This document shows positions 1 through 64,000 of a stretch of 64,000 nucleotides of DNA, in pieces (positions within the stretch are counted from its first letter, which is position 1; every line of letters begins with the position of its first letter). The stretch covers positions 62,001 to 126,000 of the forward strand of contig NZ_FNNS01000006.1 in the NCBI RefSeq assembly GCF_900106795.1. The letters run 5' to 3'. The DNA is from Aequorivita viscosa. GTDB lineage: Bacteria; Bacteroidota; Bacteroidia; Flavobacteriales; Flavobacteriaceae. The position numbers were made by a program, and so were the translations under genes. The notes beneath the pieces are model-generated. The model was not told the DNA's origin, searched no databases, and saw nothing but the letters and a program-made list of their open reading frames with translations.

Positions 1-266
1 GAACAGAAGTCGAAATTTTGGAATCGGGAAAGGAATATATTGAGAGGTTTAAACCCATTGTAATCTGTGAAACGCTATTTAATACAACTGAAAATCTATT
101 GACTGATTTTTTCACTAGGATTGGTTACGATTTCTACAATCATTCCAAGAATGGATTAAAAAAGGTTGATACATTATACAGGTTGCAAGATGATGGAATT
201 AGGAATTGTTTTTTTGTGCCAAAAGAGAAAAGTCATTTAATAGCTGAGTTTCTGTCCGAAAATTAA
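1..266 (+). CDS. FkbM-family methyltransferase, C-terminal end (partial)
   Basis: The reading frame is open to the left edge of the window, so only about the last 88 codons are present. The visible start of the frame (E-V-E-I-L-E-S-G-K-E-Y-I, then K-P-I-V-I-C-E) matches the end of the FkbM methyltransferase fold, where an acidic strand is followed by a 'leaf-gene-family' helix and a KPii.E strand. Such enzymes O-methylate sugars of surface polysaccharides using S-adenosylmethionine, whose binding site lies in the missing part. A glycosyltransferase follows after 5 bp, fitting a polysaccharide locus. The family call rests on one short motif and is moderately sure. Confidence 0.6.
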   Translation, partial: TEVEILESGKEYIERFKPIVICETLFNTTENLLTDFFTRIGYDFYNHSKNGLKKVDTLYRLQDDGIRNCFFVPKEKSHLIAEFLSEN

Positions 267-271
267 TTCAT

Positions 272-1144
272 TTGGATTTCCACATCATCATACCTGCCCA
301 TAACGAAGGAGCATATTTACTTCAAACGCTTCAATCTTTAGTAGAACAAACTTTTCTTCCGAAGAAAATTACGATAGTAAACGATGGTTCAACTGACGGA
401 ACCCAGAGAATAATCGACAGCTTTTCTGAAGAGTATAGTTTCATCAAAGGCATTTATCACAACCTGCCCATCCAGCAGACGGGTTCAGAAGAAGCGCATG
501 CTCCTGGAAGTAAAGTAATCAATGCCTTTTATCGCGGTTTAGAGGCAAATAATGACAATTTCGATATTATTTGCAAGTTTGACGCCGACCTAATTTTCCC
601 AACTAATTATTTAGAAAAAATTGCTACTATTTTTGAAAGTGATCCCAAAATCGGAATGGCCGGAGGTTTTTGTTATATCGAAAAATCTGGGCAATGGGTT
701 TTAGAAAATCTAACCAATAAAGACCACATTCGCGGTGCGCTGAAAGCATATCGAAAAGCTTGTTTTAAAGAAATTGGAGGTTTGAAAAACGCAATGGGCT
801 GGGACACCGTAGACGAACTTCTAGCTCAATATAACGGCTGGAAAATAAAAACGGATACTTCGCTTCACGTAAAACATCTGAAACATACAGGGAAAGTGTA
901 TACCAAAGCCGCAAAATTTAAGCAAGGTGAAGCTTTTTACAAATTGCGTTATGGCTTTTGGCTTACCTTTATCGCTTCAGGAAAATTGGCTTCCAGAAAA
1001 AGAAGTTTGCGATTTTTTATGGATTGTATGAAAGGATATTACAAGGCAAAAAAAGATAATCTGGAGTTTATGGTTTCAAAAAAAGAAGGCGAGTTTATCA
1101 GAAAACTGCGTTGGCAGAATATTTTACGGAAGATTGGGATTTAA
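272..1144 (+). CDS. Family 2 glycosyltransferase
   Basis: This 290-residue cytoplasmic or membrane-associated protein should move a sugar from a nucleotide-sugar donor to a surface glycan. The N-terminus has the GT-A opening (F-H-I-I-I-P-A-H-N-E-G, residues 3-13), then V-N-D-G-S-T-D near residue 40 and the metal-binding D-x-D in F-D-A-D-L-I-F near residue 105. The C-terminal third is basic and lacks obvious membrane helices. The only start that keeps the first strand is TTG at 272, 5 bp after the upstream stop, which suggests translational coupling with the FkbM-like gene. Acceptor and donor cannot be read from the sequence. Confidence 0.85.
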   Translation: MDFHIIIPAHNEGAYLLQTLQSLVEQTFLPKKITIVNDGSTDGTQRIIDSFSEEYSFIKGIYHNLPIQQTGSEEAHAPGSKVINAFYRGLEANNDNFDIICKFDADLIFPTNYLEKIATIFESDPKIGMAGGFCYIEKSGQWVLENLTNKDHIRGALKAYRKACFKEIGGLKNAMGWDTVDELLAQYNGWKIKTDTSLHVKHLKHTGKVYTKAAKFKQGEAFYKLRYGFWLTFIASGKLASRKRSLRFFMDCMKGYYKAKKDNLEFMVSKKEGEFIRKLRWQNILRKIGI

Positions 1145-1155
1145 CTTTTGACGAC

Positions 1156-1542
1156 TTATTCTGTATCAGGCTTGTAACCTATTTGCTTTCTTGGTTTCTC
1201 ATTATCTTTCTTTTCAATCAGTTCGTCCAAGTAATTAAAGACCAATTCTATATTTTTAGAATGGCTCGTCAGCTTCTTTTTTATTTCTTCGATATCAAGT
1301 TTCAAGCTCAAATTATCAATCAAGGCTTCTCGCATTTGCGCAAAAACTTCAATAATCCTAATACTCATTTGTGTAGCTCTTTCTCCTGTCAGCACTTTGG
1401 CTAAGTGCAATACACCGTGTTCTGTAAATACGTAAGGCAATGAACCACCTAGGTGTTGTTTGAAAGGTATCGCATTTTGCGATACCATAAAATCTGTTTC
1501 TATTTCCGTCAACCTGAACATTATACCCTGTAAAATAATCAC
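1156..1542 (-). pseudogene. ORF6N-domain protein, C-terminal half of a split gene
   Basis: The frame contains the second half of the ORF6N (KilA-N-like) DNA-binding domain: F-R-L-T-E-I-E, V-S-Q-N-A-I-P, a G-G-S-L-P-Y-V-F-T-E-H-G-V core, then helices with E-R-A-T-Q-M-S-I-R-I. A C-terminal helical tail follows. The N-terminal half of the same domain lies at 1776-1937 on the same strand, separated by about 230 bp that read through in neither frame. ORF6N proteins occur in phages and as orphan genes in many Bacteroidota; the function here would be DNA binding, but the split makes a working protein unlikely. An ATG at 1542 could still give a short product. Confidence 0.65.
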
Positions 1543-1775
1543 GACATTGTATACTCAAATTAATATTAAATGCTGTGGAAACTTTTCTTTATTTCTTTTT
1601 GATTGTCCGCAACACATCATAATGCTGTGAATTGTGACATTATAACAACTTTTATATGTAGTCTCAAATAGTAAATACTTTTTTTATTCTGCATTAATCA
1701 CCGTAATCTGTGGGATATCTTTCACATTCTCAGATTTTTGGTTCCCGCTGATCTCACAGATACTCGCAGACTTTT
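1543..1775. other. AT-rich segment separating the two ORF6N halves
   Basis: About 230 bp with no credible gene. It includes a stretch near 1709-1772 rich in 'aatctgtg/cacaga/cgcaga' phrases, a wording I associate with dispersed intergenic elements of Bacteroidota. It sits exactly where the ORF6N domain is broken, so it is best read as inserted or rearranged DNA. No terminal inverted repeats or target duplication could be recognised. Confidence 0.4.
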
Positions 1776-1937
1776 TTACTTGTATGGCAAAAAGCGGATA
1801 TACAAATTTCTTTTTACCAGTTCCCGCAATCGGATGTTCTTTACATCATAAAGCTCCACTAAATCCTTATCTAACATAACTTTCTGACCTCTAACCAAAA
1901 AAATTTTATTTCTAATCACTTCATTGGGTATAATATC
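1776..1937 (-). pseudogene. ORF6N-domain protein, N-terminal half of a split gene
   Basis: Reading the minus strand from 1937 gives I-I-P-N-E-V-I-R-N-K-I-F-L-V-R-G-Q-K-V-M-L-D-... in overlapping pieces, then D-L-V-E-L-Y-D-V and L-V-K-R-N before a stop at 1776-1778. This is the characteristic beginning of an ORF6N domain. There is an in-frame stop directly upstream (TGA before 1937) and no ATG at the expected place, so the start is also lost. The remainder of the domain is at 1156-1542. Confidence 0.6.
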
Positions 1938-2062
1938 TCAAATTTAACAATCTTCAATTAGACCCCACAATTTCACCATTTACATTTAACGGACAACAAT
2001 TCACCAATCCTTCCCGCTCCAAACCCTTCTTATTCCTTATTTTTACAAATAAAAATTTCAGT

Positions 2063-3175
2063 ATGAAAATCAAGGTATCTTTCTTTCTATTTGCGTTATC
2101 TTTTAGTCTACTTACGTCCTCCTGTATTTCAGTTAAAGTAAGTGAAAACACAGTTACGGCAGCAGAAACATCGGTCAATGTAAAGATGCCCAAAAACATC
2201 ATCCTACTTATCGGTGATGGCATGGGATTAAGTGAAGTTTCTGCAGCTATTTATTACAAAGATGGCAAACCAAATTTTGAACGATTTTCAACTATAGGAC
2301 TTAGCAAGACTTCATCAGGATCTGAATTGATAACTGATTCGGCTGCAGGAGCAACGGTTTTCTCGACTGGCGTAAAAACCTATAATGGCGCCATTGGAGT
2401 GGATCGCGACACCATTCCAGTACCAACCATTGTGGAGCAACTTTCTAAGGATGGTTATAGCACAGGTATTGTTGCCACATCCTCAATACAACACGCTACT
2501 CCTGCCTCTTTTTATGCACACGTAGAGCACAGAAGAATGTACGAGGAAATCACTGAGTTTGCGCCAAATTCTGGAGTTGATTTCTTTGCGGGTGGTGGAC
2601 TTAAATATTTTAATGACCGAAAAGACAAGCGGGATCTTTTAGAGGATATGCCCGCGGCTGGCTACACCGTCATCACGGATAAGTTGCCAACCACTAATGT
2701 AAGAGGAAAGGAACTCATCCTCTTGGCTGAAAATGGCATGCCCAAAATGAGCGAAGGTCGTGGTGATTTTCTACCGGATGCCACCAAACTGGCTTTGGAA
2801 AAACTCTCCAAAAATGAAAAAGGTTTTTTCCTGATGGTTGAGGGAAGCCAAATAGATTGGGGCGGCCACGACAACGATGCAGATTATTTGATCGAAGAAT
2901 TACTGGACTTTGATAAAACCATAGGCGTGGCGTTGGATTTTGCAAAACATAATGGCGAAACCTTAGTAATTGTTACCGCAGATCACGAAACAGGCGGCTT
3001 TACATTGGCCGCAGATGGAAAGGATTACAACAAGATTAAACCTGTATTTTCCACCACAGGCCATTCTGGAACAATGGTTCCCGTTTTTGCCGAAGGTCCA
3101 GGCGCATTCTTGTTTAATGGTATTTATGAAAGTAATGAGATATATTTTAAAATGATGGAGGCTATAGGAAAATAG
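2063..3175 (+). CDS. Alkaline phosphatase, lipoprotein
   Basis: A 370-residue PhoA-superfamily phosphomonoesterase that releases phosphate from organic phosphates outside the cytoplasm. A lipoprotein signal ends at Cys21 (L-L-T-S-S-C). The metal and catalytic motifs are in the expected order: G-D-G-M-G with Asp52, the nucleophile in T-D-S-A-A-G-A (Ser93), E-G-S-Q-I-D-W-G-G-H-D-N-D around 260-272, A-D-H-E-T-G-G near 305 and T-G-H-S-G near 330. It is shorter than Escherichia coli PhoA but typical of the Bacteroidota form. It stands alone with about 180 bp before the next gene. No Pho box was recognised. Family assignment is firm; the natural substrate is unknown. Confidence 0.92.
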   Translation: MKIKVSFFLFALSFSLLTSSCISVKVSENTVTAAETSVNVKMPKNIILLIGDGMGLSEVSAAIYYKDGKPNFERFSTIGLSKTSSGSELITDSAAGATVFSTGVKTYNGAIGVDRDTIPVPTIVEQLSKDGYSTGIVATSSIQHATPASFYAHVEHRRMYEEITEFAPNSGVDFFAGGGLKYFNDRKDKRDLLEDMPAAGYTVITDKLPTTNVRGKELILLAENGMPKMSEGRGDFLPDATKLALEKLSKNEKGFFLMVEGSQIDWGGHDNDADYLIEELLDFDKTIGVALDFAKHNGETLVIVTADHETGGFTLAADGKDYNKIKPVFSTTGHSGTMVPVFAEGPGAFLFNGIYESNEIYFKMMEAIGK

Positions 3176-3355
3176 CAAAACCTACTCTCAATAAACTTTT
3201 TCATTAAAAGCCAACATTCTCATTATAAGTTGATATTATTACAATTTAGAAGTATAAGAAGACTATTTTTGACCTCATCGCTTAGCGTGTTGTTAACTTT
3301 TTTTTATCTAAAAACAGTGAACTAAATTTAGTACTTTAGCCCGAGCAATCATTTT

Positions 3356-4093
3356 ATGAAGTATTTACACGATATTGGCTCCTATTTCTTAATGTTGAAA
3401 AGGGTGTTTGGCAGTTTCACCAAAACATCTGTGCTTCGGCATTTAATACTTAAGGAAATCAACGACCTCATTATCACCTCGTTACCTATTGTAGCATTTA
3501 TCAGTTTTTTCGTAGGTGGGGTTGTAGCAATACAGACTGCACTAAATATGGATAATCCGATTATTCCTAAAACTTTGATTGGTTTTGCTACGCGACAATC
3601 GGTTATTTTAGAGTTTGCACCTACTTTTATGTCTATTATTATGGCAGGGAAAGTAGGATCATTTATTACTTCCAGCATAGGCTCTATGCGTGTAACAGAA
3701 CAAATAGATGCGTTGGAAGTAATGGGAATTAACTCATTAAACTACCTAGTTTTTCCAAAAATTGTAGCTTTAATGTTCTACCCTTTTGTAATTGTGGTTT
3801 CCATGTTTTTAGGAATTATGGGCGGATGGGTTGCTGGTGTTCAAGGTGGTTTTGTAAGCTCTTCCGATTTTCTAGCTGGAGTTCAAGAAGGTTTCATTCC
3901 GTATCAACTTTTTTACGCCTTCTTTAAAACCTTAGTCTTCTCATTCATATTAGCAACTGTTCCATCGTGGCAGGGGTTTTACATGAAAGGTGGAGCACTC
4001 GAAGTGGGTAAAGCAAGCACCAATTCGTTTGTTTGGACTAGTGTACTCATTATCGCTGCAAACTATATAATTACCCAACTCTTACTAAGCTAA
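3356..4093 (+). CDS. mlaE: MlaE/YrbE-type ABC transporter permease
   Basis: This inner-membrane permease of 245 residues has about five hydrophobic segments and the MlaE signature in the middle (G-S-M-R-V-T-E-Q-I-D-A-L-E-V-M-G-I, residues 114-130). The family moves phospholipid between the inner and outer membranes together with an MlaF ATPase and an MCE-domain protein. The partner ATPase gene follows with its ATG overlapping this stop region (ends at 4093, next starts at 4093). No MCE gene is next to it in the window. A TACTTTAG box at 3332-3339, 17 bp before the ATG, is a plausible -7 element. The symbol reflects homology and not tested function. Confidence 0.85.
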   Translation: MKYLHDIGSYFLMLKRVFGSFTKTSVLRHLILKEINDLIITSLPIVAFISFFVGGVVAIQTALNMDNPIIPKTLIGFATRQSVILEFAPTFMSIIMAGKVGSFITSSIGSMRVTEQIDALEVMGINSLNYLVFPKIVALMFYPFVIVVSMFLGIMGGWVAGVQGGFVSSSDFLAGVQEGFIPYQLFYAFFKTLVFSFILATVPSWQGFYMKGGALEVGKASTNSFVWTSVLIIAANYIITQLLLS

Positions 4094-4857
4094 TGATAAA
4101 AGTTGAAAATGTACATAAAAGTTTTGGGGATGAGAAAATTCTCAAAGGAATTAATACCGAATTTGACAAGGGTAAAACCAATCTTATTATCGGGCAAAGT
4201 GGAAGTGGTAAAACTGTTTTTTTAAAATGTCTTTTAGGTCTTTTTAAACCAGAACAGGGCCGAATTTATTATGAAGACAAAGCCATTCAAGATATGGATG
4301 ATGAAGAGCAAAGGCAACTTCGTGAAAAAATCGGGATGTTGTTTCAAGGGGGGGCATTGTTCGATTCAATGAATATTGAAGAAAACGTAATGTTTCCACT
4401 TCGGATGTTTACTAATAGAAAAAAGTCAGACCATCTGGATAGAGTAAATGCAGTATTAAAGCGTGTTAAACTTGAAAATGTAAACAAAAAATTTCCTGCA
4501 GAAATATCTGGAGGAATGCAGAAACGTGTAGCAATTGCACGAGCTATAGTAAACGAACCACGATTTCTTTTCTGTGACGAACCAAACTCAGGACTGGACC
4601 CAAAGACTGCAACTATTATTGATAATTTAATTCAGGAAATAACCCACGAAAATAACATTACCACAATCGTTGTAACCCACGATATGAATTCAGTAATGGA
4701 AATTGGCGAAAAAGTAGTCTTTTTAAAGGAAGGCCTGCTAGTTTGGCAAGGTACCAATCAAGAAATTTTTAAGACCGACCATGAAGATGTAACAAACTTT
4801 GTTTACTCTTCAGATTTATTCAAAAAAATTAGAGAAGTTCAAAACAAAGAAGCTTAG
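4093..4857 (+). CDS. mlaF: MlaF-type ABC transporter ATP-binding protein
   Basis: A complete 254-residue ATPase with Walker A G-Q-S-G-S-G-K-T (34-41), Q-loop L-F-Q-G-G near 84-88, ABC signature S-G-G-M-Q-K-R (139-145), Walker B F-L-F-C-D-E-P (158-164) and the switch His196 in V-T-H-D. The methionine in the signature (SGGM) is typical of the Mla/Ttg2 subfamily. It shares one base with the end of the permease gene, so the two should be co-translated. It would power phospholipid movement that keeps the outer membrane asymmetric. The gene converges on the DUF389 gene and overlaps its end by 4 bp (4854-4857). Confidence 0.9.
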   Translation: MIKVENVHKSFGDEKILKGINTEFDKGKTNLIIGQSGSGKTVFLKCLLGLFKPEQGRIYYEDKAIQDMDDEEQRQLREKIGMLFQGGALFDSMNIEENVMFPLRMFTNRKKSDHLDRVNAVLKRVKLENVNKKFPAEISGGMQKRVAIARAIVNEPRFLFCDEPNSGLDPKTATIIDNLIQEITHENNITTIVVTHDMNSVMEIGEKVVFLKEGLLVWQGTNQEIFKTDHEDVTNFVYSSDLFKKIREVQNKEA

Positions 4858-6287
4858 GGCGATTCTACCAAAAGTGTATCTAACTTCATTTTAAGTTTCA
4901 TCCACTGTTCAATTTTCTTGGTGTTTGTATTTCGTTGTTTAGCCGAAACATTAGGCTTCCAACGCAAGGTTATAACAGGCAGTGTGTCAATTTTTTTAAA
5001 GTTTGTGGTTATTTTATTGGCGTATCCAAAACTTTCAAGATCATCATAATTAATTTTAATCTCTTCGCTTAATTGTTTAAAAGGGACATTTTTAACCTTT
5101 ACCAATGCTATTTGATCCTCTAAAAAGCGAATCTGTTCGTCCTTATCGTGAATCAGTTTTTCATTTTTCACATAAAGATCTTCCAAAATACCTGCTTTAA
5201 CTTCGCCTGAAAGTCTCGCTGCCATTTCCCCGCTCTGATCGGCTCCTTGATAAATACGAAGTTTGGTATTCTCCATTTTTTCGGTCTCTTTAAGCTGTGA
5301 ATGCCATTCAGATATTTTTGATTGCGGAACGGGGCGCCCTATTAAATACACATCGATGTACTTGGTTTTATGGTTTTGAGTAGACTTTACTACTTCTGCC
5401 CCATCATATTTAATTGCAGTACGAACAAATTCTTTCGCCTTCGCTTCAAAAAGCTCTTGATCTAATAATTTAACGAATAACCAAACACTAGGCACCATTA
5501 CTGCAATAGCAATCAAAGATGCTATTTGAGCTGTTCTTTTGCGTCTTTTACTATTTGCATAACGCACCAATGGAAATCGGAGAATTTTGGAAACAATAAA
5601 AGTGGCAAGTGCAATAAACACAGCGTTTATAGAAAACAGATAGAGCGCACCAAAGGCGTAGGAGGCATTCCCGATAGCCAAACCGTAACCAACTGTACAT
5701 AGTGGCGGCATTAAGGCAGTGGCAATTGCAACTCCAAAAATTACACTTGCTATGGTACCGCTTTTTGTTTTTGCTACAATTAGCCCTAAACCTCCAAAAA
5801 TTGCTATAAGAACGTCTAGAATTGTTGGGTAAGTTCTGGCTAATAATTCGGGTGTTTCCTCAGTTAGCGGCGAAATTTTAAAGTATAGAAAGGCCGTCAT
5901 TACACTCAGAAATACCATTATTCCAAGGTTAATAAGGGAACGACGCATCATTAATACGTCATTAATGGCAACAGCAAGGCCAATACCAACAATCGGCCCC
6001 ATAAGTGGAGAAATAAGCATCGCTCCAATTACTACTGCGGTGCTACTTACGTTGAGTCCAATAGAAGCAACAAATATGGAGAAAATCAAAATCCAAGCGG
6101 TGTGCCCTTTAAACGGAATATCCTTTTTAACCGATTCAATCGTAGCCTCACGATCCGAATCAGATTGAATATCGAATAATTCCCATAAAAAGTTTTTAAT
6201 AGCTCCCCAAACATTGCGCTTCTCACTCTCATGTTCGGCGCTATTAGGAGTAGCTTTCACCTCTTCATTATCTACTGAATTCTCCAT
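4854..6287 (-). CDS. DUF389 membrane protein
   Basis: A 477-residue inner-membrane protein. After an acidic, charged N-terminus of about 60 residues, several hydrophobic segments fill roughly residues 62-275 and include the family motif around S-T-A-V-V-I-G-A-M-L-I-S-P-L-M-G-P (residues 82-98). The last 200 residues are soluble with a coiled-coil-like stretch near 370-400, longer than in many family members. The function of DUF389 proteins is not established. The gene begins immediately beside the manC stop (6287/6288), so it is probably transcribed with manC, although nothing links the two functionally. Confidence 0.85.
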   Translation of the reverse strand: MENSVDNEEVKATPNSAEHESEKRNVWGAIKNFLWELFDIQSDSDREATIESVKKDIPFKGHTAWILIFSIFVASIGLNVSSTAVVIGAMLISPLMGPIVGIGLAVAINDVLMMRRSLINLGIMVFLSVMTAFLYFKISPLTEETPELLARTYPTILDVLIAIFGGLGLIVAKTKSGTIASVIFGVAIATALMPPLCTVGYGLAIGNASYAFGALYLFSINAVFIALATFIVSKILRFPLVRYANSKRRKRTAQIASLIAIAVMVPSVWLFVKLLDQELFEAKAKEFVRTAIKYDGAEVVKSTQNHKTKYIDVYLIGRPVPQSKISEWHSQLKETEKMENTKLRIYQGADQSGEMAARLSGEVKAGILEDLYVKNEKLIHDKDEQIRFLEDQIALVKVKNVPFKQLSEEIKINYDDLESFGYANKITTNFKKIDTLPVITLRWKPNVSAKQRNTNTKKIEQWMKLKMKLDTLLVESP

Positions 6288-7370
6288 TTACACATATTTA
6301 TTTCCGAATTTATCTGAAACATCCTTTAGCAGTTCTTTGATTTCTTGATCCTTTTCCATAGGAAACACAAGCAAAACATCGTTTTTATCTACAACTATAT
6401 AGTTCTCCAAACCCTCTAAAACTACCAGCTTCTTCGCCGTAGTAAATATCATATTATTTTTTGATTTTTTAAGTACTGTATCTGCATTCACTACAGTATT
6501 ATTATCACTGTCTTTGGGCAGTTTATCATATAGTGCTCCCCACGTTCCTAGATCGTTCCAATCAAAAGTAGCTCTTTTTACAAACACAGTATCTGAACGT
6601 TCCAAGATACCGTAATCTATTGAGATGTTTTCTGCTTTATGATAGTTTTCATCTATAAATTCTCTTTCTTCGGAAGTGTTTAAAACAGGAATTCCTTTCG
6701 AGAATAAAGCGTTCATCTCTGGCAAATACTTCTCAAAAGAAGCCACAATACTTTTGGCGCTCCAAATAAAGATTCCAGCATTCCACATAAAGTTTCCACT
6801 TGCAAGGAATTGTTTTGCAGTTTCATACTCTGGCTTTTCCCGAAACTGTTTTACTTTTTCAATACCTTGACCATTTTCATTTTTATCACTTTCAATATAG
6901 CCATATCCTGTATTTGGAAAAGTAGGCGCAATTCCCAAAGTCATTAAAACACCATCTTTTTGGGCAGTGTTAAAACAAGTTTGCACATCATTGGAATAGG
7001 ATGTTTCATCTTCAATCCAGTGATCGCTCGGTGCAACAAGCATTAACGCTTCTGGGTTCTCTTTTTGAATTTTTAAAGCCGAAAGCAAAATACAAGGTGC
7101 CGTGTTGCGCATAGCAGGTTCTAAAACAACCTGCTTTTCGGTTATTTTTGGTAATTGTTTTAAAGTAACCTCTAAATATCGCTCGTTTGTAAGAATGTAT
7201 ATGTTTTCTGAAGGGATGATTTTATTGAGTCTAGAGAATGTTTTTTGAAGTAACGTTTGTCCAGTTCCCAACATATCGTGAAACTGCTTGGGGAAGTCCT
7301 GAGTACTCACAGGCCAAAACCGTGAACCAATTCCTCCTGCCATAATTACTGCGTAATAATTTTTATTCAT
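6288..7370 (-). CDS. manC: Mannose-1-phosphate guanylyltransferase
   Basis: The 360-residue cytoplasmic enzyme makes GDP-mannose from mannose 1-phosphate and GTP, for surface polysaccharide and fucose-type sugars. The pyrophosphorylase signature is intact at the N-terminus (A-G-G-I-G-S-R-F-W-P, residues 11-20, then F-P-K-Q-F, 26-30). V-A-P-S-D-H-W and the substrate region F-D-W-N-D-L-G-T-W-G-A-L-Y are also present. It ends soon after the nucleotidyltransferase domain and lacks the fused isomerase domain of the long bifunctional type. It is upstream of and abutting the DUF389 gene. About 170 AT-rich bases separate it from the SprT-like gene. Confidence 0.92.
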   Translation of the reverse strand: MNKNYYAVIMAGGIGSRFWPVSTQDFPKQFHDMLGTGQTLLQKTFSRLNKIIPSENIYILTNERYLEVTLKQLPKITEKQVVLEPAMRNTAPCILLSALKIQKENPEALMLVAPSDHWIEDETSYSNDVQTCFNTAQKDGVLMTLGIAPTFPNTGYGYIESDKNENGQGIEKVKQFREKPEYETAKQFLASGNFMWNAGIFIWSAKSIVASFEKYLPEMNALFSKGIPVLNTSEEREFIDENYHKAENISIDYGILERSDTVFVKRATFDWNDLGTWGALYDKLPKDSDNNTVVNADTVLKKSKNNMIFTTAKKLVVLEGLENYIVVDKNDVLLVFPMEKDQEIKELLKDVSDKFGNKYV

Positions 7371-7539
7371 TCCTAAAAAGGTTTAAGAGTTTATCGGTTT
7401 AAAAGTTTAGAAATCATTTCTTTATATTTTTATCTTGAATTAAGTTTCAAATTTTGAGTTTCTCCTTGAGTACAATTCACAATTAAGGTTTCGCTTATAA
7501 ACTTTTAGAACCTTTAACATATAAACTCGCTTCAAAAAC

Positions 7540-8136
7540 TCACTTCAAAAACTCAACCTCAGCATTCGGATTGAAAAGATAAACCTTTCCTGTGGAGATT
7601 TCCACACATTCAAACCGTTTTACTCGTTGACTTCCGCGTTTAAACACCCTTCCGTTGTACAGTCTAAAATGAGCACCATAGGGTATTTCAAAGATATAAT
7701 TTTTATCGTTCTCAGGGTCGAACTGCTTTAAAGCTAAGGAAAGTGTTGCATCGGTGTCGCTCGAAGCTTTGGGGTTTTTGAAATGACGCGCCAATAAGGG
7801 TAATAGCTGACTCGGAAATATCTCAGGACGCAAAAAAGGCAGCATTAATATTTGAAAAGTCCGTTTCCATTCTACACCGTGTGGTTTAATATTGCTTCCA
7901 AATTTCATAAAAGCTTCTAAATGTGCAATTTCGTGAACCAACGTTATCAAAAACCGATATTTATTTAACGACGCATTTACGGTAATTTGATGCTGTCCAT
8001 TTGCCATTTTTCGATAATCCCCGTGACGCGTAACACGTTCATTCACAATTTTAAGATGAACTTTATGCGTTTTAATTAGGTCAAAAATAGCTGCTGTAGC
8101 CGCCTGCGGAATGTACTTCTCAAGAATTTCAGTCAT
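7540..8136 (-). CDS. SprT-like zinc metalloprotease-domain protein
   Basis: A cytoplasmic protein of 198 residues when started at the ATG at 8136. An in-frame ATG at 8175 adds 13 residues not typical of the family. The zinc site is complete: H-E-I-A-H (residues 68-72) with a third ligand in P-H-G-V-E-W (His86). The C-terminus has a short beta region with F-R-L-Y-N-G-R-V-F and R-V-K-R-F-E-C. SprT-like domains are related to the human SPRTN protease that clears DNA-protein crosslinks, but bacterial members are little studied. It appears monocistronic and is divergent from the TonB receptor gene. Confidence 0.85.
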   Translation of the reverse strand: MTEILEKYIPQAATAAIFDLIKTHKVHLKIVNERVTRHGDYRKMANGQHQITVNASLNKYRFLITLVHEIAHLEAFMKFGSNIKPHGVEWKRTFQILMLPFLRPEIFPSQLLPLLARHFKNPKASSDTDATLSLALKQFDPENDKNYIFEIPYGAHFRLYNGRVFKRGSQRVKRFECVEISTGKVYLFNPNAEVEFLK

Positions 8137-8316
8137 AGTGATTTTAAAGGAATCAGATATTTCTAAACATCTCAAAAATACCTAGAGTTATTGAAACAAT
8201 TACCTTTTTTTCGGTCTAAAAGCTAATTGCACAATTTTTTTTACCCAAAATTTTAACCCCATCTTATTTATCATCAACAGCTTATCTAAGCGCCCCAAAA
8301 TTGAAGCAAAAATGTC

Positions 8317-8347
8317 TTTGAAACTTCAAATTTTCAGAATAGATTTG
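8317..8347 (+). promoter_or_regulatory. Bacteroidota-type promoter of the TonB receptor gene
   Basis: TTTG at 8317-8320 is followed after exactly 19 bases by TAGATTTG at 8340-8347. This matches the -33/-7 consensus (TTTG-N19-TAnnTTTG) of the primary sigma factor in this phylum. Transcription would begin near 8354, about 30 bases before the ATG at 8384. A partly symmetric AT-rich stretch at 8356-8376, just after the predicted start site, could be an iron-repressor (Fur) operator; that part is weak. Confidence 0.55.
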
Positions 8348-8383
8348 CACCTTGTTTGTAATAAGTCTAAATAAGAATAACAC

Positions 8384-10762
8384 ATGAAACTCATCACTTC
8401 TCTATTTTTTATGATATGCGCACACTTGCTGTTCGCCCAACAAAAATCTACAATTTCTGGTCAAATTACCGATATAGATAACCTTCCTATCGCCTTTGCT
8501 AGCGTTTATATTTCTGAACTTTCGAAAGGAGCTGCGGCAGATGCAGATGGAAATTTTATAATTGATAATATTCCTTTTGGCGAATGGAAACTTACTGCAA
8601 GCGCCGTTGGTTATAAAGCAATGACAATTACCATTTTGCCAAACGAACCTTCATTGAACAATGTTAATTTTAAGCTATTACACGACAACGAATTAGATCA
8701 AGTAGAAGTTTTTGGAAATCGAAATGATCATCCAGATAAAATTGAATCGATTACTCGATTGCCGTTAAAGCCTTACGAACAGATACAAAGCATATCGGTT
8801 CTTTCTAGCAAATTGATTGAAGACCAAGGAGCCCTGAGCATTTCTGATGCAACCAAAAATGTTCCAGGTGTATATACGTTTGCAACCTACGGAAACAAAA
8901 GGGAAAGTATGTCTTCACGGGGTTTTCGTGGGATTCCGATTTTGAAAAATGGTGTTAGAATTCATTCTGATTTTAGGGGTGTAGGAATTTTAACCGATAT
9001 GCAAGGTGTAGATAACATTCAGGTTTTAAAAGGTACAGCTTCTATTACCCAAGGTGTAGCAACCGATTTAGGAAGTCCTGGCGGAGTAATAAACATTGTT
9101 ACTAAAACTCCAAAATTCACCAAAGGTGGCTCCATTAGCTTGCGTGGCGGGAGTTTTGGCGAAATACGTCCAACTTTTGATGTATATGGACCTTTAAATA
9201 AAGAAGAAAATATTGCATTTAGATTGAATGGTGCCTTAGAAAGAGCCGATAGCTATCGTGCAATGATAGATAAAGAAAGTTTTTACTTCAATCCTTCGAT
9301 TCAATGGCGTGTAGACGACAAAACCAAAATCACTTTAGAGCTGGATCATTATTACGATTCTAGAACCCCCGACTTAGGAACAGTGAACCTTGGTGAAAAT
9401 GACGTAAACGCTATTTATGACTTGCCACATTCGCAATTTTTAGGTTTTGAAAACGATCGTTCTATTACAGAAAACACAACGTATGCCATCCGAATGGAAC
9501 GCGAATTGAATGAAAATCTTACCTTACAAGGGGCCTTTTATAGTTCTTCATTAAATTTAGACGATAAAGGCGCTGGGCTCCGAGGAGTTATTACTACTAA
9601 TGATGTGCCTCAATACAACCTACGACAACGCACTTACGCTACTTCTACAAGAAATGATAAAAACAGTGTTTTACAGTTCGATTTAATTGGCGACAATGTG
9701 TACACAGGTGCTATAAAACACACTTTTCAAGTCGGTTTTGATTATCGATCAAATACGTATAGCACAAACAGTCAAACTGCGGGTGTTATAGATACAATCA
9801 ATGTATTTCAAAATAACACTCATATACTTACCAATCCAACTTTGGGAGCTCCCAATACAAATGGTGGCAAAACCAATTCGTTAGGATTTGTGGTTCAAGA
9901 TGTAATATCTTGGAACACTTGGCTTAAAACATTCTTAGGCGCACGATATAGCACGACAGAAACTATTTTGGAGATAGCAAACTCTAGAAGCGATGCTTTT
10001 AATCCGCTAGGGGGCATTATTATTTCACCAATTGAACACATTAATGTATTCGCTTCTTACACCAACAGTTCATACCCTAGAACAGCCTCAAGATTGGGAG
10101 CAAACGGTGAAGAATTAGGTAATGAAAGATATGATCAAATTGAAACGGGACTTAAAACAACCTGGCTCAATGATCGACTTCGGTTTAATTTAACTCTTTA
10201 CAGAATCAATAATAAGAATATTAACCTCCCTGTTTACGATGATTCCTGGACAAACATTTTATACTATGCTAAAGGCGGGAACGACCAGCGGCAGGGGATT
10301 GAAGTTGAACTTACCGGACGTCCGTTTGAAAACCTTGAACTTATTGGAGGGTACGCATACATCGATGCGCAATATAAAGATCACACATCATACGTTTATG
10401 GCTCGGCCCCTTTAAATACCCCAAAGCACACTTTTAATGCATACGCCAACTATACGTTCAGACAGTACATACCTGGACTTTCAATTGGCGCAGGAGCTTA
10501 CTTTACAGGTGAACGCCCTATAAACGACTGGTCTTCGGGACCTGTAACGCATCAAGGAATTGTTCCAAATCAAAAACCATTTAATGTAGACTCTTACACA
10601 ATGGTAAATCTTCAAGCTGAATATCGCTTTAATCAACATTGGAGTTTGCAAGTTTTGGTTAATAATGTATTTGATACAATTGGCTATAACGCTTATCGTA
10701 CTAGCTATATAAACCAGACCGATCCACGCAACTTTGCAGGAGTTTTACGCTATAACTTCTAA
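8384..10762 (+). CDS. TonB-dependent siderophore receptor
   Basis: A 792-residue outer-membrane gate for ferric siderophores, powered by TonB-ExbBD. A signal peptide (about 1-18, ending A-Q) precedes a carboxypeptidase-regulatory-like beta domain (about 20-110; G-Q-I-T-D, A-D-A-D-G-N-F). The plug follows (about 130-245; I-S-V-L-S-S, N-V-P-G-V-Y-T, G-G-V-I-N-I-V-T-K). The barrel runs to a terminal aromatic residue (L-R-Y-N-F) as outer-membrane insertion requires. The layout matches FecA/FhuA-like siderophore receptors of Flavobacteriaceae. The downstream PepSY membrane gene, common next to such receptors, supports iron uptake. The exact siderophore cannot be predicted. Confidence 0.9.
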   Translation: MKLITSLFFMICAHLLFAQQKSTISGQITDIDNLPIAFASVYISELSKGAAADADGNFIIDNIPFGEWKLTASAVGYKAMTITILPNEPSLNNVNFKLLHDNELDQVEVFGNRNDHPDKIESITRLPLKPYEQIQSISVLSSKLIEDQGALSISDATKNVPGVYTFATYGNKRESMSSRGFRGIPILKNGVRIHSDFRGVGILTDMQGVDNIQVLKGTASITQGVATDLGSPGGVINIVTKTPKFTKGGSISLRGGSFGEIRPTFDVYGPLNKEENIAFRLNGALERADSYRAMIDKESFYFNPSIQWRVDDKTKITLELDHYYDSRTPDLGTVNLGENDVNAIYDLPHSQFLGFENDRSITENTTYAIRMERELNENLTLQGAFYSSSLNLDDKGAGLRGVITTNDVPQYNLRQRTYATSTRNDKNSVLQFDLIGDNVYTGAIKHTFQVGFDYRSNTYSTNSQTAGVIDTINVFQNNTHILTNPTLGAPNTNGGKTNSLGFVVQDVISWNTWLKTFLGARYSTTETILEIANSRSDAFNPLGGIIISPIEHINVFASYTNSSYPRTASRLGANGEELGNERYDQIETGLKTTWLNDRLRFNLTLYRINNKNINLPVYDDSWTNILYYAKGGNDQRQGIEVELTGRPFENLELIGGYAYIDAQYKDHTSYVYGSAPLNTPKHTFNAYANYTFRQYIPGLSIGAGAYFTGERPINDWSSGPVTHQGIVPNQKPFNVDSYTMVNLQAEYRFNQHWSLQVLVNNVFDTIGYNAYRTSYINQTDPRNFAGVLRYNF

Positions 10763-10781
10763 TTGTTTAAATTAGCAAATT

Positions 10782-10815
10782 GTTAAGGGGCACAACCGAG
10801 GTCGTGCCTCTTAAC
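10782..10815 (+). terminator. Intercistronic hairpin after the TonB receptor gene
   Basis: A 12-bp stem (10782-10793 with 10804-10815, one G-U pair) closes a 10-base loop. It is not followed by a T run, so it may stabilise the upstream message or attenuate readthrough into the PepSY gene and need not be a full terminator. Confidence 0.5.
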
Positions 10816-10896
10816 TCAAACCGAATTTATATTGATGTGAATTGAGCCGTACATCATTTAATTAGTGAAACGATTTCGTGTTAACAACACAAGCTA

Positions 10897-12048
10897 ATGA
10901 AACCGAAAAAATACACGTTGCGCAAGTTTATAAATGACATCCATCTTTGGCTGGGAATAGGAAGTGGTATTATCTTGTTTATAATTTGTCTCACAGGTAC
11001 CGTACTAACTTTTGAAAACGAAATAAAAAGTGTTTTTGCTGATGAGGCAATTATTTTGCCAAAACAAGAAGTAGTTTCAATAGAAGAAATGGCGGAAACC
11101 CTTTCGGTTGAAGGAGAAGTTATGCGGGTTGCCATAGATGCAGACCAAACAAAACCATATAAATTCGCTGTAAAAACAAATAAGACCGACCGGCGCGGAA
11201 CAACGTTTTTAGCCAATCAATACACTGGTACTTACGTTAAACTAGCACCTAATGTTTTGGATGGTTTTTTTATGACTATGTTCAAACTGCATCGTTGGTT
11301 GCTTCTGGATATTTCAGTAGGAAGACCCATTGTTGGAGTTTCAACAATCATATTTTTAATTCTATCAATTTCTGGAATCGTGCTTTGGTTTCCTAAGAAG
11401 AAATTAAAAAAACTAAAATGGCGGCATCTAAAACCTGGATTCAAAATAGCCTGGCACGCAAAATGGAAACGCATAAACTACGACTTACACGTCACGCTGG
11501 GATTCTACACCGCTATATTTCTAGTAATTATGGCACTTACAGGACTATTTTGGTCTTTTGAATGGTACAAAGATGCGGGTAGCGCAGTTTTAGGAACCGA
11601 AGTCTTTAGCGGTCGCGGTGGAGAGCCAAAAATAAAATCCAATATCTCAGCTAATTCAAACAAGGTTGATTACAACACTGTTTTAAAAATTACAGCGCGT
11701 GAGTTACCATTTAAAGGCACTACAATCTTCCAAATTCCAACAGATGAAAATGAAGTATTTAGCATTAAAAAGCTTCACGATAAAGATTTTTTGCAAACTG
11801 CCACAGACGAATTAAAAATAGATCTCGATGGAACTGTTATATCGAAACAACTTTTTTCGGAAAAACCAATAAATGTTCAAATTGCACAGTCTATAAAAGC
11901 AATTCATATAGGAACAATCTTTGGGTGGTTTTCAAAAACTATTTACTTTATTTCTTGTTTAATTGCCACAAGTCTTCCCATTACAGGAGTGATTATTTGG
12001 CTTAATAAGTTGAAGAAAAAGCCTAAAAAGAAATTTATTAAGGCGTAG
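10897..12048 (+). CDS. PepSY-associated transmembrane protein
   Basis: A 383-residue inner-membrane protein with four hydrophobic helices (about 17-40, 136-160, 193-215 and 345-368). The first has the family pattern H-L-W-L-G-I-G-S-G-I-I-L-F, and a second H-x-x-L-G-F-Y occurs at the third. PepSY-like periplasmic loops lie between helices. Such proteins are found beside siderophore receptors in Bacteroidota and some act as ferric-siderophore reductases, with helix histidines proposed to hold heme; that role here is inferred from family and neighbour. The end overlaps the convergent SDR gene by 11 bp. Confidence 0.85.
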   Translation: MKPKKYTLRKFINDIHLWLGIGSGIILFIICLTGTVLTFENEIKSVFADEAIILPKQEVVSIEEMAETLSVEGEVMRVAIDADQTKPYKFAVKTNKTDRRGTTFLANQYTGTYVKLAPNVLDGFFMTMFKLHRWLLLDISVGRPIVGVSTIIFLILSISGIVLWFPKKKLKKLKWRHLKPGFKIAWHAKWKRINYDLHVTLGFYTAIFLVIMALTGLFWSFEWYKDAGSAVLGTEVFSGRGGEPKIKSNISANSNKVDYNTVLKITARELPFKGTTIFQIPTDENEVFSIKKLHDKDFLQTATDELKIDLDGTVISKQLFSEKPINVQIAQSIKAIHIGTIFGWFSKTIYFISCLIATSLPITGVIIWLNKLKKKPKKKFIKA

Positions 12049-12718
12049 TACTAGAAACCTGAAGTATTTTTCCATTGTAGAATTTATTCCCTGTTAGAGA
12101 AAAATCCACTATATACTTTGCCATTTCTGTTGCAGACAAAGGTGCTTTCAAACCTGGGAATGCTTCTTCAAGCATTTCAGTCTGAACGGAACCAAGTGCC
12201 AACGCATTGAAGGATGGGCCAGTCTCTTTGTATTCTTCAGCCAGCAATTCAGTTAAGGTAAGAATAGCGCCTTTACTACTGCTATACGCACTAAGTCCAG
12301 GAAATTTTACACTTCCTTGTACGCCTCCCATACTACTAATATTTACAACGTGACCGTCTTTTTTCATAAATGGTACCACTGTTCGCATTAAGGTTGCAGG
12401 GCCAAATATATTTACGTCATAGCATTGTTTAAACTCTTCGGAAGTAATTTTAGAAAACGGCTTATTTACTAGAAATCCTGCGTTGTTTATAAGCACATCT
12501 ACTTCCTTCATTTTAGTTTGAAGGTATCCGCCAAGTTTAACTATTTCAGATTCATCGGCAATATCAAATTCAAGGGCAGAAACGTTTTTCAGTTTTAATG
12601 CTAAAATAGGTTTCGAATTCCTTGAAAGTGCCAAAACATTATGACCCGCTTCTGAAAAAAGCTTTGCCATTTCAAATCCTATTCCTCGTGAAGTTCCCGT
12701 TATAATTATGTTTTTCAT
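12038..12718 (-). CDS. Short-chain dehydrogenase/reductase (SDR)
   Basis: A soluble 226-residue NAD(P)-dependent oxidoreductase. The cofactor motif T-G-T-S-R-G-I-G (7-14), the N-N-A-G element (78-81) and the catalytic Ser128/Ser129, Tyr145 and Lys149 (Y-S-S-S-K) are all in place. It is slightly short for a classical SDR. The substrate cannot be assigned. It has its own transcription unit, converging on the PepSY gene, with about 130 bp of repeat-rich DNA between it and pdhC. Confidence 0.88.
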   Translation of the reverse strand: MKNIIITGTSRGIGFEMAKLFSEAGHNVLALSRNSKPILALKLKNVSALEFDIADESEIVKLGGYLQTKMKEVDVLINNAGFLVNKPFSKITSEEFKQCYDVNIFGPATLMRTVVPFMKKDGHVVNISSMGGVQGSVKFPGLSAYSSSKGAILTLTELLAEEYKETGPSFNALALGSVQTEMLEEAFPGLKAPLSATEMAKYIVDFSLTGNKFYNGKILQVSSTTP

Positions 12719-12726
12719 TGAATTTG

Positions 12727-12790
12727 ATTTTTGAGACCCGAAAGGTCGCGGAGTCCTTGTAAGGTACCTTGAAGTCTATGTCGGTCGGAC
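12727..12790. repeat. Dispersed intergenic repeat with short inverted repeats
   Basis: Between the SDR and pdhC genes lies a segment containing the inverted repeat GACC-cgaaa-GGTC (12736-12748) and a palindromic CCTTgtAAGG (12756-12765). The wording resembles extragenic repeats seen elsewhere in Bacteroidota, and it stands next to the REP-like hairpin at 12810-12844. No coding potential was seen. The repeat status is from recollection; the inverted repeats are read directly. Confidence 0.35.
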
Positions 12791-12809
12791 AAGCTTGCAA
12801 AAAAAACTA

Positions 12810-12844
12810 TATACCTAACAGGTTTATTAGACCTGTTAGGTATA
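12810..12844 (-). terminator. Terminator of the pdh genes, REP-like palindrome
   Basis: A perfect 13-bp inverted repeat (12810-12822 with 12832-12844) around a 9-base loop, 8 bp past the pdhC stop. Read on the minus strand it is followed by eight T residues (12799-12806), the form of an intrinsic terminator. The stem core (ACCTnACAGG/CCTGTnAGGT) is the same as in the array at 34 kb, so this looks like a single REP copy used as terminator. Confidence 0.75.
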
Positions 12845-12851
12845 GATATAG

Positions 12852-14516
12852 TTATACAAACATCGTAACAGGGTTCTCGATATATTGTCTTAGTGTTTGC
12901 ATGAATTTAGCTCCAGTAGCTCCATCAACTGTTCTGTGATCGCAGGCTAAGGTTACTGTCATAGTGTTACCAACAGCTATTTGCCCATTTTTCACAACAG
13001 GTTTTTGGATAATTGCACCTACTGATAAGATAGCCGAGTTTGGCTGATTTATAATAGAAGTGAATTCCTTAATACCAAACATTCCAAGGTTTGAAACTGT
13101 GAAGGTACTTCCTTCCATTTCTTGTGGCGTAATTTTTTTAGTACGTGCTTTCCCAGCCAGTTCTTTTACTTGTGCTCCAATTTGAGAGAAAGTCATTTGA
13201 TCTGCAAATTTAAGAACAGGAACTAATAGACCTTCGTCTACAGCTACGGCAACTCCGATATGGATGTGGTTCGCAATTTTAGTTACTTCTGGCGACCACT
13301 GACTGTTTACTTGCGGGTGTTTGCGAAGTGCCATTGCACACGCTTTTACAATCATATCGTTAAATGAAATCTTGACATTTGGATCTGAGTTAATCGCCTC
13401 GCGAGCTGCAATGGCGTGATCCATATCGAGTTCAACAGTAAGATAATATTCAGGTGCAGTGAATTTTGATTCACTTAGTCGCTTCGCAATGGTTTTACGC
13501 ATTTGCGAGTTTTTAACCTCTTCAAAGCTTTCAGTTCCAACTGGAATATATCCTTGTGCGGAAGCTGCAGGCTGATAGTTTGCGATATCTGCCTTTACGA
13601 TTCTACCGCTCTCGGCACTTCCTTGAACCAAACGTAAATCGATACCTTTTTCTTCTGCCATTTTTCTGGCAAGTGGAGAAGCAAATATGCGTCTATCTCC
13701 AGAATCTTGTGTGGTAGTAGATTTATATTGTGAACTCTCAGGTTTTGCAGGTTTAGTTTCTTTTTTATCCGAAGTTTTCTTTTCTTTCTTTGAAGATTCT
13801 TTTGAAGAGTCTTCCGAAGATTTCTTTGCCTTATCGGCACTTTTTCCACCTTTAAGATTGTCAAGAATACTTGAAACATCTGTTCCTTCAGGCCCTATAA
13901 TTGCTAAAACTTCATCTACAGGAGCCGACTCGCCTTCACCTATTCCAATTTTCAATAGCACTCCAGAGTAGAACGATTCGAATTCCATTGTAGCCTTATC
14001 GGTTTCAATTTCGGCAAGAATATCGCCTTCTTCAACCTTATCGCCTTCTTTTTTAAGCCAAGTAGCTACAGTTCCTTCGGTCATAGTATCACTTAACCGA
14101 GGCATAGTGATAATTTCGACACCTTCAGGCACATCTGCTTCGCTTGATGATTGATCGTCGCCTTTTGATTCAGATTTCTTATCATCATTTTCTTCTTCAT
14201 CTTCGTCTTCATCTTCGTCTTCAACTTCAGCTTCATTTTCCGAAGACTTCCCATCAATCAATTTTGAAATATCTTCATCTTCATCACCGATAATTGCCAA
14301 AAGCGAATCTACTTTTGCGGTTTCGCCTTCTTCTATTCCAATATAAAGCAATGTTCCTTCATAAAAGGATTCAAAATCCATAGTAGCTTTGTCAGTTTCA
14401 ATCTCAGCTAGAATATCGCCTTCTTTTACGGTATCGCCTACTTTTTTAAGCCAGGTTGCCACCGTACCTTCTTCCATTGTGTCGCTCAAGCGCGGCATGT
14501 TAATTACTTCTGCCAT
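12852..14516 (-). CDS. pdhC: Pyruvate dehydrogenase E2, dihydrolipoyl acetyltransferase
   Basis: The 554-residue core of the pyruvate dehydrogenase complex passes the acetyl group to coenzyme A. Two lipoyl domains stand in series, each with the E-T-D-K-A motif carrying the lipoyl lysine (Lys43, and a second near 175). They are joined by an acidic linker (about 88-125) and followed by a Lys/Ser-rich linker. The E1/E3-binding domain follows (F-A-S-P-L-A-R-K-M-A, about 279-315). The catalytic domain ends with the active site D-H-R-T-V-D-G-A near residue 527. The gene lies 3 bp after pdhA, so the two are one operon. The E1 beta and E3 genes are not in the window. Confidence 0.95.
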   Translation of the reverse strand: MAEVINMPRLSDTMEEGTVATWLKKVGDTVKEGDILAEIETDKATMDFESFYEGTLLYIGIEEGETAKVDSLLAIIGDEDEDISKLIDGKSSENEAEVEDEDEDEDEEENDDKKSESKGDDQSSSEADVPEGVEIITMPRLSDTMTEGTVATWLKKEGDKVEEGDILAEIETDKATMEFESFYSGVLLKIGIGEGESAPVDEVLAIIGPEGTDVSSILDNLKGGKSADKAKKSSEDSSKESSKKEKKTSDKKETKPAKPESSQYKSTTTQDSGDRRIFASPLARKMAEEKGIDLRLVQGSAESGRIVKADIANYQPAASAQGYIPVGTESFEEVKNSQMRKTIAKRLSESKFTAPEYYLTVELDMDHAIAAREAINSDPNVKISFNDMIVKACAMALRKHPQVNSQWSPEVTKIANHIHIGVAVAVDEGLLVPVLKFADQMTFSQIGAQVKELAGKARTKKITPQEMEGSTFTVSNLGMFGIKEFTSIINQPNSAILSVGAIIQKPVVKNGQIAVGNTMTVTLACDHRTVDGATGAKFMQTLRQYIENPVTMFV

Positions 14517-14519
14517 TGC

Positions 14520-15518
14520 CTATAATTTATGTTTTAAAAACGGATAATCTTCCTGTTCGTACACTGAATCGTACATAACATTCATATCTGGATATGGAGA
14601 ATCTTCTGCAAACTTTTCGCATTCTGCAACCATCTCCTTTACCTTATCATCTATTGCTGCTATTTCCTTTTCTGTGGCCCATTTGTTTTCGTAAATCTGA
14701 TGAAGTACGTATGTAATAGGATCTTCTTCCTGCTTTTTAGCAACTTCTTCTTTTGTTCTGTAATGCTGAGCATCGCTCATAGAATGTCCACGGTAACGAT
14801 AGGTTCGCAATTCTAAGAATGTTGGCCCGTCACCTCTGCGCGCACGCTTGATAGCTTCGTCCATTTCTTTGGCCACTACTTCTGGTTTCATTGCATCTAC
14901 AGGCTTACACGGCATTTCGTACCCTAAGCCGAGCTTCCAAATGTCGGTATGGTTGGCGGTTCTTGCAACAGAAGTTCCCATAGCGTACCCATTGTTTTCG
15001 CAACAGAACACCACTGGCAATTTCCAGAGCATTGCAAGGTTAAACGCTTCGTGAAGCGCACCTTGACGCACAGCACCGTCGCCCATATAGGTTAAGGTTA
15101 CGGCATCGCGTTCAAAATATTTATCTGCAAACGCCAACCCAGCTCCTAGCGGAATTTGGCCACCAACAATTCCGTGACCCCCATAAAACCTATGTTCTTT
15201 AGAGAAAATGTGCATAGATCCTCCCAAACCTTGAGAGGTTCCTGTTGCTTTTCCGTAAAGTTCGGCCATTACTTTTTTAGGGTCTTCGCCCATTCCGATA
15301 GGTTGCACGTGATTTCTATATGCGGTAATCATTCTATCTTTAGTAAGATCCATGGCGTGAAGCGCACCAGCCAAGACTGCTTCTTGTCCATTATAAAGAT
15401 GCAGGAATCCCCGCACTTTCTGATTGATATACACTTGCGCCAATTTATCTTCAAACTTGCGCCAAAAGAGCATGTTTTCATACCAATCTAGGTACGTTTT
15501 TTTAGTTATTTTCTTCAT
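14520..15518 (-). CDS. pdhA: Pyruvate dehydrogenase E1 alpha subunit
   Basis: A 332-residue thiamine-diphosphate enzyme subunit that decarboxylates pyruvate and hands the hydroxyethyl group to lipoyl-E2. The cofactor motif begins with G-D-G-A-V-R-Q-G (about 146-153) and ends with E-N-N-G-Y-A-M. The phosphorylation-loop region Y-R-Y-R-G-H-S-M-S-D is conserved. Length and order match the alpha subunit of the alpha2beta2 type. It is the first gene of the pdhA-pdhC pair. A candidate promoter lies at 15566-15598. A 44-base stretch of this gene (14928-14971) has a near copy at 25458-25501. Confidence 0.95.
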   Translation of the reverse strand: MKKITKKTYLDWYENMLFWRKFEDKLAQVYINQKVRGFLHLYNGQEAVLAGALHAMDLTKDRMITAYRNHVQPIGMGEDPKKVMAELYGKATGTSQGLGGSMHIFSKEHRFYGGHGIVGGQIPLGAGLAFADKYFERDAVTLTYMGDGAVRQGALHEAFNLAMLWKLPVVFCCENNGYAMGTSVARTANHTDIWKLGLGYEMPCKPVDAMKPEVVAKEMDEAIKRARRGDGPTFLELRTYRYRGHSMSDAQHYRTKEEVAKKQEEDPITYVLHQIYENKWATEKEIAAIDDKVKEMVAECEKFAEDSPYPDMNVMYDSVYEQEDYPFLKHKL

Positions 15519-15863
15519 CTATTGACTATAAGGCTTCCCACAGGGGAAATTTATTAAACGGATAACAAAAGTACCACTTTATAAGCAGAAATTCCAAATG
15601 CCGCTCTTCAAATGACAAAAACAAAATACAAGCGAAAAATTGAAAAACGAATTGCTGTAACTTTCAAAAATATAATCTGAAAATCAATACGTTACAGAAA
15701 ATATGCGAACACCAGATGTTGGGAATATTTTCCGATCTTGTTTTAACTACAATTTACTGTCATCAAAACCACAGCGTAAAATGACCACCATGAAAATATA
15801 ACGAGAGCTTCATTTGAACGGTTTGCAATGAGCCCAATACCCTACAAAGCTTTCTCTGATGAA
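15519..15863. other. Intergenic region between pdhA and cdd
   Basis: 345 bp without a credible gene. On the minus strand it holds a candidate pdhA promoter (complement of CAAAAGTA at 15566-15573). The rest, near the end of cdd, shows no strong hairpin that I could identify. Confidence 0.5.
15566..15598 (-). promoter_or_regulatory. Candidate pdhA promoter
   Basis: On the minus strand the -7 box reads TACTTTTG (15566-15573) and a TTTG lies upstream (15595-15598) with a 21-base spacer. The consensus spacer is 19, so the upstream element is only approximate. Transcription would start about 50 bases before the pdhA ATG at 15518. Confidence 0.45.
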
Positions 15864-16349
15864 TTACAAATATTTGGCATCGAACCCTAACGGAAGTAAA
15901 TCCTTAACAGAAGCTACTTTTACTATATTGCCCGTTTCGCCCATAAAGTAGATTGCGATAGGTGAATTTTGTCTTTGTTCGTATTCACTGAGTGATTGAC
16001 GGCAGGCGCCACAAGGACCAATAGGTTGATTTAGCTGGTGGTGTATTGAGCTTGCTGTAATTGCCAAGGCTTTTATAGTTTGATTAGGATACACTGCCCC
16101 GCAATGAAAAACAGCTACTCGCTCGGCACACAGACCAGATGGATATGCAGCATTTTCTTGATTGCTCCCCACGGTAATTTCGCCCGATTCTAATAAAATG
16201 GCTGCACCCACACTAAAGTTTGAATATGGGGCATACGCTGTGTCGCGTGTTTGTTGCGCACGCTTCATCAATTCTTGAATGTTTGTTGGAAGCTCTGAAA
16301 TGCTTTCAAAAATTTCTAATTGGATTTCTATCTTCGTTTTTTTCGACAT
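15864..16349 (-). CDS. cdd: Cytidine deaminase
   Basis: The 161-residue cytosolic enzyme deaminates cytidine and deoxycytidine in pyrimidine salvage. The zinc site is intact: C-A-E-R (Cys and the proton-shuttle Glu near residue 95) and the P-C-G-A-C-R-Q motif near residue 135. The A-P-Y-S-N-F-S-V-G-A substrate strand is also present. It is the last gene of the porU-porV-barrel-cdd run, 18 bp after the barrel gene. The link to secretion genes is probably positional. Confidence 0.95.
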   Translation of the reverse strand: MSKKTKIEIQLEIFESISELPTNIQELMKRAQQTRDTAYAPYSNFSVGAAILLESGEITVGSNQENAAYPSGLCAERVAVFHCGAVYPNQTIKALAITASSIHHQLNQPIGPCGACRQSLSEYEQRQNSPIAIYFMGETGNIVKVASVKDLLPLGFDAKYL

Positions 16350-16367
16350 ATAAATAAATTAAGCTGA

Positions 16368-16970
16368 CTACAGCATTATTCCCAAACCTAATTTAATAAT
16401 TGAAACATTGGTTGTTTGAGATGGACTTAAAACGTTTACATCAAATAATGTAATATAATCATACTGAAATTGTGCAAAAAGACTTTTCGTTAAAAGATAA
16501 TAAGCCCCAACATTTCCGTTCAGCCCTTTTAAGGTAACCGAACTTGAAGCTTGAGAGCTGTGCGAAGCTGCATTGAATACTAGGAAACTATAACCTAAGC
16601 CCATAAACGGTCGGAATTTTGGCAAACTCTCTATATTCAGTTCTGCAAATACCCTAGGCAATATTGTAAAGTTATTAATTTCTGCCGCTGCATACGGGTC
16701 TTGGAAATCGTCAGGATAAGATGGGAGATAAAGCTGTACTTTCTTTTTAAAATAGCTTCCGTTAACCGAGACTCCCAGATTTATATTTGAAACATTTACA
16801 ATTCTATATTTTACCCCAATATCCGCAATACCACTAAAATCTTCACCAAAAAAACCACTCCCTACGGCAATAGGGAAATTAGCTTCTACGCTAAATTTAG
16901 AATCTTGTGAAAATAAAAATTGCGTCATTAAAAATAATGACGCAATTATACATTTGTTTATACAAGACAT
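16368..16970 (-). CDS. Outer-membrane beta-barrel protein, uncharacterised
   Basis: A 200-residue protein with a signal peptide (about 1-21, ending F-S-Q) and then alternating amphipathic strands typical of a small eight-stranded barrel. The terminal strand is hydrophobic (I-I-K-L-G-L-G-I). No catalytic motif is visible. It lies between porV and cdd with 18-bp gaps on either side, so it is co-transcribed with the T9SS genes; whether it serves secretion is unknown. I do not recognise a named family. Confidence 0.75.
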   Translation of the reverse strand: MSCINKCIIASLFLMTQFLFSQDSKFSVEANFPIAVGSGFFGEDFSGIADIGVKYRIVNVSNINLGVSVNGSYFKKKVQLYLPSYPDDFQDPYAAAEINNFTILPRVFAELNIESLPKFRPFMGLGYSFLVFNAASHSSQASSSVTLKGLNGNVGAYYLLTKSLFAQFQYDYITLFDVNVLSPSQTTNVSIIKLGLGIML

Positions 16971-16988
16971 ATATTAGTTATTAAACAG

Positions 16989-18203
16989 CTAGTATTCATC
17001 ATACGTATCTCCAAAGTTGAAAGTCAGTCCAAAGCGAAGCGTTCCGTCTAATGGTGTTACTGCCTTCCCCATTCCGAAAAGGTACGAGATATCGATATTG
17101 ATTGCGGTATATCTAAATCCAGCTCCAAAGGAAGCAAATTTTCTTCCCCCTTTTTCATCGCTTTCATTAAAATAACCACCTCTAAAAGCGAAAACGTCTT
17201 GATACCAGTATTCTGCACCTAATGCCCAAGTAAATTCTTTCATTTCTTCACTAAAACCACCTGGCGCATCGCCAAATGATTGAAACATTCCTTTCACAAA
17301 ACTTACATTAGGATCTTGTCCTTTATAAATGACATTGTTGTTTACAGGTTGACTTAAGTCTGGTTCTCCGTCAGGACCTACAACATATTCAGTTCCATAC
17401 ATTGGAGGAGTAGGCACTAAAAGTTTATTCACTTCGGCAGATACACCTACTTTATTGTATTCGTCAAGGATAAAATCGAAACCACCTCCTAGTGCTAAAT
17501 TGGTTGGAAGAAAGTTTTCTTGTCCTACTTCGTCATACTTCAAGGTTGGGCCAATATTTGAGATATTGAAACCCATTCTCCAACGTCCGTCGAAATCATT
17601 GTATGCAATTTCTTCACTTTGATAATATCCTGCAATATCCACAGCGAATGAACTAGCAGCGTGCGCATCCTCGGCTTGAGATTGTATTTTTAAATCTGAA
17701 CGTAAATACCTACCAGCAACCGCCATAGCGAAACGTTCGCTCAACCTAAGCGAGTATGAAACATCAAAAGTCATTTCATTCGGGCTTTGAATTAAAGGAA
17801 TTTGATCAGCAGTTTCACGCAATTCAATTTCCCCCAATTTAAAGTAACGGAAACTAGCAGCAACTGCACTTCGTTCACTTATTCGATTAAAGTAGGTTAA
17901 ATTTCCTAGAAATATATCGTTTACTAGTTTACTTAAATATGGAGTGTAGGTAATACCCACACCTTGCTTAGAGGTAATAAAAGCGTATTTTGCTGGGTTC
18001 CATTGCTGTGAAAAGGCATCTGCTGAAGTTGTTACTCCAATATCTCCCATACCAGCTGCACGAGGGTCCGCGGCTATCAGGACAAAGGGTACACCTGTTG
18101 TAATAACTCTAGAGTCAGTATCGTTTGGAACAACAACGGTTTCTTGTGAATGAGCCTGAAAAGCGAACAAACCTAACAAAATTGGTATAATTACTTTCTT
18201 CAT
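16989..18203 (-). CDS. porV: Type IX secretion outer-membrane protein PorV
   Basis: A 404-residue outer-membrane barrel of the FadL-like fold. In T9SS, PorV (LptO) collects cargo from the translocon and delivers it to the PorU sortase. The signal peptide ends near residue 19 (A-H-S-Q). The PorV opening P-F-V-L-I-A-A-D-P-R-A-A-G-M-G-D-I-G-V (in overlapping view, residues 40-58) and W-N-P-A-K are hallmarks. Downstream of porU by 34 bp, it follows the porU-porV order usual in Bacteroidota. Confidence 0.93.
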   Translation of the reverse strand: MKKVIIPILLGLFAFQAHSQETVVVPNDTDSRVITTGVPFVLIAADPRAAGMGDIGVTTSADAFSQQWNPAKYAFITSKQGVGITYTPYLSKLVNDIFLGNLTYFNRISERSAVAASFRYFKLGEIELRETADQIPLIQSPNEMTFDVSYSLRLSERFAMAVAGRYLRSDLKIQSQAEDAHAASSFAVDIAGYYQSEEIAYNDFDGRWRMGFNISNIGPTLKYDEVGQENFLPTNLALGGGFDFILDEYNKVGVSAEVNKLLVPTPPMYGTEYVVGPDGEPDLSQPVNNNVIYKGQDPNVSFVKGMFQSFGDAPGGFSEEMKEFTWALGAEYWYQDVFAFRGGYFNESDEKGGRKFASFGAGFRYTAINIDISYLFGMGKAVTPLDGTLRFGLTFNFGDTYDEY

Positions 18204-18237
18204 ATTTTTTAATTTTGGGCAAATATAATTTTAATTA

Positions 18238-21200
18238 TTAAAGGATAACAAGTTTCTCGAATTTTTCAACTCGCTGATTGGTTAACGTTGACTTTACGGT
18301 TATCTTATATACATACACACCTTTTCCGATACGATCGCCAAAATCGTCACGACCATCCCAAACAATATCGCGAGACAAGAAGCCGTCGGTATTAATTGTA
18401 TCGTTTTTAGTCCAAACAATTTTTCCGGTAACGGTAAAAACCTGTACCTGTACATCTAAAGGCTCGTACGGACGGTTATGATTAAACCAAAACTCGGTAT
18501 AATTTACGAACGGATTGGGGTAGTTAAGTACTCGTGTAATTTCTAATTTATCGTTTCCTGCAACGACAAATTGTATTTCGGTAGTAGATGAGTTATTGTA
18601 CACATCCCATGCTTTTAGGGTTAATGTGTGCAAACCATCGGAAAGGTCACTGAATTTATATTGTGTGGTTCCTCTAGTAAAATCGTCTACTTCGGTTTGA
18701 TAAAATTCGTTTAATACAAAAGGATTTGCTTCATCGCCATCAAGAATTGCGACTATATCGTGACCAATCCCGCTAGTGGTGTTAATACCATTTTCATCTT
18801 CAAGTTTGGCAATTAATACGGGTTTGTTATTGGTAACTCCTCCTGAAACGAAACTTTCATCATTCATATAAAGTTTAATTAACGGGCCTTCGTTATCAAT
18901 AGGTGCGTTTTCATCGAGTCCACCTACAGCGATATCTAAGTTAACACCTGTTCGGTCTTCAAGTTGATTTTCTTGTTTTCCATATAGGCTAATTCGTCCT
19001 TTACCTACTGGAATTTGAATATCGCGAGGCACTACAAATTCAAATTGAAAACGACCATTTGTGATGCTTGAACGGCCATTATACATACCTTCTCCTAAGG
19101 TTATAAAGTCCATAAAAACATTGTTATTGTCGTTATCCAAAGTTCTTCGCATTACATTTTTATCGAATACCTTAGATTCCAATGTTCCATTGTAGTTTGT
19201 TGCTACTTGCCCTGATTCATTTAAAACCTCCCCTTCTACTTTCACTCTACTCAATGCTTTTAACGTATCGGTTGCTTGCTCAATAGGTATTCCGTTAAGT
19301 TTTGTAATTCGAATATCTTTTTTAGGAAATGCTAGAGGTAGCGCTGGGTCTCCTACATAAAAAATTACGCGTCGGGATTTATAAGTAATATCGTTTTTAG
19401 TTAGGCGTAATGCTTCGGCAGGAACAATAGGCACATCCATATTATAGCCAAACATGGGGTTCGCCAGTTTTCTATTAAATTCAATTCCCACACCAATATA
19501 TACAGCGCGTGTAGTTGTTACCAATGAAATTGCTCCACCTTCTTTATTCTGAAATGTTAATTCACCTGCAGTTATTCGAAGCGGATTATCAAATTTTGTG
19601 AATTCGCAAGTTACAGTAACAAAACAAGGAAGGTTGTTTATGTTTCTTAATTCTTCAGCCATTTCTTTGGTATAAATTGCTTCGTGGGCTAATCCATCTT
19701 CTCCTCCATGTCCAAAATAATTTAATACAATGGCGCCTACATCTAAGGCATTTTTAATAGCTACGTTTACATCGGGATATCTATTACCTCCAGCAGAGGT
19801 TTGTTGTTGATAGGCATCGGAATGTATTTTCTTTACATTTATAAAGGGTTTGTTTTCTGAAATTTCATCTCCCAAATCGTCTAGGCTTTGCTGCAAAGAA
19901 CCCTCCGACGGATCGTCTGAATCGTCTGAAACAAGTACAAAGTTGGTTCGCCAATTACCATAAGAGCTTTTTGAAGAATAATTAACTATTTTATCGACTA
20001 AAGCGTTTGCCAAGGTAACATTGTCTGCGATTATCCTTCCCATAGCAATGTCGAGCCTATCAATATCGGCAAGTTTAACACCATTTTCGTCGTACGTCTC
20101 TCCTCCAATGGTACCTTCAGATTCATCCATCCCGCCATAAAAATCATCGGACATAAATGAATTAACCTCATGCTTTCCTTCGAGTGCGTGAAAAGTAGGC
20201 ACGATATTATTATTGTTAGGCAATCGGTTTTTATAGTCTACAGATGTATCGCCAAGGATACCGACATATTTAATTCGTTTTGAAGAGCTCGATGCATTAT
20301 AATATACGTAACGGATAAAGTTCCGAATAGCACCAATATCTTGTTTTCCTGAGCTGAACTCCTCATAAATTTTGTCGGTTGTAACCACCTTAACATTTAA
20401 TCCTCGCTCATTTTTATGGAATGATGCAAGTCTTAAGGCTGATTGTATTAAAAAAGGAGCTGTAATAATAATGTAGTCGACATCTTTAAAATTACCCGAT
20501 TCGTCTTTAAATATACTTCCTTTCAAATCTTGATTAGCAACAATTGGATTTGGAATTTTAACCGGAATGAGATAATCGTTTGGGTTAATAGCAACAAATT
20601 CGTGAACCTGCCCTAAATTTTGTTTAAACGCAATTGAAGATGCATTATCTACATTTTGTTTTGATGTAATAAAATAAGGATCGGTAACGTCCCACACCTG
20701 CGAAAATTGCGACGCATTGCTTATTTGATATTCACCAATTCCCATTAATCCAGCTGCTTTTTTGTATCTAAAAGCAAGCTGTCCATCTACTCCCATTAAT
20801 TTTCGTATTGCCTCTACACTCACATAATCTAGATACGCTACACTTGAAGGATTCCCGGAGTTATTGTAAACAAAATTTACGTTAACCGTTTCTCCCGCAA
20901 CTGGAATATCTCCAATAAAGTTTTTTGTATTTAAAAGCGTTCCAGACGGCAAAGCGGAATACACAAGAGGGTTGACCCCCGTTCCATTTATCGTTATTGC
21001 CATGGATGTCTGACTTTCAGACGCAGCTCCAGTTTTAATAACAACCTTCATAGGTTGTCCCGTAACTATATTAGGAAAAGAGAAGTCATAGTTTTGTTCT
21101 TTCTTTATATCAAAGCGATCTCCGTACCACACACGGCCCATTTTTGTTGGACTCTCTTCATCCTTTTCGTGAAATTGATAGTCATTAAATTCAGTTATAA

Positions 21201-22092
21201 TATGATTTGCCGTTCCCGAAGGCTCCACCATTGCAGTTACTCTTTTACCTGAACCTCCATCGGCAGTTACATAATAGTATGATTCGTCGCTATACGGGTT
21301 TAAATTTGAATCATTATCTGCAACATAGCCTTTGGTACTTGTTGCGTAAAACAGAATGTGATCGCTGCTGCCAAAACTGCCATCTTCTTCACCCACCACT
21401 TGAATGGCATTTTCAGGAAGATCAAAAACTGTATTGCGCGAATTTAGCAAGGGGAGCGTTTGCCCACCATTTCCATATATTTTTAGGTTACGCGGATTGA
21501 TGTTTTGCGTATTCATCCCCAAACTTTCCAGAAATGACTTATCTATTTTATGAACTCCTGTTTCTTCTACTTTAAATTTAAACCATTGGCCCGTTGCCAG
21601 AACAGAATTAGTTAACGATGGCGGCACGTTTCTTTTTTGTGGCCCATAACTGTAATCTACCGAAAAAGAAAGTAACTTTTTATAAATTCCGTTCTCCTTA
21701 ATAATAGGTGAAATAGTGAAGATTGTATATAGAATATCTCGAGCACTAGTTGTGGCAATTGAGTATGTAAGTTGTTCAGGAATTAAATTATCATCAATTT
21801 TAGCAAGCTCTGTCGATGAAGGCGAACCATATTTCACGTTAAAAACCCGTACAGAATTCTTATCGGCAAAATTGGAGTCTTCCCATTGCGTGGTATAACT
21901 GGGCACACCTGAACCAAGATCTAAGTTTAAAAGATCCCACGAAGGCTCATTCGCCTTTTGGGCAGAATTGTTTTGATACATATCGGAATGTTTCGGACTA
22001 GAGCCTTCCCAATATATATTAATCGTTTTGGTCTGTGATGCCCCTAAAAAAGGCAGGACCAATAAAATCAAAATGGATAGTGTTTTTCTCAT
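18238..22092 (-). CDS. porU: Type IX secretion sortase PorU
   Basis: This large surface protease removes C-terminal sorting signals of T9SS cargo and attaches cargo to lipopolysaccharide. Started at the ATG at 22092 it has 1284 residues and a clean signal peptide (K-T-L-S-I-L-I-L-L-V, cut after G-A-S-Q). An in-frame ATG at 22113 would add seven residues but falls in a promoter-like TATATTTG box (22111-22118, minus strand). The gingipain-type C25 domain has its His in Y-F-G-H-G-G (about residue 795-800) and Cys in V-T-C-E-F (about 827-830). The C-terminus carries its own type A sorting domain (Y-P-N-P-F, ending K-L-V-I-L). It is divergent from gldJ. Confidence 0.94.
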   Translation of the reverse strand: MRKTLSILILLVLPFLGASQTKTINIYWEGSSPKHSDMYQNNSAQKANEPSWDLLNLDLGSGVPSYTTQWEDSNFADKNSVRVFNVKYGSPSSTELAKIDDNLIPEQLTYSIATTSARDILYTIFTISPIIKENGIYKKLLSFSVDYSYGPQKRNVPPSLTNSVLATGQWFKFKVEETGVHKIDKSFLESLGMNTQNINPRNLKIYGNGGQTLPLLNSRNTVFDLPENAIQVVGEEDGSFGSSDHILFYATSTKGYVADNDSNLNPYSDESYYYVTADGGSGKRVTAMVEPSGTANHIITEFNDYQFHEKDEESPTKMGRVWYGDRFDIKKEQNYDFSFPNIVTGQPMKVVIKTGAASESQTSMAITINGTGVNPLVYSALPSGTLLNTKNFIGDIPVAGETVNVNFVYNNSGNPSSVAYLDYVSVEAIRKLMGVDGQLAFRYKKAAGLMGIGEYQISNASQFSQVWDVTDPYFITSKQNVDNASSIAFKQNLGQVHEFVAINPNDYLIPVKIPNPIVANQDLKGSIFKDESGNFKDVDYIIITAPFLIQSALRLASFHKNERGLNVKVVTTDKIYEEFSSGKQDIGAIRNFIRYVYYNASSSSKRIKYVGILGDTSVDYKNRLPNNNNIVPTFHALEGKHEVNSFMSDDFYGGMDESEGTIGGETYDENGVKLADIDRLDIAMGRIIADNVTLANALVDKIVNYSSKSSYGNWRTNFVLVSDDSDDPSEGSLQQSLDDLGDEISENKPFINVKKIHSDAYQQQTSAGGNRYPDVNVAIKNALDVGAIVLNYFGHGGEDGLAHEAIYTKEMAEELRNINNLPCFVTVTCEFTKFDNPLRITAGELTFQNKEGGAISLVTTTRAVYIGVGIEFNRKLANPMFGYNMDVPIVPAEALRLTKNDITYKSRRVIFYVGDPALPLAFPKKDIRITKLNGIPIEQATDTLKALSRVKVEGEVLNESGQVATNYNGTLESKVFDKNVMRRTLDNDNNNVFMDFITLGEGMYNGRSSITNGRFQFEFVVPRDIQIPVGKGRISLYGKQENQLEDRTGVNLDIAVGGLDENAPIDNEGPLIKLYMNDESFVSGGVTNNKPVLIAKLEDENGINTTSGIGHDIVAILDGDEANPFVLNEFYQTEVDDFTRGTTQYKFSDLSDGLHTLTLKAWDVYNNSSTTEIQFVVAGNDKLEITRVLNYPNPFVNYTEFWFNHNRPYEPLDVQVQVFTVTGKIVWTKNDTINTDGFLSRDIVWDGRDDFGDRIGKGVYVYKITVKSTLTNQRVEKFEKLVIL

Positions 22093-22110
22093 CAATACTT
22101 TATAACGCTT

Positions 22111-22118
22111 CAAATATA
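22111..22118 (-). promoter_or_regulatory. Candidate -7 box for porU
   Basis: The minus strand reads TATATTTG, matching TAnnTTTG. It lies 18 bp before the ATG at 22092 and overlaps the upstream in-frame ATG at 22113, which argues for the shorter porU start. No TTTG at the exact -33 spacing was found. Confidence 0.4.
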
Positions 22119-22301
22119 CACTTAGTATAACTGAAAATTGAAACAGAAGGTTAAAAGTACATTAGGATAATAAATTTAAAACTAATACGTTTGTATACCT
22201 GTAACTAATCATAACTCCCCAATCGCAATAATGGTGAAATATTATTGTGGATTTATCGTTAATTACTATATTGCAAACCCAATTTTATCATAATTGAATC
22301 T

Positions 22302-23978
22302 ATGATGTTAAGAAAAAAACTAGCAATAAAGCTACTTATTACTGTTGTTGCCGCATCGTTATTTGTATCGTGCAACAAATCTAGAGACTACAAAAATAGT
22401 TCTCGTGCCACTGGTTGGAAGATGAATGCCAAAGAAGGAGGCTTTCAATACAACCCAAAGGTTAGGGAACAAGAAACAGGACCCGGTCTTGTTTTTGTAG
22501 AAGGTGGAACTTTTACTATGGGTAGAGTTCAGGATGATCCAATGCACGATTGGAACAACACCCCTACACAACAACACGTTCAGTCGTTTTATATGGACGA
22601 AACTGAAGTAACCAACCTAATGTATCTTGAGTACTTAGACTGGTTAAAAAAGGTATTCCCACCAAGTGATGAAAATTACCGAAGAATTTATGACGGTGCC
22701 GTTCCAGATACGTTGGTTTGGAGAAATCGCTTAGGGTATAATGAAGTTATGACTAACAATTACCTGCGTCATCCTGCCTATGCAGAATATCCTGTTGTGG
22801 GTGTTAGTTGGATTCAAGCAGTTGAATTCAGTAATTGGAGATCAGACAGAGTAAATGAAATGCTTCTTGAAAAAGAAGGGATTACTGCTAAAAATGGCCG
22901 TTACAACACCAAACCAGGTGAAATTTTTAGTACTGAAACTTATTTGAGCGCCCCAACCCTTACCTATGGTGGAAATGACTCAATTACTCGCGGTGGAAAG
23001 GTATCTGAAAACATTAAGAAGAAAAGTACAGATAGCACCAATTTATACATACAACGTAAAGACGGAATTTTACTTCCTGCATATAGGCTACCAACAGAAG
23101 CTGAATGGGAGTTTGCTGCTTTAGGACTTTCAGGTCTTCGTAACTACAATGTATATCGTGGAAAGAAAAAATATCCTTGGGAAGGACAATATACTCGTTC
23201 AGGAAACAAGAGAAGCCGGGGAGATCAATTAGCAAACTTTAAGCAAGGTGCTGGGGATTATGGTGGAATTTCAGGATGGAGTGACGATGGTGCCGATATT
23301 ACAGCACAGGTAAAATCATATCCACCGAATGATTTTGGTCTATATGATATGGCTGGTAACGTTGCCGAATGGGTAGCCGATGTGTATCGCCCTATAATTG
23401 ATAACGATTATAACGATTTTAACTACTATCGTGGAAATGTTTACACTAAAAATGCAATTGACGAAAACGGAAAAGTTGTAGTAATTACAGCAGACTCTAT
23501 AGTATACGATACCTTAAGCAATGGAAAGATAGTTGCTAGAGGCCTTCCAGGACAAATTTTACAAGTTCCTATAGACGAAAACGAAACGTATTTGCGTACC
23601 AATTTCTCGAAAAGTGACAACCGTAACTATAGAGATGGTGATAAACCTTCAACTCGTCATTACCAATCATTTGGAGGTGAGACTGAAGAAATAGAAGAAG
23701 ATGATAAGCGTATGTACAACGCGCCAGTTCCTAAAGTATATGCAGACAGCACAGGTGCTTTAGACAGACAGTATGATAAAGCTTCTAGTCGTACTACCTT
23801 AATAGACAATGAAGTTCGTGTTTACAAAGGTGGTTCTTGGAGAGACCGTGATTACTGGTTAGACCCAGCACAAAGACGCTATTTCCCTCAAGATATGGCA
23901 ACCGATTATATCGGATTTAGATGTGCAATGAGCCGAGTAGGTTCAAAATCTAAACAAGGAAAACGCCCACGTGGGTAA
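22302..23978 (+). CDS. gldJ: Gliding-motility lipoprotein GldJ
   Basis: A 558-residue lipoprotein needed for gliding and for stability of the T9SS motor component GldK in Flavobacterium. The lipobox ends at Cys24 (L-F-V-S-C). A formylglycine-generating-enzyme/sulfatase-modifying-factor-like fold follows: G-G-T-F-T-M-G near 67-73, D-E-T-E-V-T-N near 98-104, R-L-P-T-E-A-E-W-E-F near 260, A-G-N-V-A-E-W near 350 and G-F-R-C-A-M at the end. A long insertion separates the halves, as in GldJ. It is divergent from porU across about 200 bp and ends in a strong terminator at 24001. Confidence 0.95.
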   Translation: MMLRKKLAIKLLITVVAASLFVSCNKSRDYKNSSRATGWKMNAKEGGFQYNPKVREQETGPGLVFVEGGTFTMGRVQDDPMHDWNNTPTQQHVQSFYMDETEVTNLMYLEYLDWLKKVFPPSDENYRRIYDGAVPDTLVWRNRLGYNEVMTNNYLRHPAYAEYPVVGVSWIQAVEFSNWRSDRVNEMLLEKEGITAKNGRYNTKPGEIFSTETYLSAPTLTYGGNDSITRGGKVSENIKKKSTDSTNLYIQRKDGILLPAYRLPTEAEWEFAALGLSGLRNYNVYRGKKKYPWEGQYTRSGNKRSRGDQLANFKQGAGDYGGISGWSDDGADITAQVKSYPPNDFGLYDMAGNVAEWVADVYRPIIDNDYNDFNYYRGNVYTKNAIDENGKVVVITADSIVYDTLSNGKIVARGLPGQILQVPIDENETYLRTNFSKSDNRNYRDGDKPSTRHYQSFGGETEEIEEDDKRMYNAPVPKVYADSTGALDRQYDKASSRTTLIDNEVRVYKGGSWRDRDYWLDPAQRRYFPQDMATDYIGFRCAMSRVGSKSKQGKRPRG

Positions 23979-24000
23979 GATTTCATAATTAATAAAAACA

Positions 24001-24032
24001 ACCCTCCGTGAGTAAATCTTCGGAGGGTTTTT
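24001..24032 (+). terminator. Intrinsic terminator of gldJ
   Basis: An 8-bp G/C-rich stem (24001-24008 with 24021-24028), a 12-base loop and a T run (24028-24032). It lies 22 bp after the gldJ stop and only 13 bp before the murF ATG. So murF must either rely on readthrough or have a promoter inside this short region. Confidence 0.8.
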
Positions 24033-24045
24033 ACATGCTACACCT

Positions 24046-25326
24046 ATGGATAAGGAAGTTCTTTACCGTCATTATTTAGAAAGCAGCGGTGTTTGTACTG
24101 ATACCCGAAATATCACAAACAACTGTCTGTTCTTTGCCCTTAAAGGCGATAATTTTAATGGAAATTTATTTGCACAAGAAGCTTTAGACAGCGGAGCTCG
24201 TGTGGCCGTTATAGACGATCCGAAATTTCACAAAACAACAGGCGAAACTTTTCTTGTACACAACACACTTCTTGCGCTCCAAGAACTTGCTCAGTTTCAC
24301 CGCACGCATTTAACGGCAAAAATAATTGCGCTTACTGGGAGTAACGGTAAAACTACCACCAAGGAGCTCATTAACGCTGTGCTATCTCAAGAATTCAATG
24401 TAACAGCAACGAAGGGAAACCTGAATAATCATATTGGAGTTCCATTAACCCTACTATCCATGACTGCTGAAACCGAATTAGGAATTGTAGAAATGGGCGC
24501 AAATCATCTAGGTGAAATTAAGATGTTGAGTGACATAGCGCAACCTGACTATGGGTATATTACAAATTTTGGAAAGGCACACCTTGAAGGCTTTGGGAGC
24601 CTTGAAGGTGTAGTAAAAGGTAAAACCGAATTATACACTTTTCTAAAAAAGAATGATAGAAAAATTTTCATTAATGCGAATGACCCGAAACAATTAGAAT
24701 ATTCAAATGGCATAAAACGCATAACCTTTGGCACTTCAACTAGTGATTACAGCATAGACTTACTTGACGCCCACAATAAGCTGTTATTAGAGTTTGAGGG
24801 TACAAAGATTCAAAGTAATTTAGTTGGGGCTTATAACTTCGTAAACATTTCTGCCGCAATTGCAATGGGAGCGTATTTTGGAATTTCTACAGCTAAAATA
24901 AAAGAAGGGATTGAAAGTTACATCCCCTCAAACAATCGCTCTCAACTTCTAAAAAAAGACACTAATACAATCTTAATGGACGCTTATAATGCCAACCCGA
25001 CCAGCATGATGGCAGCCCTAGAAAATTTTAAACAAGCCGAAGGAAATAATAAAATATTGTTCTTAGGCGATATGTTCGAACTGGGTACCGATGCAGCAGG
25101 GGAACATCAAGCTATTGTCGATTTTCTTGCTACAAACGCATTTGGAAAAGTATTTTTTGTAGGTGAAAACTTTTATAAAACCAAGCATGAAGCCGAGCAT
25201 ATAAAACTATTTAAGACTTTTGAAGAATTAAAAAAGGAAATCCAAGCCCTGGCCCCAACCCATGCTTCAATTTTAATAAAAGCATCACGTGGAATGGCCA
25301 TGGAGCGAATTTTAGAAATTTTGTAA
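24046..25326 (+). CDS. murF: UDP-N-acetylmuramoyl-tripeptide--D-Ala-D-Ala ligase
   Basis: The 426-residue cytoplasmic ligase adds D-Ala-D-Ala to the peptidoglycan precursor. The ATP loop T-G-S-N-G-K-T-T-T is at 97-105, E-M-G-A-N-H is near residue 150 and N-N-R-S-Q near 301. D-A-Y-N-A-N-P near 317 is the conserved Mur ligase ADP-side motif. Family length is about 430, so it is complete. A gldJ-murF order is common in Flavobacteriaceae. The ATG is in the descending arm region of the gldJ terminator neighbourhood. Confidence 0.95.
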   Translation: MDKEVLYRHYLESSGVCTDTRNITNNCLFFALKGDNFNGNLFAQEALDSGARVAVIDDPKFHKTTGETFLVHNTLLALQELAQFHRTHLTAKIIALTGSNGKTTTKELINAVLSQEFNVTATKGNLNNHIGVPLTLLSMTAETELGIVEMGANHLGEIKMLSDIAQPDYGYITNFGKAHLEGFGSLEGVVKGKTELYTFLKKNDRKIFINANDPKQLEYSNGIKRITFGTSTSDYSIDLLDAHNKLLLEFEGTKIQSNLVGAYNFVNISAAIAMGAYFGISTAKIKEGIESYIPSNNRSQLLKKDTNTILMDAYNANPTSMMAALENFKQAEGNNKILFLGDMFELGTDAAGEHQAIVDFLATNAFGKVFFVGENFYKTKHEAEHIKLFKTFEELKKEIQALAPTHASILIKASRGMAMERILEIL

Positions 25327-25533
25327 GCTAGTTTGAAACCGCCTAGACCTTATATGACGTTTCTGTTACTGCCCTTGGTTTGTTTTTGATGCTCAAATAG
25401 ACAATTAATAAAGCATGCTTACCCGTGGTACATTTTGAACAGAATTAAACAATTTTTGCCGAGCTTCCTGATATCGGTATGGTTGGCGGTTCTTGTAACA
25501 GGTGTAGGCCGCTTTTTTTTTAAAACCCAGACA
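25327..25533. other. Non-coding stretch with a pdhA-like fragment
   Basis: About 200 bp after murF with no gene. Bases 25458-25501 match 14928-14971 inside pdhA at 40 of 44 positions. On the minus strand the fragment reads V-T-R-T-A-N-H-T-D-I-R-K-L-G, against V-A-R-T-A-N-H-T-D-I-W-K-L-G in E1 alpha. No further pdhA sequence continues on either side, so it is a scrap and not a pseudogene of full length. Confidence 0.55.
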
Positions 25534-26079
25534 CTATTCAGTTACAGAACTCCAATTTTCTCCTGTTTTTATCCTATGAATTTGCGTATCAGATACCCCA
25601 AAACGCTTAGCAATCATATTAATTCTGGTTCTATTATTCTTTAATTGGCGTTTGATGATTTTTACTTTTCCTTCGCTTAATTTACCAATGTTTCTACTTC
25701 TTCTTTCAACCACCTCTTCCCAATTTGGATTGTTGAATTGATGAAGTTCTTTTTCTCTTTTAGTGGCCCACTTCAGGTTTTCCACGCGATTATCGGTTTT
25801 ATCATAATTTAAATGGATAACACAAATTCCGTCGTTTTTTTCAAGAAAATGTTCGGCAACAAGCTTGTGTACGTATCTACTTGTTTGCTTTCCGTTCTTT
25901 TTTTGTTTGACAGGTAAATTCTGATAGCCATTAATAAAATATTCTTTAACCAAAAATTCTTCTTCAGTTTTACAATTAATAATTCTACCGTAATTTGATA
26001 TTTTAAATTTTTCATCTTCTGAAATTTTTTCGTCAAACTGAATGTCTTTCCATTCCTCATTCCATAAATTTCGTATCAT
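25534..26079 (-). CDS. NUMOD4/HNH homing-type endonuclease, free-standing
   Basis: A 181-residue predicted DNA-cutting protein. The NUMOD4 motif is at the N-terminus (E-E-W-K-D-I, then F-K-I-S-N-Y-G-R-I, about 8-33). An HNH-3 domain follows (Y-V-H-K-L-V-A-E-H-F near 67-76, then I-H-L-N-Y-D-K-T-D-N-R-V-E-N-L-K-W, about 88-104). A C-terminal helix-turn-helix ends I-A-K-R-F-G-V-S-D-T-Q-I-H-R-I-K-T-G. The domain order is complete. It is not inside an intron or intein that I can see. It lies among gene scraps, fitting mobile behaviour, and no partner gene is evident. Confidence 0.85.
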   Translation of the reverse strand: MIRNLWNEEWKDIQFDEKISEDEKFKISNYGRIINCKTEEEFLVKEYFINGYQNLPVKQKKNGKQTSRYVHKLVAEHFLEKNDGICVIHLNYDKTDNRVENLKWATKREKELHQFNNPNWEEVVERRSRNIGKLSEGKVKIIKRQLKNNRTRINMIAKRFGVSDTQIHRIKTGENWSSVTE

Positions 26080-26166
26080 TCTCGCTAAATTTTTAAATTT
26101 CTAACTAAGGGTACTATATTGTTTATTCTTAATTTCTATTATTTTTAAATTCTATTTTCTTCAAAG

Positions 26167-26418
26167 TTATTGACTTAACCAAATATAAACATGCTCAATA
26201 TATGTGCACTCATCATTTATTAAATTATAAATTCCTAATTCGCCTCCCGACGGGCAACCACCTACTGCTATTGCGGCAATATCATAAGTTTCATTGAAAA
26301 CTGGCGGCGATATACTTAATTTTCCTGTTGGACATTTTTCCCAAAGAACTTCCCTATAATTTTGACTTCCTACATTTTGATGAATCGAGTCTAACTGACT
26401 TAAATTCAATAATTCCAT
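26167..26418 (-). CDS. Small hypothetical protein
   Basis: An 83-residue frame with an ATG start and no recognised family. It has two cysteines flanking a G-G-C-P-S-G-G-E-L turn and another late in the chain, no signal peptide and no membrane helix. It lies 88 bp downstream of the endonuclease start in an accessory zone that contains broken genes, so it may be a remnant of a larger protein. Coding status is uncertain. Confidence 0.35.
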   Translation of the reverse strand: MELLNLSQLDSIHQNVGSQNYREVLWEKCPTGKLSISPPVFNETYDIAAIAVGGCPSGGELGIYNLINDECTYIEHVYIWLSQ

Positions 26419-26523
26419 GTCAAAATTTAGATTAAGCTGAAAAATCCGAAACTGTTTATCATTTCAATTCAACTATAGCCAACCAATTTATATATGAAAC
26501 AGCAACACAGTGCATATATTTCA

Positions 26524-26783
26524 TTATTCCTTATTAACATCGACACTATTGTTTTGGTCGTCTGAGTCAAGGTTTTTTCCTTTTAAATACTCAGGCAATT
26601 CCATTCCCGCCATATTGAACATTTCCTGAAGTGGTGGCACCGAACCATACATTCCAGAAATGAAGCTTGAGGTCGCAGTTTTACCATCTTTAGAAGAATA
26701 ATAAATATACCAGAGGCTATTAACGCAATTAGCCAATAAACTTTTTCAAAGGGTGAAAATGCTGAAAACCATTCGTTCATCAA
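26524..26783 (-). pseudogene. Deletion scar: NfeD-like start joined to flotillin-like end
   Basis: Two frames overlap here. One begins at 26783 or 26780 with M-N-E-W-F-S-A-F-S-P-F-E-K-V-Y-W and a membrane helix (about 16-30), the start of an OB-fold NfeD-like membrane protein. The other, ending at 26524, carries S-G-M-Y-G-S-V-P-P-L-Q-E-M-F-N-M-A-G and M-E-L-P-E-Y-L-K-G, which resembles the end of a flotillin. The two normally are neighbouring genes. The frames change near 26700. The simplest reading is that a deletion removed the middle of a two-gene operon. The flotillin assignment is from memory of the family ending and is the less certain half. Confidence 0.5.
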
Positions 26784-27010
26784 TAAGTTCGATTTACCAC
26801 CACTCTCTAAAACTGTTGTATTAAGAAACTAAGTGATGTGGATTATTGTGGGAAGATAAGAACTTTCTAACCAGAGTGCAATAGTATGAAATATTATTAT
26901 TGGAATAATGTTTTGAAAATTCTCAACAGCAATTTGGATTAATCACACTGCAAGCAGATTCGAATTACATATTTAGGAAGACTTTTGCATGTTTTAAAAA
27001 CGAAAAGATA

Positions 27011-27526
27011 TTAAATACAGAATGAAACACCAATATTTGCAGTAACCTGATTGTGTAGTTCCTCAGCTTTTGTAAGTGTATCGGTATTGTATTTGGAAAT
27101 TGGCACATTAACTTCGGTGAAAATCCCAAAACCTTGCGAGAAGAAATAACGTGCTCCAAGGTGTCCCCCAAAGTTTTTTAAACTCACATAGAGCCCTGGA
27201 TACACATCAAAATTATCATCTATATTAATTACGTTTCCAAGATTGGCATTAAAACGTGCTTTTAAATCGAAGCGATCTTTAAAGTCAGCAAAGGGAACAT
27301 CTTTTCCCTCCGAATTTTTCACTTTATCAATTCCCAAGAGATATGATGAAGCAAATCCTACAGAAATATTCTCGCCAAGGCCAAAATCCAAGCTACTCAT
27401 AATTCCGGTTCCGTTATTTTGGAGGTTTGCACCAATTTGGAATTTAATATCACCCGCACCGTGATAAGCCTGAGCTACAGCAAATTGTAATGAAAGAAAT
27501 GCAATAAAAGTGAAGAGAGTTTTCAT
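27011..27526 (-). CDS. Small outer-membrane barrel protein (DUF6646-like)
   Basis: A 171-residue protein with a signal peptide (1-19, ending A-V-A-Q-A) and alternating strands. G-D-I-K-F-Q-I-G-A follows the signal, then a central D-R-F-D-L-K-A-R-F-N pattern, and it ends in a hydrophobic strand (N-I-G-V-S-F-C-I). This agrees with a flavobacterial family of uncharacterised barrel proteins. No enzymatic residues are apparent. It stands alone between the flotillin-like scar and a long non-coding stretch. Confidence 0.7.
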   Translation of the reverse strand: MKTLFTFIAFLSLQFAVAQAYHGAGDIKFQIGANLQNNGTGIMSSLDFGLGENISVGFASSYLLGIDKVKNSEGKDVPFADFKDRFDLKARFNANLGNVINIDDNFDVYPGLYVSLKNFGGHLGARYFFSQGFGIFTEVNVPISKYNTDTLTKAEELHNQVTANIGVSFCI

Positions 27527-28047
27527 TTAAAAATTTTTCTGAAAGATAAATATTTCTTTTTGATCTATAAAGTTCTGATGGTTTGAAAAAATGTGTTGTT
27601 TTATCTCCGCTATAAATCGAATAGTTTTTCACTCCTCTCTATTTATTGCAGGTTCCAGATTCTAACAGAAGCTCTTTGTAAAGGATGAAGACTTTTTTAA
27701 GAAGAAATTGGAGTGTTTTGTATGCTTCGGAAACGATTGAAAAGTATGTGATATGGTTTTAGCATCTATTAAGAAAGTAAATCGTGTTGTACTAAAGCTT
27801 TGCGAAGTCTAGGTTTATTTTTAAAGAAAAGGGGTGGATTTAAGGGTTGAGAGGGGTTTTTTATATTGGAAACATAGATTTTGCCCGCTATAAATATGCT
27901 ATAAACACGCTATAAACACGCTATATACTCACTGTATAGATGTTATAGACTACCCGTAAATACACTTTATACAAGAAGCAAATATTATGCTTTTGTTGTT
28001 TGGATATGATTTTTTTGTATATTTAGTCATCTTAAAACCAACGTATT
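27527..28047. other. Long non-coding leader region
   Basis: 520 bp with no credible gene. The first 250 bp are plain AT-rich sequence. The second half contains the 11-bp tandem repeat at 27886-27929 and further 'tata' rich variants up to about 27975, then the start region of the 250-residue gene at 28048. Confidence 0.5.
27886..27929 (+). repeat. Four tandem copies of an 11-bp repeat
   Basis: Units start at 27886, 27897, 27908 and 27919 and follow the pattern yGCTATAAAyA, with the last unit diverging at its end. Eleven bases is close to one helical turn, so the copies would present the same face of the DNA. The array ends about 120 bp before the ATG of the next gene. Confidence 0.8.
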
Positions 28048-28800
28048 ATGGCAAAGCAAGTAGGAATTATTCGGTTAAAGGGCACTATTGATGGTATAAA
28101 CTATTATAAGCACAAGACTGCGGGGGATTTGGCTCGTAGAGCTGGAGGTGGGTTTAGTGCCGAGACCCACAAAAAGGGAGGTAATAACCGGCCTAGGGAG
28201 AACGCATCAGAATTTGGGCACTGTAGTATTGTGAAGCGAAGGTTTAGGTTTGCTCTGTCTCCTTTTTTATGTGTACGGAAGGAAGGAGGGCTTCACGGGC
28301 GGTTAATGCAGCTGTTCTTAAAATTAAAGGTACTGGACCGGGTGAATATTCGAGGGCACCGAAAAGTGGCTCGTGGGCTAGAGGTACCACTGGGGAGGCA
28401 GTTATTACGCAATCTTGTGTTTACGCCTCAATGCAGTGTTATTGATATTTTGGGAGCTCCTATAAATTTTGATTTTACTTCCAGGACGCTGGAGGTTACG
28501 AATTTGGATATTAAGAATGTGAAGTTTCCCTCGGGAGCCACTCATTTGTCATTTAGTTTGGGGCTTTTACATTTTGATTTTGACACTCTTGAATATCAAT
28601 TAAAAACTAGTGCTCCGTTGTATATGGATAGGAATTTTAGCGGGTCTTCTTTTGAAATGAATGTGGCTTTGCCTGAAGGGAGTGGGATGGCGATGGCAGT
28701 TTTGGGAATGAAGGCTTATCAGGAAGTGGAGGGGACTTATTATCTGCTTAAGAGTGCGAATTCGGTGGGGGTGGAGAATTTGGGGATAAAGGATTTATGA
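28048..28800 (+). CDS. Flavobacterial protein of unknown function (DUF6266-like start)
   Basis: A 250-residue protein with the opening A-K-Q-V-G-I-I-R-L-K-G-T-I-D-G-I-N-Y-Y-K and then L-A-R-R-A-G-G-G-F. This opening resembles DUF6266 and related lineage-specific proteins. The middle is very basic (residues 50-120) and the last 120 residues look like beta strands with repeated L-H-F-D-F. There is no signal peptide. The codon use is more G-rich (many GGG runs) than its neighbours, which hints at transfer or unusual selection. It is preceded by the 11-bp tandem repeat. Function unknown. Confidence 0.7.
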   Translation: MAKQVGIIRLKGTIDGINYYKHKTAGDLARRAGGGFSAETHKKGGNNRPRENASEFGHCSIVKRRFRFALSPFLCVRKEGGLHGRLMQLFLKLKVLDRVNIRGHRKVARGLEVPLGRQLLRNLVFTPQCSVIDILGAPINFDFTSRTLEVTNLDIKNVKFPSGATHLSFSLGLLHFDFDTLEYQLKTSAPLYMDRNFSGSSFEMNVALPEGSGMAMAVLGMKAYQEVEGTYYLLKSANSVGVENLGIKDL

Positions 28801-28972
28801 TTGACGATTTACGATGTTTGATTTATGTATTCCCTGATATGGGGCTCAATTGTGATGTTGTGCTTGCTATCTTGTTGTTTCCTCGAATTCTAAATCAAAT
28901 CCTTCAAATTCTAAATTAGAAAACTGGAATTGTCTAGTTTCATATACATTCGTTTCTTAAATTCACACGTAT

Positions 28973-30934
28973 ATGAGGTTAGCGGTAATTTTTGTTGTTC
29001 TTTTTCTTTGCATCGGCAATCTTTTTGGGCAAGATAAGGTTGTAGATAGCTTGGAAATCAGGCTTTCTGAGGCTTCAACAGAATTGGAACAAGTGCAGCT
29101 CTACAATGCTATTTCCGATCAATATAAATATAGCGATCCCAACAAAATGCTTTCGTTTGGCAGCAAGGCTTTCAAATTGGCCGAAAAAAATCAAATGAAA
29201 CTCGAGATGGGGGTAGCCTATTTAAATATGGGAACTGCTTATATCATTTTGGGGGATTATGAAAAGGCGATGGATCATTTTGTATGGGCGAAATCGGTTT
29301 TTGAGGAATTATCTAAATCTTCACAATCGAACCGAGAAATTGACCAAGGTATCGCTAGAGCCTTGGGAAGTATGGGGATAGTCTATTCGGAACAGAGCAA
29401 TTATTCCAAAGCACTTCAATACTATTTGGAAGGTGCAAAAGTGTACGAGAAACTCAATGATAAGGGGGCGGCTTCAAAGTTTTACAACAATATTGGAGTG
29501 GTTTATAAATCTCAGGACGAGCTTGAAAAAGCGTTGGAATATTTCTTGAAAGCGGAAGCGATACAGAAGGAGCGAAAAGACCCGAATAGTGGTATTACTC
29601 AAACGAATATTGCCAACATTTACTTTAAGCAAGGCAAATTGGATGAGGCTTTTAAATATTACAGTGCCGCAAAAGTTAATATAGGCCTGCACCCGAATCC
29701 GCGGGCATTGGGCGAATGGTATAACAATATTGGAGCCTATTACAACACACGGAAATACCCAGAGATGGCCTTGGAGAATTGGGAAAAGGCTGTGTTGACC
29801 TTTAAGGAGATAGACGATAAATTTGGATTGGCAGACACCTATCTTCATTTAGCTGAGTTTCACACCCTTCAAAACAATAAAACAGAAGCTTTGGAAGCTG
29901 CCAATAACGCCTTGGCACTTGCAAATAAAACTCAGGTGCTGGAACAAATCGTTGTGGCGGAAAAGTTGTTGAGTGAGATTTATTCGCAAAGTGGGAATAT
30001 GGAGAAGGCGTTGCTTCATTTTAAAAATCACAGTGCTGCGAAGGATAGTCTTTACAAACAAAATGACGTTCGAAAAGCGGTGGAAACTGCGATGAATTAC
30101 GAATTTGAAAAAAAGGAGCTGCTTCAAAAGGAGGAAAACCAGAAGCGCGAGTTACTGCTAAAGGAAGAGGCTAAAAGCACCAATTTAAAATTGCTTTTTG
30201 GGGCGTTGATTGCTTTGCTTCTTTTCGGGATTGGGTTTTTAATTTACAACCGACATCAGTTAAAAAAGACGCTTACACTTCAAAAGGAATTGGCGGAATA
30301 TGAGCAAAAAGCCTTACATCTTCAAATGAATCCGCATTTTGTATTTAACTGTTTGGGGTCTATTTCTAGTTTTATAGTTCAGAATGGAACTGACTCTGCG
30401 ATTAAATATCTTTCCAAGTTTTCGAAATTAATGCGGTTGACCTTGGAGTATTCAAAAGAGTCTTTAATTCCTATAGATAAGGAGATTGAGAGTCTTCAGA
30501 ATTATTTGGAATTGGAGCAACTTCGGTTTAATGATAAATTTAATTTCAGCATAACTAAAGACTCCAATATTGAGGATGATGTTGCGCTTCCGCCCTTATT
30601 GATTCAGCCATTTATTGAAAATGCCATTATTCATGGGGTTGTTCCAAAGAGTCAAAACGGGAATATTTCCATCGCATTTTCGGTGACGAATGTATCTTTG
30701 ATATGCACAATTGTAGATGATGGGGTGGGAATTAATCAGTCTATTAAGAACAAAGAAAATTCAGTATTGGCACATAAGTCCATGGCTTTGGGAATCATCA
30801 AAAAGCGTTTGGAAATGATTGCCGAAACCACCGGCAAGGAAGCCCTGATAACAATTGAAGAAATAATACATAATGAGGAAATATCAGGCACCAAAATAAA
30901 ACTAACATTGCCGTTACAATACGCAACTAATTAA
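28973..30934 (+). CDS. TPR-containing LytS/YehU-type sensor histidine kinase
   Basis: A 653-residue membrane kinase. A signal or anchor (about 1-19) is followed by about six tetratricopeptide repeats (about 40-345; Y-L-N-M-G-T-A-Y, Y-Y-N-N-I-G-style repeats) in the periplasm. A coiled coil and a membrane helix (about 405-425) come next. The cytoplasmic His-kinase domain has the phospho-acceptor His in L-Q-M-N-P-H-F-V-F-N (about 448-457) and an ATPase fold with P-F-I-E-N-A-I-I-H-G and V-D-D-G-V-G-I. It precedes its LytTR response regulator by 17 bp, forming a two-component pair. Confidence 0.92.
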   Translation: MRLAVIFVVLFLCIGNLFGQDKVVDSLEIRLSEASTELEQVQLYNAISDQYKYSDPNKMLSFGSKAFKLAEKNQMKLEMGVAYLNMGTAYIILGDYEKAMDHFVWAKSVFEELSKSSQSNREIDQGIARALGSMGIVYSEQSNYSKALQYYLEGAKVYEKLNDKGAASKFYNNIGVVYKSQDELEKALEYFLKAEAIQKERKDPNSGITQTNIANIYFKQGKLDEAFKYYSAAKVNIGLHPNPRALGEWYNNIGAYYNTRKYPEMALENWEKAVLTFKEIDDKFGLADTYLHLAEFHTLQNNKTEALEAANNALALANKTQVLEQIVVAEKLLSEIYSQSGNMEKALLHFKNHSAAKDSLYKQNDVRKAVETAMNYEFEKKELLQKEENQKRELLLKEEAKSTNLKLLFGALIALLLFGIGFLIYNRHQLKKTLTLQKELAEYEQKALHLQMNPHFVFNCLGSISSFIVQNGTDSAIKYLSKFSKLMRLTLEYSKESLIPIDKEIESLQNYLELEQLRFNDKFNFSITKDSNIEDDVALPPLLIQPFIENAIIHGVVPKSQNGNISIAFSVTNVSLICTIVDDGVGINQSIKNKENSVLAHKSMALGIIKKRLEMIAETTGKEALITIEEIIHNEEISGTKIKLTLPLQYATN

Positions 30935-30951
30935 TTAGAAGAAACTCATTT

Positions 30952-31713
30952 ATGATAACTGCAATTTTAATAGACGACGACAAGAATTTAAGGGAAGGGA
31001 TGAAAAAGCTCCTTGATCTTTTTGCTCCTACGATTAAGATAATTGGAGAAGCAGACAGTGTGGCTTCGGGTATTGTAGCTATGGATTCCCTGCGGCCGCA
31101 AGTGGTTTTTTTAGATATACAGTTAAACGATGGAACTGGATTTGATATTCTTGAAAAAGCTGCGGAGATAAACAACACTATAACTTCTCATATTGTTTTT
31201 ATAACGGCACACGAGCAATACGCGATAAAAGCTTTTAGGTTTAGTGCGTTAGATTTTTTATTAAAACCAGTAGATCCTGATGACTTACAAAAAGTGATAC
31301 AAAAGATTGAAAAGGTTGTAGAGCGAAAAAACGATTTTTCGCATATCGATTTGCTTTTAGAGAACATTCGAAAAAACGTAGATAATTTTAAACGGATTGC
31401 GTTATCAACTTCAGATGGAATCCATTTATTCGACATCAGCGATATTATACGTTGTGAAAGCGAAGACAATTACACCAAATTCTATATCAAAAACCATAAG
31501 CCTATTCTAATTTCAAAGACATTAAAGGAATATGAAGAACTCTTGGCGGAACACAATTTTGAGCGTATTCATCAGTCTCATTTAATCAACCTGAAATATT
31601 TAAAGTCGTATATTAAAAGTGATGGTGGCTATGTAGTGATGGCCGATGGAAGCAGGTTGTCCATTTCACAGCGAAAAAGAGAACGATTGCAGAATATTTT
31701 AAAAACGATGTAG
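30952..31713 (+). CDS. LytTR-family response regulator
   Basis: A 253-residue cytoplasmic regulator. The receiver domain carries the acidic pocket (I-D-D-D, 7-10), phospho-acceptor Asp55 (V-F-L-D-I) and the conserved Lys in L-L-K-P-V near residue 105. The C-terminal LytTR DNA-binding domain (about 145-250) has R-C-E-S-E-D-N-Y-T-K-F-Y and R-I-H-Q-S-H-L-I-N. It is the likely output of the kinase just upstream. The next gene, a secreted leucine-rich protein 85 bp downstream, could be a target, but this is only proximity. Confidence 0.93.
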   Translation: MITAILIDDDKNLREGMKKLLDLFAPTIKIIGEADSVASGIVAMDSLRPQVVFLDIQLNDGTGFDILEKAAEINNTITSHIVFITAHEQYAIKAFRFSALDFLLKPVDPDDLQKVIQKIEKVVERKNDFSHIDLLLENIRKNVDNFKRIALSTSDGIHLFDISDIIRCESEDNYTKFYIKNHKPILISKTLKEYEELLAEHNFERIHQSHLINLKYLKSYIKSDGGYVVMADGSRLSISQRKRERLQNILKTM

Positions 31714-31798
31714 CGAATTCTAAATGAGATATGGCGAATACTCATTTAGGCATACAAAACTAACAAAGCATCCCTAATTTTATTAAAAATTAACGACC

Positions 31799-33910
31799 AT
31801 GAAAAATCTACTTATACTATTCTTATTGCTAACAACTAGTTTTGTTAGTGCTCAAATTGTAACCATCCCCGATGCTAATTTTAAGGCAAAACTAATTGCT
31901 GAGGGTGTCGATACAAATTCTGACGGCGAAATCCAGGTTTCGGAGGCGCAAGCTGTTACAGATCTAAATTTGAACAATGCAAGTATTGCCGACACAGACG
32001 GCCTTCAGGCTTTTATCAACCTAGAGAATTTAATTATTAAGAACAATCCGCTTACTGCCCTTGATGTTAGTGCTAATGGCGCGCTGGAGACCTTAAATTG
32101 TAGTGCTAACAATTTGGCATTCTTGAATATTGGTTCCAATATGAATTTGACTTCCTTGATTGCCAGCGGGAATAATCTTGCTAGCTTAAATGTTTCCGAT
32201 ATTCCGAGTCTTACATATTTAGATTGTAGCAGTAATGTTTTGACCGATTTGGATGTTACAAATAACCTTCTTCTAGAATCTTTAGATCTCTATAGTAATT
32301 CGTTAGTAACGTTAAATTGTAATTTCAATACAAGCTTAACTGCGTTATACCTAGTTCAAAACCCATTCCTTGAAACGGTTTTCATTAAAAACGGAAGTGA
32401 TGAAAGCTCGAATATGGATGGCGGAAGTTGGTTTGAAAATTGGATATTGAACAATAATCCGAGTTTGGTTTATGTATGCGCAGATGATTTTCAAACCGTA
32501 GAAATCCAGCAATTTGCAGGAACTGAGTATCCCGTAGATTCATTTTGTTCATTTCCGCCGGGTGGGAATGTTAATACAATTACGGGAGTGAGTCAATTTG
32601 ATACCGATGGAGATGGTTGTGATGCTGGGGCTAGCAGTATACCTTATACGAGTTATACTGTTGACTTTAATGGCGTCGCTACCAATACGATAGCATACAG
32701 CGATAGATTTGGAATTTATAATGTGTATGCTGGGCAGGCTGGAACCTATATCCTGACTCCTACCCTAGAGAATCCAAGTTATTTTAGTGTAAGTCCGTCG
32801 CCAGCAGATGTGGTTATTCCTGTGATTGACAATAGTATTATTACGCAAAACTTTTGTGTGGAAGCAGTAGGCGTACGACCAGACCTTGAAGTGGTTATTG
32901 CTCCCCTCCTTCCGGCTAGGCCAGGTTTTGAAGCTAGTTATGCGTTGGTGTATAGAAACAAAGGAAACCAAACACTTTCTGGCGAGGTGCAGTTTAATTA
33001 TGACGATAATCGAATGGAGTTTGTGTCGGCTACAACCACTCCAGACATTCAAGTCCCTGGGATGCTAACGTTTAATTTTACAGACTTACAACCCTACCAA
33101 ACTGAAGTTACTGAAATAGTACTTGATGTAAACAGTCCTACCGACACACCTCCAGTTAACATTGACGATGTTTTAGTACTGTTTGCAGACATCAACCCCA
33201 TTGCGGGTGATGAAACTCCGCTAGACAACAGTTTTACCTTAGATCAGATAGTGATAGGCTCATATGATCCGAACAATGTGGTTTGCCTTCAAGGTGCAGA
33301 GGTGTCAACAACCTATATTGGAGACTACCTGCACTATGTAATCAATTTTGAAAACACAGGAACCGCCGCAGCGGAGAATGTGGTGGTTACTATGGAAATA
33401 GATCCAACTGATTTTGACCGAAACACTTTACAGATATTGAGTGCGTCTCACGAGATGCAGGCGGTTATCAATGGAAATATAGCCGAATTTCATTTTCAGA
33501 GTATTGATTTAGATACTGGAGGGCACGGGAACATTCTCTTTAAAATAAAAACCAATGGGAATTTATTGGATACAGATGAGGTTGGAGTGGAAGCCAATAT
33601 TTACTTTGACTATAATTTCCCTATACTGACTAATGAGGCATTGACTTCGTTTACAACTTTGGGAGTTGATGGGTATGACTTGTCACAAATAGCGGTGTAT
33701 CCGAATCCTGCAAGTGACATTGTGAACATTCAGTCGACTTCAACTATAAATAGCATTACGATTTATGACGTTCAAGGAAGAAAGATTCAAGCTACTAAGG
33801 TTAATTCACAAACCACAGAAGTGAATATTGCAGGGTTGAATTCTGGGATTTACTTTGTCTCTATTGAAACTGATAATGGGAGAAGTATGAAGAAGGTATT
33901 GAAGCGGTAA
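31799..33910 (+). CDS. T9SS-secreted leucine-rich repeat protein
   Basis: A 703-residue exported protein. The signal peptide ends near residue 18 (F-V-S-A-Q). An EF-hand-like loop (D-T-N-S-D-G-E-I, about 38-45) precedes leucine-rich repeats of about 20 residues (L-N-C-S-A-N-N-L pattern) to about 215. A calcium-like loop follows (D-T-D-G-D-G-C-D, about 268-275), then beta-sandwich domains with D-P-N-N-V and D-Y-L-H-Y-V-I-N-F-E-N-T-G-T-A-A (about 495-525). The C-terminal type A sorting domain begins Y-P-N-P-A-S-D-I near 635. It should be exported and anchored by the PorU/PorV machinery encoded at 17-22 kb. Role may be adhesion or binding; undetermined. Confidence 0.88.
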   Translation: MKNLLILFLLLTTSFVSAQIVTIPDANFKAKLIAEGVDTNSDGEIQVSEAQAVTDLNLNNASIADTDGLQAFINLENLIIKNNPLTALDVSANGALETLNCSANNLAFLNIGSNMNLTSLIASGNNLASLNVSDIPSLTYLDCSSNVLTDLDVTNNLLLESLDLYSNSLVTLNCNFNTSLTALYLVQNPFLETVFIKNGSDESSNMDGGSWFENWILNNNPSLVYVCADDFQTVEIQQFAGTEYPVDSFCSFPPGGNVNTITGVSQFDTDGDGCDAGASSIPYTSYTVDFNGVATNTIAYSDRFGIYNVYAGQAGTYILTPTLENPSYFSVSPSPADVVIPVIDNSIITQNFCVEAVGVRPDLEVVIAPLLPARPGFEASYALVYRNKGNQTLSGEVQFNYDDNRMEFVSATTTPDIQVPGMLTFNFTDLQPYQTEVTEIVLDVNSPTDTPPVNIDDVLVLFADINPIAGDETPLDNSFTLDQIVIGSYDPNNVVCLQGAEVSTTYIGDYLHYVINFENTGTAAAENVVVTMEIDPTDFDRNTLQILSASHEMQAVINGNIAEFHFQSIDLDTGGHGNILFKIKTNGNLLDTDEVGVEANIYFDYNFPILTNEALTSFTTLGVDGYDLSQIAVYPNPASDIVNIQSTSTINSITIYDVQGRKIQATKVNSQTTEVNIAGLNSGIYFVSIETDNGRSMKKVLKR

Positions 33911-33945
33911 TGTTATAAATTGCATCAATATCTGAAGTTCAAAAC

Positions 33946-33973
33946 AAACCAGTCTTTAAGTAGGCTGGTTTTT
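33946..33973 (+). terminator. Terminator of the leucine-rich protein gene
   Basis: A 10-bp stem including one G-U pair (33946-33955 with 33962-33971), a 6-base loop and a T run ending at 33973. It lies 36 bp after the stop and directly before the repeat array. Confidence 0.7.
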
Positions 33974-33977
33974 GAGG

Positions 33978-34486
33978 TTGTAGTAATATTTGGATTGGTT
34001 GTGGATTTCAATGGACAGTGGTTAAACCTTACAGGTTGGAAAAAACCTGTCAGGTTTGGAGGTTGTAGCAATATTTGGATTGGTTGAGGGTTTCAATGGA
34101 CACTGACTGATTAAACCTTACAGGTCGAAAAAACCTGTCAGGTTTGGGGGTTGTAGCAATATTTGGATTGGTTGTGGATATTGATGGACAGTGGTTAAAC
34201 CTTACAGGTTGGAAAAACCTGTCAGGTTTGGAGATTGTAGTAATATTTGGTTTGGTTGTGGGTTTCAATGGACACTGATTAAACCTTACAGGTTGGAAAA
34301 ACCTGTCAGGTTTGGGGGTTGTAGCAATATTTGGATTGGTTGTGGATATTGATGGACAGTGGTTAAACCTTACAGGTTGGAAAAACCTGTCAGGTTTGGA
34401 GATTGTAGTAATATTTGGTTTGGTTGTGGGTTTCAATGGACACTGATTAAACCTTACAGGTTGGAAAAACCTGTCAGGTTTGGAGG
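33978..34486 (+). repeat. Array of six ~84-bp units, each with a REP-type palindrome
   Basis: Units begin at 33978, 34063, 34151, 34235, 34319 and 34403 (spacing 85, 88, 84, 84, 84), each starting TTGTAGyAATATTTGG. Each contains an imperfect 14-bp inverted repeat with one internal mismatch and a short GGAAA-type loop: 34024-34057, 34113-34145, 34197-34229, 34281-34313, 34365-34397 and 34449-34481. Units 3+4 and 5+6 are near-identical 168-bp pairs, so the array grew by duplication of pairs. It ends inside the 3' end of the transposase gene. Degenerate copies resume beyond that gene at 35090. Confidence 0.9.
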
Positions 34487-35028
34487 TCATCAAATTCAGA
34501 AAGATTGTGAGGTTTTTTTCGATGCATGAATATAAAATTCTCTTTATTACCAAACAGCTCTATGACTTCGGTTCTTTTCAAATTAGTCGGCTTATTTGAT
34601 AACATAGAAGCATAGGAACTATATGGATATAGTTCAAAATCATTAACAATTCCGTGGTTTTCAGGATTTAGATGAATATAGATTATAAGTTGTCTTAAAT
34701 AATCCTCCTCTATAATTCTTTTCCGCTTGAATGGACGTTGAAACAAACTACCGATTCGATTGTGTCTTTTATTGAAAGCTTTGGAATAACTATTAAAAAG
34801 GTTTGAAAAAGATTGAGAAGGATTTTTTTTACACTCATCATTTATTCTCACAAGAAAATGAAAGTGGTTGCCGAGAAGGCAATAGGAATAGATATCTGCA
34901 ACCGGCAGGATATGTTTTTTGACTAGTTTTAAAAAATGTAAATAATTGTCATTGTCCAGGAAAATAGATTGTTGATTATTACCCCTATTAAAAATGTGAT
35001 AAAAATATGTCTCTTCCAGGAAATCCAT
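34474..35028 (-). CDS. REP-associated tyrosine transposase (RAYT, Y1/HUH type)
   Basis: A 184-residue single-strand DNA transposase-like protein when started at the ATG at 35028; an earlier ATG at 35061 adds 11 residues not typical of the family. The IS200-like fold begins Y-F-Y-H-I-F-N-R-G-N-N. The HUH metal motif is in G-N-H-F-H-F-L-V (about 53-60), the tyrosine region ends with Y-I-H-L-N-P, and S-S-Y-A-S follows. The domain is complete. Its TGA stop lies within the last palindrome of the adjoining array. RAYTs are thought to mobilise REP elements without being self-mobile insertion sequences; here palindromes flank both ends. Confidence 0.88.
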   Translation of the reverse strand: MDFLEETYFYHIFNRGNNQQSIFLDNDNYLHFLKLVKKHILPVADIYSYCLLGNHFHFLVRINDECKKNPSQSFSNLFNSYSKAFNKRHNRIGSLFQRPFKRKRIIEEDYLRQLIIYIHLNPENHGIVNDFELYPYSSYASMLSNKPTNLKRTEVIELFGNKENFIFMHRKKPHNLSEFDDLQT

Positions 35029-35089
35029 AAAAATAAGAGTTTGAAAAAATAAAGATAACACTCTTTCGATAAACTCATCAGATTTAGGA

Positions 35090-35269
35090 TAATAGCAATA
35101 TTAGATGGATTCGCATAAATTAATTGGACACTGGTTACACCTTGTAGGTTGGAAAAACCATTTGTCTCTGATTAAACCTTACAGGTTGGAAAAAACCTGT
35201 CAGGTTTGGGAGTTGTGGATATCGATGGCCTTTGATTAAACTTACGGGTTGAAAAAACTTGTCAGGTTT
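35090..35269 (+). repeat. Degenerate REP units upstream of the RAYT gene
   Basis: From 35090 the array wording returns: a decayed unit (ATAGCAATATT..., 35096-35160), a near-perfect palindrome copy at 35174-35207 and a degenerate copy at 35238-35269. They have the same orientation as the array on the other side of the gene. The transposase is therefore embedded in, not merely next to, the repeat set. Confidence 0.8.
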
Positions 35270-35441
35270 GGGTTGGAGGTTGGGGTGTTGTGTGTTGGGG
35301 ATTTAGAGCCATTTCTAAATGATAATTTTTAAAATTGTTGATAACCATTGGACAACATATTGGGGTGTCATTGAAATCCAATCGATATATTATTGATATT
35401 TACGACTTGCATATTTAGACTAATCCAAGACCCCGAATACC
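35270..35441. other. Intergenic region before nrdB
   Basis: About 170 bp starting with a G/T-rich tract (35270-35305) and then plain AT-rich DNA leading to the nrdB ATG. No clear promoter match was found, although nrdB must be transcribed from here. Confidence 0.4.
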
Positions 35442-36716
35442 ATGGAAATTACCCACGTTATTAAGAGAGACTTTACTACAAAACCCTTTCATTTACAAAA
35501 GATTACAGATGCCATTTTAAAAGCTATGACCGCTGCCAACCACGGCGATGAAGCAGATGCGCAACGTATTTCTGAGAAGGTTTATGAAGCCTTATTGGAC
35601 AGAAAAAGACAGGACGGGAAATATATTCCAACCGTTGAGGAAGTACAGGATTTCGTAGAAAACAAGTTGATGGAAAGCGGCTTTTTTGATGTTGCCAAAG
35701 GGTATATTCTCTACAGAAATCAGCAAACCCAAAAGCGAAAGCTGAACATTTTTGAAAAGCGTATAAATTTAAAGCCTTATGAGTATCCAGCGCTCTATGA
35801 ATACGTGCCAGCAATTCGCCATTCGTATTGGATACATACCGAATTTAATTTTACAAGTGATATTCAGGATTTCAAAACCCGTTTAAATGATGTAGAGCGA
35901 AACGCTATAAAAAACACCATGCTTGCCATCTCACAAATTGAGGTAGCGGTAAAAAGTTTCTGGGGCGATATCTACCACAGAATGCCAAAACCAGAAATTG
36001 GTTCGGTAGGTGCAACTTTTGCAGAGAGTGAAGTGCGTCACCACGATGCATATTCGCATTTACTTGAAATACTAGGTTTAAATGAGGAATTTAAAAACCT
36101 TAAGAAAAAACCGGTAATTATGATGCGGGTTCACTATTTGGAAACAGCACTAAAAAATGCAAAAAGTGACGACAACAAAGAATATGCAGAATCAATTTTA
36201 CTGTTTTCGCTCTTTATTGAACACGTTTCTTTATTCTCTCAGTTTTTGATAATTATGGCATTTAACAAGCATAAAAACATGCTTAAAGGGATATCAAACG
36301 TTGTGGAAGCTACTTCAAAAGAGGAGCAGATTCATGGGGATTTTGGAATTGACATTATCAAAATCATCAAAAACGAAAATCCAGATTGGTTTGATGAGGG
36401 CTACAACAGCATGATTCAAGAAATGTGCAAAGAAGCATTTACCGCAGAAAGCCGAATTGTGGATTGGATATTTGAAGATGGCGAACTCGATTTCCTTCCA
36501 AAAGTGGTAGTAAATGAATTTATTAAAAACAGATTTAACAATTCCCTTGAAAGTATTGGAATTGAAAAAATATTTGAGGTAGACGAAAGCCTTTTGGCTC
36601 AGACCGAATGGTTTGACGATGAAATTATCGGCACCAAGCACGGGGATTTCTTCGTAAAGCGCTCTATCAATTACAGTAAAAGAACCCAAAGTATAACCAG
36701 TGATGACCTTTTCTAA
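35442..36716 (+). CDS. nrdB: Ribonucleotide reductase beta subunit with N-terminal ATP-cone
   Basis: A 424-residue radical-generating subunit. Residues 1-100 form an ATP-cone (V-I-K-R-D, F-H-L-Q-K-I-T-D-A-I, ending Y-I-L-Y-R). That allosteric on/off domain normally sits on the alpha subunit. The ferritin-like core has metal ligands readable as Glu167, Glu197, His200, Glu260, Glu295 and His298, and Tyr204 follows E-V-R-H at the usual radical position. This layout was described for Leeuwenhoekiella blandensis, a flavobacterium whose subunit uses a Mn(III)/Mn(IV) centre. nrdA begins on the next base after the stop. The first ligand being Glu rather than Asp is inferred from the alignment by eye. 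Confidence 0.93.
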   Translation: MEITHVIKRDFTTKPFHLQKITDAILKAMTAANHGDEADAQRISEKVYEALLDRKRQDGKYIPTVEEVQDFVENKLMESGFFDVAKGYILYRNQQTQKRKLNIFEKRINLKPYEYPALYEYVPAIRHSYWIHTEFNFTSDIQDFKTRLNDVERNAIKNTMLAISQIEVAVKSFWGDIYHRMPKPEIGSVGATFAESEVRHHDAYSHLLEILGLNEEFKNLKKKPVIMMRVHYLETALKNAKSDDNKEYAESILLFSLFIEHVSLFSQFLIIMAFNKHKNMLKGISNVVEATSKEEQIHGDFGIDIIKIIKNENPDWFDEGYNSMIQEMCKEAFTAESRIVDWIFEDGELDFLPKVVVNEFIKNRFNNSLESIGIEKIFEVDESLLAQTEWFDDEIIGTKHGDFFVKRSINYSKRTQSITSDDLF

Positions 36717-38507
36717 ATGAACAACAAAGATTTAACCCTCGACCCCCAAACTTCAAAAACAGTGTCCGATACTGACAACCTTGTAAACGCTCGAAAAGAA
36801 GCGCTACATAACTCGGAAGAAAAAGAATCAAAAGGATTTGAATGGCTTACAGAACACAGCCGCAACTTTTTAGCTTCGGGCTATCTATCGCCTGGTGTAA
36901 AAGCGGAAGAACGCATTCGTGAAATTGCCGATAGAGCGCAGGAAATATTAGGAATTCCTGGTTACTCAGACAAGTTTTACAACTATATGTCTGAAGGATT
37001 TTTCTCTTTAGCTTCCCCGGTTTGGTCTAACTTCGGAAAAAAGAGAGGTCTTCCTATCAGCTGTTTTGGGTCGCATATTGGCGATGATATGGGGAATATT
37101 CTTTACACCCAGTCTGAAGTTGGGATGATGTCTAAACTCGGAGGAGGAACATCAGGATATTTCGGAAAAATCCGTCATCGCGGAGCTGAGGTTAAAAACA
37201 ATGGGCAGGCTTCTGGAGCGGTTCATATTATGCAGTTGTTCGAATCTATGGTAGATGTTGTTAGTCAAGGTTCGGTAAGACGTGGTCGATTTTCACCATA
37301 CCTTCCTGTGGAGCATCCAGACATTATGGAGTTCTTGGAAATTGGTACAGAGGGAAATCCTATTCAGGAATTGACTCACGGGGTTACTGTTACCAACGAG
37401 TGGATGCAGGAAATGATAGATGGCGATGTAGAAAAACGTTCAATTTGGGCAAAAGTACTTCAGCGCAGAGGTGAAATGGGCTATCCTTATATCTTCTTTA
37501 AAGACAATGCCAACAATTCGGCAGCTGATGTTTATAAGGACAAGAATCTTCCTATCTACGCGAGTAATCTTTGTACTGAGATTATGTTGCCTTCAAATGA
37601 CGACTGGTCGTTTGTTTGTGTGCTTTCTTCTGTAAACTTATTACATTATGACAAGTGGAAAGATACCGACGCTGTAGAAACCATGGTATATTTCCTAGAT
37701 GCTGTTATCACGGAGTTTGTTGACAAACTTGAAGCATATCGCGACTCTGATAGCCGCGAGGACAGGCAAACTTTCCTATTTATGGAGCGCGCTTATAATT
37801 TTGCAAAAGACAACCGCGCGCTAGGTCTTGGAGTGCTAGGATGGCACTCGTTACTACAATCTAAAATGCTTCCGTTAAACAGTGAGAAAGCATATAGTTT
37901 GAACAGTGAGATTTTTAAACTTATTAAAGAAAAATCATATAAGGCTTCAGAAGAATTGGCTGAGAAATTCGGCGAACCTGAAGTTTTAAAAGGCTACGGA
38001 AGACGCAATGCTACGCTAAATGCGATTGCACCTACAACCTCATCGGCTTTTATTTTAGGACAGGTTTCACAGGGGATTGAGCCAATATGGTCTAATGTTT
38101 ATGTGAAGGATATTGCCAAGATAAAAACTACGATTAAAAATTCATATTTAGAAGCATTATTGGAAGAGAAAGGGCAGAACACTACTGAAGTGTGGCGCGA
38201 TATCCGAAATAATGACGGATCTGTGCAGCATCTCGATTTCTTGACAGATCACGAGAAGGACGTGTTTAAAACGTATTCTGAAATAGACCAAATGGACTTG
38301 ATTTACCAAGCGGCAAACCGCCAGAATCATATTGATCAGGGACAGTCGGTAAATATTATTGTGCACCCTGAAATGCCAGTGAAGGACATTAATAAAATTC
38401 ACGTTACGGCGTGGAAGTTAGGCTTGAAATCGCTTTACTATCAGCATAGTATGAATGCCGCACAGAAGTTTGCGCAGAAAAAAGATTGTGCAAGTTGTGA
38501 GGCGTAA
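36717..38507 (+). CDS. nrdA: Ribonucleotide reductase alpha (catalytic) subunit, no ATP-cone
   Basis: A 596-residue class I catalytic subunit that reduces ribonucleoside diphosphates. The active-site cysteine strand is in L-P-I-S-C-F-G-S (about 113-120). The N-x-C-x-E triad is in S-N-L-C-T-E (about 283-288), with the redox partner Cys in S-F-V-C-V-L-S-S. Radical-transfer tyrosines are Y-Y in K-S-L-Y-Y-Q-H near the end, and a C-x-x-C tail (K-D-C-A-S-C-E-A) accepts electrons. The ATP-cone is absent at the N-terminus, matching its presence on NrdB. Start and the preceding stop abut, so it is translationally coupled. A terminator follows at 38534. Confidence 0.95.
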   Translation: MNNKDLTLDPQTSKTVSDTDNLVNARKEALHNSEEKESKGFEWLTEHSRNFLASGYLSPGVKAEERIREIADRAQEILGIPGYSDKFYNYMSEGFFSLASPVWSNFGKKRGLPISCFGSHIGDDMGNILYTQSEVGMMSKLGGGTSGYFGKIRHRGAEVKNNGQASGAVHIMQLFESMVDVVSQGSVRRGRFSPYLPVEHPDIMEFLEIGTEGNPIQELTHGVTVTNEWMQEMIDGDVEKRSIWAKVLQRRGEMGYPYIFFKDNANNSAADVYKDKNLPIYASNLCTEIMLPSNDDWSFVCVLSSVNLLHYDKWKDTDAVETMVYFLDAVITEFVDKLEAYRDSDSREDRQTFLFMERAYNFAKDNRALGLGVLGWHSLLQSKMLPLNSEKAYSLNSEIFKLIKEKSYKASEELAEKFGEPEVLKGYGRRNATLNAIAPTTSSAFILGQVSQGIEPIWSNVYVKDIAKIKTTIKNSYLEALLEEKGQNTTEVWRDIRNNDGSVQHLDFLTDHEKDVFKTYSEIDQMDLIYQAANRQNHIDQGQSVNIIVHPEMPVKDINKIHVTAWKLGLKSLYYQHSMNAAQKFAQKKDCASCEA

Positions 38508-38533
38508 ATTTTAAACGATATTTTTTAGTAAAG

Positions 38534-38567
38534 AAACAGCCTCGATTTTGATTGGGGCTGTTTTTTT
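38534..38567 (+). terminator. Terminator of nrdBA
   Basis: A 10-bp stem with one G-U pair (38534-38543 with 38554-38563), a 10-base loop and a seven-T tail (38561-38567), 27 bp after the nrdA stop. Confidence 0.8.
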
Positions 38568-38734
38568 GATATGACTTAAGACGGTAAGACTTAAGACGTA
38601 GGACTTTTTCACCGCGGATTCGCGGAGGGTTTTTGTTTGTGGAAGTGACGTAGGGCTTTTTCACCACATAGGCAATGAGGATGTAGAGTTAAAAAGGAGT
38701 CGGTTTTTGCGATTACTTAAAACCATATTCACCG

Positions 38735-38760
38735 AAAACCGTCCATCGCGGCGGTTTTTT
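38735..38760. terminator. Hairpin upstream of the Ntn-hydrolase module
   Basis: A run of A residues and ACCG pairs with CGGT and T residues around a small G/C loop, ending in six T. It is nearly the same sequence as the hairpin at 40322-40346 beyond the module. It may terminate transcription reaching it from nrdA or mark an insertion edge. Confidence 0.55.
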
Positions 38761-38809
38761 CAATAGAGTTTTAATAAAAATTGATTATTTTTAACACAAA
38801 ATAAGAAAC

Positions 38810-40096
38810 ATGACAGCAGTAATTGGAATTTTAAATAAGAATGCCGTTGCTATCGCAGCAGATTCGGCCGTTACAGTGTCGGGATCAAATGGTAGCAAAA
38901 TATATAATACGGCCAATAAAATATTTACCTTGTCCAAGTTTCACCCCGTCTCGATAACCATCTACAATTCAGCTAACTTCATTACGACTCCGTGGGAAAT
39001 TATTATAAAAATATATCGAAAAGAACTTGGAGAACGGTCGTTTCCGAGATTAAGAGACTACTCCGACGATTTTTTCAGGTTTTTAAAAACAAATAACTTT
39101 TTTTCTTCTGAGGATCTTATAGACCACTTTTTTAAATCATTAATATTTTATTCCATTGAAGATTTTGTTCGTAAATCGTATGAAAGAGCAATGATGGAAG
39201 AAAATGACTTAATATTATTGTCAAAGGAAAAAAGATTACAAGTATTTAGAAAACATTTAATAAATCTCATTGATTTAGAAATTGAAAAAACCCAAAACGT
39301 AGAGCAGTTAGAAGATTTTAAGACATTAACAAAAAAGGAGTTCAATAGTTTAACCAAAAAAGATATTAACGATATTTTTGAACAAAACTATAAAGAATTG
39401 GCGAACAAAGATTTGAGAGATAAATATTCAACTTTTCTTTATAATTACATTAAAAGTAAATTATTTTACGGTCCGTGGAGCGGCCTAATCTTTGCCGGTT
39501 ATGGTGATGATGAGATATATCCCACCACAATAAGTACAAAAATTGCTAGTGTCTTCGATAAGAAAATAAGGTTTTATACTGATGTTGTGGAAACTATTAA
39601 TAATAATAACACAGGGTCTATAATGCCTTTTGCTCAAAGGGACGTAATTGATACGCTAATCACTGGAATTAGCCCAGATATCAATGCAACTTTATTTGGC
39701 ACATTTAACAATATATTAAATGGATATAATGAATATTTAATTAAATTAACAACCAAAGATAATCCTGAACTCGCAGCAAAACTTTCTAGATTAGATATAG
39801 ATAAGGTTTGTGAAGAGTTTGTTGAAGAGATTGATAAGATAAAGAAAATTAAACACATTGAACCTACAGTCAATACCGTTTCTATTCTTTCTAAAGAGGA
39901 TTTAGCGGAAATGGCAGAAAGTTTAATATATTTGACCTATCTTAAAAGAAGAATTAGTTCTCACGAAGAATCCGTTGGAGGTCCGGTTGATGTTGCCATA
40001 ATATCTAAAGGAGATGGTTTTATTTGGATAAAAAGAAAACATTATTTCGAAGAAAAATACAATCCTCAGTTTAACTATAAATACTTTAACTCTTAA
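38810..40096 (+). CDS. Proteasome-like Ntn-hydrolase of uncharacterised type
   Basis: A 428-residue protein. After Met removal, Thr would be residue 1 (M-T-A-V-I-G-I-L), Asp is at 17 (A-A-D-S) and Lys at 36 (N-T-A-N-K-I); in HslV and proteasome beta subunits the set is Thr1, Asp17, Lys33. Later pieces also fit the fold: L-I-F-A-G-Y-G-D-D-E-I-Y-P (about 225-240), A-Q-R-D-V-I-D-T-L and the closing S-V-G-G-P-V-D-V-A-I-I (about 390-402). A mostly helical insertion (about 65-220) makes it far longer than the roughly 175-240 residues of HslV or Anbu. There is no signal peptide. A 60-codon gene follows after 13 bp. Substrate and role are unknown. Confidence 0.7.
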   Translation: MTAVIGILNKNAVAIAADSAVTVSGSNGSKIYNTANKIFTLSKFHPVSITIYNSANFITTPWEIIIKIYRKELGERSFPRLRDYSDDFFRFLKTNNFFSSEDLIDHFFKSLIFYSIEDFVRKSYERAMMEENDLILLSKEKRLQVFRKHLINLIDLEIEKTQNVEQLEDFKTLTKKEFNSLTKKDINDIFEQNYKELANKDLRDKYSTFLYNYIKSKLFYGPWSGLIFAGYGDDEIYPTTISTKIASVFDKKIRFYTDVVETINNNNTGSIMPFAQRDVIDTLITGISPDINATLFGTFNNILNGYNEYLIKLTTKDNPELAAKLSRLDIDKVCEEFVEEIDKIKKIKHIEPTVNTVSILSKEDLAEMAESLIYLTYLKRRISSHEESVGGPVDVAIISKGDGFIWIKRKHYFEEKYNPQFNYKYFNS

Positions 40097-40109
40097 TTAA
40101 TTTCAAAAA

Positions 40110-40292
40110 ATGCATCATTCCAAAACTGATTATAAAAATCATTGTCTGAGCCTAGCTTTTATAAAGGAATTTTCTAAAAACCGGGAAGATTTCAATAAAA
40201 AAAAGATTACTAGCCAAACTAAGTCTACAGAAATTTCAAAAATCATATCTGAAAGACTTTTGGAAAATATTCAAAAGCAACTTACATTGTAA
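40110..40292 (+). CDS. Small protein paired with the Ntn-hydrolase gene
   Basis: A 60-residue, lysine-rich, hydrophilic protein with helical character (I-S-K-I-I-S-E-R-L-L-E-N-I-Q-K-Q-L near the end). It has no signal peptide or recognised family. It begins 13 bp after the Ntn-hydrolase stop and ends 29 bp before a terminator-like hairpin, so the two genes form one unit. It could be a partner, adaptor or regulator; this is inferred only from position. Confidence 0.55.
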   Translation: MHHSKTDYKNHCLSLAFIKEFSKNREDFNKKKITSQTKSTEISKIISERLLENIQKQLTL

Positions 40293-40321
40293 CACTCCAA
40301 CTTAAAATTTAAAATTAATAT

Positions 40322-40346
40322 AAACCGTCCATTGTGGCGGTTTTTT
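40322..40346 (+). terminator. Terminator of the Ntn-hydrolase module
   Basis: AAACCG pairs with CGGTTT (40322-40327 with 40338-40343) around a loop, with a T run to 40346. Apart from two or three positions the sequence equals the hairpin at 38735-38760 upstream of the module. Confidence 0.65.
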
Positions 40347-40418
40347 GTTTATTTAACAAGATGTTAGAACAAGGAAAGTGATTAATTTCCTTATTTTAGA
40401 AAAATAATTCAACTCGAT

Positions 40419-41519
40419 ATGACTTTACTCGTAGTATACGCACTACTTTCAATTCTCTTTTCATTTTTATGTTCTATTCTTGAGGCAGCTTTATTGAGCT
40501 TCACTCCTACGTTCCTTCGAATGAAAGTTTCGGAAGGCAAGAAGTATGCAATAACGTTGACGAATTTTAAAAAGGATATAGACAAACCTTTAATTGCCAT
40601 ACTTACCATCAACACCATTGCGCATACTGTTGGCGCCATACTCGTTGGAGTTGAAGCCGAAAAACTTCCGTATAAAGTTGAAGTAATGGGAATGAACATC
40701 GTTGGGATTGTGTCTGCAATAATGACGATGCTTATTTTGGTGGTTTCAGAAATCATTCCAAAAACCATTGGTGCAACCTATTGGAAAAAATTAGGGCCAT
40801 TCACCGCAATGTTCTTAAACATCATTATCTTCCCTTTAAAATACACTGGAATTTTATGGTTGTTGATGATTGTAACAAAAATGGTCGGCAAATCTGCCCA
40901 CGTTAGTACCATGAGCCGAGAGGAATTTATAGCGATTACTGATGCCGCAGAAGAAGAAGGGGTTTTTGAAGAAAATGAAACCACAGTAATTAAAAATCTG
41001 TTGGTTTTTAAAAGTGTTCAAGCGCAGGATGTAATGACGCCGTTCACCGTTGTAACACTTGAAGACGAGACTAAAAGCTTAAATGAATTTCATCAAAATC
41101 ATAAAAGCCTGCGTTTTTCACGAATTCCTGTTTATAAAGGGAAAACCCATAATATTACGGGGTTTGTACTTCGAGATGATGTGTTAGAAGAGATTGTGGA
41201 AGACCGCGGCGACAAGTTATTGAGTGACATGAAGCGGGAGATTTTTGTGGTTTCTGCAGAAAAGCCGATACCCGAACTTTTTGAGATCTTCATAAAGCAA
41301 CGAATGCATATAGCAGCTGTTGTAGACACTTTCGGAAACACAATTGGCGTTGTTACGATGGAAGATATAATAGAAACCTTGCTAGGTTTAGAGATTATGG
41401 ATGAAAGCGATAATATTGAAGATATGCAGCTTCAGGCGAGAAAAAATTGGGAAAAGCGCGCCAAACGTATGGGAATACAAATAGACGAGGAAGCCGCACC
41501 AAAAAGAGCTGAAGAGTAA
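40419..41519 (+). CDS. CNNM/CBS-domain membrane protein (HlyC/CorC family)
   Basis: A 366-residue inner-membrane protein. The CNNM (DUF21) domain with three to four helices occupies about 1-175, including S-I-L-E-A-A-L-L-S at 20-28 and S-E-I-I-P-K-T-I-G near 108-116. A CBS pair follows (V-M-T-P-F-T-V-V near 203, and I-A-A-V-V-D-T-F-G-N-T-I-G-V-V-T near 295-310), binding adenine nucleotides. CNNM proteins are linked to Mg2+ or Co2+ efflux and resistance. It lacks the C-terminal CorC_HlyC domain seen in longer relatives such as GldE. Its stop overlaps the ogt ATG by one base. Confidence 0.88.
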   Translation: MTLLVVYALLSILFSFLCSILEAALLSFTPTFLRMKVSEGKKYAITLTNFKKDIDKPLIAILTINTIAHTVGAILVGVEAEKLPYKVEVMGMNIVGIVSAIMTMLILVVSEIIPKTIGATYWKKLGPFTAMFLNIIIFPLKYTGILWLLMIVTKMVGKSAHVSTMSREEFIAITDAAEEEGVFEENETTVIKNLLVFKSVQAQDVMTPFTVVTLEDETKSLNEFHQNHKSLRFSRIPVYKGKTHNITGFVLRDDVLEEIVEDRGDKLLSDMKREIFVVSAEKPIPELFEIFIKQRMHIAAVVDTFGNTIGVVTMEDIIETLLGLEIMDESDNIEDMQLQARKNWEKRAKRMGIQIDEEAAPKRAEE

Positions 41520-41995
41520 TGGAAACGTGTACCATCCACACACCAATTGGTTTTTTAGAAATCACAGGGAATTCAGAAGGGCTTTCCTCTGTAATTTTTT
41601 CAGATATTGAAAATGAAAATAGTTCTCAAAATATTCCTGAACCACTGAAAATTGCAGTTTTCCAGCTTCAGGAATATTTTGATGGAAATAGAACGGAATT
41701 TACTTTAGCCCTTAACCCAAAAGGAACAGATTTTCAAAAACGGGTTTGGGAAGAATTGGAGAAGATTCCTTACGGAAAAACTGTTAACTACCTTGAAATA
41801 GCAAAGCAATTGGGCCATCCAAAAGTTATACGTGCTGCCGCTTCTGCAAATGGAAAAAATCCAATTTCAATAATTATTCCTTGTCATCGTGTAATTGGCA
41901 GCGATGGGTCATTAACGGGATATGCGGGCGGTCTGCACCGAAAAAAATGGTTATTGGAGCACGAAAACCCTTCACCACAACAAAGTTTATTTTAA
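41519..41995 (+). CDS. ogt: Methylated-DNA--protein-cysteine methyltransferase
   Basis: A 158-residue suicide DNA-repair protein that removes methyl groups from O6-methylguanine. The acceptor Cys122 is in I-P-C-H-R-V-I-G (120-127), with the helix-turn-helix region G-H-P-K-V-I-R-A-A just before and the D-F-Q-K-R-V-W-E motif at 71-78. It lacks an Ada-type N-terminal domain. Its ATG overlaps the preceding stop by one base, so it is coupled to the CNNM gene. The next gene starts 1 bp after the stop. Confidence 0.95.
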   Translation: METCTIHTPIGFLEITGNSEGLSSVIFSDIENENSSQNIPEPLKIAVFQLQEYFDGNRTEFTLALNPKGTDFQKRVWEELEKIPYGKTVNYLEIAKQLGHPKVIRAAASANGKNPISIIIPCHRVIGSDGSLTGYAGGLHRKKWLLEHENPSPQQSLF

Positions 41996-41996
41996 A

Positions 41997-43148
41997 ATGA
42001 AAGTAATAAAGCGAATTTTAAAATGGGCTCTAATCCTGATATTCTCAGTAATTGTAGGGCTTTATATTACGGGTAATGGTTATGTTGTGAAAGCATTTTG
42101 GGTCGTTTACCTTCACGGACATACTTCGGCATATATTGATGATTTTCAATTTTTTGAAAACGATACAATTCCTGCAAGTTCAAATCCGCAACCATGGCCA
42201 ATCCACAAAAATTACAACACAGGAAAACCTAGTCAAAAATTGCGCGAAACCAATTTAGAATTAGGGACAATTGCCTTTTTAATAATCAAAAATGACAGTA
42301 TTTGGTTTGAAGAATATAAAGATGGTTTTAATCAGGATTCTCATACAAATTCGTTTTCAATGGCAAAGAGTATTACTTCCGCCATGTTGGGAAAAGCAAT
42401 TGAAGATGGATTTATAAAGAGTCTTGACCAGCCTGTTGGAGATTTCTATCCGCATTTTTCAGGAACAGGATTAACAGTGGGCGATCTTTCATCCATGTCA
42501 TCAGGACTAAATTGGAATGAGGCGTATAAAAATCCGTTCGGGATGACTGCTCGAGCCTATTATGATGGTGATTTGGCTGAAAATATTCTAAAGTTAAAAG
42601 TTGTGGATACGCCAGGGGTAGCATTCAAATATTTAAGTGGAAATACTGAATTATTGGCAATGGTGCTCGAAAAAGCAACTAAAAATAAACTGTCAACTTA
42701 TTTATATGAAAGCTTTTGGAACCCAATTGGCGCCAAAAATTACGCCCTGTGGCAAGTAGACGACAAAGAAAATAGATTAGCAAAAGCATATTGCTGCTTA
42801 GGAAGCAATGCTCGCGATTTTGCCCGGTTTGGCAAACTATATAGAGATTATGGAAAATGGAATGGACAGCAATTATTAGATTCTGCTTTCGTGGCCAAAT
42901 CGATTACCCCACGTTTTGAAGAAAGTCCGGAATACGGTTACGGATTTTGGCTCAGCGACTTTATGGGAAAGGAAATTTTTGCAATGCGCGGCATTTTAGG
43001 GCAATATGTAATCGTAATCCCTGAAGACGATATAATAATTGTTCGGTTAGGCCGCAAAGTAGGAAAACGAACTGATTTGCCGTTTAGCTCTGATTTTTAT
43101 ACTTATATAGAAGAGACTTATGAGATGTTTCAGAATAGAAATTTGTAA
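41997..43148 (+). CDS. Serine hydrolase of the beta-lactamase class C family
   Basis: A membrane-anchored penicillin-binding-protein-like hydrolase, 383 residues from the ATG at 41997. An earlier in-frame ATG at 41922 lies inside ogt and adds 25 residues before the natural membrane helix (I-K-R-I-L-K-W-A-L-I-L-I-F), so it is rejected. The nucleophile is in F-S-M-A-K-S (S-x-x-K), the second motif is Y-L-S-G-N (Y-x-N type) and a late R-G-I-L-G-Q fits the third motif area. The family includes esterases, D-amino acid peptidases and lactamases. The substrate is not predictable. It is coupled to ogt by position. Confidence 0.87.
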   Translation: MKVIKRILKWALILIFSVIVGLYITGNGYVVKAFWVVYLHGHTSAYIDDFQFFENDTIPASSNPQPWPIHKNYNTGKPSQKLRETNLELGTIAFLIIKNDSIWFEEYKDGFNQDSHTNSFSMAKSITSAMLGKAIEDGFIKSLDQPVGDFYPHFSGTGLTVGDLSSMSSGLNWNEAYKNPFGMTARAYYDGDLAENILKLKVVDTPGVAFKYLSGNTELLAMVLEKATKNKLSTYLYESFWNPIGAKNYALWQVDDKENRLAKAYCCLGSNARDFARFGKLYRDYGKWNGQQLLDSAFVAKSITPRFEESPEYGYGFWLSDFMGKEIFAMRGILGQYVIVIPEDDIIIVRLGRKVGKRTDLPFSSDFYTYIEETYEMFQNRNL

Positions 43149-43196
43149 CCCTAGAATTTGATATGTATATTTACTTGTAAAGTAATTAGAATCAAA

Positions 43197-43413
43197 TGAA
43201 TACAACAACCTTAAAAAAAGAACAATACTGCTCGAAAATCCAGAATATAATTTTAAGGAAGCTGGCTCTATTTACGATTCTTTTTCACATTTAAAATTTA
43301 CGTACAAAAAACGTATTGAAGGTTATCGCCAAATGACTTATCGCATAAGAAAAACCAAAATAGATATTGTTCGGGTCTTCGATATTAAACAGTATTCATC
43401 CAATACCCTATAA
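43197..43413 (+). pseudogene. ParE/RelE-family toxin remnant, frameshifted
   Basis: From about 43199 the sequence encodes I-L-L-E-N-P-E-Y-N-F-K-E-A-G, then K-K-R-I-E-G-Y-R-Q-M-T-Y-R-I-R and I-D-I-V-R-V-F-D-I-K-Q, ending at a TAA (43411-43413). This is the C-terminal portion of a ParE/RelE-type toxin. The only ATG (43197) is in another frame; a run of seven A (43213-43219) lies at the point where one extra base would join the two. No antitoxin gene is present upstream. It is short for the family, so both decay and truncation are likely. Confidence 0.55.
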
Positions 43414-43463
43414 AAAATATTTTTTGTAGTTTTAGACTCCTCCCCGTCTTAAAATTTTATTAT

Positions 43464-44177
43464 ATGATAAAGCGGATAAAGCTGGAGCATATCTTATTTC
43501 TTGATATAGAAACCGTTCCACAGCATCAATATTTTGACGACCTCGACGATGTTTCAAAAGCACTATGGGAGCAAAAAAGCCAGTATCAACGTAAAGAAGA
43601 TTATTCGGCAGAAGCGTTTTATGATCGTGCCGGAATTTGGGCAGAATTTGGAAAAATAGTCTGTATTTCGGTTGGATATTTTGTTCTAAAAAATAATGCC
43701 CGAAATTTCAGGGTTACGAGTTTTTATGGCGAAGAAATTAAAATTTTAACAGACTTTAAAAACTTGTTAGAAACCCACTTCAACAAATCGCATCACCTGT
43801 TATGTGCCCACAATGGCAAGGAATTCGACTTTCCTTATATTGCTAGACGGATGATTATTAACAAGATTGACATTCCGTTTAAATTAGATTTGTTTGGAAA
43901 AAAACCGTGGGAAGTTCCACATTTAGACACGTTAGAGTTATGGAAGTTCGGTGATTACAAAACCTTCACTTCCCTTAAGTTAATGGCGCACGTTTTAGGA
44001 ATTCCTTCTCCAAAAGACGATATAGACGGCAGTGAAGTCTGTAAAGTTTTTTACGAAGAAAAAGATATTGAGCGAATTGTGGTTTATTGCGAAAAAGACA
44101 CTGTGACGGTCGCACAAATTCTGTTACGATTGCGAAATGAAGACATTTTGCTTGACAGTGAAATACTTTCGGTGTAA
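43464..44177 (+). CDS. 3'-5' exonuclease, PolB-like ribonuclease H fold
   Basis: A 237-residue cytoplasmic nuclease of the DEDDy type. The first motif, L-F-L-D-I-E-T (Asp14, Glu16), the second, C-A-H-N-G-K-E-F-D-F-P-Y (about 113-124), and the third, Y-C-E-K-D-T-V-T-V (about 213-221), are all in order. It contains no polymerase domain and is a stand-alone predicted 3'-5' exonuclease (PF10108-like). Role in DNA repair or RNA processing is not known. It is preceded by a ParE-like remnant and has its own unit. Confidence 0.88.
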   Translation: MIKRIKLEHILFLDIETVPQHQYFDDLDDVSKALWEQKSQYQRKEDYSAEAFYDRAGIWAEFGKIVCISVGYFVLKNNARNFRVTSFYGEEIKILTDFKNLLETHFNKSHHLLCAHNGKEFDFPYIARRMIINKIDIPFKLDLFGKKPWEVPHLDTLELWKFGDYKTFTSLKLMAHVLGIPSPKDDIDGSEVCKVFYEEKDIERIVVYCEKDTVTVAQILLRLRNEDILLDSEILSV

Positions 44178-44261
44178 GAAACTCTAGTTAGTTTGTTTAC
44201 AATTATGGTGTTCTGTTTTAATTTTAGTAGTTTTACCAGTCAAATTTAAATCAATACTTTT

Positions 44262-44669
44262 ATGACCGTTTCAAAATTTATCCCAAAATCCTTCTTAATG
44301 TTTATTTTAGTGGCAGCCCCACTTTTTGTAGCGTGTAAGGACAATAAGGAATCTACTGCAGAACAAACAACTGAGGCTGTGCAAGAAGCCACCCTAGAAG
44401 ACAAAAAGAATGCTCTTAACAATGTTGTACCTGCAAACAATGCCAATACAAACAATAGTGCCACTGGCGCTGTAAACCCTCCTCACGGACAACCAGGACA
44501 CAGATGTGATATCGCTGTAGGAGCTCCATTAAACGGTGCGCCAGCAGCAACGCCAAAAGTAGCGCCTGTTCAAACAAATGCAACGCCTGTAAAGGTTGCA
44601 GATGGAATGAATCCACCACACGGTCAGCCTGGACATAGATGTGATGTAAAAGTAGGCGATCCACTTTAA
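44262..44669 (+). CDS. Lipoprotein with a duplicated PPHGQPGHRCD motif
   Basis: A 135-residue lipoprotein. The signal ends at Cys25 (L-F-V-A-C). A low-complexity Ala/Asn/Thr linker separates two copies of a motif of about 20 residues, at 71-90 and 116-135: N-P-P-H-G-Q-P-G-H-R-C-D, one variable residue, then V-G-x-P-L. Each copy offers two His and one Cys, and the second copy ends at the last residue. This pattern would suit metal or heme binding or a docking tail, but neither is shown. I recall similar motifs in other flavobacterial lipoproteins. A terminator follows at 44692. Confidence 0.75.
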   Translation: MTVSKFIPKSFLMFILVAAPLFVACKDNKESTAEQTTEAVQEATLEDKKNALNNVVPANNANTNNSATGAVNPPHGQPGHRCDIAVGAPLNGAPAATPKVAPVQTNATPVKVADGMNPPHGQPGHRCDVKVGDPL

Positions 44670-44691
44670 TTATTTCAACTCCTAAAATATC

Positions 44692-44731
44692 AAGAGGCTC
44701 AGTTCAAAATTGAATTGTGCCTCTTTTTTTT
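44692..44731 (+). terminator. Terminator of the lipoprotein gene
   Basis: A 7-bp outer stem (44692-44698 with 44719-44725), extended inward by a weaker A/T stem, and a T-rich tail to 44731. Confidence 0.75.
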
Positions 44732-44824
44732 GTGCTATTTTGTAGCTATAAACCTGTGTTCAAGTACGCTTATTGAGCCTTCATTTAAAAATTATTTCAT
44801 TCAGTTTGTATTATCTTTGAAACG

Positions 44825-46513
44825 ATGACAAAATCACCTCTCTTATCGGTTCAAGAACTCGTGGTTTCCTTTGGAAAAAAAGGCAAAGCCACCGAAGTTT
44901 TACATACAATTTCTTTTGATGTTCACGAAAATGAAATATTGGGAATTGTAGGAGAATCCGGGTCTGGAAAATCTGTTACTTCATTATCAATAATGGGATT
45001 GCTCCCAAAAAAGACAGCTCATACTTCAGGAAGGATTTTGTTTGAAAATAAGGATCTGTTAAAAACCGATGAAAAGGAATTTAGAGCGATACGCGGCAAA
45101 GAAATCGCGATGATTTTCCAAGAGCCTATGAGTGCCTTAAACCCATCTTTAAAGTGTGGAAAACAGGTTTCTGAAATTCTTAAACTTCATTTAAAGCTAA
45201 ATTCTTCCGAAGCAAAAAAAGAGACAATTTCACTGTTTGAAAAAGTAAAACTGCCTCGCCCCAACGAGATTTACAATAGCTATCCGCATCAAATTAGCGG
45301 TGGGCAAATGCAACGGGTAATGATTGCTATGGCGATTGCCTGCAAGCCAAAGCTTCTTATTGCAGATGAACCTACAACAGCTTTGGATGTAACCGTTCAA
45401 AAAGAAATAATGTCTCTTTTAAAATCCATTCAGCAGGAAACCAAAATGGCAATGCTGTTTATTTCGCACGATTTAAACTTAGTTTCGGAAATTGCCGATC
45501 GGGTTATGGTGATGTATAAAGGTGATGTTGTTGAAAATGCTACAACCTTCGAAATTTTCAAAACTCCAAAAGCCGAATATACCAAAGCTCTTTTGGAAGC
45601 AAGGCCAGCGCTGGATGTTCGGTTAGCCACGCTGCCGACCATTGCTTCTATCGCAGACAAGAGTTTTGTTGCGAAGGAGATAAAACCAACCGAGCGCGCT
45701 AAGAAACACAAACAGATTTACACACAAACGCCTATTTTAGAAATTTCCAACCTGAAGAAGTACTACTACAGTAGTATGGGAATTTTTTCGAAATCGGAAA
45801 GTGTGAAAGCCGTTGACGATATCAGTTTTTCAGTTTTTGAAGGAGAAACCTTGGGATTAGTAGGAGAATCTGGTTGTGGGAAATCGACTTTGGGAAAAAC
45901 CATTCTACAACTTGAAAAAGCCACTTCGGGAAGTATAAAATATAAAGGAAGAGAGCTTACCAAACTCACTAAAACAGAAATTCGAAATCTTCGGAAAGAG
46001 ATTCAGATTATCTTTCAAGACCCGTATTCATCGCTTAATCCGCGTTTACCTATAGGCGAAGCTTTGATGGAGCCTATGGAAGTACACCAATTGGGAAAAT
46101 CTAGAAAAGACAGAAAAGAAAAAGCACTATTACTCCTTAAACGCGTTGGATTAGACGATAGTTATTTTAACCGTTATCCACACGAACTATCGGGTGGGCA
46201 ACGCCAAAGAGTAGGAATTGCAAGAACAATTGCTGTTGAGCCCAAGCTAGTGATTTGCGACGAATCTGTTTCTGCCTTGGATATTTCGGTGCAAGCGCAA
46301 GTATTGAATGTGTTAAATGAACTGAAGAACGATTTTGGGTTTACCTATATATTTATCTCACACGATTTGGCCGTGGTAAAATATATGTCCGATCAACTTT
46401 TGGTAATGAACAAAGGAAAGATTGAAGAGTTAGGCGATGCCGATGAAATCTACGCCAATCCACAAACGGAATACACCAAAAAACTTGTGGGCGCAATTCC
46501 GAAAGGAATATAG
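44825..46513 (+). CDS. ABC transporter ATPase, two fused cassettes (oligopeptide type)
   Basis: A 562-residue protein with two ATPase cassettes of the Dpp/Opp/YejF type. The first has Walker A G-E-S-G-S-G-K-S (43-50), signature I-S-G-G-Q-M-Q-R and Walker B L-L-I-A-D-E-P-T. The second has G-E-S-G-C-G-K-S (about 348-355), L-S-G-G-Q-R-Q-R and L-V-I-C-D-E-S. Each is complete. No permease or binding-protein genes are in the neighbourhood, so the partner subunits lie elsewhere. A TATCTTTG box (44812-44819) 5 bp before the ATG hints at a very short leader. Confidence 0.9.
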   Translation: MTKSPLLSVQELVVSFGKKGKATEVLHTISFDVHENEILGIVGESGSGKSVTSLSIMGLLPKKTAHTSGRILFENKDLLKTDEKEFRAIRGKEIAMIFQEPMSALNPSLKCGKQVSEILKLHLKLNSSEAKKETISLFEKVKLPRPNEIYNSYPHQISGGQMQRVMIAMAIACKPKLLIADEPTTALDVTVQKEIMSLLKSIQQETKMAMLFISHDLNLVSEIADRVMVMYKGDVVENATTFEIFKTPKAEYTKALLEARPALDVRLATLPTIASIADKSFVAKEIKPTERAKKHKQIYTQTPILEISNLKKYYYSSMGIFSKSESVKAVDDISFSVFEGETLGLVGESGCGKSTLGKTILQLEKATSGSIKYKGRELTKLTKTEIRNLRKEIQIIFQDPYSSLNPRLPIGEALMEPMEVHQLGKSRKDRKEKALLLLKRVGLDDSYFNRYPHELSGGQRQRVGIARTIAVEPKLVICDESVSALDISVQAQVLNVLNELKNDFGFTYIFISHDLAVVKYMSDQLLVMNKGKIEELGDADEIYANPQTEYTKKLVGAIPKGI

Positions 46514-46770
46514 CCCACAATATGATTTAGGTTCGAGAATCCGTTGAATTTTATATTTTGTCCGAGGAAAGAAACAAGACCGCTGCACTACAAGAACCAA
46601 GAGCCAAGACTAAAAACGTAAACTAGTGTAAATGAAGATTTAAAGATTTTAAATCAGCTTGCCTCCTAAATAAGATGAAAAGGAAGGTCATCACTACGCT
46701 AAATTGCTTTAAGTCTATATTGTTCTGGCTTTAATAGGATAGTCTAAATTTTAATCGGACAACAGTGATT

Positions 46771-47427
46771 TTAAAACTTCATTTCTGGAATTTCGCCATC
46801 TACTACCATTTCACCTTCAGTTGCTTTCTGAATTTCTTCAACTGAAACTCCAGGTGCGCGTTCTAACAGATGAAATTTTCCATCTCTAATTTCTATTACA
46901 GCGAGGTTGCTCACAATTTTCTTCACGCAGGCAACACCTGTTAGCGGTAGGCTACATTGTTTTAAAAGTTTGGATTCGCCAGCGCGGTTTGTGTGCATCA
47001 TAGCGACGATAATATTTTCGGCAGAAGCTACCAAATCCATTGCGCCACCCATTCCTTTTACCATTTTTCCTGGTATTTTCCAGTTGGCTATATCTCCATT
47101 TTGCGACACTTCCATAGCGCCCAAGATGGTTAAGTCTACGTGTTGTCCACGTATCATCCCAAAGCTCATTGCAGAGTCAAAGAAAGATGCTCCTGGCAGT
47201 GCAGTAATGGTTTGTTTTCCGGCATTTATTAAATCTGGGTCTTCTTCGCCTTCAAAAGGAAATGGTCCCATTCCGAGAATACCGTTTTCACTTTGAAATT
47301 CGACATCAATATCATCACGCACAAAGTTGGCTACCAAGGTTGGGATTCCAATCCCTAAGTTTACATAGTAACCGTCCTTTACTTCTTTTGCAATTCGTTG
47401 TGCTATTTGTTCTTTTGAAAGTGCCAT
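46771..47427 (-). CDS. scoB: 3-oxoacid CoA-transferase subunit B
   Basis: A 218-residue subunit of the enzyme that exchanges CoA between succinyl-CoA and acetoacetate, allowing use of ketone bodies and branched-chain breakdown products. The catalytic Glu47 is in Q-S-E-N-G-I-L-G, with the G-I-G-I-P-T motif at 25-30 and G-M-G-G-A-M-D near 130. Length and motifs match the B subunit. It lies downstream of scoA with a 90-bp gap that contains a phrase ('accacggagacacagag') common in Bacteroidota intergenic DNA. Confidence 0.93.
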   Translation of the reverse strand: MALSKEQIAQRIAKEVKDGYYVNLGIGIPTLVANFVRDDIDVEFQSENGILGMGPFPFEGEEDPDLINAGKQTITALPGASFFDSAMSFGMIRGQHVDLTILGAMEVSQNGDIANWKIPGKMVKGMGGAMDLVASAENIIVAMMHTNRAGESKLLKQCSLPLTGVACVKKIVSNLAVIEIRDGKFHLLERAPGVSVEEIQKATEGEMVVDGEIPEMKF

Positions 47428-47517
47428 AATTTAATTTGAAGATGTTTTTATTTCCGTTGTGATTTTTGTGCCTTTTTGGTTTTAAATTTTTACCACGGAG
47501 ACACAGAGCGCACAGCG

Positions 47518-48216
47518 TTATTTTTTTCTAACAGTCAATTGCTCAATACGCTTTTCATATTTCTCACCTTGAAAAATACGTTGCACAAAAATTCCTGGAA
47601 TATGAACTTGGTTTGGGTCTAATTCGCCAGCAGGAACCAGTTCTTCTACTTCGGCAACTGTAATTTTTCCGGCGCCACACATTGCAGGATTAAAGTTTCT
47701 TGCTGTACCTTTAAATATTAGGTTACCAGCCTCATCGCCTTTCCAAGCTTTTACGAAGGAAAAATCTGCTTCGAATGCTTTTTCCATAATGTGCATTTTC
47801 CCTCCAAATTCGCGAGTTTCTTTGCCTTCGGCTACTTCGGTTCCGTAGCCTGCTGGGGTGTAAAATGCAGGAATACCTGTTCTGGCTGCTTCGCAACGTT
47901 GTGCCAAGGTTCCTTGAGGCACTAACTCTACTTCCATTTCTCCGCTTAGCATTTGCCTTTCAAACTCGGCATTTTCGCCAACATAGGAAGAAATCATTTT
48001 CTTGATTTGATGTTTTTTCAGCAGAAGTCCAAGTCCAAAATCGTCTACGCCTGCATTGTTTGAAATGCAGGTTACATTCTGGATATTTCGTCTAACCAAT
48101 TCATTTATAATATTTTCAGGGATGCCGCAAAGACCAAACCCTCCCAACATAAAAGTCATTCCGTCCTCAATGCCTTCACAGGCTTCACGAACGTTTGCTA
48201 CTGTTTTATTTATCAT
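47518..48216 (-). CDS. scoA: 3-oxoacid CoA-transferase subunit A
   Basis: A 232-residue A subunit. The CoA-binding [11 protein letters not shown] is at 25-35, S-N-N-A-G near 52, and the motifs P-Q-G-T-L-A-Q-R and E-F-G-G-K are typical. The A-subunit gene is upstream of the B-subunit gene, the usual order. Both are on the minus strand downstream of the PBP1A gene but separated from it by about 130 bp. Confidence 0.94.
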
Positions 48217-48349
48217 TTTTCAATTTTTATTAAAATTACAAAAATTCGATATATAAAAAAATCATATACCAGATTGCTTCTTTGTATAGCCATCAGGATT
48301 GCAATGCAATACTGTTATTCCCCGTCTCTTAGTGAGGGTTTAGATGGGG

Positions 48350-50665
48350 CTAAAAATCAAACTCATCTGAAATTTCTTCCACATCTGTAGGGGTTGTCTC
48401 ACGCCATTTAGCGCAATCTGTTTCAATAGAGACGTTTTCAGGTTTTGGAAATTCTCCTGTGGATACATCAAGGTCTTTATCTGCATAACATTTTTGCATA
48501 TAGAGTCCCCAAATTGGAAGTGCCATTGTCGCTCCTTGTCCATAGGTGATAGATCCGAAGTGGGTAGCCCTATCTTCACCTCCAACCCAAACCCCGGTTA
48601 CTAAATTTGGTACCATACCCATAAACCATCCGTCACTTTGATTTTGGGTAGTTCCGGTTTTTCCCGCTATGGGGTTTTTAAAGTCGTACGGATATCCGGT
48701 AATCGCTTTTTTATAAACGGGTGAGTTTACTGCCCAAGTACCTCTTAACCTTGTTCCCGTTCCCGATTGTGTTACACCTTCCATTAAACTAACTGTAACG
48801 TAAGCCGACTCTTCGCTAATTACATCTCTAGTTTTTGGCACATTTTGATAGAGTATTGTTCCGTTTTTATCTTCAATTCGTTGAATTAAGATAGGCTCAA
48901 CAAAAACCCCTTGGTTTGCAAAAGTACTGTACGCTCCTACCATTTCGTAAACAGAAATATCGGCAGTACCTAGCGCAATAGAAGGAACTGCGGGCATATT
49001 TTTGGTGTTAATCCCCATTTTGTCAATAAGGTCAATCACAGGCTCCGGACCTACTCTATCGATTAATCGTGCTGTAATAGTATTAATTGAGTTAGCCAAT
49101 GCATATTTTAAAGTAACCATGCCACCGTACGAATTTCCTGAGTTTTTTGGTGTCCAAGGCTCCAATAAATGGTGTCTTCCTTGTGGAATTGTATAAATGG
49201 TATTTGGAAGAGTATCGCAGGGCGACATATGCATTTGGTCTATTGCCGTGGCATAAACGAAAGGCTTAAAAGTAGAACCTATTTGACGTTTTCCTTTTTT
49301 AACCATATCGTATTTAAAACGCTTGTAATCTATTCCGCCTACCCAAGCCTTTACTTCACCTGTTTGTGGTGTCATTGACATCATGGCTGCGTGCAAGAAG
49401 GATTTGTGATACCTTATAGAATCCAATGGGGTCATTACCGTATCTATTTCGCCTCTCCAAGAAAACACGCGCATCGGCACTTTTTCTTTAAAGCTTTGGA
49501 TAATTTCTTCTTCGTCTTTCCCTTGTTTCGTCATTTCACGCCAACGATCACTAACACGCATTGCGGAGTTTAGAATACCTGCAGTTTCTTTTTCGGTAAT
49601 GTGGCGGAATGGCGCTGTTTTATTGTTTTTATTTTGATCGTCGAACACCTCTTGAAGGCGTGACATGTGGCTAGTTACAGCATCTTCTGCATATTCCTGC
49701 ATTTTACTATCAATTGTAACATACACTTTTAGTCCATCTTGATAGATGTTGAAATTACTGCCATCAGGTTTTGGATTTTTCTTAATCCAATCTTCCATAA
49801 AATGGCGTGCGTATTCACGGAAATAGGTTGCGATACCCTCGTCGTGCCCTTGTGGCGTAAATTTAATTCCCAACGGAAGCGCTTGAAGCGAATCTTTTAC
49901 TGTTTCAGATATAAACCCATATTTTTCCATTTGATCGAGGACGACATTTCTTCGATTGGTAACTCCCACAGGATTTCGTAATGGATTGTAAAGAGAAGCA
50001 TTTTTAAACATTCCTACTAGCATTGCAGATTCTGCAGTGGTAAGGCTCGCTGGAGATTTATCGAAATAAATATGGGAGGCCGATTCGATTCCAACAGCTT
50101 GGTTCACGAAGTCGTATTCATTAAAATACATGGTAATAATCTCTTCCTTAGTGTATCTTCGTTCCAAACGTGTGGCAATAACCCATTCCTTTATTTTTTG
50201 CATTCCACGTTGAAATTTGTTTCTAGAAACCTGTTCTGTAAAAAACAGCTTTGCCAATTGCTGAGTTATAGTACTTGCACCACCTTTTGATCCTAAGTAA
50301 ACTAAAGCTCTTAATGTTCCTTTGGCATCTATACCTGAGTGATCGTAAAAACGAACATCTTCGGTAGCAATTAATGCATTTACCAAATGGTCAGGTAAAG
50401 AATCGTATTGCGCTGGTGTTCGGTTTTCTTTATAAAATTTACCAATGGTTTTTCCATCGGAAGAAATGATTTCGGTAGCGAGGTTTTTTTCCGGGTTTTC
50501 CAGACTAGTTTCATCAGGTAGGCTTCCAAAAACACCCCAAGATGCTAAGAGAAAAATGAAGATAATTGTTAAAATACCACTTCCTACTAAAATCCAAAAT
50601 GTTCTGATATGACGGCTTAGGCCTTTCGTATCTTTCTTTTTTTGTTGTACTTTTTTTGTTGCCAT
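48350..50665 (-). CDS. Bifunctional penicillin-binding protein 1A
   Basis: A 771-residue inner-membrane peptidoglycan synthase. An N-terminal anchor helix (about 25-47) is followed by a GT51 glycosyltransferase domain (about 65-240; A-T-E-D-V-R-F-Y-D-H-S-G, S-T-I-T-Q-Q-L-A-K) and a transpeptidase domain. Its nucleophile is in G-S-T-F-K (about 460), with the S-x-N motif in N-S-I-N and K-T-G-T in A-G-K-T-G-T (about 665). The C-terminus is acidic. Class A PBP length fits. The gene lies 9 bp after gldH, so gldH and this gene are likely co-transcribed. Confidence 0.93.
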   Translation of the reverse strand: MATKKVQQKKKDTKGLSRHIRTFWILVGSGILTIIFIFLLASWGVFGSLPDETSLENPEKNLATEIISSDGKTIGKFYKENRTPAQYDSLPDHLVNALIATEDVRFYDHSGIDAKGTLRALVYLGSKGGASTITQQLAKLFFTEQVSRNKFQRGMQKIKEWVIATRLERRYTKEEIITMYFNEYDFVNQAVGIESASHIYFDKSPASLTTAESAMLVGMFKNASLYNPLRNPVGVTNRRNVVLDQMEKYGFISETVKDSLQALPLGIKFTPQGHDEGIATYFREYARHFMEDWIKKNPKPDGSNFNIYQDGLKVYVTIDSKMQEYAEDAVTSHMSRLQEVFDDQNKNNKTAPFRHITEKETAGILNSAMRVSDRWREMTKQGKDEEEIIQSFKEKVPMRVFSWRGEIDTVMTPLDSIRYHKSFLHAAMMSMTPQTGEVKAWVGGIDYKRFKYDMVKKGKRQIGSTFKPFVYATAIDQMHMSPCDTLPNTIYTIPQGRHHLLEPWTPKNSGNSYGGMVTLKYALANSINTITARLIDRVGPEPVIDLIDKMGINTKNMPAVPSIALGTADISVYEMVGAYSTFANQGVFVEPILIQRIEDKNGTILYQNVPKTRDVISEESAYVTVSLMEGVTQSGTGTRLRGTWAVNSPVYKKAITGYPYDFKNPIAGKTGTTQNQSDGWFMGMVPNLVTGVWVGGEDRATHFGSITYGQGATMALPIWGLYMQKCYADKDLDVSTGEFPKPENVSIETDCAKWRETTPTDVEEISDEFDF

Positions 50666-50674
50666 ATCCTACTT

Positions 50675-51160
50675 TTACAAATTGGTAGATTCTTCTATAC
50701 TTAAACCAACATCTGTAATACCTTCGAGCTTTAAAACGCCCTCTACTGCACCGTTATTGCGCATTGCCTGTTCTATAGTTACGTTGTATATTCCATTCTC
50801 GAAGAACCTAACGTTTTCTTTATACCACAATTTGTTTTCCTTTATGCTCCCTACGCCTTGTCCCATCCAGGAGCCATCTGGATTGGCCATACGATATTCA
50901 AGGGTGTCTGTGACCGTTTTTCCGTACGGGAAGTTAATTGAGACAATCAAAAATATGTTATTGTACTTATACTCGTTGGAGTTTCGGATATTTACAAATA
51001 GATTGTAATTTTTCAGAGAATCCAGTTGCGGCAGTTTGAAATCCACTACCTCATCTTGCCCCCAATATCCATCCATAGCCCTTGTTTCACTAAAAACGAT
51101 ATTCGATTCGCATGAAGCTAGGAGTACGACTGACAAAAAAAGCATCAACACTTTATTCAT
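50675..51160 (-). CDS. gldH: Gliding-motility lipoprotein GldH
   Basis: A 161-residue lipoprotein needed for gliding in Flavobacterium johnsoniae. The lipobox ends at Cys17 (L-L-A-S-C). Typical features are F-S-E-T near 24, the conserved A-M-D-G-Y-W, D-L-Y-V/N-L-F-V-type strand pattern (Y-N-L-F-V-N-I-R-N) and a central D-G-S-W-M-G-Q-G-V-G. The start overlaps the end of ricT by 8 bp and the next gene is PBP1A, an arrangement that recurs in the family. Its molecular role is not known; it is not a core T9SS channel component. Confidence 0.92.
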   Translation of the reverse strand: MNKVLMLFLSVVLLASCESNIVFSETRAMDGYWGQDEVVDFKLPQLDSLKNYNLFVNIRNSNEYKYNNIFLIVSINFPYGKTVTDTLEYRMANPDGSWMGQGVGSIKENKLWYKENVRFFENGIYNVTIEQAMRNNGAVEGVLKLEGITDVGLSIEESTNL

Positions 51161-52406
51161 TCTTATTCGGCTTATTTGGCTTGTTTGGCTTTCTATTTTT
51201 GTTCGATTTACGAGGTCTTTTCTTAGCTGGGCTAGCAGCAGGCGTAGCCGTTACAGCATTTTTACTCTTAGATTTATTTCTACTTTTATTGCGACGACTC
51301 TTTCCTTTTTGCTTTGGTTGATCAAATCTAGTAAGGCTATCCTGCCCTACAACATCATTAAAAGGTGTTTTTTCTGGATTTGGAATTTCAACAGCGAATT
51401 CTTCTAATGCCATTGGTTTTTTTCCGATTTTATTTTGTTCAATAATGTGGTTTGCCTTTTCTGCAGAAAGTTCGTGCCAGTTCATGCCTTCCTTTTCATA
51501 CGCATACCAAAGTCTGCCTTTAAAAATATCGATTTTCTGACAACTAGCAGTTCCTTTTTCTGTTTGAAGTTTGGTTTCGGTATTTGGAAAGGATTCTAAA
51601 GCTTCTAAATATGTATCAAGTTCATAATTGAGACAACACTTTAACTTACCACATTGACCAGCAAGTTTTTGTGGATTTAAAGATAATTGTTGGTAGCGGG
51701 CGGCAGTAGTGTTTACCGAGCGAAAATCTGTTAGCCAAGTTGAGCAACAGAGTTCTCTTCCACAACTTCCGATTCCTCCTAAACGCGCAGCTTCTTGTCT
51801 GAAACCCACTTGTTTCATTTCGATTCGCGAATTGAAGGTTCTCGCAAATTCTTTAATTAATTCGCGAAAATCTACTCTTTCATCGGCGGTGTAATAAAAG
51901 ATCACTTTAGAGCCATCACCTTGAAATTCAACATCGCTAATTTTCATTTGAAGTCCGAGACGAATAGCAATTTCACGTGAACGCTTTTGAACACTACTTT
52001 CCCGTTCGCGATAAGACTGCCAAATATCTATATCTTTCTGTGAAGCCTTTCGATAGATTTTTGGTAAAGCTTCAATTTTTAATGGAATTCGTTTCTTTTT
52101 CATTTGCACACGTACCAGTTCTCCAGTTAGTGTGATAATTCCTATATCGTGCCCAGGTGAAGTTTCAGTAGCGACAATATCACCGATACTTAAAGTAAGA
52201 TTTTCAGGATTTTGGAAAAATTCTTTTCTTCCGTTTTTAAAACGCACTTCCACCGCATTAAAAGGTTCCATACTGGCAGGTAGCGACATATTCGAAAGCC
52301 AGTCGAACACTGTGAGTTTATTACAGCCATCCGTTCCGCAAGTACCATTGTTCTTGCATCCTTTAGGTTGGCCGCCAGTGCTTGAGGCACAGCTATTACA
52401 GCCCAT
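51153..52406 (-). CDS. ricT: PSP1-domain protein RicT (YaaT)
   Basis: A 417-residue cytoplasmic protein. A cysteine-rich start (C-N-S-C, and G-T-C-G-T-D-G-C) leads into the PSP1 domain (about 60-270), which carries further Cys in G-S-C-G-R-E-L-C-C and K-L-K-C-C-L-N-Y-E. In Bacillus RicT works with RicA and RicF as an Fe-S complex that promotes RNase Y cleavage. The last 60 residues form a Lys/Arg/Pro tail with K-P-N-K-P-N-K type repeats, longer than in Bacillus and probably disordered. It overlaps gldH by 8 bp. The match to the family is strong; the partner proteins are not in the window. Confidence 0.88.
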   Translation of the reverse strand: MGCNSCASSTGGQPKGCKNNGTCGTDGCNKLTVFDWLSNMSLPASMEPFNAVEVRFKNGRKEFFQNPENLTLSIGDIVATETSPGHDIGIITLTGELVRVQMKKKRIPLKIEALPKIYRKASQKDIDIWQSYRERESSVQKRSREIAIRLGLQMKISDVEFQGDGSKVIFYYTADERVDFRELIKEFARTFNSRIEMKQVGFRQEAARLGGIGSCGRELCCSTWLTDFRSVNTTAARYQQLSLNPQKLAGQCGKLKCCLNYELDTYLEALESFPNTETKLQTEKGTASCQKIDIFKGRLWYAYEKEGMNWHELSAEKANHIIEQNKIGKKPMALEEFAVEIPNPEKTPFNDVVGQDSLTRFDQPKQKGKSRRNKSRNKSKSKNAVTATPAASPAKKRPRKSNKNRKPNKPNKPNKNE

Positions 52407-52768
52407 ATTTTCTATATATAAAGCCCTTCTTTAAAAGAAAGAGGGACGAAGATTAAACTAATAATTCAATCAGTAAAGATACCAATAAAATTTTCGATTT
52501 TAGATTTACGATTTTAGATTTTTGAAATCCGCATGTAACCCCTGCGTGCGATAGGAAAGAAGCTTAGGGTATGCGTTTTGAAAATTAAAAAGCTTATTGA
52601 TTGAATCTCAATTTTAAAAGAGGAATAAAACCCTATTATAATATTGGACGATTTTCGATTGTTGATTTAGGATTTTTTTTGATTTTTGAAATCCTCCTCA
52701 AACTTTTTATGAGAATAGCATTCAGGAAATTTAGGTGTTCCCCCTATGCTCCATAGGGGGATTGTGAC
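52407..52768. other. Intergenic region between trhO and ricT
   Basis: About 360 bp. It carries two similar AT-rich tracts ('gattttagattt...gaaatccnc' at about 52494-52540 and 52646-52698) and a strong hairpin at 52739-52761 next to the trhO end. No gene was seen. The upstream promoter of ricT should lie here but no clean -7 match was found. Confidence 0.45.
52739..52761 (-). terminator. Hairpin at the trhO 3' end
   Basis: A perfect 10-bp stem (52739-52748 with 52752-52761) around a 3-base loop, 8 bp after the trhO stop. The stem has a run of C and G. No long T run follows, so it may be a stabiliser or a dispersed repeat copy and not a full terminator. Confidence 0.6.
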
Positions 52769-53800
52769 CTAATTTTTAAATTTCAATTTTTCGGAACGTC
52801 CTTTTTTGAAAATTTTATTGCTGTTTGGAATGCCTTGCCGTAGTCTTTTTTGTTCTTCTTCTGGCAAATGAATAATCTCGATACACTCATCGGAGCAACA
52901 GTTTTCCATTTTCACTTCACAACTTTCACATTGGATAAAAAGCAAATGGCAAGCTTGGTTTGCGCAGTTTGTATGCGTGTCGCAAGGCTCACCACATTGG
53001 TGGCAATGGCTAATAACGTCTTCGGTAATTCGCTCCCCTCGACGATGGTCAAAAACGAAATTTTTTCCGATAAATTTATTTTCTAGACCAAGGTTCTCAA
53101 CTTGCCGAGCATATTCAATAATACCACCTTCCAGCTGGAATACATTTTTAAATCCCTTGTGTTTATAATAAGCACTGGCTTTTTCGCATCGGATTCCACC
53201 GGTACAATACATAACCAGTTTTTTGTCTTCTTTATGGTCTTTCAGATCTTTTTCAATAATATCTAAGGAGTCGCGAAAGGTATCAACGTCGGGTGTAATG
53301 GCATTTTTAAAATGGCCAATTTCACTTTCGTAATGGTTTCGCATATCAACTAGAACCACATCTGGATCTTCAATAAGCTCGTTGAATTTTAATGCATCTA
53401 CGTGAATTCCTTTATTCGTTACGTCGAATGTATCATCGTTTAAGCCATCGGCTACAATTTTATGACGGACTTTCACTTTTAGTTTTAAAAATGATTTTAA
53501 ATCATGTTCAATTGCGATGTTTAAACGGACATCTTTTAGGAAGTTAATTCCATCAAGAAATTCTTTAAATTCATTAAAGCGTTTTGCGGGAACAGAAAGC
53601 TGGGCATTTATTCCTTCGTGGGCTACATAAATACGTCCGAGGACTTCCATTTGGTCCCAAGCGATAAAAAGATGATTTCTAAAAAGATGTGGATTGCCAA
53701 TTTTGGCATATTGATAAAAAGAAAGGGTAAGCCGTTCTTCCCCGGCTTGTTCTAAAAGATTTTCCCTTTCTTTCGCACTTAATTTATTGTACAGTTGCAT
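52769..53800 (-). CDS. trhO: tRNA uridine(34) hydroxylase TrhO (rhodanese family)
   Basis: A 343-residue cytoplasmic enzyme for oxygen-dependent 5-hydroxyuridine formation at tRNA wobble position 34. An N-terminal ferredoxin-like domain (about 25-120; H-E-G-I-N-A-Q-L-S-V) is followed by a rhodanese domain with catalytic Cys199 in M-Y-C-T-G-G-I-R-C (Cys205 also present). The C-terminus is a Cys/His-rich zinc-like region (C-H-Q-C-G-E-P-C and C-E-S-C). The whole architecture matches YceA/TrhO. A CAAAAGTA (minus TACTTTTG) box at 53841-53848 is a candidate promoter. Confidence 0.93.
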   Translation of the reverse strand: MQLYNKLSAKERENLLEQAGEERLTLSFYQYAKIGNPHLFRNHLFIAWDQMEVLGRIYVAHEGINAQLSVPAKRFNEFKEFLDGINFLKDVRLNIAIEHDLKSFLKLKVKVRHKIVADGLNDDTFDVTNKGIHVDALKFNELIEDPDVVLVDMRNHYESEIGHFKNAITPDVDTFRDSLDIIEKDLKDHKEDKKLVMYCTGGIRCEKASAYYKHKGFKNVFQLEGGIIEYARQVENLGLENKFIGKNFVFDHRRGERITEDVISHCHQCGEPCDTHTNCANQACHLLFIQCESCEVKMENCCSDECIEIIHLPEEEQKRLRQGIPNSNKIFKKGRSEKLKFKN

Positions 53801-54011
53801 GCTATACTTTTTTAAGGTGAAAAAAATGATTTACAAAGCGCAAAAGTAAGAATTTTGAAGAGATGACATTTTAAAATTGGAAAAGATGTAAAAACTCGTC
53901 ATTTCTAGCATCTATAAGCAATATTGTTTTAAAGCTTTCCGAATATAATCCCGTTAGATTTAACAAGTCACTAATTAAAAACCTACTCTTGACCGCAATA
54001 ATTCGAGAACC

Positions 54012-54027
54012 TTTTTGTTAACAAAAA
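54012..54027. promoter_or_regulatory. Perfect 16-bp palindrome upstream of recA
   Basis: A perfectly symmetric sequence, T5-GTTAAC-A5, centred 26 bp before the predicted recA -7 box (TACTTTTG, 54046-54053). It has the size and position expected of an operator or promoter element. Its regulator is not known; it does not look like the E. coli LexA box. Confidence 0.5.
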
Positions 54028-54045
54028 TCCTCGTGCAATCCATTT

Positions 54046-54053
54046 TACTTTTG
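54046..54053 (+). promoter_or_regulatory. -7 box of recA
   Basis: TACTTTTG fits the TAnnTTTG consensus, 61 bp before the recA ATG. No TTTG was found at the usual -33 spacing (54023-54026 is AAAA), where the palindrome overlaps. Confidence 0.5.
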
Positions 54054-54114
54054 CGCCTCTACCAAAGAAACAGTACCTTAGCTACATATTTTTAGCATTT
54101 AAAACACACTGATA

Positions 54115-55122
54115 ATGAGCACAGAAAAAGACGCAAAACTAAAAGCTTTAAAGCTTACGCTTGATAAATTAGACAAAACATACGGTAAAGGAACTGTAAT
54201 GAAAATGGGCGATAAAGCCGTAGAAGATGTAGATGTAATTCCAACTGGTTCATTAGGGCTAGATGTGGCGCTTGGCGTGGGTGGCTATCCACGCGGAAGA
54301 GTAATTGAAATTTATGGACCTGAATCTTCGGGTAAAACGACATTAACGCTGCACGCTATGGCAGAAGCACAAAAAAAAGGAGGAATCGCTGCCTTCATTG
54401 ATGCCGAACATGCTTTTGACCGAGTGTATGCAGAAAAATTGGGTGTAGACATTGAGAACCTCATCATTTCTCAACCTGATAACGGGGAACAAGCCTTAGA
54501 AATTGCCGATAATTTAATTCGAAGCGGCGCAGTTGATATTGTGGTTGTCGATTCGGTTGCCGCTTTAACGCCTAAGAGCGAGATTGAGGGTGAAATGGGT
54601 GACAGTAAAATGGGGCTTCACGCTCGTTTGATGAGTCAAGCCTTACGAAAGCTTACTGGCTCTATTAGCAAAACAAATTGTACGGTAATTTTCATTAACC
54701 AATTGCGTGAAAAGATTGGGGTTATGTTTGGAAATCCGGAAACAACAACTGGAGGAAATGCCTTGAAATTTTACGCTTCGGTGCGATTAGACATTCGCCG
54801 TTCCACTCAAATAAAGGATACGAACAGCAACGCCACAGGAAACAAAACACGTGTAAAAGTTGTAAAGAACAAAGTCGCTCCACCTTTTAAACAAGCCGAA
54901 TTTGACATTATGTATGGCGAAGGAATATCGAAAGTTGGAGAGATAATCGATTTGGGAGTGGATTTTGAAATAATCAGAAAAGCTGGGTCTTGGTTTAGCT
55001 ATGACGATACCAAATTGGGGCAAGGAAGAGATTCTGTTAAAGCCTTACTTTTAGACAATCCAGAGTTAATGGAAGAGCTTGAAATTAAAATAAAAGATAG
55101 CATTGCTGCATTAACACAGTAA
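54115..55122 (+). CDS. recA: Recombinase RecA
   Basis: A 335-residue ATP-dependent DNA strand-exchange protein for recombination and DNA repair. Walker A G-P-E-S-S-G-K-T (68-75), Walker [10 protein letters not shown] near 150, the L2 loop region [14 protein letters not shown] (about 204-217) and the core end L-L-L-D-N-P-E are in place. The length is typical. A hairpin at 55140-55198 separates it from the sigma factor gene. There is no recX next to it in the window. Confidence 0.97.
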
Positions 55123-55139
55123 TTTTTTTAAATAATAGC

Positions 55140-55198
55140 GCAACCCTTTTGATTCTGTGGCATCTACATATTGTAGGAACCTTGAATAAAAGGGTTGC
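55140..55198 (+). ncRNA. Long hairpin between recA and the ECF sigma gene
   Basis: An 11-bp perfect stem (55140-55150 with 55188-55198) closes a 37-base loop that contains a small inverted repeat (tacatattgta). It is followed by a weak T run only. It may protect the recA message or act as an attenuator; a full terminator is not clear. Confidence 0.5.
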
Positions 55199-55250
55199 CC
55201 TCTTATTAGCCTAGAGGTATTTACAACGACTATAATTCACGGTACTACAC

Positions 55251-55787
55251 TTGACTTTAGACGAGCTCATCATACAATGCAAGAAGCACGATTCGAAGGC
55301 GCAAGGAGAGTTATACAACAGGTATAACAGCATCCTTTTCGCTATTTGTCTTCGTTATTCGCCAAATTTTGTAGAAGCTGAAGACAATTTGCAAGATGCT
55401 TTTTTAACTATCTTTAAAAAAATTGAGCAATACAACGGCAAGGGTTCTTTTGAAGGATGGATAAAACGGGTTACAGTGAATACTGTGCTTCAAAAATATC
55501 GAAAACAACGAACTTTCGAAATAGTCGATGAAGGGCAAATAGAAGATGAAGAAGATTTAATTATTGAAGAGGAGGAAATACCACTTCAGTTTTTATTGAA
55601 AATAATACAAGAATTGCCGGATAGATATAGGTTAGTATTCAGTATGTACGTGATGGATGGTTACCAACATAAAGAGATTGCCGAAATGTTAGGCATTAGC
55701 GACGGCACTTCTAAATCAAATTTGGCAAGAGCTAGAGCGATTTTAAAAAATAAAATAGAGGCTTTTAACGCATCCCGTAACACGTAA
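55251..55787 (+). CDS. RNA polymerase ECF sigma factor
   Basis: A 178-residue sigma-70 family factor. Region 2 holds A-E-D-N-L-Q-D-A-F-L-T-I-F (about 44-56) and W-I-K-R-V-T-V-N-T; region 4 is a helix-turn-helix with Y-Q-H-K-E-I-A-E-M-L-G-I-S-D-G-T-S-K-S (about 141-160). The first codon appears to be TTG at 55251, as no upstream ATG is in frame. It is 50 bp before an N-terminal-anchored barrel protein that may be its anti-sigma partner. Targets unknown. Confidence 0.88.
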   Translation: MTLDELIIQCKKHDSKAQGELYNRYNSILFAICLRYSPNFVEAEDNLQDAFLTIFKKIEQYNGKGSFEGWIKRVTVNTVLQKYRKQRTFEIVDEGQIEDEEDLIIEEEEIPLQFLLKIIQELPDRYRLVFSMYVMDGYQHKEIAEMLGISDGTSKSNLARARAILKNKIEAFNASRNT

Positions 55788-55837
55788 AGCATTATTGACT
55801 AATTAGTTTAAAACATCAAATTCCCTTTTTAATTAGG

Positions 55838-57400
55838 GTGAATATGAAAGACAAGAAAAACATAGACAAACTTTTTGATGACAGCTTTAAAAACTTTGAG
55901 GCTACACCTTCGCCGCGCGTTTGGGAGAACATCCAAACAGAGCTTAACAAAGAGAAGAAGGAGCGCAAAGTAATTCCTCTATGGATAAAGTATGGTGGCA
56001 TAGCTGCGTTGCTTGCTTTGTTATTGACTGTTGGAAATTGGGTTTTCAATCCACTAGACTCCCTGCCGAATGCTATTACCAATAAAACCATTGTAGATTC
56101 GGTTGAAGGAACACAAACCAATACCGAATTTGTGGACCCTGAACAATCCGAGATAGAAGTTGCCACAGAAAACACCAATACTGAAAACATTCAAAACACT
56201 TCAGCACAAGAAATCATCGCAGCAAAGGATAAAGTTTCCAATGACAAGGATAATCAACAATCTGTTGAAAATTCAGTAAAAACAGTAATTGCTTCAAATG
56301 TTGTTGAAGCTAATACTTCAGGCAAAAAAACAAATCAACGTAGTAATATAAACAAAGAGAAACAACCAAAAAGTGGAGCTGAAAAGCGTTTAGCGATTTT
56401 GGAAACTACTACTGATTTACCTTCCAACAATATTAAACCTGACAACTATAAAAACCCTCAAGAGGAAAAGAGGATAATTAAAAAGAACGATAAAATAGTT
56501 TCTGAAGAATTTGGTGATAGAATTGTGATTACTGAAAACTCAGAAAACCCTGGAGAAAAGCAAATTGATTCAGAAACCATATTAGAAGCTAATAACAAAA
56601 AGTCGATTCTTGATGCTATAGCTGAAAAAAAGGAGGCCGATAACAATCTAATTGAAATTGAAAAGCAAAAGCCTGAACATCGCTGGAATGTTACACCAAA
56701 TATAGCTCCAGTTTATTACAGTAGTTTTGGAAGTGGCTCTTCCATAGATCCAGATTTCGCTAACAACCCACAAAAAGGCGATGTGAATATGAGCTACGGT
56801 TTGCAAGTAAGTTATGCGTTAAGCAAGCGTTTAAGCGTGCGTTCTGGTGTTAACAACGTAGATTTGAGTTACAGCACATCAGATATTGTAATTGGCACGG
56901 GACCAGTATCAAAAGCCTTAAGCTCGGTTGATTATGGTGGCAAACAAGTTGTTGTTACTGCAATAAATCGTTCATCTTTAAATAGTAGCGGCTATCCGTC
57001 TAATGGTTTTGGCGACATAAGCTTAAAATCGACGAGTGGTGATGCGCGATTAATTCAAAGCATAAATTATTACGAAGTACCCGTAGAGTTAAAATACGCT
57101 GTATTGGACAGTAAATTCGGTTTGAATATTATTGGTGGTGTGAGCACTTTGTTTTTAGGAAATAATGAAATTTCGGTTAAATCCGACAATTTTAGTAGTG
57201 TATTAGGAGCGGCTAACAACCTAGCAAACGTTAGTTTTTCTACAAATGTAGGATTGGGGCTTGATTACAAATTATCAAAAAAGTTCATTTTCAATATAGA
57301 GCCGATGTTCAAATATCAACTAAATCCCTACACCGACTCATCAGTAAACTATAAGCCTTATTACCTAGGGGTTTATAGCGGTTTAAGTTTTAAGTTTTAG
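55838..57400 (+). CDS. One-pass protein with outer-membrane-barrel-like C-terminus
   Basis: A 520-residue protein with an unusual layout. A cytoplasmic anti-sigma-like segment (about 10-35; V-W-E-N-I-Q-T-E-L) precedes a single membrane helix (about 47-69). A long charged linker follows (70-280), then eight-strand-like barrel sequence from about residue 285 to the end (S-L-S-F-K-F terminus: G-L-S-F-K-F). It follows an ECF sigma gene by 50 bp. A protein cannot easily span the inner membrane and the outer membrane as a barrel, so either it bridges the periplasm or the barrel-like part is a soluble beta domain. The regulatory role is inferred. Alternative start 55844. Confidence 0.75.
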   Translation: MNMKDKKNIDKLFDDSFKNFEATPSPRVWENIQTELNKEKKERKVIPLWIKYGGIAALLALLLTVGNWVFNPLDSLPNAITNKTIVDSVEGTQTNTEFVDPEQSEIEVATENTNTENIQNTSAQEIIAAKDKVSNDKDNQQSVENSVKTVIASNVVEANTSGKKTNQRSNINKEKQPKSGAEKRLAILETTTDLPSNNIKPDNYKNPQEEKRIIKKNDKIVSEEFGDRIVITENSENPGEKQIDSETILEANNKKSILDAIAEKKEADNNLIEIEKQKPEHRWNVTPNIAPVYYSSFGSGSSIDPDFANNPQKGDVNMSYGLQVSYALSKRLSVRSGVNNVDLSYSTSDIVIGTGPVSKALSSVDYGGKQVVVTAINRSSLNSSGYPSNGFGDISLKSTSGDARLIQSINYYEVPVELKYAVLDSKFGLNIIGGVSTLFLGNNEISVKSDNFSSVLGAANNLANVSFSTNVGLGLDYKLSKKFIFNIEPMFKYQLNPYTDSSVNYKPYYLGVYSGLSFKF

Positions 57401-57449
57401 GTTAGTTTTAAGTTAAATTTGTTTGATTGCTTCAAACATTGTACTTGAG

Positions 57450-57488
57450 AAAACCGTCCTTTTCGCCAAAGGCCGGTTTTTTTGTTTT
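57450..57488 (+). terminator. Terminator after the barrel protein gene
   Basis: A 13-bp stem with one mismatch (57450-57462 with 57468-57480), a 5-base loop and a T-rich tail. It is 50 bp after the stop and points forward. Confidence 0.8.
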
Positions 57489-57603
57489 TTTACCTTGGCA
57501 GGTTATCTTGTTTGATGCCAGTAAATATTTAAAGTATTGAAAAAACAGAGACAAACGTGTTAATTACAAACTAAACCAACATTGTGCTTAGCACAGCAAA
57601 TTC

Positions 57604-58362
57604 TTAGTCTTTTGCTGTATCTAGCCACCGATAAAAATCTTCTCTTGTAAAGTTTTCGACACTTGCTTCAATGGTGTGTACCATTTTGTACAAGTCTAAA
57701 TCGACCCAATCTGTTAGTTGTAACACCCCTTTTTTATCGCGTAACGTAAGTTGCTCTTCATTGTAAAACAAGCCCATATTTTCACCAGAATACATCACTT
57801 TGGTTCTAACTAGAATTTTGTCTAAACTAAATTTAATTTCCTCAATACTTTGTAACATTACATAATACTTATGATGCGTTCTGTCGCTAGAAAGGTTTTT
57901 AACCCTTCCCTGACTATACCTAGCGTTTTTACTGGTTAACGCGTGGAAATTCTCAAGGTCAAATTTTACATCGCCATATTCATATTGTCTAAGATTTTCT
58001 TCTTCAGAAAATTCTAAGGAACTATAAAAAGCATTTACAAAATTTGTGATTCTGGAGTAGTCACCAATTGAATCTAAACTAGCATTTAATTGCATAATCG
58101 AATCGGTTAACCGTGTATTTTTATCTCGAACCGTGCTAAGTTCATTAACCTGAGTATTTAGCAGTCTATTTAATCCTTTAACTTCGGAAAGTTCAGAATT
58201 GAGATTAGAAATAAGAATTTCATTTTCGCTAATCTTTTTTTCGAATGCAGTTGAATCAGATTGAAGCCTTGAAACGGTTAGCCTAAGTTCTTTTTTACTT
58301 TGACCAAACCCAAAATTACGGGTAAGCGCTAGTAATACTATTACAGAAAGTGCAGTTTTCAT
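57604..58362 (-). CDS. Exported coiled-coil protein, uncharacterised
   Basis: A 252-residue protein from the ATG at 58362; an earlier ATG at 58401 adds 13 residues and spoils the signal peptide (V-I-V-L-L-A-L, cut near G-F-G-Q). A coiled coil (about 20-105) with heptads of Leu, Ile and Asn precedes a mixed domain (about 110-252) with a repeated aromatic pattern. It has no enzyme motif. It is alone, minus-strand, between two terminators. Function unknown. Confidence 0.7.
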   Translation of the reverse strand: MKTALSVIVLLALTRNFGFGQSKKELRLTVSRLQSDSTAFEKKISENEILISNLNSELSEVKGLNRLLNTQVNELSTVRDKNTRLTDSIMQLNASLDSIGDYSRITNFVNAFYSSLEFSEEENLRQYEYGDVKFDLENFHALTSKNARYSQGRVKNLSSDRTHHKYYVMLQSIEEIKFSLDKILVRTKVMYSGENMGLFYNEEQLTLRDKKGVLQLTDWVDLDLYKMVHTIEASVENFTREDFYRWLDTAKD

Positions 58363-58757
58363 GATGTAGAGTTTTAACAGTTCAGTATAGAGACCAAACA
58401 AGCTATTTACAGTACTGCTTTAGTAGGGACAACAAAAATGGCTTGCTAAAGGGTAGCTGCAAGAAAACTTATTATTAGTCATACAACAACAATGACCCTG
58501 AATAGAATGGGTACATTAATGTTTAAAATGGGGAGAGTAAAAGCCAAAAGCTTTAGTTCAAATTTATCAAAAATATTTAAACTTATCACCTTGATTTTGT
58601 TAAAACTTTAACAGGAGTAGACAGAATAACAAACTATAATGAACCGATAATCGAAATAATGAAGCTTAAGATTATAATTTCGAATGATTGATAAAAAAAA
58701 CCACCTCAAAATTGCTTCTGACGCGGTTTTTTTCAATAATTTCAATTTCTTATAATC
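58363..58757. other. Intergenic region with a terminator-like hairpin
   Basis: About 390 bp with no gene; it is AT-rich throughout. The minus-strand terminator at 58695-58743 lies at its far end. Confidence 0.5.
58695..58743 (-). terminator. Terminator of the SDR pair
   Basis: On the minus strand, six-base AAAACC/GGTTTT arms (58697-58702 with 58735-58740) with a longer weak loop are followed by a T run. It lies just after the stop of the interrupted SDR gene. Confidence 0.5.
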
Positions 58758-59531
58758 CTATTCCAATGTCTGCTGTCCTCCTCCATTTACAAAAATAGTC
58801 TGTCCACTCACCCACTCAGAAATTGGGGAAGCGAAATATAACATCGCACCCGCTATATCATCAGCAGTTCCTAATCGTTTAATTGGAGTATGCTTCAACA
58901 TTGTTTCTTCAATTTCTGGTGTCAACACACTTTCCAAAGCAGCGGTTCGTGTAGCTCCTGGGCCTACAGCGTTAATTCGTACTTCTGGTCCAAAATCGTG
59001 TGCTAAGTTTGCGACCGTATGATTAACAGCAGCTTTAGAACCTCCATATCCACTCATATTAGGACTCTTGTTTACGCTGGACATTGAGGTTGTAAAAACG
59101 ATAGCACCGTAGCCGTCTTTTTTCATATGCGGCACTACCAATTGGCAAAGTCGCCAGCCACTGAACACATTAAGCTCGTAATCCCGTTTAATATCATCTA
59201 CGGAAATTTTAAATGGATTTTCACGTCCGCCACCGCCACCGCCGGCATTGTTTATTAATATATGAATTCCGCCTAATTCTTTAACGGTTGTATCAACAAG
59301 GTTTACTAGGTTATCATCTTTTAGTACATTACATTCCACGGCAATAGCTTTTACGCCTTAAGCTTCAATTTCTTTAGCTGCTTTTTTAGCATCTTCAAGG
59401 TTGAAATCCCCAATAGCGAAATTTGCACCATGCTTTGCCAAAATTAAAGCTGTCGCTTTTCCTATTCCATTTGCACCGCCTGTAACTATTGCGGTTTTTC
59501 CTTTTAAATTGAATAAATCTTTCGTTTTCAT
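58758..59531 (-). pseudogene. SDR oxidoreductase interrupted by a nonsense codon
   Basis: From the ATG at 59531 the frame encodes a full SDR: cofactor motif T-G-G-A-N-G-I-G (about 17-24), N-N-A-G further on, catalytic region with Y-G-G-S-K, and the end Q-T-I-F-V-N-G-G-G. It is broken only by a TAA at 59358-59360 (codon 58, after E-I-E-A, before G-V-K-A-I-A). The rest continues in the same frame for about 200 codons. The stop is a single-base change away from CAA. A GTG at 59337-59339 could restart an inner product lacking the cofactor loop. The neighbouring SDR gene lies 14 bp upstream. It is either recently dead or a sequencing error. Confidence 0.75.
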
Positions 59532-59545
59532 ATTCGTTGTCGCTA

Positions 59546-60292
59546 CTATCTTAATTTTATATCTCCACCATCGGCCATAAGAGTTTGTCCTGTCATATAT
59601 TGACTATCACTACTCAATAAAAAAGCAACAATTGGAGCGACATCTTCTTGTGGGTCTCCGAAACGCTGCATCGGATTTTTGCTGATAATTTCTTCGTATT
59701 GTTCTGGAAAATTTTCTTTCCATTGTTTTACACCATCAGTAAATGCTAACGGACAAACCACATTCGCACGAATCCCTTCTTCTGCCCATTCATTAGCAGC
59801 AACACGAGATAATCCTCTAATAGCCTCTTTGGCCGCCGCATAGCTCCCTTGGTTTTTCTGACCCAATAATCCAGCTCCAGAACCAAAATTCACAATGGAT
59901 CCCTTAGTTTTTTTAAGCTCAGGATAAGCTGCTTTCATAAAATTTAAAGTCCCATTAAGGCCCGTATTCATGGACAATGCCCAATCGTCTTCGGTGAGTC
60001 CCATCAATGGTTTTTGGCGAGAGGCGTGTGCATTATTTACTAGACCCGTTAGTTTTCCAAATTTTGAAACAGCTAATGCTACAGCTTCATTTGCTACTGA
60101 TTCTTTAGAAACATCACCTTTTAAAAAGGCTATTTTTTCTGGATGCGAGGCTTCTTTTTCCTTTCCAGCATCTTCATTTAAGTCTACTTCAATTATCGAA
60201 GCACCTCTTTCAGTAAGTTCAGAAGTCATTGCACCTCCAATTCCTGCGGCTCTTCCTGTTACAATTATTACTTGACCTTCTAAATTCTTCAT
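59546..60292 (-). CDS. Short-chain dehydrogenase/reductase (SDR)
   Basis: A 248-residue NAD(P)-dependent enzyme, using the ATG at 60292; an ATG at 60373 adds 27 residues not found in SDRs. The cofactor motif is V-T-G-R-A-A-G-I-G (11-19), with an Arg where Gly is usual. N-N-A-H-A is at the position of N-N-A-G, the catalytic Tyr and Lys are in Y-A-A-A-K, and it ends T-L-M-A-D-G-G-D. It is the upstream partner of the broken SDR, 14 bp away, so the two formed a pathway pair. Substrate unknown. Confidence 0.87.
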   Translation of the reverse strand: MKNLEGQVIIVTGRAAGIGGAMTSELTERGASIIEVDLNEDAGKEKEASHPEKIAFLKGDVSKESVANEAVALAVSKFGKLTGLVNNAHASRQKPLMGLTEDDWALSMNTGLNGTLNFMKAAYPELKKTKGSIVNFGSGAGLLGQKNQGSYAAAKEAIRGLSRVAANEWAEEGIRANVVCPLAFTDGVKQWKENFPEQYEEIISKNPMQRFGDPQEDVAPIVAFLLSSDSQYMTGQTLMADGGDIKLR

Positions 60293-60572
60293 ATTATTTT
60301 GATTTTTAAATTTTAAAACTATTAACAATCTCAAAGATAAGGTTTCCCAATGCCTAATTTGACTCAGAACCAAACTCTTAGTGACTATTTAACAGCTAAA
60401 ATCAGTAATTTGAACAAAGTGAAAGAAAGCCACATAAGAAGGGGATAATAGCACAAACTCAATGTTGGAGGGGATAGAAAAATAAGAAAACAAAGAAATA
60501 GCTTGGGAGAGCCTTCTCTAATTGCTAAATTGGGGTTTTTCGCAAACAACCTTTAAATTCCATTAAACTTTA

Positions 60573-62657
60573 ATGATGAAATTACTGATTTCTCTTTTCA
60601 CTTCTTTTATTCTAATGTCGAGCTCCAACGCTCAAAATAAAATTGATGTTAGTGATGAGCTATCAATCACTCTTGAATTAAATAATCCTTCTTCCGTAAT
60701 TAACAATGCTACTGCGCAAGTACGTATTCAAGGAGGTGCTCCGCCTTATCAGTACAAATGGAGCAACCAAAACACTTCCTTAAACTCTAACCGTGCTGAG
60801 GGATTAATTGAAGGAATGGATCATTCGGTTACAGTTTCCGATTCAAACGGGAATACTGTTTCAAAAACGTTTAAAATTCCGGCAAAATCTATAACTGAAA
60901 TATTTAACAGTAATGTACAGCCCGCAGTAGATTTTCTAGGAGCTTTTTTATTTTGGGATCCATTTGCTTCCTTTGGATTATATGACCCCGTAGTTTATAT
61001 CGCAAAAGATGACATTGGGTTGCCACATATAAAAAACACAGCCCAAGAATATCATTTAAAGCAGTGGTTGGTAGCTGATGGAGCTGAAGTAGTTAAAAAT
61101 CAAGAAATCGCAATCCTAGAAATTGATGGGTTGGAAACAAAAATAATTACTGATTTTGATGGAAAGCTTGAACACATTGCCAGTGAAGGAGCCCATATTT
61201 CAATAAGAAGGAAACCCACTTCTACCGATGAACCTTTACTGGGAACTATTCAATTTGAAAACCCAAGACCTTTATTACATCCCAATGGCGATGTGGTAAA
61301 AAACACAATACCCTTTATTGTGATTTGGCTCATGTTGGGGAGTATTTTCTTCACTTTGCGTTTAAAATTCATCAATATTCGTGGATTTCGCCATTCGTTA
61401 GGTTTGGCAAAAGGTAAGTATGATGATCCAAATGCTCCTGGAAGTATTACCCATTTTCAAGCTATGGCAACGGCAGTATCTGCTACAGTCGGTTTAGGAA
61501 ATATAGCCGGTGTAGCAGTTGCAATTTCTTTGGGAGGCGCAGGTGCTACTTTTTGGATGTTTATGGCCGGGTTTTTCGGGATGTCTTTAAAATTTGCCGA
61601 ATGTAGTATGGGTGTGAAATATCGATTTATCGATGCAGAAGGCAGGATTTTTGGTGGCCCTATGAACTATTTACGCTACGGTCTTGAAAAACGAAATTTA
61701 AAAAAATTAGGGAAATTTTTGGCTGCTCTTTTTGCTATTTTGGGCGTAGGAGCATCATTTGGAGGTGGAAATATGCTTCAGTCCAATCAAGCTTTTAAAA
61801 TAGTATCTGAGCAAATTCCCATTCTAGAGGGACAAGGATTTTGGTTCGGGATTGGCTTTGCCGTACTTGTAGGAATTGTAATTATTGGCGGAATAAAGAG
61901 TATTGCCAAGTTTACCGAAAAGGTTGTTCCAATAATGGCAATATTATATATTTTGGGATGTTTGGTTGTAATTGGGGGCAATATCGATAATATTGGCGGT
62001 GCGTTTCTCGCTATTATCGACGGAGCATTTTCTGCCGACGCACTTAAAGGTGGATTTATTGGAGTATTGATTGTGGGATTGCAACGCGCTGCATTTTCGA
62101 ATGAGGCAGGGGTTGGATCGGCCGCAATTGCACATAGCGCCTCCAAAACGAATAATCCTATAGCAGACGGATTTGCGTCTTTAATAGAGCCTTTAATCGA
62201 CACCATGTTAGTGTGTACTATGACTGCCTTGGTTTTAATATTTACCGGGATTCATAAAGAAGGTGGCGGTATGGGCGGTGTAGAACTCACTTCGGCTGCG
62301 TTTGGAAGCGTGGTTTCGTGGTTCCCAGTCGTGCTTGCTGTAGCTGTCTTTCTATTCGCTTTCTCGACTATGGTGTCGTGGTCTTATTACGGAATGCGTT
62401 CTTGGACTTATTTATTTGGAAGGAGTAAAAACGGGGAGCTGTTATACAAACTTTTGTATTTAGTGTTCGTGGTGTTAGGAGCATCTGTAAGCCTTGGCGC
62501 TGTGCTGAGTTTTGCCGATATGATGATCTTGGCAATGTCATTCCCAAACATAGCTGGTTTATTTATTCTTGCGCCTGAGATTTATGCAGATATGAATGTT
62601 TATTTGGACAAGCTGAAAAAAGGGAAATTATACATAAACCCAAAGTTTGCGAAATAA
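60573..62657 (+). CDS. Alanine/glycine:cation symporter with SprB-like and lipoyl-like N-terminal domains
   Basis: A 694-residue fusion. A signal peptide (about 1-21) is followed by a repeat-like domain with G-G-A-P-P-Y-Q-Y-K-W-S-N (about 54-65), like a SprB repeat. A biotinyl/lipoyl-like fold follows (about 165-225; L-V-A-D-G-A-E-V and I-L-E-I-D-G) that lacks the acceptor lysine. About ten membrane helices of an AGCS Na+/H+:alanine or glycine symporter occupy about 245-690 (A-T-A-V-S-A-T-V-G-L-G-N-I-A-G, about 303-317; F-S-N-E-A-G-V-G-S-A-A-I-A-H, about 508-521). The extra domains face outside; their role is unknown. Typical AGCS proteins have about 450-500 residues. Confidence 0.85.
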   Translation: MMKLLISLFTSFILMSSSNAQNKIDVSDELSITLELNNPSSVINNATAQVRIQGGAPPYQYKWSNQNTSLNSNRAEGLIEGMDHSVTVSDSNGNTVSKTFKIPAKSITEIFNSNVQPAVDFLGAFLFWDPFASFGLYDPVVYIAKDDIGLPHIKNTAQEYHLKQWLVADGAEVVKNQEIAILEIDGLETKIITDFDGKLEHIASEGAHISIRRKPTSTDEPLLGTIQFENPRPLLHPNGDVVKNTIPFIVIWLMLGSIFFTLRLKFINIRGFRHSLGLAKGKYDDPNAPGSITHFQAMATAVSATVGLGNIAGVAVAISLGGAGATFWMFMAGFFGMSLKFAECSMGVKYRFIDAEGRIFGGPMNYLRYGLEKRNLKKLGKFLAALFAILGVGASFGGGNMLQSNQAFKIVSEQIPILEGQGFWFGIGFAVLVGIVIIGGIKSIAKFTEKVVPIMAILYILGCLVVIGGNIDNIGGAFLAIIDGAFSADALKGGFIGVLIVGLQRAAFSNEAGVGSAAIAHSASKTNNPIADGFASLIEPLIDTMLVCTMTALVLIFTGIHKEGGGMGGVELTSAAFGSVVSWFPVVLAVAVFLFAFSTMVSWSYYGMRSWTYLFGRSKNGELLYKLLYLVFVVLGASVSLGAVLSFADMMILAMSFPNIAGLFILAPEIYADMNVYLDKLKKGKLYINPKFAK

Positions 62658-62949
62658 TGATTTATAAAAACTAAAGGGTAATGCCTTCAAAAGGCTAAAA
62701 TCTTCTTGCTATTTGAGCAGTCGGAAACAACTTAATCTTTAAGGTTAGCTTTCGACTGCCCAGAAACTATTTAGCAGATGTTTTAGCTAGCCCGTTGAGC
62801 ATTTTGACATTAAATTACATTAAAGAACAAAATCTTTATTTTTTTCCGCTGTTCTAAAGGATAAAATATAGATTTTGAAGATAATCTCTTTAAGGTTTGG
62901 GGTAATACTGTCAAAATCTGTTCAAAACACACAACGGGGTTAGGTATAT

Positions 62950-63588
62950 TTAATCATCCCATTCGGTGCGAATTTCTTCCATAAGATTATCGTAACGCTC
63001 CTTTAACTTAGCCGATATTTGTTTAGAAGATTTATGCAATTTTCGAAGCTGTAATGACAGAAGAATGCTGAAAAGTCCTGCAAATAAAAAGCTAATTGCA
63101 ACAAGAACAACAACGCTTAATCCTGCAACCAAAGGATTCCAGATTAGGATGAATGAAGCAATTGCTCCCAAAATTCCGAAGATTAACAAGCCTCCCCAAT
63201 TTTTACCTCCATGTTTTTTTACATCCAAAGCAAAACTGATAGAAGCAATAGAACGAAAAAGAAGTAAAAAACCGATGTAAAAAGCTAGTACGCTTAATGA
63301 TAACGCAGGGTGACTAACAAGGGAGATACCTACAATAAAAGTAATTATTCCAAAAGCCAACGACCAGCCCCAATTTTCCAATTGATCTCGGTTAGCGATA
63401 GCAAAAACAATTTCTGAAATACCCCCAAATAAAAATGAGAGCGCAAAGAAAAGGGACAACGTAAGCAACGACCCCATAGGCGAAGTAAACGTTACAATAC
63501 TAATAATGATAAATAAAATTCCAACTAACAACGGTATGTACCAGTGTTTAATCGAATTTCTGATTGAATTTAAAAATGGTAGGCTCAT
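62950..63588 (-). CDS. HdeD-like membrane protein (DUF308)
   Basis: A 212-residue inner-membrane protein with six hydrophobic helices in pairs (about 18-40, 42-62, 73-95, 98-115, 130-150, 153-175), the DUF308 repeat pattern, for example G-I-L-F-I-I-I-S-I and F-L-F-G-G-I-S-E. The last 40 residues are charged and helical (K-L-K-E-R-Y-D-N-L-M-E). HdeD was linked to acid resistance in E. coli; the activity of other family members is unknown. It is not in an operon. Confidence 0.82.
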   Translation of the reverse strand: MSLPFLNSIRNSIKHWYIPLLVGILFIIISIVTFTSPMGSLLTLSLFFALSFLFGGISEIVFAIANRDQLENWGWSLAFGIITFIVGISLVSHPALSLSVLAFYIGFLLLFRSIASISFALDVKKHGGKNWGGLLIFGILGAIASFILIWNPLVAGLSVVVLVAISFLFAGLFSILLSLQLRKLHKSSKQISAKLKERYDNLMEEIRTEWDD

Positions 63589-63694
63589 AATGACAAGGGT
63601 TTAAGGTTGATTAATTAATTTATATATTATTCGTCTATATTACACGACTTTAGGATGATAGTATTCAAAACCGCCTTAATCCTAAAAATTGATT

Positions 63695-64000
63695 TTATTC
63701 TTCCCAGTTTCTTTTCTTGTAAACAATATACTCTATTTCACTGAAAGTTTTATGGTGAATTTTATAATTATTGGCACTTAAAATATTCTTCATATTCAGA
63801 TTCAATTCGGTAACCAATTAATCAAATTTTTCCTTTTTTTCATTGTTGTTGTATTGATATTTAGGCGAACCGATACGGGACATCCTAAAGGTATAATGAT
63901 TAAGATGAGAAAAATACGTATTGCGATCTTCTTCACTTAAATCCATTGTCAAAACTTGCTTATAATGCCATTGTTGTAAAAAATCTTTGTCTTTAGATGA
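63695..64000 (-). pseudogene. Small conserved hypothetical gene, partial, with an in-frame stop
   Basis: The minus strand reads W-H-Y-K-Q-V-L-T-M-D-L-S-E-E-D-R-N-T-Y-F-S from the right edge, then H-Y-T-F-R-M-S-R-I-G-S-P-K-Y and a TAA at 63818-63820. After that the same frame continues with L-V-T-E-L-N-L-N-M-K-N-I-L and ends at 63695. The two pieces fit one small helical protein of a type I have seen in flavobacteria, interrupted by a nonsense codon. The gene runs past the window edge, so its start is not visible. Confidence 0.5.

Follow-up and report, generated by a model that had tools for sequence, protein, structure and literature searches.

The closest described systems to the locus studied here are homologs of the proteasome. 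In 2021, Fuchs, Alva and Lupas described 22 new families of such homologs (PMC8665760), among them the Proteasome homologs with Multiple Insertions (PMI), of which PMI-3 and PMI-4 are named at both insertion sites. In Table 1 of that survey PMI-4 is marked for Bacteroidetes and phages and PMI-3 for neither, and by the same table PMI-4 is the largest of the new families, with 501 sequences at 90% identity (PMC8665760). The authors argue that insertions at both sites could block the assembly of a ring or double ring; genomic context, according to the available text of the survey, gave no functional hint (PMC8665760). A second described family, PHROG 5990, is annotated as of unknown function, and its annotation holds nothing on any partner.

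Here we analyzed a two-gene locus of Aequorivita viscosa (Flavobacteriaceae) that encodes a proteasome-like Ntn-hydrolase and a small partner. Both genes lie in a stretch of 64,000 nucleotides (contig NZ_FNNS01000006.1, positions 62,001 to 126,000), hereafter the window, in whose own numbering the features are listed (Table 1). What appears new is the conserved partner and the mobile, partly defense-linked context of a known but unexplained proteasome homolog. A first-pass annotation of the window, made from its letters and open reading frames (ORFs), had suggested a possibly undescribed, self-assembling or regulatory peptidase family. For the enzyme the label undescribed did not stand, since it matches PHROG 5990 and, as far as the available survey text describes that family, almost certainly belongs to PMI-4; no description of the conserved small partner was met with in the literature listed.

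Table 1 Coordinates of the enzyme–partner pair and its features in the window
Feature	Coordinates	Strand	Basis
Terminator-like hairpin upstream of the pair	38738..38760	+	-9.0 kcal/mol; 2 of 200 shuffles as good
Proteasome-like Ntn-hydrolase, 428 aa	38810..40096	+	ORF; PHROG 5990 match; AlphaFold2-predicted fold; almost certainly PMI-4 type
Thr2, predicted nucleophile once Met is removed	38813..38815	+	Thr (101) or Ser (2) among 103 relatives
Asp18 (Asp17 of the mature enzyme)	38861..38863	+	103 of 103 relatives
Lys37 (mature Lys36; position of proteasome Lys33)	38918..38920	+	103 of 103 relatives
First helical insertion, residues ~101-215, after H1/H2	39110..39454	+	DSSP of the AlphaFold2 model
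Second helical insertion, residues ~289-358, between H3 and H4	39674..39883	+	DSSP of the AlphaFold2 model
C-terminal signature E-S/T-V-G-G-P-x-D-V ... G-D-G-F-x-W ... R-K-x-Y-F	39968..40048	+	Residues 387-413, near-invariant columns
Small partner, 60 aa, variable N-terminal part and helix-like C-terminal segment	40110..40292	+	Position, coding pattern, alignment
Terminator-like hairpin closing the pair	40324..40346	+	-8.7 kcal/mol; 3 of 200 shuffles as good

Results

The enzyme matches the PHROG 5990 profile over nearly its full length (residues 1–422 against profile positions 1–424 of 427, E = 2.1e-107), and the partner is what sets it apart from that family as recorded. Its assignment to PMI-4 follows from architecture and distribution, not from a sequence comparison with the representative HDY66466.1: insertions occupy both sites, and of PMI-3 and PMI-4 only the latter carries the Bacteroidetes and phage marks in the survey's table. 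The record titles of the relatives found here cover phages, Bacteroidetes, PVC, cyanobacteria and Euryarchaeota, as that table marks PMI-4. Common to the enzyme and to PMI-4 as portrayed in the available text are the proteasome beta fold, the Thr1/Asp17/Lys33 set, insertions after H1/H2 and between H3 and H4, the lack of a reported propeptide, and an occurrence across many phyla of bacteria, in Euryarchaeota and in phages; the difference is that this text mentions no small partner and no informative gene context. Among the matches listed in a literature search that had bioRxiv outside its scope, only the 2021 survey names the family, and no report on its function or on a partner was found.

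The catalytic set proposed in the first-pass annotation (Thr1, Asp17 and Lys36 of the mature enzyme) is retained across 103 enzymes with <70% mutual identity, drawn from 165 full-length enzymes at 170 loci (counts in Table 1). The patterns that retrieved most of these relatives lie in the C-terminal motif, away from Thr2, Asp18 and Lys37. Both strands named earlier were located as well, LIFAGY at residues 226–231 and SVGGPVDV at residues 388–395. A search for an in-frame start upstream of the Met of the window's enzyme gene found none, which argues against a propeptide, so that removal of the Met, by established Ntn-hydrolase chemistry, would expose Thr1. We do not extend this reading to enzymes with an upstream start, because in-frame upstream start codons occur in 20 of the 103 enzymes (at a distance of at least 20 codons in 10) and PGAP places the start of two E. 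coli enzyme proteins at an upstream codon. A separate observation concerns enzymes of gut-type Bacteroidales (L051, L059, L064, L074, L082, L088 and L089), which have an altered C-terminal motif, K-H/R-K-x-W, and mostly stand without a visible partner; at L064 the enzyme is followed by a 59-residue ORF that looks unrelated.

According to an AlphaFold2 model (mean pLDDT 94.3, input alignment of 94 sequences), the predicted fold of the enzyme is proteasome-like, in keeping with the Ntn-hydrolase fold read from the sequence earlier. VIA-align superimposed the model on yeast beta5 with Z 16.8 (187 residues, 4.1 Å), the alignment beginning at residue 2 of the model and residue 1 of the subunit, and on Anbu with Z 16.4; the best 50 rows of structural matches are 20S subunits and one Anbu. 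In a Foldseek search of the PDB the top rows were again 20S subunits and Anbu, none with E below 0.001, which we attribute to the insertions. Where the first-pass annotation had seen a single insertion of ~150 residues, the model has two, both helical (Table 1). The enzyme resembles the 20S proteasome beta subunit and Anbu, and probably HslV, in its predicted core fold (Z ~16 to beta subunits and Anbu) and catalytic triad, but differs in its two large helical insertions, its small dedicated partner and its distribution on mobile elements. It further differs from these in that no unfoldase family recurs among the best 25 of the 159 families of its neighbors.

A profile search of the PDB found Thermoplasma proteasome beta at E 0.002 over 18 positions of the C-terminal motif, and Pfam PF00227 (Proteasome) matched residues 2–39 at 11.5 bits, far below its gathering score of 22.4. 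NCBIfam gave nothing credible for the enzyme, and PADLOC-DB 2.0.0 no credible known defense system for the pair, the sole match being REase_II (9.4e-4, 17 bits). We put the weak Pfam, NCBIfam and PADLOC matches (glycosyltransferase, BH0509, REase_II), and likewise most sequence-only PDB matches of the enzyme (BceA, cullin), down to noise from the helical regions.

The two ORFs are situated where the first-pass annotation had placed them, on the same strand and with 13 nt between them, and their pairing is conserved among homologs, in line with that annotation. We compared 99 diverse loci whose downstream sequence reached 300 nt or more; in 89 of them, an ORF of 40–100 codons begins within −40 to +30 nt of the stop codon of the enzyme gene, against 14.6 expected from dinucleotide shuffles; at the same loci, such a follower was found for 167 of 721 other ORFs of at least 200 codons. 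The 89 take in the doubtful L088 and also L151, where the wrong ORF was chosen and the real partner has 37 codons. Among the ten misses, L009 and L165 carry shorter versions of the partner, L048 has it at +57, and at L149 it overlaps the end of the enzyme gene. No obvious partner stands behind the enzyme at L051, L059, L074, L082, L089 and L121. Held-out diverse viral loci yielded a partner in 12 of 14 cases (3.2 expected); in the other two the partner has 37 codons and starts at +11 and +12. Starting from the partner side, the alignment of one partner subfamily retrieved 15 relatives from the viral collection, every one directly behind an enzyme gene (cut by the contig start in one case and broken in two). 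Differences at codon positions 1, 2 and 3 numbered 4503, 3736 and 6661 across 260 overlapping pairs, those with a partner identity of at least 35% being kept. Positional conservation and this codon-position pattern argue that the 60-codon ORF is a real gene, and a chance ORF was ruled out by the two positional tests, the coding pattern and the search from the partner side. None of the three outcomes that had been named as speaking against the first-pass annotation (another fold, loss of Thr, Asp or Lys, an unconserved small gene) was found.

The partner changes faster than the enzyme. Identity was lower in the partner in 29 of 33 pairs (median 0.57 vs. 0.79), which are incompletely independent, as they include three near-duplicate pairs and one, L059–L064, that compares doubtful ORFs. 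Partners have 34–86 residues (median 62) and are rich in Lys, Glu, Ser and Asn; only the wrongly chosen ORF of L151 has a membrane-spanning look. For clustering, the ORFs of L059, L082 and L088 were dropped and L149 was added, giving a set of 95 that still holds the wrong L151 ORF and the L048 ORF at +57 nt. Single linkage joined 58 of the 95 in one cluster, possibly by chaining. The subfamilies follow a common plan, a short aromatic or hydrophobic motif and in most a helix-like end, and profile comparison does not provably give them a common origin: among ten comparisons of five hand-made groups, A–E reached 77% probability, D–E 21% and the rest <6%. Against the PDB the partner gave chance matches or none.

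Enzyme and partner form a tight closed unit. The partner starts at a median of +5 nt from the enzyme stop and overlaps it in 37 of 94 cases when the longest ORF is taken, and the two genes are very likely carried on one message. A terminator-like hairpin follows within 110 nt of the partner at 24 of 34 viral and 23 of 59 other loci, compared with one viral and one other locus in a control of one mononucleotide shuffle each. The window's pair has a hairpin on either side. The two hairpins are near-identical, and their pattern, with up to two mismatches, occurs only these two times in the 3.54 Mb genome, as though one of them were a duplicated cassette end or a relic of a lost second copy. Flanking direct repeats exceeded the control maximum at 8 of 89 loci, each with its own sequence. 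Those of L067 were considered as cassette ends and rejected, as they are interspersed repeats in both orientations.

The pair is mobile cargo of phages, satellites, E. coli prophages and plasmids. Its distribution is sporadic: a homolog was found in one of 98 related genomes, and 10 of 395 Bacteroidota genomes match at E 0.001, six of them below 1e-90 with the own genome included. Broader scans gave 508 enzyme relatives in 84,980 species genomes and 151 in viral contigs, 80 being kept from each. The enzyme occurs in 13 phage records, of which 7 are streptococcal satellites. Seven of the 13 were viewed: the pair sits at the record end in Javan103 and Javan468, is not terminal in Javan421, where the 55-codon partner is unannotated, and the record of Streptococcus phage Javan85 stops at the enzyme and contains no partner. 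Ten plasmid records match (three viewed). With one enterobacterial query, 22 of 5426 E. coli genomes matched; the five viewed are all prophages, with the pair antisense to the surrounding phage genes in three and behind an HTH regulator in two.

In the window the pair is flanked by ribonucleotide-reductase-like genes and by a CNNM gene with an ogt-like gene, and the enzyme also lies upstream of CNNM and ogt-like genes in four other flavobacterial loci. A scan of neighbors at 37 chromosomal loci (140 of 148 ORFs, eight long ones being left out for size) returned mostly ordinary or housekeeping genes among the best 25 of 159, 266 and 78 neighbor families; these best-25 lists also hold a few type I restriction, Septu, Fic and HEPN genes and two integrases. 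Two loci stand beside known defense genes. In the window's own genus, L350 (G025 contig C19, 1-9236) consists of nine ORFs arrayed on one strand, with hairpins in the spacers between them; a GmrSD/HEC-05 gene (2.6e-193) and a mad2/N6-methylase-like gene (1.6e-16) lie just upstream of the pair. Around the pair of Belliella L016 we found an Argonaute-associated nuclease (4e-83), a candidate PDC-S31 (3.5e-70) and SoFic (9e-39). Eight neighbors at L019 and L044 gave no match to PADLOC. By eye, attC-like sites flank the pair at L350, L016 and L019; a crude automatic scan returned 4 of 93 loci vs. 0.6 expected. Two of these four, L016 and L044, look right, while of the seven L350 spacers the scan caught only one. 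Because this automatic test is weak, we keep the reading of the pair spacers at these loci as candidate integron attC sites as a lead. Integron-borne defense cassettes are a known theme, and the mobile, partly defense-linked context is the best clue to the function of the pair.

Discussion

Being mobile cargo with occasional antiviral neighbors suggests an antiviral or element-against-element role. We therefore propose, with a probability of about one half, that the pair is a mobile two-gene module of inter-element conflict, most likely of anti-phage (superinfection) defense. Loss of the start Met would uncover Thr1 of the enzyme, which would form the active center together with Asp17 and the equivalent of Lys33, and the two helical insertions would probably replace self-compartmentalization in a ring with restricted access or a docking surface. 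The partner, presumably small and soluble, carrying a short motif and in many cases a helix at its C-terminus, may bind the enzyme and set its activity or target. Infection would then shift this setting, upon which the enzyme would cleave a phage or host protein. In its most specific form, a proteolytic immune module in which a ring-free threonine enzyme has a tiny, rapidly evolving partner as its infection sensor, the proposal is doubtful.

Several observations speak against this proposal. Neighbors are mostly ordinary at the 37 chromosomal loci (best 25 per list), as they are in the window, and PADLOC gave no credible match to the pair itself and none to the eight neighbors at L019 and L044. 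At six loci the enzyme stands with no visible partner, which speaks against its strict dependence on one. A model of a read-through fusion of enzyme and partner yields no confident docking, with moderate confidence in the partner helix (pLDDT ~75–80) and low confidence in the remaining partner (~40–60). The partner subfamilies lack a provable common origin, and the record ends of Javan85 and Javan421 also count on this side. With the partner and the mobile, partly defense-adjacent distribution, PMI-4 gains a specific hypothesis that can be put to experiment, and structural and biochemical work can take the partner as a natural starting point. Should the pair act in immunity, proteolysis of the proteasome type would be a further weapon in the contests among phages, satellites and hosts; to our knowledge, this would be the first function of a proteasome homolog in the conflict between phages and bacteria.

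Toxin–antitoxin style addiction, in which the free enzyme is harmful, the partner acts as its labile inhibitor and the module stabilizes its carrier with no dedicated anti-phage role, is an unlikely account. Type II toxin–antitoxin pairs combine an effector with a small adjacent protein and are mobile, and the present pair resembles them in having a small, mostly soluble-looking, fast-changing gene directly behind the enzyme gene on mobile elements. Moreover, the enzyme ORF is broken at seven loci, and six of these retain an intact partner ORF, which hints that the partner is tolerated by itself, although five of the seven are metagenome-assembled genomes in which the breaks may be sequencing errors. 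The pair differs from type II modules in the type of enzyme, in its enzyme-first gene order, which is less usual among toxin–antitoxin modules, and in the loci at which an intact enzyme persists without a visible partner.

A role of the partner as substrate, tag or targeting peptide, Pup- or adaptor-like in function, with the enzyme degrading or ligating the proteins so marked, seems quite unlikely to us. Pup, a short disordered protein, is encoded next to the mycobacterial proteasome genes, and the partner is similarly short, partly disordered-looking and encoded beside a proteasome-like gene. However, its C-terminus is variable, none of the 95 partners ends in the GGE or GGQ of the Pup type, and no ligase gene was noticed by the pair in the annotated regions viewed. 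Connectase, a proteasome homolog that is a specific ligase, offers a precedent for a non-degradative specific enzyme; in the survey text available it has its insertion between S3 and S4, whereas those of the present enzyme lie elsewhere (PMC8665760).

Just as improbable, in our estimate, is cargo that serves the phage or carrier by counter-defense, lysogenic-conversion fitness or protein quality control, and not by immunity. The position of the pair inside temperate-phage genomes and between chromosomal housekeeping genes would fit such a role, as would the CNNM and ogt-like genes that recur downstream of the enzyme both in the window and at four further loci of flavobacteria. Yet the pair is also found in satellites and plasmids and, at two loci, beside known defense genes, and only about 1% of related genomes carry it, a rarity that housekeeping genes do not show. 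That the small ORF is an untranslated or regulatory sequence is extremely improbable: it is sometimes unannotated and is hypervariable between subfamilies, but its third codon positions vary most and its second least, its start position and frame openness are far above those of shuffles, and partner alignments show protein-level motifs.

Some features near the pair are recorded here in their own right, apart from the reading as a module of inter-element conflict. An ORF at 34050-34553 of the window consists of repeats of ~28 residues (84 nt) with the recurring sequence KPDRFFQPVRFN; it adjoins an ORF at 34474-35061 that looks like a REP-associated transposase. In an E. coli prophage (L171, 6032-7400), two tRNA genes and a DNA methyltransferase gene lie beside the pair. 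On a plasmid of Rhizobium gallicum (L010, 7671-11230), genes annotated as multiubiquitin, ThiF, DUF6527 and Clp protease are found ~1.4 kb from the enzyme.
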